Source: Larix sibirica (taxonomy: Eukaryota; Streptophyta; Pinopsida; Pinales; Pinaceae). From it: 23,695 bases of DNA. This document shows, one piece after another, positions 1 to 23,695 of this stretch (within the stretch, counting starts at the first letter, position 1; each line of letters starts with the position of its first letter). The notes under the pieces are model-generated. The model was given only the letters and a program-made list of their open reading frames with translations. It was not told the origin of the DNA and did not search any database. The DNA is taken from positions 8,287-31,981 of the forward strand of contig NWUY0300037819.1 in assembly GCA_004151065.3 (NCBI GenBank). Direction: 5' to 3'. The position numbers were made by a program, and so were the translations under genes.

Positions 1-58
1 TGTGTGTGTGTGTGTGTGAAATATATATATATATATATATATCTGTGTGTGTGTGTGT
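1..58. repeat. Compound microsatellite (TG)n-(AT)n-(TG)n
   Basis: Alternating TG dinucleotides, then an AT run, then TG dinucleotides again. It is simple-sequence DNA with no coding content and is probably cut by the window edge. Confidence 0.95.
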
Positions 59-1094
59 AATCCTAGAATGGAGATGAACTTTTTTGTGACCGCCTAGATG
101 CGAAAAGTGGAAATTTATGAAAGCATGTTGTGAAGGCATATATGTACATTAAGGGAGCGTCCACTTCCATTCCACTTGGTTTTCTGCTCATGGCTCTTGA
201 TGTGGGCCCAAATTGATTATTGAATCATCAACATTATTACCACCACACTATGCATTATGGTTGGCATTAATACCCAAATACAACAATTTTGAAGGTGAGT
301 GCAATACTATAATAGTTAGCAAAGGGGATGAAGACGGAATCCATAATATCATACATGAGCGTACTAAGTAGTGGGTGATTGTAGAGATCAACAAGGCTAT
401 TAATCATTGCATTCTTAAGAAATGCACAAAAATAGGTTTAATTGAAAACAATGAGGTGCACAACAATAATGAAGCATTTGGTGGATTTTATTTCTACTTG
501 TTGATTGCAACCATTAAGGAATAAGAAAAGGGATAACAATGACACTAGATATTTGTGCAACTGCCTAAGGAGCTTTATCAATATACATTTCAAAAGGTAT
601 ACCAAAATTCAAGCACCATGAATGCCTTCAATTTCCTCAACTTCTAGTACTTGTTTCAACTGCAAATTATATGACACAGTAACTAACATAAGTGACTGAA
701 TCAAATGCCACTTCTAAAATAGATCAATGTAGATTCCTTAGAGATCGTATTGGATCCTTTAGACCAACTAACCGATAATGTCAACATGCACTCCAAAAAA
801 TGTGCATGGTTTGCTCGAACTTGACTTGTATGCAAAAACCTACATCCTACAAATGTATATACTATATCATTTAAAGTATCACCCCTGATGGTCCACATGT
901 ACAACAAACTATAAATAAAGAATTGAATTGTTAATTGATAAGAAATATGAAAATAATTGTTTTCATCTTTAAAGTAACTTGTTGGTTAACCTATCTAACC
1001 TATCATTATGTAAATTAGTAAAGAAACTTATTGTGAAATAGTCATAGCGTGGGAGGAGCTATATTGAAAAATTGGCAAAAAAAACAACACTAGG
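59..1094. other. AT-rich intergenic DNA, nothing recognised
   Basis: No open frame with a protein-like composition, no RNA gene and no transposon end was recognised. A plus-strand frame around 292-522 is open for about 50 codons after a TAG, but it shows no family signature. Confidence 0.6.
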
Positions 1095-1765
1095 CATTGT
1101 TTCTTTCTTAAAGAGTCACAAAATGATTTAATCAACAAACAAGAAGGATACTAAGCTAGCATTCAATAAGTACTATAAAATGTAGTTTTGTGCAAGGACG
1201 AGATGAAAAATGATCAATCGTATAATTGTTCATTTCTTTCTTAAATAATAACAAAATGATCTACTCAAGAAACAAGAATGATATTAGCCATCATTCACAA
1301 GTACTATAAAATGTAGTTTTGTGCAACAATGAAGCATTGAAATGTAGAATTGTTAACTATACTACTGTACATTTTTTCTTAAGAAGTAACATAATGATTT
1401 AATCAAGAAATAAAAAAATATTAAGTCAACATTCACTAATCATTGGAAAATGTAGTGTCGTGCAAGGATGGAATACAAAACCATAAATCTTATTATTGTG
1501 CACTTTATTATTAAAGAAAAAAATTATTTAATTAAGAAGCAATAATGATACTAAGTCAACATTCACCAAGTATTATTGTAAAATGTAGTTTTGTGCAATG
1601 ATGAAATGCAAAACCATAAATTGTACTATTGTTCATTTCTTTCTTAAAGAGTAACAAAATTATTTGATCAAGAAACAACGATATTAAGCCATCATTCACT
1701 AAGTATTGTGAAATGTAGTTTTGCACAAGGATGAAATATAGAACCATAATCTGTGTAATGTTGTG
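1095..1765. repeat. Five tandem copies of a ~130 bp AT-rich unit
   Basis: The core tgtagttttgtgca recurs at about 1181, 1312, 1451 (altered to tgtagtgtcgtgca), 1584 and 1714, so the spacing is 131, 139, 133 and 130 bp. Each unit also carries a ttctttcttaaagagtaac-like stretch, a gattTaatcaagaaac-like stretch and an attcactaagta-like stretch in the same order. Copies differ by substitutions and small indels, which suggests an old, drifting array. There are too few copies in view to call it a centromeric or subtelomeric satellite. Confidence 0.85.
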
Positions 1766-3047
1766 TAGGTCTTATATGCAAATGATAAATCATACTACTG
1801 TGTAGGCATTATACTAAAAAGCATAAGCTAAAGCATATATACTCATTTTAGATGGGATTTTTGTTGAATTACAATTTGCAAAGTTATAATTTGTAGATGG
1901 GCAGTTTGTAAAATTACAATTTTTGCAATTTCCAAATCGAGGGGTCTTCCATTGAGGGATCCTTCAAAGGAAGAAGTTTATTTTTCTTTTTCTTTCTCTT
2001 TGTGATTTGTGTCTTTGCTATGAGGTCCCTTGAAGGAAGGAAATGCCTTTTATTTTATTTTTCTTCCCCACCTATGTGCAAAGAATAGATTATGAGTAAT
2101 AAAATGTAGAAAATCTACAAAGCACCAAGCATTAATAGGTATTTTTTTTACATCCAAATTACCTTGGATGTAGACCCCCAACCTCATTGTCCACATTCAA
2201 TTTCCATGATTTTTTTATCCCATTTTTGCATTTTTTTCTTCATTTTTTTCCTCATTTTTTTCCTGAATTTCTTGGCCAAACCATCCAATTGATAGGGTGG
2301 TTGAATGCCTAAGAGAACACAATATTTCTAAACTAGACGGTATACTATCTTTCAACATGCTCGTTCATATTTTTGCACATTTGTGTGAGTGGTATAATAA
2401 GGTTGTGAAGAGTGCTTAGGACCCTGGTCGGTGTTCTAGGTTGTCAAGCTACATAATTACAATAATAAAATAATGAACTCTACAACTCACTTTAATTTGA
2501 ATGTTTTGGAGAGAATATCATTAAAGTAAATTTAGATCATAAATTTTATAAGCTAAGCCACAAGTTTATTGCCATTTTCCCCTTATAATATAGTGCATTT
2601 TATGATTTTCATTTAATTCATGACATTAACATAAATTTATCTTAACCTCGAATCTATACTAATTTATTTATTATTATGTTTTTCTTTTATTTAATTTGAA
2701 ACATTTGTATAAGTGGTTTTGATTTATTTATTTTATGTGATTGTAATTTTTTAATTCAACTATAAATAAGTAAACTTGAAATATAAATTTTAGACATTAA
2801 ATAATAAATTAAAAATTAATTTTCAATTTAATTTATTAATTTTACATATATAAAATATCTATTTAATTTAAGAAAAGACCCAATACCTATACACACCCTA
2901 ACTTTAGGTGTAGGGAGCTTTTACATGAAATCACTTTAAACTTCCAATTTTTTCATTATACATACATGTGCATGTTCCTTGCCTCATATTTCATTTTGAG
3001 ATGTGACAGGTTTAGAATGAGCATATCAACTATATATCATATCAAGG
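1766..3047. other. AT-rich intergenic DNA with a T-rich tract
   Basis: Noncoding as far as I can see. At about 2200-2275 there is a T-rich low-complexity tract with repeated catttttttc-type words. 2580-2880 is extremely AT-rich. No gene or transposon terminus was recognised before the TSD of LINE-A. Confidence 0.6.
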
Positions 3048-3062
3048 TGTTCAAAATAATTC
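3048..3062. repeat. Target-site duplication of LINE-A, 3' side
   Basis: The 15 bp tgttcaaaataattc stands directly next to the poly(T) that marks the 3' tail of the minus-strand LINE-A. It is repeated perfectly at 13001-13015 beyond the 5' end. Confidence 0.9.
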
Positions 3063-3300
3063 TTTTTTTTTGTAAGCTAGATGTAGATCTTTATATTATC
3101 TTCACAAAAATATACAGTGGTAGAAATGTACCGGGCCCTCTCGTAATCGAGAAAATAGACCCCAAAATAGAGTTGCAAACTGAGTTTAGAGTAGTCATCC
3201 TAGGAGGAAAGCAGTCTTTACAGATAAAAAAACATACTAAGAGGAATAAGTGCCCTGAATCAGAGTTGCAAAAGTATAAACAAAAGAAAAATAGACAGAG
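3063..3300 (-). other. LINE-A 3' UTR and poly(A) tail
   Basis: On the plus strand the element begins with nine T (3063-3071), the complement of the poly(A) tail, directly next to the TSD. The preceding element sequence ends in cttac before the A run, as does LINE-C (15722-15735). The 230 bp between the last stop codon and the tail is T-rich on the sense strand and has no coding signal. Confidence 0.8.
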
Positions 3301-3798
3301 TTAACTATCGGTATAACCCGTCTGTCCAACCTGGGTAGGTTGGGTAGTAGGTTCCTTGGCAAGAGTGATACCGAAATGGTGAGCCAGCTGTTGCTGATTG
3401 TAGAGAATATGCTTTAGGAAGTCAACTATTTTGTCCTACTGCATGAGAATTTCTGCTTTGGCCTCATCTTTGCCTGCAAGTGTTGTGCCGAGCACCAGTT
3501 TCTGGGACCAGTGGTAATCAAGAGTCTTTTGATAGAGTGTAACCATGCCTATGGTAGACCCTGGGTCAGGAACCAGGGTTTCAAACTCACTGTGAATTTA
3601 CTCATTAGTGAGGCATCCACGGGAAACCAAAGCGTCATGCTCAGCTTCCTTAATTTCATCCTGCGCTTTCTGAGGGATTACATTTTTGTAACGGCGAGCC
3701 TTCTCCACAACACCGCGCATGAGGTGCATGGGTGGACCAGAGGAGGGGATAGCATGCTGCACAAAGCAACGGGTGTTAGATTTCTTAGTGGGCGGCAT
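3301..3798 (-). pseudogene. LINE-A: ORF2 tail end or separate third ORF, unknown function
   Basis: A frame of 165 codons starts with ATG at 3798 (MPPTKKSN...) and ends at TAA 3301-3303. It is interrupted by TAA at 3598-3600 and TAG at 3436-3438. It is in the same frame as the RNase H region upstream, so it can be read as the end of a very long ORF2. The stretch just before the ATG is CT-rich on the sense strand and looks like a plant 5' UTR, so an independent third ORF or a captured gene piece is also possible. Composition is protein-like: a basic start (KK, KARRYKN), an acidic amphipathic helix (KAQDEIKEAEHDAL) and a second helical part (DKIVDFLKHILYNQQQLAHH). I do not recognise the family. 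It lies within the TSD-bounded element and so moved with the LINE. Confidence 0.5.
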
Positions 3799-4392
3799 GT
3801 ATGCTTCCACAACAAAATTCCCAGAGAGCAGAGGGAGAAGAGCCTCGGAGAGTGAAGAGATCAGAATGAGCTAAGCGGACCGGGAGAGCCGAGAGCACCG
3901 AGAGAGTCGGGAGGGCTGAGAGCGATTAGTACTGGAGCGCCTAGGGAGTGTAGCACTAGACCGTTGAATACTAGAGAGCCGAGAGGGTTGTGAACTAGGG
4001 AGCTGAGAGGGCTGCGAATCAGGGAGCTGAGTGGGTTACGAACCAGGGAGCCAAGCGCGTGTGAGATGGATACCAGAGAACCAAACACCATAGTGAACAC
4101 TTGAGAAATGAACTCCGTTGAGCCAAATTCTTGTGGAGCCTTTGCACAAGACATCCAGGAGCCGAGCGTCAACAGTGTGGTTGCGTTGTGGATGAACATG
4201 AGCTTCATACCTTATGCTACCAACAGTACATCCCCATTCATCAATATGCATTGGAGTAATCATGGCCATAACAGGAGCATCCCAATTGGATGGAGCGCAC
4301 ACAGGAGAGGTCTCGAAGCAGGAGAGGTAATGAGCCATGGACGAGGCATTAACCGGGGACAATTAAAAGTTGTTGTGGGACACGTGGGTGGA
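3799..4392 (-). pseudogene. LINE-A ORF2 C-terminal extension after RNase H
   Basis: The frame that encodes RNase H continues beyond the TAG at 4393-4395 without any frameshift. It is interrupted only by TAA 4363-4365, TAA 4036-4038 and TAG 3871-3873. It encodes a folded-looking stretch (4362-4060, with motifs such as APSNWDAP, IDEWGCTVG and HPQRNHTVDARLLDVL) followed by a Ser/Pro/Gln/Arg-rich part containing 24 bp repeats. No domain was recognised. Other frames here are also fairly open because the DNA is GC-rich, so openness alone is weak evidence. The 24 bp repeat period and the shared frame are better evidence. It may be a true ORF2 extension, or sequence acquired at the 3' end of the LINE. 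Confidence 0.5.
3964..4059 (-). repeat. 24 bp (8-codon) tandem repeat in the ORF2 extension
   Basis: Four consecutive 24 bp units on the minus strand (4059-4036, 4035-4012, 4011-3988, 3987-3964) encode the pattern P-[ST]-[QR]-L-[PS]-x-[SI]-Q. A fifth, more degraded unit may follow (3963-3940). The period is a multiple of three. In the first unit the stop TAA (4036-4038) stands where the other units have Gln (CAG or CAA), so that stop is probably a mutated CAA. Confidence 0.75.
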
Positions 4393-5793
4393 CTAAGCCA
4401 TCACGTGCCTAGATTCTCTACCGGAGGTCTCGGGCAAGTGGACAGGCATGCAGGTAGGCATGTGGTTGGCCGTATGGGCAGGCACATGGCCAGGCCTGGG
4501 GCTTGTCACGTCCTTCTTCACCCGACATGGGGGGAAAAAATCGTTACTGGCAATGTCCGTGAGTTGAGTTTTGAGAGGTTTCTCTCTGAAATTGAGCCAG
4601 GGGGAGTCAATCTTTTCATTGGAGTAATCAGTTCCATGATTAGCTAAATGATCAGCAAGCTTGTTAGTCGTGCAATGAACATGGCTCATGCTGAAGACTT
4701 GAAAATGATTGAGCCACTCGAGCCTCGAGTGCTTAGATAGCTTGGTGAGGGTGGTGCCGTAGTGAATGTTGTGAGCAGTGTTGATGATGATTTGAGAGTC
4801 GCCTTCGATGGTTATCGCAGACCAGCCTTCCCTGTGAGCGATTTTCAAGCCATTTATGAGAGTGAGTAGCTTGGCCACAATATTGGTGTTGGTGCCAATG
4901 CTTTCCGAAAAGATGTGAATGGGATTCCCTGTAATATCTCTGAAGACCCCTCCAATTCTAGTGGGACCAGGGTTTCCTTTAGAGGCTCCGTCAAAGTTGA
5001 GGTTGATGGGTGGATGAAATGGCAGGGACCAGGTGGCAGGAATGCAGATGGATGGAGAGGGGGAGGAGTTTAAGGGATGAGAAGAGTTGAGATTGAAACT
5101 CCAGGCCGCTAAAATACAGTTTTCCTGGTGTTGACAAACAAGATTAGAATCGGACCAAGCGCTCAGCCGCACTGTCTCCTGCAGATTGGAGTGAATGCGA
5201 GAGAGGAGGCAAGTAATAGGTAGAGGGTTGTTCTGGAAGACTCTTCTATTGTGCTCTTTCCAAATATTCCAAGCAACGAATCTGGGGAAAAGAAGCCAGG
5301 TGCGATTTAGAATGGGATTAGCGAAAGGTTTAGAGTGCCAATTCTGAAAAGTGGCTCTGATGTCATCCCTACAACGGTCTGATCGACGAAAGATGGAGGC
5401 GCCCCAATCCCATATGGTGGAGGCATAGATGCAGGTATTGAGTAATTGCTCTTGTATTTTCTCCCACTGGTTGCATAAGACACACATAGAAGGTCCCACA
5501 AAACCCCTTCTAAGAAGCTGGTCCCAGGTAAGGATTTTCCTTCTTGCCACAAGCCAAAGGAAGGTTTTGATTTTCGGCCAGAGATGAGGGTCCCAAATCT
5601 TCTTCCAAATGGATTCAGTGATGGTAGGAGAAGTGGGTTGGTTGAGGTTATAAGCTTCCTTGATCGTGAAATAGCCATTCTGCTGATGCCCCCATCTAAG
5701 TTTGTCAGGATTGTTGGATATAAGAATTCTTCTGGAGTTGAGAATGGTCCAGAAGGATTTTTCCTCTTCACTATTGAAGTGCATATTCCAGTT
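4393..5793 (-). pseudogene. LINE-A ORF2: zinc-binding region and RNase H
   Basis: The frame is open for 463 codons from 5784, continuous with the RT frame upstream apart from stops. The N-terminal part has the conserved plant-LINE stretch KIKTFLWLVARRKILTWDQL followed by CVLC and a later Cys, as in the zf-RVT domain. The RNase H core starts at FDGASKGNPGP (Asp codon 4990-4992), continues to GDSQIIIN and ends at ADHLANHG. The catalytic Glu expected in the A-E-x-x-A-L helix is replaced by Lys (AAG at 4870-4872, VAKLLTL), so RNase H is probably dead even without the stops. After the core comes a His/Pro-rich tail (GHVPAHTANHMP) before the TAG at 4393-4395. The domain would remove template RNA after reverse transcription. 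Confidence 0.88.
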
Positions 5794-6294
5794 TTATTTC
5801 ACAGTCCAGTATCTCCAGGTGTCATTATTGGTTTGAGGTTTCCAGTAATGAGCAATGAGATGCTTTCCTTGTTGATGGGATTAATTCCGAATCTCTTCTA
5901 TACCGTTGAGTTACAGAAGGGGAGGCATCTGATTCCAAGCATCCTCCCAGAATAGAGTCCTGTTACTGTTCCTGACCTCCCAAAAATTGTTCTTGCGAAT
6001 GAGCTCTCTTTGAGCCCAGGACGAGTTCCAGATGAGGGAACCCTTCGGGAGTGTGTCATGCCTAATGATCTCGTGGTGTTGCATGTTGTCAGCATATTTG
6101 TGCAGCCAAATGTGTGTCCAAGGCATGGAGGCTTCAGTGCAACATCTCCAGAGCAGTTTAGCGTAGAGCACTTCATTTAGAGTGCAAGGGTCTCTCAGAC
6201 CAAGGCTACCATCGAGCTTAGGTGTACAGATATTTTCCTAGGCTCCTAAAGCCCATTTTATGTGTTGAGTGGTGCCTCCCCAAAGGAAATTTCT
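5794..6294 (-). pseudogene. LINE-A ORF2: segment between RT and zinc-binding region
   Basis: It is in the same frame as RT and RNase H, broken by TAG 6238-6240, TAA 5911-5913, TAA 5881-5883 and TAA 5794-5796. It contains typical plant LINE motifs: RNFLWGG, KLDGSLGLRD, LNEVLYAKLLWR and GSLIWNSSW. These belong to the conserved linker that follows the RT thumb. No indel is needed, so decay here is by base substitution only. Confidence 0.85.
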
Positions 6295-7593
6295 CTACAG
6301 ATTGTGAATAGATTTGAGAATATACTTGGGGGTAGCCATGACTGAGAAGAGATAGAGAGGCATGGCTTGAAGAATGAACTTAAGGAGGATGAGTCGGCTG
6401 GGGAAGTTAAGGGTCCTGAATGTCCAGGAGGAAAGCTTAAGCTCAAGGGCAGAGAGAAGATCTTTCCAAGAGGAGTTTTTGATGGCAGAGGAGACCAGGG
6501 GAGCTCCAAGGAATTTGGATAGAAGAGAACTCTTTGGAAATCCTAGCAGTTTGGTGATGCGGTTTTGAGTTTGCAGATGAATGTTGAAAAAGAATATTTG
6601 GGATTTTAGATTATTAATGGTCATACCTGAGGCTACACTGAAGGAATGAAGAATGTCCCTGAAGGCTTTAGCTTCCATGACTGTGGATTTCCCCATCAGC
6701 ATAGTATCATCCATGAACTGAAGATGTGAATGGGTGCTGCCTTGTCTGTTGATTTTGATGCGCTGAAGCTGATTGGCTGAGACTGTTGCTTTGATGCTTC
6801 TGCCCAGGCTCTCCACGAGCAAAATGAAGAGGTAGGGGGATAGAGGGTCCCCTTTTCTGATTCCCATGGAAGGTGAAAAGGTGGGAGAGGGAGCCCCATT
6901 GACCAGGATGGAGAAGAAGGCATAGGAGACAAGAGAAATGATCCAGCTTACCCAGGAATGGGAGAAGACAAAGGCTAAAAGGGTGTCTCTGAGGAAGTTC
7001 CAGTTAGTCTTATCAAAGGCCTTGGAGAGGTCCAGTTTGATGAGCATCCCAGGAAGGGTGGATTTGAGGGTATGAATGATCTCATGAGCAGTGATGATTC
7101 CATCCATAATTTGTCTGCCTTTGACGTACCCTAATTGCTCAGGGGAGATGAGGAAGGGAAACAGGGGTTTGAGGCGATTGGCGATGACTTTGGTGATGAT
7201 CTTGTAGATGACGTTACAGAGGGAAATGGGGTGAAAATTAGGAGGGTTGACGGGCTTGCTATTTTTTGGGATGAGAGTGAGGAAGGTGGCATTGAAGGCG
7301 GGGAGAATAGAGCCGGATGTTTTCGAGGATTCAACCACCCGCCAGACATCCTCTTTGATGATGTCCCAGTAATTTTGGAAGAAGTCAATAGTGAAACCAT
7401 CCGGTCCTGGGGCTTTGCCCGACTTCATATCCATGATCGCTGATTCCACTTCAGCTTGAGAGATAGGACTTTCTAGGTTGATATTTTTCTCCTCCATGAT
7501 AAGATGGGGAATGTGCTGCAGGATGCGTTGAGAGGCATGCGATCTGTCAGGAGTGGTGTCATTCAGGAGATTCTTGTAGAAGAGAACCAATTC
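6295..7593 (-). pseudogene. LINE-A ORF2: reverse transcriptase domain
   Basis: 431 codons are open between TAG 7594-7596 and TAG 6295-6297. RT blocks in order: SGKAPGPDGF, FHPISLCNVIYKIITKVIANRLK, GYVKGRQIMDGI, LIKLDLSKAFD, GIRKGDPLSPYLFIL and the catalytic block QFMDDTML, followed by FLGAPL and the thumb (LPSRLILLKFILQAMPLYLFSV-like). The polymerase aspartates are present. The canonical FADD is FMDD and RQGDPLSP is RKGDPLSP, both minor changes. In a live element this domain performs target-primed reverse transcription of LINE RNA. The two flanking stops inactivate it. Confidence 0.95.
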
Positions 7594-8350
7594 CTACTTA
7601 ATGTCTTCCTTATTGAGAACCGTTTCTCCGGTGCTAGTGTTCAACCTGGTAATCCTGTTGGTTTTCCTGCGTTGAATCATTGCATTGTGGAAGAATTTGG
7701 TGTTTTTCTCCCCTTTGTTTATCCAATGAATTCTGGATTTTTTCCTCCAGAGGATTTCCTCCTGTTGATTTATGTTGTCCAGCTGGTTTTGTACCTCCTT
7801 ATCATGATGTTTGAGCTCTTCTGTGTATCCCTGTTGGATGGATTGAGATTGGATACCTTCAAGTTCTCCTTCTAGCCTTTTTTTTTCCTCTAGTATGTTG
7901 CCGAAATCAGTTTTGTTCCAGTGCTTAAGCTGTTTTTTTATGAATTTCAGCTTTTGCTGAAAGCAAAACATAGTGGTTCCTTCGGTCCCATAAGAGGTGT
8001 GCCACCACTCCTTGATCTTATCCATCAAATTAGGGTGGGTGAGCCAAAATTGTTTGAATCTGAAGGGTCTGTGAGCATCAAGAGCATCCCATTCCAGGTG
8101 GAGGCAGACCGGCCGGTGATCAGAACCAGCTATGGGGAGGATTGAGCTAGAGAGGTTGACATGATTCTGTAGAAGGGAATTAGAGATGAGAAAGCAATCT
8201 AACCAAGAGGCCACCTGGTTGTCTCCCCCTCTTCTGTTGTTCCAGGAATATATACCATTATTTGGCTCTAGATATGCCAGAGAATGATCGCGAATGAAGG
8301 CTTGAAAAGCCAGGATGTCTCTGTCCAGTGTATGAATTCCACCTTTTTTT
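7594..8350 (-). pseudogene. LINE-A ORF2: C-terminal half of endonuclease plus linker to RT
   Basis: After a frameshift at a homopolymer (T7 on the plus strand, 8344-8350) the frame stays open to TAG 7594-7596. The beginning completes the APE-like endonuclease: a GIYSWNNRRGG-type stretch, ASWLDCFLIS, and the catalytic pair in AGSDHRPV. A long helical, charged linker follows (for example DFGNILEEKKRLEGELEG and a Gln-rich stretch), then a GEKNTKFFHNAMIQRRKTN motif, the conserved element before RT in plant LINEs. The same sequence is present as a second copy at 10182-10938. Confidence 0.9.
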
Positions 8351-8804
8351 CATTAAGGGAAGTGATGATGTTGAAATCCCCTCCAATAATCCAGTGATTA
8401 TTCAAAAGCAGCCTGTTGAGCCAGGAGAGATGGTTGAGAAAATGGGTTTTTTGTTCCCAAGAGTGGGGGCCATAGACATTCGTGATCACTCCCTTGTGAG
8501 TGGTTCCCAATAAGTGAAACCAACCGGAGAGAGTATGCTGGCTGGAAAATAAACCTTCCATACTAATGACATTGGGATCCCAAGCAATGGAGATGCCTCC
8601 CGCCACACCTTTGGCATCCACAGCTGCAATATCAACATTCTTCCAACATTTTTTGATGAATGAGTGGAGTTTGAGCTCCGTAGATTTTGTTTCTTGTAAC
8701 ATTAGGAGTGTAGGTTTTTCTTTGAGGATTTTGTTTTTTAGCATTCTTCTTTTGGAATCACTTTCGATTCCCCTGATGTTCCAGCTGATGAATTTTAGCT
8801 CCAT
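8344..8804 (-). pseudogene. LINE-A ORF2: N-terminal half of APE-like endonuclease (ORF2 start)
   Basis: ATG at 8804 begins MELKFISWNIRG, the standard start of LINE APE-type endonucleases with the conserved Asn. It is followed by LMLQETKS (catalytic Glu), GGISIAWDP, NVYGPH and IIGGDFN (catalytic Asp and Asn). The ATG overlaps the ORF1 stop as TAATG. The open frame runs on to 8268, but family-like sequence changes frame at the A7 run (minus strand) at 8344-8350, so a 1 nt indel disrupts the protein there. The domain would nick the target DNA to prime reverse transcription. A second copy lies at 10932-11392. Confidence 0.93.
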
Positions 8805-8806
8805 TA
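8802..8806 (-). promoter_or_regulatory. TAATG stop/start overlap of ORF1 and ORF2 (copy A)
   Basis: The ORF1 frame ends in TAA (8804-8806) and the A at 8804 is also the first base of the ORF2 ATG. Such an overlap is the expected layout for termination-reinitiation. I infer coupled translation; the sequence shows only the overlap. Confidence 0.75.
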
Positions 8807-9839
8807 ATTCACGGGTTGAAATATGGTGTCGATCTTGGCACTCTGGCCAGAGTCAATTAAGTGCTCCCCCAATTCTTGAATTAGCTGCTTATTGGGTTTT
8901 CTTCCTTTCTTCGGGATGGCATTTTTCCCCTTGGATATTTCTTTGCGCTTTAGCATGTTCAGTCCTAGTTGGTTGAGAGCAGAGGGAGATACCATTGCAT
9001 CCGCCAGGGTTGGAAAGTGCTGCTGCAAAGCTAGGGAGTGCTAAGCTTCTTTAAACAGATCCATTTGGCACTGAGGGATACCATGGATGTCATTCTTCGA
9101 CCAAGCTTCTTGTATGGCCTCCAGATCCAGTTCTCCTAACTCCATGTCATTTGGTTTAGCAGGGCCTCCTTCGGGGGGAGCCTGGATCTGCGAAAGCAAA
9201 ACATCTTTGAAATGGGGTCCTGGAAAGTGGAGGGGGGTGGGTTGGCATTGGGAACAGGGGTTTTAGAGAGGTCAGGAATTTGCTGGGTGAGGACAGAAAA
9301 GATATTGTGACAATCAGGGTTGTTGGAAGTGCTAGGAACAATGGGTTTCTTCCTGGGTCTTCTGCGGTTGGTGGTTTTGGTGAAATCTTCCTTGTCCTTT
9401 CTACTTTAGGCAGGAGGAGGGGGGGTTTGGCATTAAGAGTACATTCTCAAAAAATATGGCCATGCTCATGGAATTTTCGACATCTGAAAGGAATATGCTC
9501 ATAGTTTATCAACTGGATCCATTCAGAGTCCTGGTAGGTGAGGCAGATCACTTTAGGGAGGGCAGCTGAGATGTCCATGTAGATGCAGATACGAGCATAG
9601 GAGGTGTAGTGAGAGGCTAAAGTGGCATCCGAAGCTTGAACAAAGGTTCCCAGGGTATTTCCTATACCAGCGAGGGTTTCCAGGTTCCTGTATTCTTGCG
9701 GAAGAGAATAAAACCTTAGCCAAACAGGCACCACTTTAAAGTATTCTTTTTCTGGATTGAAGTGCTCTTTCCAGTTTCTCATGTATAAACCCGCAAAGTG
9801 CAGGAAGTACGGTCCTCCTTGGAATATTCTGTGCTTGTC
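8804..9839 (-). pseudogene. LINE-A ORF1, 3' part (duplicated copy A, 5'-truncated)
   Basis: This is the second occurrence of the ORF1 part also present at 11392-12427. It starts abruptly at the N (9840) inside the DUF4283-like region (DKHRIFQGGPYFLHFAG), continues through VWLRFYSLP, YARICIYMD and the damaged zinc knuckle CRKFHEHGHIF-stop-EC, then shifts frame in a Pro-rich region. It ends with the basic C-terminal part (KGKNAIPKKGRKPNKQ) and TAA at 8804. It lacks the start of ORF1 and most likely exists only because of the assembly joint. Confidence 0.85.
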
Positions 9840-9840
9840 N
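9840..9840. other. Single ambiguous base at the duplication joint
   Basis: The only N in this part stands exactly where the sequence jumps from ORF1 (copy A) to RT (copy B). A frame reading across it fuses RT to ORF1 and is not a real protein. This is best explained as a contig join rather than biology. Confidence 0.9.
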
Positions 9841-10938
9841 GGATTTCTAGTTTTTGGGATGAGAGCGAGGAAGGTGGCATTGAAGGAGGGGAGAATAGAG
9901 CCGGAGGTCCTGGAGGATTCAACCACCCGCCAGACATCCTCTTTGATGATGTCCCAGTAATTTTGGAAGAAGTCAATAGTGAAACCATCCGGTCCTGGGG
10001 CTTTGCCCGACTTCATATCCATGATCGCTGATTCCACTTCAGCTTGAGAGATAGGACTTTCTAGGTTGATATTTTTCTCCTCCATGATAAGATGGGGAAT
10101 GTGCTGCAGGATGCGTTGAGAGGCATGCGATCTGTCAGGAGTGGTGTCATTCAGGAGATTCTTGTAGAAGAGAACCAATTCCTACTTAATGTCTTCCTTA
10201 TTGAGAACCGTTTCTCCGGTGCTAGTGTTCAACCTGGTAATCCTGTTGGTTTTCCTGCGTTGAATCATTGCATTGTGGAAGAATTTGGTGTTTTTCTCCC
10301 CTTTGTTTATCCAATGAATTCTGGATTTTTTCCTCCAGAGGATTTCCTCCTGTTGATTTATGTTGTCCAGCTGGTTTTGTACCTCCTTATCATGATGTTT
10401 GAGCTCTTCTGTGTATCCCTGTTGGATGGATTGAGATTGGATACCTTCAAGTTCTCCTTCTAGCCTTTTTTTTTCCTCTAGTATGTTGCCGAAATCAGTT
10501 TTGTTCCAGTGCTTAAGCTGTTTTTTTATGAATTTTAGCTTTTGCTGAAAGCAAAACATAGTGGTTCCTTCGGTCCCATAAGAGGTGTGCCACCACTCCT
10601 TGATCTTATCCATCAAATTAGGGTGGGTGAGCCAAAATTGTTTGAATCTGAAGGGTCTGTGAGCATCAAGAGCATCCCATTCCAGGTGGAGGCAGACCGG
10701 CCGGTGATCAGAACCAGCTATGGGGAGGATTGAGCTAGAGAGGTTGACATGATTCTGTAGAAGGGAATTAGAGATGAGAAAGCAATCTAACCAAGAGGCC
10801 ACCTGGTTGTCTCCCCCTCTTCTGTTGTTCCAGGAATATATACCATTATTTGGCTCTAGATATGCCAGAGAATGATCGCGAATGAAGGCTTGAAAAGCCA
10901 GGATGTCTCTGTCCAGTGTATGAATTCCACCTTTTTTT
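9841..10938 (-). pseudogene. LINE-A ORF2 copy B: endonuclease end, linker and start of RT
   Basis: Minus-strand counterpart of 7253-8350. From 10938 down it has the endonuclease C-terminal half (ASWLDCFLIS, SDHRPV), the charged linker, a TAG at 10182-10184, and the first ~110 codons of RT up to SGKAPGPDGF and FLALIPKTRN, where it breaks off at the N. The predicted 206-residue segment 10182-10802 is identical to that of copy A. It is truncated and non-functional as assembled. Confidence 0.88.
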
Positions 10939-11392
10939 CATTAAGGGAAGTGATGATGTTGAAATCCCCTCCAATAATCCAGTGATTATTCAAAAGCAGC
11001 CTGTTGAGCCAGGAGAGATGGTTGAGAAAATGGGTTTTTTGTTCCCAAGAGTGGGGGCCATAGACATTCGTGATCACTCCCTTGTGAGTGGTTCCCAATA
11101 AGTGAAACCAACCGGAGAGAGTATGCTGGCTGGAAAATAAACCTTCCATACTAATGACATTGGGATCCCAAGCAATGGAGATGCCTCCCGCCACACCTTT
11201 GGCATCCACAGCTGCAATATCAACATTCTTCCAACATTTTTTGATGAATGAGTGGAGTTTGAGCTCCGTAGATTTTGTTTCTTGTAACATTAGGAGTGTA
11301 GGTTTTTCTTTGAGGATTTTGTTTTTTAGCATTCTTCTTTTGGAATCACTTTCGATTCCCCTGATGTTCCAGCTGATGAATTTTAGCTCCAT
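10932..11392 (-). pseudogene. LINE-A ORF2 copy B: N-terminal half of endonuclease
   Basis: Predicted protein identical to that of 8344-8804: MELKFISWNIRG, LMLQETKS, NVYGPH, GGDFN, then the same frameshift at the T7 run (10932-10938). The shared frameshift and shared stop show that the two copies separated after the element had already decayed, which again favours a very recent or artefactual duplication. Confidence 0.92.
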
Positions 11393-11394
11393 TA
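11390..11394 (-). promoter_or_regulatory. TAATG stop/start overlap of ORF1 and ORF2 (copy B)
   Basis: Same arrangement as at 8802-8806: TAA of ORF1 at 11392-11394 and the ORF2 ATG starting at 11392. Confidence 0.75.
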
Positions 11395-12902
11395 ATTCAC
11401 GGGTTGAAATATGGTGTCGATCTTGGCACTCTGGCCAGAGTCAATTAAGTGCTCCCCCAATTCTTGAATTAGCTGCTTATTGGGTTTTCTTCCTTTCTTC
11501 GGGATGGCATTTTTCCCCTTGGATATTTCTTTGCGCTTTAGCATGTTCAGTCCTAGTTGGTTGAGAGCAGAGGGAGATACCATTGCATCCGCCAGGGTTG
11601 GAAAGTGCTGCTGCAAAGCTAGGGAGTGCTAAGCTTCTTTAAACAGATCCATTTGGCACTGAGGGATACCATGGATGTCATTCTTCGACCAAGCTTCTTG
11701 TATGGCCTCCAGATCCAGTTCTCCTAACTCCATGTCATTTGGTTTAGCAGGGCCTCCTTCGGGGGGAGCCTGGATCTGCGAAAGCAAAACATCTTTGAAA
11801 TGGGGTCCTGGAAAGTGGAGGGGGGTGGGTTGGCATTGGGAACAGGGGTTTTAGAGAGGTCAGGAATTTGCTGGGTGAGGACAGAAAAGATATTGTGACA
11901 ATCAGGGTTGTTGGAAGTGCTAGGAACAATGGGTTTCTTCCTGGGTCTTCTGCGGTTGGTGGTTTTGGTGAAATCTTCCTTGTCCTTTCTACTTTAGGCA
12001 GGAGGAGGGGGGGTTTGGCATTAAGAGTACATTCTCAAAAAATATGGCCATGCTCATGGAATTTTCGACATCTGAAAGGAATATGCTCATAGTTTATCAA
12101 CTGGATCCATTCAGAGTCCTGGTAGGTGAGGCAGATCACTTTAGGGAGGGCAGCTGAGATGTCCATGTAGATGCAGATACGAGCATAGGAGGTGTAGTGA
12201 GAGGCTAAAGTGGCATCCGAAGCTTGAACAAAGGTTCCCAGGGTATTTCCTATACCAGCGAGGGTTTCCAGGTTCCTGTATTCTTGCGGAAGAGAATAAA
12301 ACCTTAGCCAAACAGGCACCACTTTAAAGTATTCTTTTTCTGGATTGAAGTGCTCTTTCCAGTTTCTCATGTATAAACCCGCAAAGTGCAGGAAGTACGG
12401 TCCTCCTTGGAATATTCTGTGCTTGTCTTCTAGGTTCTGGAAAATGAGAGTGAAGAAGCCTTTGGATCCCAGTTTCAGTTCACACTGGCCTTTTGGCTTC
12501 CAGGTGTTGGTGAGCCACCATATGGGATTTTTTTTCTTTTTCTGTTGGCCATAAGCCTATAAATTTGCAGATTATTGCATGGTCCTGCATGTATTGAATT
12601 TGTTGGCTAACAAGATTTGAGGTGACTTCATACCTAGGAATCTGTAGCGATTTTGGCTTGCATTTGTTGGTGTTTTTGGATTGCGCCGTATGTGTAGTTG
12701 GCACCTCCGGAGATGCGTTTGCAGGATTCAAAGCAGTCGTAGCAAGGTTAGAGCTTCCCTCTCCTCCTTTTCCTGAGTGAGATCCTGGATTCGCTAAAGT
12801 ATGAGTTGTACCCGTTAGGAGGAGGGGTCCAGAGGTTTGAGTACGACAGGAAATGATTTGACTGAAGGAGGGTTTAGAGAGACCTCCGCTGGAGGCCGCC
12901 AT
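11392..12902 (-). pseudogene. LINE-A ORF1: DUF4283-like / zinc-knuckle RNA-binding protein, broken
   Basis: ATG at 12902 in a good context (ctaccATGG) begins a Ser/Thr/Pro-rich N-terminus (MAASSGGLSKPSFSQ). A DUF4283-like region follows (ICKFIGLWP, WWLTNTW, GFFTLIFQN, IFQGGPYFLHF, VWLRFYSLP, YARICIYMD, YEHIPFRC). A 1 nt indel at the T8 run 12528-12535 (plus strand) shifts the frame within this region. The zinc knuckle reads CRKFHEHGHIF-stop-EC: the second Cys is Phe and the TGA at 12035-12037 probably replaces an Arg codon. The Pro-rich linker needs further frame changes, then a Lys-rich C-terminus ends at TAA 11392. In live LINEs ORF1p binds element RNA and forms the RNP with ORF2p. Original length is roughly 500 residues. 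Confidence 0.9.
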
Positions 12903-13000
12903 GGTAGTGACGATGGAAGAGTTGCAGGCGGCAAGGACTCAGTGTAGAAACCCTAGCAGAGCACCATGACACAATCTTTCCACAATCAATATTACAAAAT
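12903..13000 (-). promoter_or_regulatory. LINE-A 5' UTR / presumed internal promoter
   Basis: 98 bp between the TSD-defined 5' end and the ORF1 ATG. It contains the word ctagggttt on the sense strand (12948-12956), which resembles the plant telo-box. Internal promoter activity is expected for full-length LINEs but cannot be seen directly. Confidence 0.55.
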
Positions 13001-13015
13001 TGTTCAAAATAATTC
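13001..13015. repeat. Target-site duplication of LINE-A, 5' side
   Basis: Perfect 15 bp copy (tgttcaaaataattc) of 3048-3062, directly outside the 5' end of the element. It defines the full-length insertion. Confidence 0.9.
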
Positions 13016-13990
13016 ATTAGTAATCGAATATATTAATGATTCATGTATGTAATTGTCTTTATATAGTTTGAAATGAAATTTAAAATTATTAATTTTATTT
13101 AAAAATTAAAAAAAATATAAATAATAATAATTAATATATAATATTTAATTAAATTTAGTTAGAGTGGTTGAAAGGAATTATTGTTATTATCTTTACTTAG
13201 ATTAAAATCTCATATAAGTAATATGTTAAATTATTAATAAACATATTGTTTAATAATCTTAAATTCTATATTAACAAAACTGAGAAAAAGACTGGATTGA
13301 TTTTTTCAACTAAATTTTAATAATTAAGGAAATGATGAATAAATTGAATCCAAATTGTTTAATTCAAATAATTATTTACTTTTAAAATGTAAATGGAAAT
13401 AAAATTTTGATTTTGATTTTGAAATTTAAATGTGTATCATTCCCACAATGTTAATGTCAAAAACAAAAAGGTTGTTAAGCATTAATTGCTCAAAAATAAC
13501 ATATGATTTTGTTCAAGATTTTGCAATCTTTAACTTTTTGGATTTTTTTTATATTCTAAATTTATTATTTTTTGTTTTTAATTTTTCTATATTCTAATTT
13601 TTTTTTATGTTATATATATATTTTTAAAATTTTTAATGTTTTTATATTCTAAATTTAATTTTTTTTCTTGATGTTATATTTATATTTTTAATGTTTTTAT
13701 ATTCTAAATTTATTATTTTTTTATTATTATTTTTTTTTTAATTTTAATTTTTAAAATTAGTTAAGCATTATATTACTCTGAAAATAAAATGTACATAGTT
13801 TTAATTAATTGGTCTGCCACTATGTAAACCAAACCAATAAAAAAAACAATTTGTCAATAAAAACATATGTTGCAAGTTTTAGACCACCATTGTTTGGAAT
13901 CCTTATAACCATCAAAATGGCCTCTAAAGTTACCATACAATCCATCAAAACTAATATAACTACTATTTAGAAAATATAATCTAGCTATAA
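13016..13990. other. Very AT-rich noncoding DNA
   Basis: Dominated by A and T with many homopolymer runs. No open frame, RNA gene or transposon end was recognised. It includes a degenerate repeated stretch listed separately. Such DNA may act as matrix-attachment sequence, but nothing here proves it. Confidence 0.6.
13541..13745. repeat. Degenerate AT-rich short tandem repeats
   Basis: The phrase tatattctaaattta recurs at about 13550, 13643 and 13698, with gttatat- and tttttaatgttttta-type words between, giving an irregular repeat of roughly 45-95 bp. Low complexity makes the exact unit uncertain. Confidence 0.5.
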
Positions 13991-13997
13991 ACATAAC

Positions 13998-14871
13998 ATA
14001 GAAGTCGGTCATCATCATAAATTGATATGGTGGGAACCTCTAGTACTGGAGGAGCCTTGCTATTCTACCCAATTTGAGTCTTCTCCTTGAAGACCATGCC
14101 TGTAGTTTCCTTTGCCAACAAATTGATTCTTGCTCCCAACCCTATTATCGCCTTAGCAATAAGGTGAAGCTTAGCATCCATGTGACGAATTTGAGCTCGA
14201 ATCTTGTCCTAATGTAGCAGGATCTCTGTTCACTGCTCTAGAGTATCCATCAATGCCTTGTCTAATAGTGTCTTCATCTACCAGTATAGTATTTTTGTTA
14301 TCACTAGCTTGGTATCCCTTGTCCTCAAAGGACCCCCATATTTCACCCAATTCGCCATCTTCGTTTGAATCCCCCCCTCAACGAGTGCCTCCTTCTCTCC
14401 CCGAACTCACATTTATGCTTATGCAATTTCCTTCAAAGCGACCGACGAGATAACTCTATGGAAGACAACCCACTCTTCATCTTGTTCCCCATGAACGTGT
14501 GGCATGTGGGAGCAACCCCTCCCACTATTACCCCTCTTTCTATGCTTTACACTAACCATTATGCCTCGAAAATGCCCATAAGCAATGTTCCAAATCCTAA
14601 ATCCTTGTTCTTGGCAGAGCTTTGAAACATGTCCTCCACTTAACAGAGCCGCATCGCCTTCCACATTCTAGTTCTTGCAAATAGCACCATTCGAATCATT
14701 CGCTTGCTTGGAGCTTCTAGCCAACAACTCCACCAATCTAAAGCAGATAATTATAAAAGAATCAAGCACCATATCCCTCATAAACTTGCTTGAGGGTGTG
14801 ATCAAACCATTGCCTTCAGCATCAAACCAAGAACAAGTGCCATCATTTCCTCCACAACTCTTACTTCTCAC
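13998..14871 (-). pseudogene. Strongly decayed minus-strand coding relic, unknown
   Basis: Base composition rises above the AT-rich surroundings. On the minus strand one frame is open from about 14871 to 14668 and from 14664 to 14419, and after closely spaced stops again for about 70 codons to about 14200 (motifs EALVEGGDSNEDGELGEIW, DEDTIRQGIDGYSR). A second frame from 14255 down shows a helical stretch (DKIRAQIRHMDAKLHLIAKAI) with in-frame stops. A YGHFRG string near 14560 faintly recalls a zinc knuckle context. It could be a relic of a gag- or ORF1-like gene, but no family can be assigned. The plus-strand open frames here are antisense shadows. Confidence 0.3.
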
Positions 14872-15704
14872 GACCGTCTACGACCACCACCACTCCCCTC
14901 ATTCATGTTTGCTTGCATCATATAACTACGCCATCATCACTAGACTTACTTCCACCTGTATGGTGAGCCTATTATCAATGACTTCTATCCCCTCTACCTT
15001 GCCAACCATCACGTCCGTAGAGAGGGAGTGACAGTCAACCATCCCATCACTTCTCACTGGGAGATGAGTTATTAATTTAATTTTATTAATTAATATTATA
15101 AATATTTATTTTAAGAAATAGATTATAAGATTATATTATAAATGACAATTTATAAAATTATATTTTATAAATTTGTATAAAGGTTTGTAGAACTTGAGTG
15201 AGTCTAATCATAATGGTTAAGAACATGGTTTTTTTTTAAATGCCATATATAATTTTCTAGGAGGATATGATACACACATGTAAGTAAGTTGTTGTTTATG
15301 GATATTTATGTGTCATATACAAATATTGATCAATCTCAAATTAGAAAAATGATAAAAATATATTTAATTATTACAATTTTTTTATTTGATGGATATTGAA
15401 AAATATAACTTGAGAATTTAATAGTTTTATATAAATCCCTTGTCTAGAACTAAAAGATCTCATATATCAATTTAGTTTTTATTTAAATTATAATTTTAAA
15501 AATTATTTATTACTAATATTATAATTATAATGAAAAATAAAAATATTTAATTGTTATAATTTTTTTAATAAATATAAAAAAATAAAATGAAATTTGAAAA
15601 GAGAAAGTATATTTATATATCATCATTTTTATATTTAATAAACATGAATGAAAAATTAAATTTTAACACTTCAAGCCAAAGGAAAGGAGTTATGTGTGTT
15701 CATT
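14872..15704. other. Noncoding DNA, AT-rich from 15060
   Basis: 14872-15060 may still belong to the decayed relic. From 15060 the sequence is strongly AT-rich with no recognisable gene or repeat up to the TSD of LINE-C. Confidence 0.55.
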
Positions 15705-15721
15705 ATTGTTTTACTAGATAC
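15705..15721. repeat. Target-site duplication of LINE-C, 3' side
   Basis: The 17 bp attgttttactagatac is followed directly by the poly(T) of LINE-C. It matches 17747-17763 (attgttttattagatac) with one mismatch. Confidence 0.88.
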
Positions 15722-15907
15722 TTTTTTTTGTAAGTAAGAGAGGAACCTTGTATTACCTTAACAGAAAATAAAGTTACAGTACTATACATCGCTACCTGCC
15801 TTAAGGCCAAGTGAGGTGGAAAAAGAGGCTAACAGCCAAAAGAAGAACTTAGAATGAACAACTAAATAGGCAAAGAGAGACAGACATGGAAATAACAAAG
15901 AAGAGAA
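15722..15907 (-). other. LINE-C 3' UTR and poly(A) tail
   Basis: From the ORF1 stop (TGA 15908-15910) the sense strand runs through a CT-rich stretch to cttacttac followed by eight A. No ORF2 start or endonuclease motif (SWNxRG, QETK) occurs after ORF1, so the 3' UTR follows ORF1 directly. Confidence 0.8.
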
Positions 15908-17718
15908 TCAACGCCCTGAGATGGGCTGATTCTTCGATTTACCCTTTTTTCCTTGTTTTTTCTTTACTTGTATCCAGCCCCCTGACTCTGAGGGCACTAA
16001 GGCCAGTTGCATCGCGGCATTGGTCTCATGGTGAAGTTCCTTATCAGAGTCTGAAGAGGAAAAATCATGATTTATTTTATGCCCTTGTGGAGGGCCACTT
16101 TTCGTATCTTGGTCTTCTTGAAGATTCATGTTCACCTCGGGCGGAGGTGGAGTAGAACTCTACTCCTGGTTGGCTGCAAGTGTATCTTCCTCCAGCTGGT
16201 CACTTTGATCATATTCATCCTGCTGGGGCATCCCTAGATGCCAGCGTTTGGCTTTGTGAGCCTTCATAGTCCTGTGGTGTTGGGGATTCCTTTGCGAGCA
16301 AGCACTAAGGAGGTGTCCCGTTTGTTTGCATAACCGGCACATGAAGGCCTTGTTTTCATAGTCCAAGGGTTGAGACCAGGTGGAGCTGCCTATATTCAGG
16401 TTGATTTTGTCGAGAAGGCCTGAACTGATGTCAATGGAAACGCAAATGCGAGAAAAGGTGAAAAGAACCTGTGCTGAGCGAGTGTCATCAAAGGATAAGA
16501 AGCACCCCAGAGCGTTACCAATCCCTTCAAAGACCGACGGAGTCCAGAAATGGATTGGTAAGTTAGGCAGATGAACCTAGATGGGAACCTTCATCACTAC
16601 CATGGTTAAAGGGTTGAACTCCGGGAACCAGGGGGTTAAGAAGAGCCCTGCAGACCCCCAGAACCAAGGCCCCTCTCTCATAACAGTCAGAAGGTCTTCT
16701 TGACAATGAAAAATTACTAGAAAAAAACCTTTAGAACACAGCAAAACCTAAGGACTCCCGATCCAATTGGACACAATCCACCCGAGGAGATCTTTGGTTT
16801 TTGGCCATAACCCATTGAAACTGCAGATAAGGGTCAACTCCTTGAGCACGGTAATTTTCTTGTCGACTTCCGATTGAGAGATTTCCACCAAGGGAACAAA
16901 ATCGGTTTTGTCCATTATATAAACAGGGTGAGGAGTCTGGACTGGACCATGTGTTGGAGAGAGACTCACCCGCGTTGCCTCCTTGAAGGTCTTATGCTGA
17001 GAAGACAAGGGTTTGATGTTACCTCCTCATAGGCTTGCCACGATGGAAATGCAAGCATCCTTTGAGATTCCAAGGCTGAGGAAATACTGATGGTCGAAGA
17101 GTTGCCGCCCTACAAAAATAAGCCTCTGCTGACCAGGAGGGGTTCCTTCTACCTGATGAATCAATGATTTCAGTTCCAGAATAGAGAAAAGGTGGGTCAC
17201 TTGCAAGCAAAGAGATGGCCCCTTCAAAGATCTAACAAAAACGAAAATGGAGCAGGATCAAGAGGAAACCTGGTGGCTTTGTCTCATCTTGTGGTTGCTA
17301 TATCCGCAGAAACAGTCAAGTCAGAAAGAGATGGAGTTAAATAGAAATCACGATCAGCTTCCTTCGAGAACTCTGTCTACACAGGAGGTTGCAATAACCA
17401 AAGTGGCGATGGCTGGGTTGCAAGGAGCGCCAGCGAAAGGGATTCTTCTACTATGCAAGTCGCAGCTTTCAAACCCCTGTTAAGAACCAGAAGGGCCAGA
17501 GGAACATCTGTCTCAAGGGCTGGTTCCTCGCTCTCCATCCCAACTCTGTCGTCTCGGCAGAACCCGGCAAGGACCTGGGGTAGAACTCGATAAGGAGCAT
17601 GGGCCCAGGGAGGCATCTCAGGCGAAGGCTTTGGCTTCCCTATAGCGTCCAGATGGCCGAAAGGTCCAGCGGTGGCACAAAACTTCGCTAGGGTTTTTGA
17701 GGAGCTTTCCATTCCCAT
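15908..17718 (-). pseudogene. LINE-C ORF1: ubiquitin-like + DUF4283-like + CCHC protein, broken
   Basis: Start is MGMESSSK (ATG 17718) or MESSSK (ATG 17712), about 30 bp inside the TSD-defined 5' end. An N-terminal region of ~150 residues (TAG 17377-17379, then another stop) changes frame near 17250. From the ubiquitin-like domain (17248-17021) on, one frame continues to the end with only four nonsense codons: TGA 17027-17029, TAG 16748-16750, TAG 16577-16579 and TAG 16160-16162. This part holds the DUF4283-like region (LICSFNGLWP, GFFLVIFH, MREGPWFWG, VHLPNLPIHFW, RICVSIDIS), an intact CCHC knuckle CRLCKQTGHLLSAC, an acidic linker and a basic tail (QVKKKQGKKGKSKNQ) to TGA 15908. ORF1p would bind RNA. 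The TAG at 16577 stands where the family usually has Trp (VWV), so a G-to-A change is likely. Confidence 0.9.
17021..17248 (-). other. Ubiquitin-like domain inside LINE-C ORF1
   Basis: 76 codons align to plant/animal ubiquitin without a single gap. I count about 29 identities of 76, including F4 V5 L8 G10, L15 V17, I23 K27 I30, E34 G35 P37 P38, the block QQRLIF at 40-45, G47 Q49 L50 D52, I61 K63, V70, L73 and G75 G76. The hydrophobic patch L8/I44/V70 is kept. K6 and K48 are Arg, K11, K29 and K33 are lost, and K27 and K63 remain. Residue 74, Arg in ubiquitin, is TGA (17027-17029), most simply CGA to TGA. After GG the frame runs straight into the DUF4283-like part, so the end could have been a deubiquitinase cleavage site. 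That last point is inference. Confidence 0.9.
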
Positions 17719-17746
17719 TTCCAAAAAAGAAACTTGTTTCCCAGAT

Positions 17747-17763
17747 ATTGTTTTATTAGATAC
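17747..17763. repeat. Target-site duplication of LINE-C, 5' side
   Basis: attgttttattagatac, 16 of 17 bases equal to 15705-15721, directly beyond the 5' end of LINE-C. The next 18 bp (17764-17781) are host sequence separating it from the TSD of LINE-B. Confidence 0.88.
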
Positions 17764-17781
17764 TTGCAATGAATACAAGCA

Positions 17782-17800
17782 AGTAATAATTGTTTTATTT
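17782..17800. repeat. Target-site duplication of LINE-B, 3' side
   Basis: The 19 bp agtaataattgttttattt precedes the A-rich tail of the minus-strand LINE-B. It is repeated perfectly at 23658-23676. Confidence 0.88.
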
Positions 17801-17877
17801 TAGTTTTTTAGTAGGGAAAAGCATTTCATTAGGTAAACAAAGTATAACTAGCATACCCCTAAAGTGGGGGAAATGAA
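17801..17877 (-). other. LINE-B 3' UTR end and A-rich tail
   Basis: On the sense strand the element ends with ctttgtttacctaatgaaat-like sequence and ccctact before aaaaaacta and the TSD. It lies beyond the N at 17878, which cuts the RNase H frame, so some sequence between ORF2 and the 3' UTR may be missing. Confidence 0.7.
17810..17847. repeat. Direct terminal repeat of LINE-B, 3'-end copy
   Basis: 38 bp equal to 23600-23637 except for two bases (36/38), in the same orientation. It stands directly before the A-rich tail, so this is the expected 3' UTR end. Confidence 0.85.
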
Positions 17878-17878
17878 N
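17878..17878. other. Single ambiguous base in LINE-B RNase H
   Basis: N stands where the RNase H reading frame (ending HFKAF) abruptly stops resembling the family and passes into the 3' UTR. This may be an assembly join with lost sequence, as at 9840. Confidence 0.75.
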
Positions 17879-18700
17879 GGAATGCTTTGAAGTGGGTGAA
17901 AGAGGTCATGATTTTCCGGATGCGGTGGATGATCCGTGTTATTGCCAGATCATTGGAGACAGTGTGCATGTTGAGAGCTTGAATGATTAAATTGGAGTCT
18001 CCAAATACATGAATTTTGTCAATTTTTCGATTTTTGGCAATCTGACATCCTTTTAATAATGCCAAAGCTTCTGCAAGATTGTTGGACCAAGTTCCCAGGC
18101 CCCACCTGTATTTGATTTCTGTTGTTCCTCCTGTAGAGAGAAAGAGTCCTTCTGCTCCAACCAGTTGGAGGTTCTTTTTGGATGCGCCATCGAAGAGCAA
18201 GCTGTCAATGTTCTGTCTATTTCTCCATTCTTGAAATTCAGAGTTGGTGAATCTGAGTTGCAAGTGTGGCAAAATACGACGTCTTAATATTACAACCTTT
18301 TTGGGATTGGGAGGGAGGGTGCCAAGCCAAAGAATCTCATTTGTATTGAGATTTGTATCCGTCTTGAGATGGGAAGAATGTATGCATTCGATAAGGAGGC
18401 CTTTGTCCTGTCCAACACCTTGCAGGGGGGAGGTGAAGGAGTCTTGGAATAAGGTTTTGTTCCTAGCTAGCCAAATTTTCCAGCATACGAATTTAGGAAT
18501 CGTGAGCCAAATGAGGGACCAAAGTTTTCTTTTTGACAGAGGGGAAGGATAGATGGAGTTCCAGTTTTTTAGCAAGCAATTGATGGAGTTGAAGATTGGC
18601 ATAGTCAAATTAAGGATTTGGAGCATGTGGTTCCAGACAGTTTTAGAAAATTGGCATTCCAAAAATAAGTCATCAATTGATTCATTGTTTCTTCGCATAA
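17879..18700 (-). pseudogene. LINE-B ORF2: end of zinc-binding region and truncated RNase H
   Basis: One frame runs from the zinc-binding end (NNESIDDLFLEC) through WSLIWLTIPKFVCWKIWLAR, a conserved plant LINE stretch, to RNase H. The core starts at LLFDGASKKN (Asp), continues with NNLAEALALLKG (catalytic Glu kept), then VFGDSNLIIQAL (Asp), and ends at FTHFKAF where the N lies. The final ADxLAN motif with the last catalytic Asp is missing. Unlike LINE-A, the central Glu is intact. Confidence 0.88.
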
Positions 18701-19592
18701 GATGCATCTGTGTGGCCCATTGATGCCTCTTTTGATTAGATTGTCCCCAGTCAGTATTTTCCTGTGAGTGAGTGTCCATATGAAGAAATTAATTTTGGGG
18801 AGTCCAAATGGGTTCCATACCATGCTCCATAAGATTTTCATAGAGCTATCATGATTTTGAAGGGCCTTGAAACCAAGAGCAGCTGTATACTTCCCTTTTG
18901 GCCCCCAGCCACAATTGTAATTTGTCTTGGAGGTGGGAAGGGGCACAACCGGACAGATTTTCCATGAGGAGGATTCTGGAGTGTTCAAGATTAGTTGGGA
19001 TATCAAGAATTTTCCAAGCCTTCCAATCATCGTTAGAATTCCAAACACTGAGATCTTTCAGTGTTTTAATTCTGTTATGAGCAAGCCAATTGGAAATTTC
19101 GTGGAGATCATTCTTCTCCTGGAGTGGGGGGTGTCCCATGATCTTGTCAGAAAAAATGTTAATGTTCCTTCCATTTCCAGGAATCCAGTAGAGGTTCTGC
19201 GCGAATATGTCCCAGGAAGCTCTGCATAATTCCCATATCGAGGATCCTTTAGAGTTGGGCTTGTTGTCGATGCATCTTAGCATTGTGCCAGTTAAGTATT
19301 TTTTCCTAATTAGTTGAATTACACGGTGTTGTCTATTGGAAAGTATATGCCAAAGTATTTTGCCACCCAATTCTATGTTTTCTTGGTGAGGGTCACGAAT
19401 TTGGAGTCCACCTGAGCTTTTTGGTTGCTTAATGATGCTCCAGTTCACCAGGTTCAACTTGTTCTCGTTGTGTTTTCCCCCACTCCAAAGGAAGTCTCTT
19501 AAGAGTTTACTTATTTGATTTGAGATCCCTTTGGGTGCTAGAAGGAGGTATGATTGGTAAATAGAGAGTGCCGAGAGTACTGCTTTAATCAA
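18605..19592 (-). pseudogene. LINE-B ORF2: post-RT linker and zinc-binding region
   Basis: Frame 19592-18849 holds the post-RT linker (LLRDFLWSGG, NLVNWSIIKQPKSSGGLQIRD, GSSIWELCRASW, GNGRNINIFSD). A frameshift near 18900 leads to frame 19048-18605, with WGPKGKYTAALGFKAL, GLPKINFFIWTLTHRKIL and CILCEE, the zf-RVT start. A second shift near 18700 leads on to the RNase H frame. Order and motifs match LINE-A 4393-6294. Confidence 0.87.
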
Positions 19593-20680
19593 GATTAATT
19601 TTTTGGCTTTGTTGAGCCAGTAACCTCCCCAGTTTCTGAGTTTGGTCTTGATTTTTCATATAGTTTCCTTCCAGAATTTAGTTTTCGTGTGACCTTGTGA
19701 AATGGGGAGGCCCAAGTATTTGAAGTTGTCCTAGTGCTCGCGCACTTTTATTCCGAGGATGTGTCCGATGTTGGTGGCATATTTCTTGCTTAAGTTCCAG
19801 GTGTAGACAACACTCTTGCATTGGTTGATAATGCCTCCCAATGCATTGTAATACCATGTCAGGTTCTGCTTGAATTTTAGAGATATGATTGAGGAACCAC
19901 CTCCCAAGAAGAGGGAGTCATCAAAAAAGAGGGAATGGTTCAAGGCCATGGAATTGGGGGCTAGATTGAGGCTAGGGAGGGATCCGGTTCGTAAATCAGA
20001 GTTAAGATTTCGACTGAGAGAGTCTTCCAGGATGATGTATAAAAAGGAAGACAATGGGAAGCCTTGTCGGATGCCACGCAATGCTTGGAAGAAGTGTGTG
20101 GGGCGTCCATTTATCAAAGGGGAAATCCAGGGCCCGCTAATGCAGGCTAATATCCAATTTATGAAGGTTTCGTTGAACCTGAAGCATTTCATAATTTTGA
20201 GGAGGGAGTTATTGACGCGATCGAAGGCATTAGCCATGTCAATTTTGAGTGACATACCTTTTTCCTTGCTGGAGTGGATGGCTTCCTGAACAAAGATCAT
20301 GTTGTCGAGAATTTGTCTCCCTTTTAAGAATCCTCCTTGGTTGTCTGAGATGATATTTGCGAGGAGGGGCTTCATTCCGTTGGCCATCATTTTTGAAATG
20401 ATTTTGTATGAATAATTGCACAACGAAATTGGTCTGAATCAACCAAAGAAGCTAGGATTTGATTCTTTTGGTATGAGTGCGAGAAATTTGGAGTTGGTAC
20501 AGCCTCTAATCTTTTCCTTGGATAGAAAATTTCTGACCATTCTCATGTAATATTTCCTGATATACTGCCAGCAGGTTTGATAAAATGAATTGAATACCCG
20601 TCCGGTCCTAGAGCTTTGTCAGGGTCAAAAGACCAAATCGTGTTGATAACTTCTTTCTCCGTGAACGGTTTGAGGAGCTT
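19593..20680 (-). pseudogene. LINE-B ORF2: reverse transcriptase domain
   Basis: RT blocks in order: LGPDGYSIHFIK (about 20600), FRPISLCNYSYKIISKMMANGMKP, GGFLKGRQILDNM, LKIDMANAFDRVN, GIRQGFPLSSFLYI and the catalytic NHSLFFDDSLFLG, then YLGLPIS and the thumb stretch LNKAKKLILIKAVLSALSIY. Nonsense codons occur near 20440, at 19731-19733 and near 19660. At least one frame change lies between 20600 and 20440. The polymerase aspartates are present, and RQGDPLS reads RQGFPLS, a change at a conserved Asp. Confidence 0.93.
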
Positions 20681-21216
20681 GATATTGTTGTCCAGCGTGA
20701 TGTTTTTTGGAATGTGGTTAAGAAGAATCTATTCATCTTCTTTGCCTGTATTTTCTACCTCCATGAATAGGTTGGAGAAGTGGTCATACGCTGCCTCTTG
20801 GATTTTTCCATGCCCTTTGACAATGAGTCCATTTTCCATTCTGATTTCTGAGATGTGGTTGGTCGATTGCCTGATTTTGGTTTGTTTGTGAAAAATGGAG
20901 TATTCCTGTCACCAGCCTTTAGCCATGTGCTACGTGATTTTAATCTCCAAAATTATTCTTCTTTCCGAAAGGAATGATGGACCTTGATCTGCTGATTGAC
21001 CTCTTCTTGGAGGAGTGTGATGTTTATTGGGATTTCGTCTAGTGAGGTTTGAATAGTCTCTAGCTTATTAACATATTTTTTCCTCGAACTAAAGGGTGGG
21101 GGACAATTGTCTTTAGCCAAGATCTTGAGCGCTTTTTTAGTGGCAATGAGTTTCTGTTCCCAAATGAAAGCAGGGGAGCCTAAGATTGGAGTTCTCCATG
21201 CTTTGTCTAAGATATC
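20681..21216 (-). pseudogene. LINE-B ORF2: linker between endonuclease and RT
   Basis: Helical, charged sequence follows the endonuclease after TAG 21217-21219: KKALKILAKDNCPPPFSSRK, EIPINITLLQEEVNQQIKVH and a STWLKAGDRNTPFFTNK motif, the counterpart of GEKNTKFFH in LINE-A. Frames change and stops occur, but the motifs keep the order expected in plant LINEs. Confidence 0.8.
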
Positions 21217-21484
21217 CTAGAATCCTTCATAATTTAACCATTGAGGGTTGAATCTGAATGGGATTGGTACGAGGTTCTCTTCTTCTTGAAAGTGGAGCAG
21301 GATCGGTTTGTGATCCGATGCTAGGTTAGGTAGGATTTTTGATGATACAAAATGTCCCTCGTCTAGGAGACTGTTGTGAACAAGGAATCTGTCAAGTCGG
21401 GCCATTATGTTTCCTTTACCTGATCACTTGTTGGACCATGTATATCTACCTTTTTTAGGTTTTATATCCAGTAGATCTCAAGTC
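21217..21484 (-). pseudogene. LINE-B ORF2: C-terminal part of APE-like endonuclease
   Basis: In one minus-strand frame: DLLDIKPKKGRYTWSNK, an in-frame TGA, then MARLDRFLVHNSLL and the catalytic NLASDHKPILLHF, ending at TAG 21217-21219. This is the standard end of LINE APE endonucleases (TWSN, RLDRFL, SDH). Confidence 0.9.
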
Positions 21485-21991
21485 TGAATAATGGCTTCAA
21501 CTTGTGATTTGAAGGCGTCCCTTCCGGGGTTGCCTCCTTTTTTCTCAGATGCAGAGAAGGTTATGTTCATATCTCTTGCAAGAATAAGATTATGGGGTGT
21601 ATATGCCTCAAGGAAATCTTCCAGAAGACTTCAACAGTATTTTTTCCAGAGTAGAGATTAGGAACATACATGTTGAAGAATGCAATCTGAAGATTTCTTT
21701 GAATGTGCGTGAGTTCTGTAAATATCCAGTGTTGAGTGGCGAAGGAATTGCATAGATGGAGCTTGTCGGAGGACTAGAGGGTTTCCAAGCCACCTGAGGT
21801 TCCTCTGACGCTGATTGCCATGCTAGTGTTCTTTTTCCACTTTTCTTTTCCAATGGCAAGGATAGTGTTTTCATAGAGCTTGGTTTCTTGGAGCATGAGG
21901 ATGTCTAGCATATCGATATTTTGAAGATCTTTGTCTGCGTCTAATTTGTCGGGGCTGCCCAGTCCTTGCAATTCCAAGAAACCAGCTTCAT
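21485..21991 (-). pseudogene. LINE-B ORF2: N-terminal part of APE-like endonuclease (ORF2 start)
   Basis: ATG at 21991 begins MKLVSWNC, the classical start. One base is lacking just after, so the family sequence GLGSPDK continues in another frame, which fuses artificially with ORF1 upstream. Further motifs are DILMLQETKL (catalytic Glu), RGTSGGLETL, TAG 21774-21776, AFFNMYVPN, then after a shift near 21640 LARDMNITFSASEKKGG, where GGDFN has become ARDMN with the Asp kept. Confidence 0.9.
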
Positions 21992-21993
21992 TA
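21989..21993 (-). promoter_or_regulatory. TAATG overlap at the ORF1/ORF2 border of LINE-B
   Basis: The ORF2 ATG (21991) is preceded as TAATG. The TAA is in the ORF1 frame only if a 1 nt indel at the C8 run (22013-22020 on the plus strand) is assumed. The layout matches LINE-A, which makes the assumption plausible. Confidence 0.55.
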
Positions 21994-23315
21994 TTTATTA
22001 TTGTAAATGGATCCCCCCCCGGCGTGTCCCCCATTTTCTTTCCTGTTATCCTAGCTCTAGTGTTTCTGCTAAAGGCCATGTCAAGTGTAGCTTGAGATCC
22101 TTGAGTATTTTCACGTTTGACTTCTTCTTCTCTTATGTCTTTGGTCGATTTTTGCCCAAGTTTTTTGGAATATTTATCTACAAAGTATTCCGAAGAGGTG
22201 GGGGAGGCTACAGATATGGTTTTGGTGATTTCTGCATAGGAAGGAGAGGGTGTTTCAATGGATTTTTTAGGGCTTGAGGTATTCTGGGGTTGGGAGTATT
22301 TTGGGGATTCATGAATCTGGGGGATCTCTTGGGATTCCTGATGTTCGAGGATTTCTCCTTCTTCAGGGGCTTCATGGGTTTCCTGAGTTTCTGAGTTTTC
22401 GAGGATTTTGAATCTATTTTCATTGTTAGTGGATTTGTATTTTTGTTGCTGGGGGTTTTTTCCGGTGCCTTGGGTTTCTTTTGAGAGGGAATTTGGTCCA
22501 TATATAGGGTTAGGATTTTTTTGGATGGTTGTCCAATGATCTATTTTCCCTTCCGAGTCCATATCTATGGGTTTTTTATTGCAGTATCGTGCGAAGTGGC
22601 CATATTCATGGCAGTGCCTGCATTTGAAAGGGATTTGCTTATAATCGAGCTCTTGAATGTGAGACCAGCCTGCCACGGTGAGGTTTATAGCTTCAGGGAG
22701 GCCATGCTCGAGGTCGAATTCAACAAATATCCTTGTGCATGAGTATTGATTCTTCCTGTAAACTTTGTCTATGTATTTCCCAAGGACATTTCTGATGGCT
22801 TCTAGTGATTCAAGGTTCCAGCAATGAAGAGGGAGGTACGGGAGTCTCACCCAGACTGATACTGTGGATGGGACATCTTGAGTCGGATCGAAGTCTGGAT
22901 TCCATTTGTTCAGGTAGAGTCCCTGTGGTCCCATGAAATACGACTTGTTCCTGAAGATTAGCTCTCGATCATGCTTTCTTTCGAAGACAAAAGCGAAGAA
23001 GCCATTTCCTAGAAGGTAAGAGTTGACATCTTTAGAGATTAGGGGTCTCCAGTTTTTTTGAACCTAAGTGTCAATAACCTTTGGAGAGGGTCACAGGCTG
23101 GTGAATTGATCGATTAAGCCTCGGTTCGAGAGATTGAGGGTAGTTTTGCACAGTTGCTCAATCGAGAGTGCTACTGTAGGTATTTCTAATAGTTTTTTCA
23201 CGAATTGTTTTCGGGATGCCGTCAGATTCTTCTTTCCTTGTGTTGAGATGAGCTTCATGAATTCACTAAGCTCAGGCGGATGGGGAGGGGGTTCAGGGGC
23301 TCCATCGAGGGCCAT
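21992..23315 (-). pseudogene. LINE-B ORF1: DUF4283-like / CCHC RNA-binding protein, broken
   Basis: ATG at 23315 (MALDGAPEPPPHPPEL). One frame runs through the DUF4283-like region (LLGNGFFAFVFERKHDRELIF, VSVWVRLPYLPLHCWN, RIFVEFDLEHGLP) and an intact CCHC knuckle CRHCHEYGHFARYC to a Gln/Pro/Glu-rich tail (EEGEILEHQESQEI) with a Lys/Arg-rich end (RNTRARITGKKMGD). Nonsense codons are TGA 23091-23093 and TAG 23064-23066. A probable indel at the G8 run (minus strand, 22013-22020) removes the native stop. Original length is about 440 residues. ORF1p would coat LINE RNA. There is no ubiquitin-like part. Confidence 0.92.
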
Positions 23316-23657
23316 AAGGTCCCAAGCCTGAGCTGGAGGCAGTGATCAAGGTCAAATAGATACAGGTCTTTCGAGGCCCAATATTGGACCACGATCGACA
23401 AAGATCGGTTTGTGGCCTCAGGTCGCAGGCTCATGTGAATTGATCAATGCAAATAAACTAGCGCATAGAGTCTAGGTGGGCCAAACCCATCCACAAGTGA
23501 TCGAGAACAGGAAATCTCTCAGGAGGGAGCCACTGATTAGTCGTGGAGATCGGGTGAGATAAGAGTAGGGGGCCAGATTTCATTTCACATTAATACTCCA
23601 GTAGAGAAAAGCATTTCATTATGTAAACAAAGTATAATTAAGTTGTCAATACCAACG
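23316..23657 (-). promoter_or_regulatory. LINE-B 5' UTR
   Basis: 342 bp between the TSD-defined 5' end and the ORF1 ATG, with normal GC content and no coding signal. At its outer end it contains a copy of the 38 bp terminal repeat (23600-23637). Promoter function is presumed from position only. Confidence 0.55.
23600..23637. repeat. Direct terminal repeat of LINE-B, 5'-end copy
   Basis: 36 of 38 bases equal 17810-17847 (the 3' end of the same element), in the same orientation, 20 bp inside the 5' TSD border. No A run accompanies this copy. Confidence 0.85.
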
Positions 23658-23676
23658 AGTAATAATTGTTTTATTT
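23658..23676. repeat. Target-site duplication of LINE-B, 5' side
   Basis: Perfect 19 bp copy (agtaataattgttttattt) of 17782-17800. The remaining 19 bases to the window end are host flank. Confidence 0.88.
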
Positions 23677-23695
23677 GAGAATTGTGATACCCGAA

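Follow-up and report, generated by a model that had tools for sequence, protein, structure and literature searches.

Ubiquitin-RPL40, ubiquitin-RPS27a and polyubiquitin are fusion precursors of ubiquitin, and gymnosperm genomes are huge and full of old retroelements. HAL1 (half-L1) is described in PMC5753468 as a non-autonomous mammalian derivative of L1 that makes ORF1p as its only product. Celine of poplar is a plant L1 with a DUF4283 ORF1 of 1,617 bp, poly-A and target-site duplications (TSDs) of 10–30 bp (PMC11288735). Among 1,243 unannotated transcripts of sugar pine, zf-CCHC (150), DUF4283 (81) and ubiquitin (43) are listed with the commonest domains (PMC5144951). The locus described here lies in a 23,695-nt stretch of the Larix sibirica genome, here called the window. 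It combines features of these systems: a ubiquitin (Ub) domain is joined to a DUF4283 and CCHC ORF1 in an element probably of the half-L1 kind.

Results

Anatomy of the window element

The window contains a solo-ORF1 (half-LINE) insertion of ∼2.02 kb, complete but degenerate (Table 1). When the window and 20 Ub-hit loci were compared all against all by blastn, the window's group proved to have in common a ∼2.0-kb unit that starts and stops at nearly the same points. Both hallmarks of LINE-type insertion, poly-A and TSD, are present in the window copy; its TSD scores 17, whereas none of 15 mismatched pairings exceeds 10. ORF1 is the only coding content and the unit ends ∼190 nt past the ORF1 stop; the sequence-only reading had placed the domain inside a LINE, whereas the element is an ORF1-only one. 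A 231-nt 3′-end query from locus L020 matched ten places in the genome, the window element among them. We also looked for a 3′-end link to an abundant LINE and dropped it, queries of 231 and 228 nt having given 10 matches each in a search that skips common words.

Table 1. Features of the half-LINE insertion in the window
Feature	Position	Strand	Basis or remark
Half-LINE insertion	15722..17745	-	Repeat unit common to related copies; TSD; poly-A
5′ target-site duplication, 18 nt	17746..17763	-	1 mismatch versus 3′ copy
ORF1 N-terminal extension, frameshifted relative to Ub here	17386..17712	-	tblastn
Ubiquitin domain, residues 2–76; residue 74 is a TGA stop	17021..17245	-	PF00240, E 6e–13; gap-free, 29/75 identities
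Linker and start of DUF4283 region	16748..17020	-	Alignable to the same stretch of other copies
DUF4283 domain, stop-interrupted	16439..16738	-	PF14111, E 6.5e–8 and 2e–7, two pieces
CCHC zinc knuckle	16298..16345	-	PF13696, E 0.0015, under curated cut-off
C-terminal tail with GWIQVKKK motif	15911..16159	-	Conserved in other copies
3′ UTR and poly-A end	15722..15907	-	Found by L020 3′-end query
3′ target-site duplication, 18 nt	15704..15721	-	Directly after poly-A

The Ub domain itself is real. The gap-free alignment noticed in the sequence-only reading was reproduced over residues 2–76 (identities counted against a plant ubiquitin sequence), the Pfam ubiquitin profile scores 48.8 bits (cut-off 25.4), and a genome-wide PF00240 search matches the same locus (E 5.4e–10). 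L8, I44, V70, K27, K63, QQRLIF and G75-G76 can all be read in the translation, as had been claimed. The terminal L-x-G-G stands only in part: its two glycines are there, but x is a TGA stop (17027–17029) that had gone unmentioned. The frame is broken three more times, by premature stops at 16748, 16577 and 16160; the stop at 15908–15910 probably marks where ORF1 naturally ends, given that L020 terminates in the same way at this point. With a stop at Ub residue 74 and three more premature ones after it, this copy is dead, a fossil. Its Ub domain does share one frame with DUF4283 and a weak CCHC match, the Cys and His residues of which are kept in relatives. The N-terminal extension is conserved just 5′ of Ub in L012, L015, L020 and L027 (tblastn).

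A reverse transcriptase (RT) and RNase H region at 17859–20423 was considered as the partner ORF2 and rejected, as it lies upstream of the element and outside the TSD. It follows a different DUF4283 ORF1 (21774–22934), at which the genome PF00240 search lists no Ub match, and this LINE is a different insertion. Short repeats at 17772–17850 and 23583–23679 (81% and 88%) flank the neighbouring LINE on both sides with their order swapped. Elsewhere in the window (7594–11392), ORF sets are repeated 2,588 bp apart (7594–8214/10182–10802 and 8268–8804/10856–11392), which looks like tandem duplication within a LINE.

Copies in the genome

The genome PF00240 search gave at least 102 matches, host genes included. 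Ub and DUF4283 lie on one strand in 16 of the 20 loci first chosen by Ub score, and both are likewise present in all nine loci (L045–L053) chosen by similarity to an intact protein. L010 and L011 are 99.97% alike, and in L025 the two domains are 1.3 kb apart. The four loci without a same-strand join are L009 (which we take to be a RAD23-like gene), L013 (another ubiquitin-like gene), L028 (polyubiquitin) and L021, where Ub and DUF4283 are on opposite strands. Other copies of the join, proposed as a check on the idea that a LINE-type ORF1 captured ubiquitin, are thus numerous, with Ub always attached at one and the same position. A first look at the genome gives 6,444 candidates for DUF4283 by itself, so that the Ub elements look like a small minority.

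TSDs were sought in 21 copies, in five of which (L018, L024, L045, L046, L048) the script found no poly-A. For 11 of the remaining 16 the TSD scored above all 15 mismatched pairings, clearly in seven (window, L014, L016, L019, L020, L050, L052) and by one or two points only in four (L026, L047, L049, L053). The other five are no better than controls: L012 and L017 score the same as their highest control, and L015, L023 and L051 fail. Element length is 1.75–2.06 kb in 13 of the 16 copies and 2.4–3.0 kb in L019, L020 and L023. In L020 (oriented 1444–2280, 2284–4291) the 5′ part, Ub included, is repeated within one TSD-flanked stretch; the two parts are joined at one or more bases of N and may reflect an assembly fault.

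A single-copy query retrieved deposited Ub and DUF4283 proteins such as P0004 (539 aa, 9 members). The longest P0004 matches in this genome are only 57–63% identical, with a single short stretch reaching 69%; P0004 therefore comes from elsewhere. In-frame stops occur in 31 of 32 genomic Ub copies, the remaining one (L020) being frameshifted with a stop in Ub, and in every P0004-match row that reaches the Ub start. No intact Ub-bearing source gene was found among 85 genome matches to P0004 (80 of 7,408 candidates scored). The 142 in-frame stops in the 32 copies comprise 89 TAG, 28 TGA and 25 TAA, proportions that CHG methylation might be expected to produce from CAG and TGG codons once a plant transposon has been silenced.

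Sequence downstream of ORF1

With 12 ORF2 queries, no endonuclease (EN) or RT was detected directly downstream in any of the 11 Ub copies that are long enough to tell, extending 3 kb or more past Ub + 1 kb (two of them, L024 and L027, contain N runs); the other five of the 16 copies entered were too short. ORF2 lies within a few hundred bases in all three ordinary DUF4283 LINE controls (L054–L056), which have the DUF4283 and CCHC type of ORF1 in common with the Ub elements. The C-terminal motif was recognized in 21 of 30 loci examined, and poly-A follows 216–307 nt further on in 18 of them, 16 with Ub within the available sequence (all but L030 and L039). These 16 copies come from all four groups (A 3, B 6, C 1, D 6). 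As for the rest, poly-A stands 433 nt past the motif in L026, is absent before the contig end in L010, and occurs as a run only inside the motif region in L034. An EN start motif was found within 700 nt past the C-terminal motif in none of the 21 loci and in all three controls. A sense match to the C-terminal ORF2/RNase H region in L014, 1.95 kb past the Ub start, is beyond that copy's own 3′ end, and another LINE lies ∼6 kb away in L020 and the window. What makes a plant L1 LINE autonomous, an ORF2 with EN and RT, was not found in the Ub elements read.

Selection and origin of the ubiquitin part

Codon analysis was performed on the 22 of 32 aligned copies in which both the Ub and the DUF4283 parts were good. 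Under the codon model, omega came to 0.347 (Ub) and 0.313 (DUF4283 plus CCHC); setting omega to 1 at equal kappa cost 82 and 236 log-likelihood units, respectively, relative to the best value tried. Within groups, the median pairwise dN/dS of Ub was 0.32 (finite for 43 of 67 pairs); between groups it was 0.31 (finite for 20 of 164, the others being saturated). Median dS was near 1 even within the four groups. In L010/L014, the closest pair, the DUF4283 values are near neutral (dN 0.09, dS 0.10). The dN/dS check suggested for Ub has thus come out as anticipated, and these values support purifying selection on Ub among genomic copies. Trees built from Ub only and from DUF4283 only recover groups B, C and D alike, with group A resolved in neither. 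In the DUF4283 tree, built from 25 rows with Ub and 6 without, those with Ub form one side of a branch with support 83/96 that is present in 80% of bootstrap trees, the bootstrap of 83 being under the usual 95. One capture, followed by long joint evolution of Ub and DUF4283, would be the simplest reading.

Deposited relatives

A 12-row profile retrieved 471 proteins, of which 120 are considered here. A near-complete Ub with the C-terminal motif is present in 28 of 59 relatives examined (472–834 aa), the short contigs behind which are possibly cut at either end. The only organisms named among the 120 of 471 matches are Taxus chinensis (P0118) and the source of the PITA_ models (P0129, P0135), presumably Pinus taeda; DUF4283 is the sole Pfam domain listed for these three entries. 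Since no angiosperm is named among those 120 of 471 matches in an angiosperm-rich database, the search hints at a gymnosperm family. For a phytochrome of this genome, one entry is 90% alike and the best named hits are gymnosperms (Podocarpus 78%, Taxus 77%, Cryptomeria 76%, Welwitschia 75%), with the first named angiosperm at 70%; the phytochrome thus places the genome among gymnosperms, possibly in Pinaceae. A scan of viral_contigs found no relative.

We surveyed tail and patch in 31 non-redundant Ub domains (<70% alike) from deposited proteins. The relatives' Ub domains are 30–49% identical to ubiquitin and follow an N-terminal extension that can be as long as 393 aa. G75 and G76 are invariant (31/31) and R72/R74 are kept in 29 of the 31; a non-proline residue follows G75-G76 in 30/30 cases, and proline at P1′ was seen in 0 of 74. 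L8 is kept in only 11 of the 31 and V70 in 4, and residue 44 is I in 12 and L in 12 more. Hence the hydrophobic patch, offered in the sequence-only reading as a sign of selection, does not serve as one, and it is the two glycines that never vary. In this genome, where nearly all copies are dead, GG is kept in 18 of 25 copies, R74 in 15 and R72 in 4, groups B and D having S or G in place of the last. The AlphaFold model of P0039 (80 rows) is good and shows a confident ubiquitin fold, the fold search having covered the ubiquitin part; that of P0004, on 18 rows, is poor (pLDDT 35) and was not used.

Several deposited proteins have further partners. In P0034 (on an 18.3-kb contig), P0037, P0053, P0084 and P0099, in-frame host-gene domains stand 5′ of Ub-ORF1 (glyoxalase-like, GST N-terminal, NAD epimerase, DEAD box and F-box-like), and we take the start of P0073 to resemble ribosomal protein S15 (no Pfam match). 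These are either fusion transcripts or captured host cDNA. P0022–P0030 are bacterial autotransporter proteins with a ubiquitin domain (Methylotenera named for two), which in P0025 follows a signal-like N-terminus; P0031 combines a ubiquitin domain with a PARP catalytic match below its cut-off.

Discussion

Overall, we suggest, as a rather probable account, that these copies belong to a gymnosperm half-LINE family mobilised in trans, whose ORF1p bears a once-captured ubiquitin and is probably cut by host deubiquitinases. Its members would be non-autonomous, L1-derived half-LINE retrotransposons of ∼2 kb per copy, each encoding one protein with, in order, a variable N-terminal extension, ubiquitin, a flexible linker, a DUF4283 plus CCHC core and a basic tail. 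The core is of the plant L1 ORF1 type and presumably binds RNA. TSDs, poly-A and the missing ORF2 point to LINE-type insertion by the EN-RT of another L1, which would copy the mRNA to new sites by target-primed reverse transcription. Ubiquitin would have been captured ahead of the split of the known subfamilies. Its fold and C-terminal tail were most likely kept since host deubiquitinases cut after G76, freeing the core; the kept tail, the flexible linker and the permissive P1′ argue for such a cut. Alternatively, the fusion may aid folding and output, as in ubiquitin-ribosomal-protein precursors.

The ubiquitin might instead stay uncut and act on ORF1p as a permanent module for docking or stability; we regard this as rather unlikely. 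The ubiquitin surface patch is a contact site for many deubiquitinases, and its erosion is, like the replacement of R72 throughout groups B and D, a real difficulty for cleavage by those enzymes that need them; the diverged L8/I44/V70 surface may disfavour cleavage, most copies in this genome lack R72, and many cellular proteins bear uncut ubiquitin-like domains. However, such domains do not need an R-L-R-G-G end, and in the deposited relatives this end is among the best-kept parts and is never followed by proline.

It is also unlikely, and more so, that the copies are processed pseudogenes of domesticated host Ub-DUF4283-CCHC genes, mRNAs copied by LINE machinery with no self-replicating element involved. 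Poly-A, TSD and missing ORF2 fit processed pseudogenes equally, the Taxus and PITA_ gene models have the DUF4283 part, stops pervade the genomic copies and the Ub-reaching P0004 matches, and a tree-wide omega below 1 is also expected among host paralogues. Yet four groups with within-group median dS near 1 would call for very many active source genes, as would 31 Ub domains less than 70% alike; ORF1 is LINE-type throughout, and the P0004 matches scored include no intact Ub-bearing source gene. An origin of Ub-ORF1 in an autonomous LINE, with the ORF2-less copies as deleted offspring, appears quite improbable: although its ORF1 is of the plant L1 type (PMC11288735; L054–L056) and the Ub loci read are a sample, copies of all four groups reach poly-A soon after ORF1 and none of the 11 testable copies has ORF2 directly downstream. 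Chance similarity or an assembly chimera, conceivable from one low-identity window copy with stops, is already refuted by the recurrence of the join elsewhere (16 of 20 loci, then 9 of 9), by many deposited relatives and by the confident ubiquitin fold.

A wider reading may be tentatively offered, though with somewhat less than even expectation: a large old gymnosperm half-LINE superfamily could use host deubiquitinases as its protein-maturation machinery and the once-captured Ub as a built-in cutting site. Such a site would do the job that the protease does in retroviral gag maturation, and cutting would perhaps release a conjugatable ubiquitin variant.

Comparison with known systems

Solo-ORF1 LINEs are already known from HAL1, and a ubiquitin-bearing one was not found in the literature searched. 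That search, mostly covering papers outside subscription, returned neither a plant or gymnosperm LINE whose ORF1 contains ubiquitin nor a solo-ORF1 plant LINE. The available sugar pine passages do not state that the domains are joined or retroelement-derived; those transcripts are perhaps the Ub-ORF1 family unrecognised (PMC5144951). Compared with Celine, the element described here has a DUF4283 ORF1 of similar size, poly-A and TSD; unlike it, Celine has an ORF2 (EN and RT), and the word ubiquitin occurs 0 times in the available text of PMC11288735.

The ubiquitin fusion precursors share with our proteins a ubiquitin fold ending in RLRGG, another protein part directly after it and a P1′ residue other than proline, but here Ub follows a long N-terminal extension, is far from identical to ubiquitin and sits in a retroelement protein. 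HAL1 is matched in having ORF1 only, an L1-related ORF1, poly-A and TSD, whereas the host is a gymnosperm, ORF1 is of the plant DUF4283/CCHC type and a ubiquitin domain is present. HAL1 proper derives from a mammalian L1 with a coiled-coil ORF1p, and the Larix elements are thus outside it. We know of no earlier ubiquitin inside a LINE ORF1 protein and of no earlier plant counterpart of the mammalian half-L1s; to our knowledge this family, apparently long lived in gymnosperms, would be the first example of both. The invariant cutting site in deposited relatives makes a tie between a retrotransposon ORF1 protein and the host ubiquitin system directly testable.
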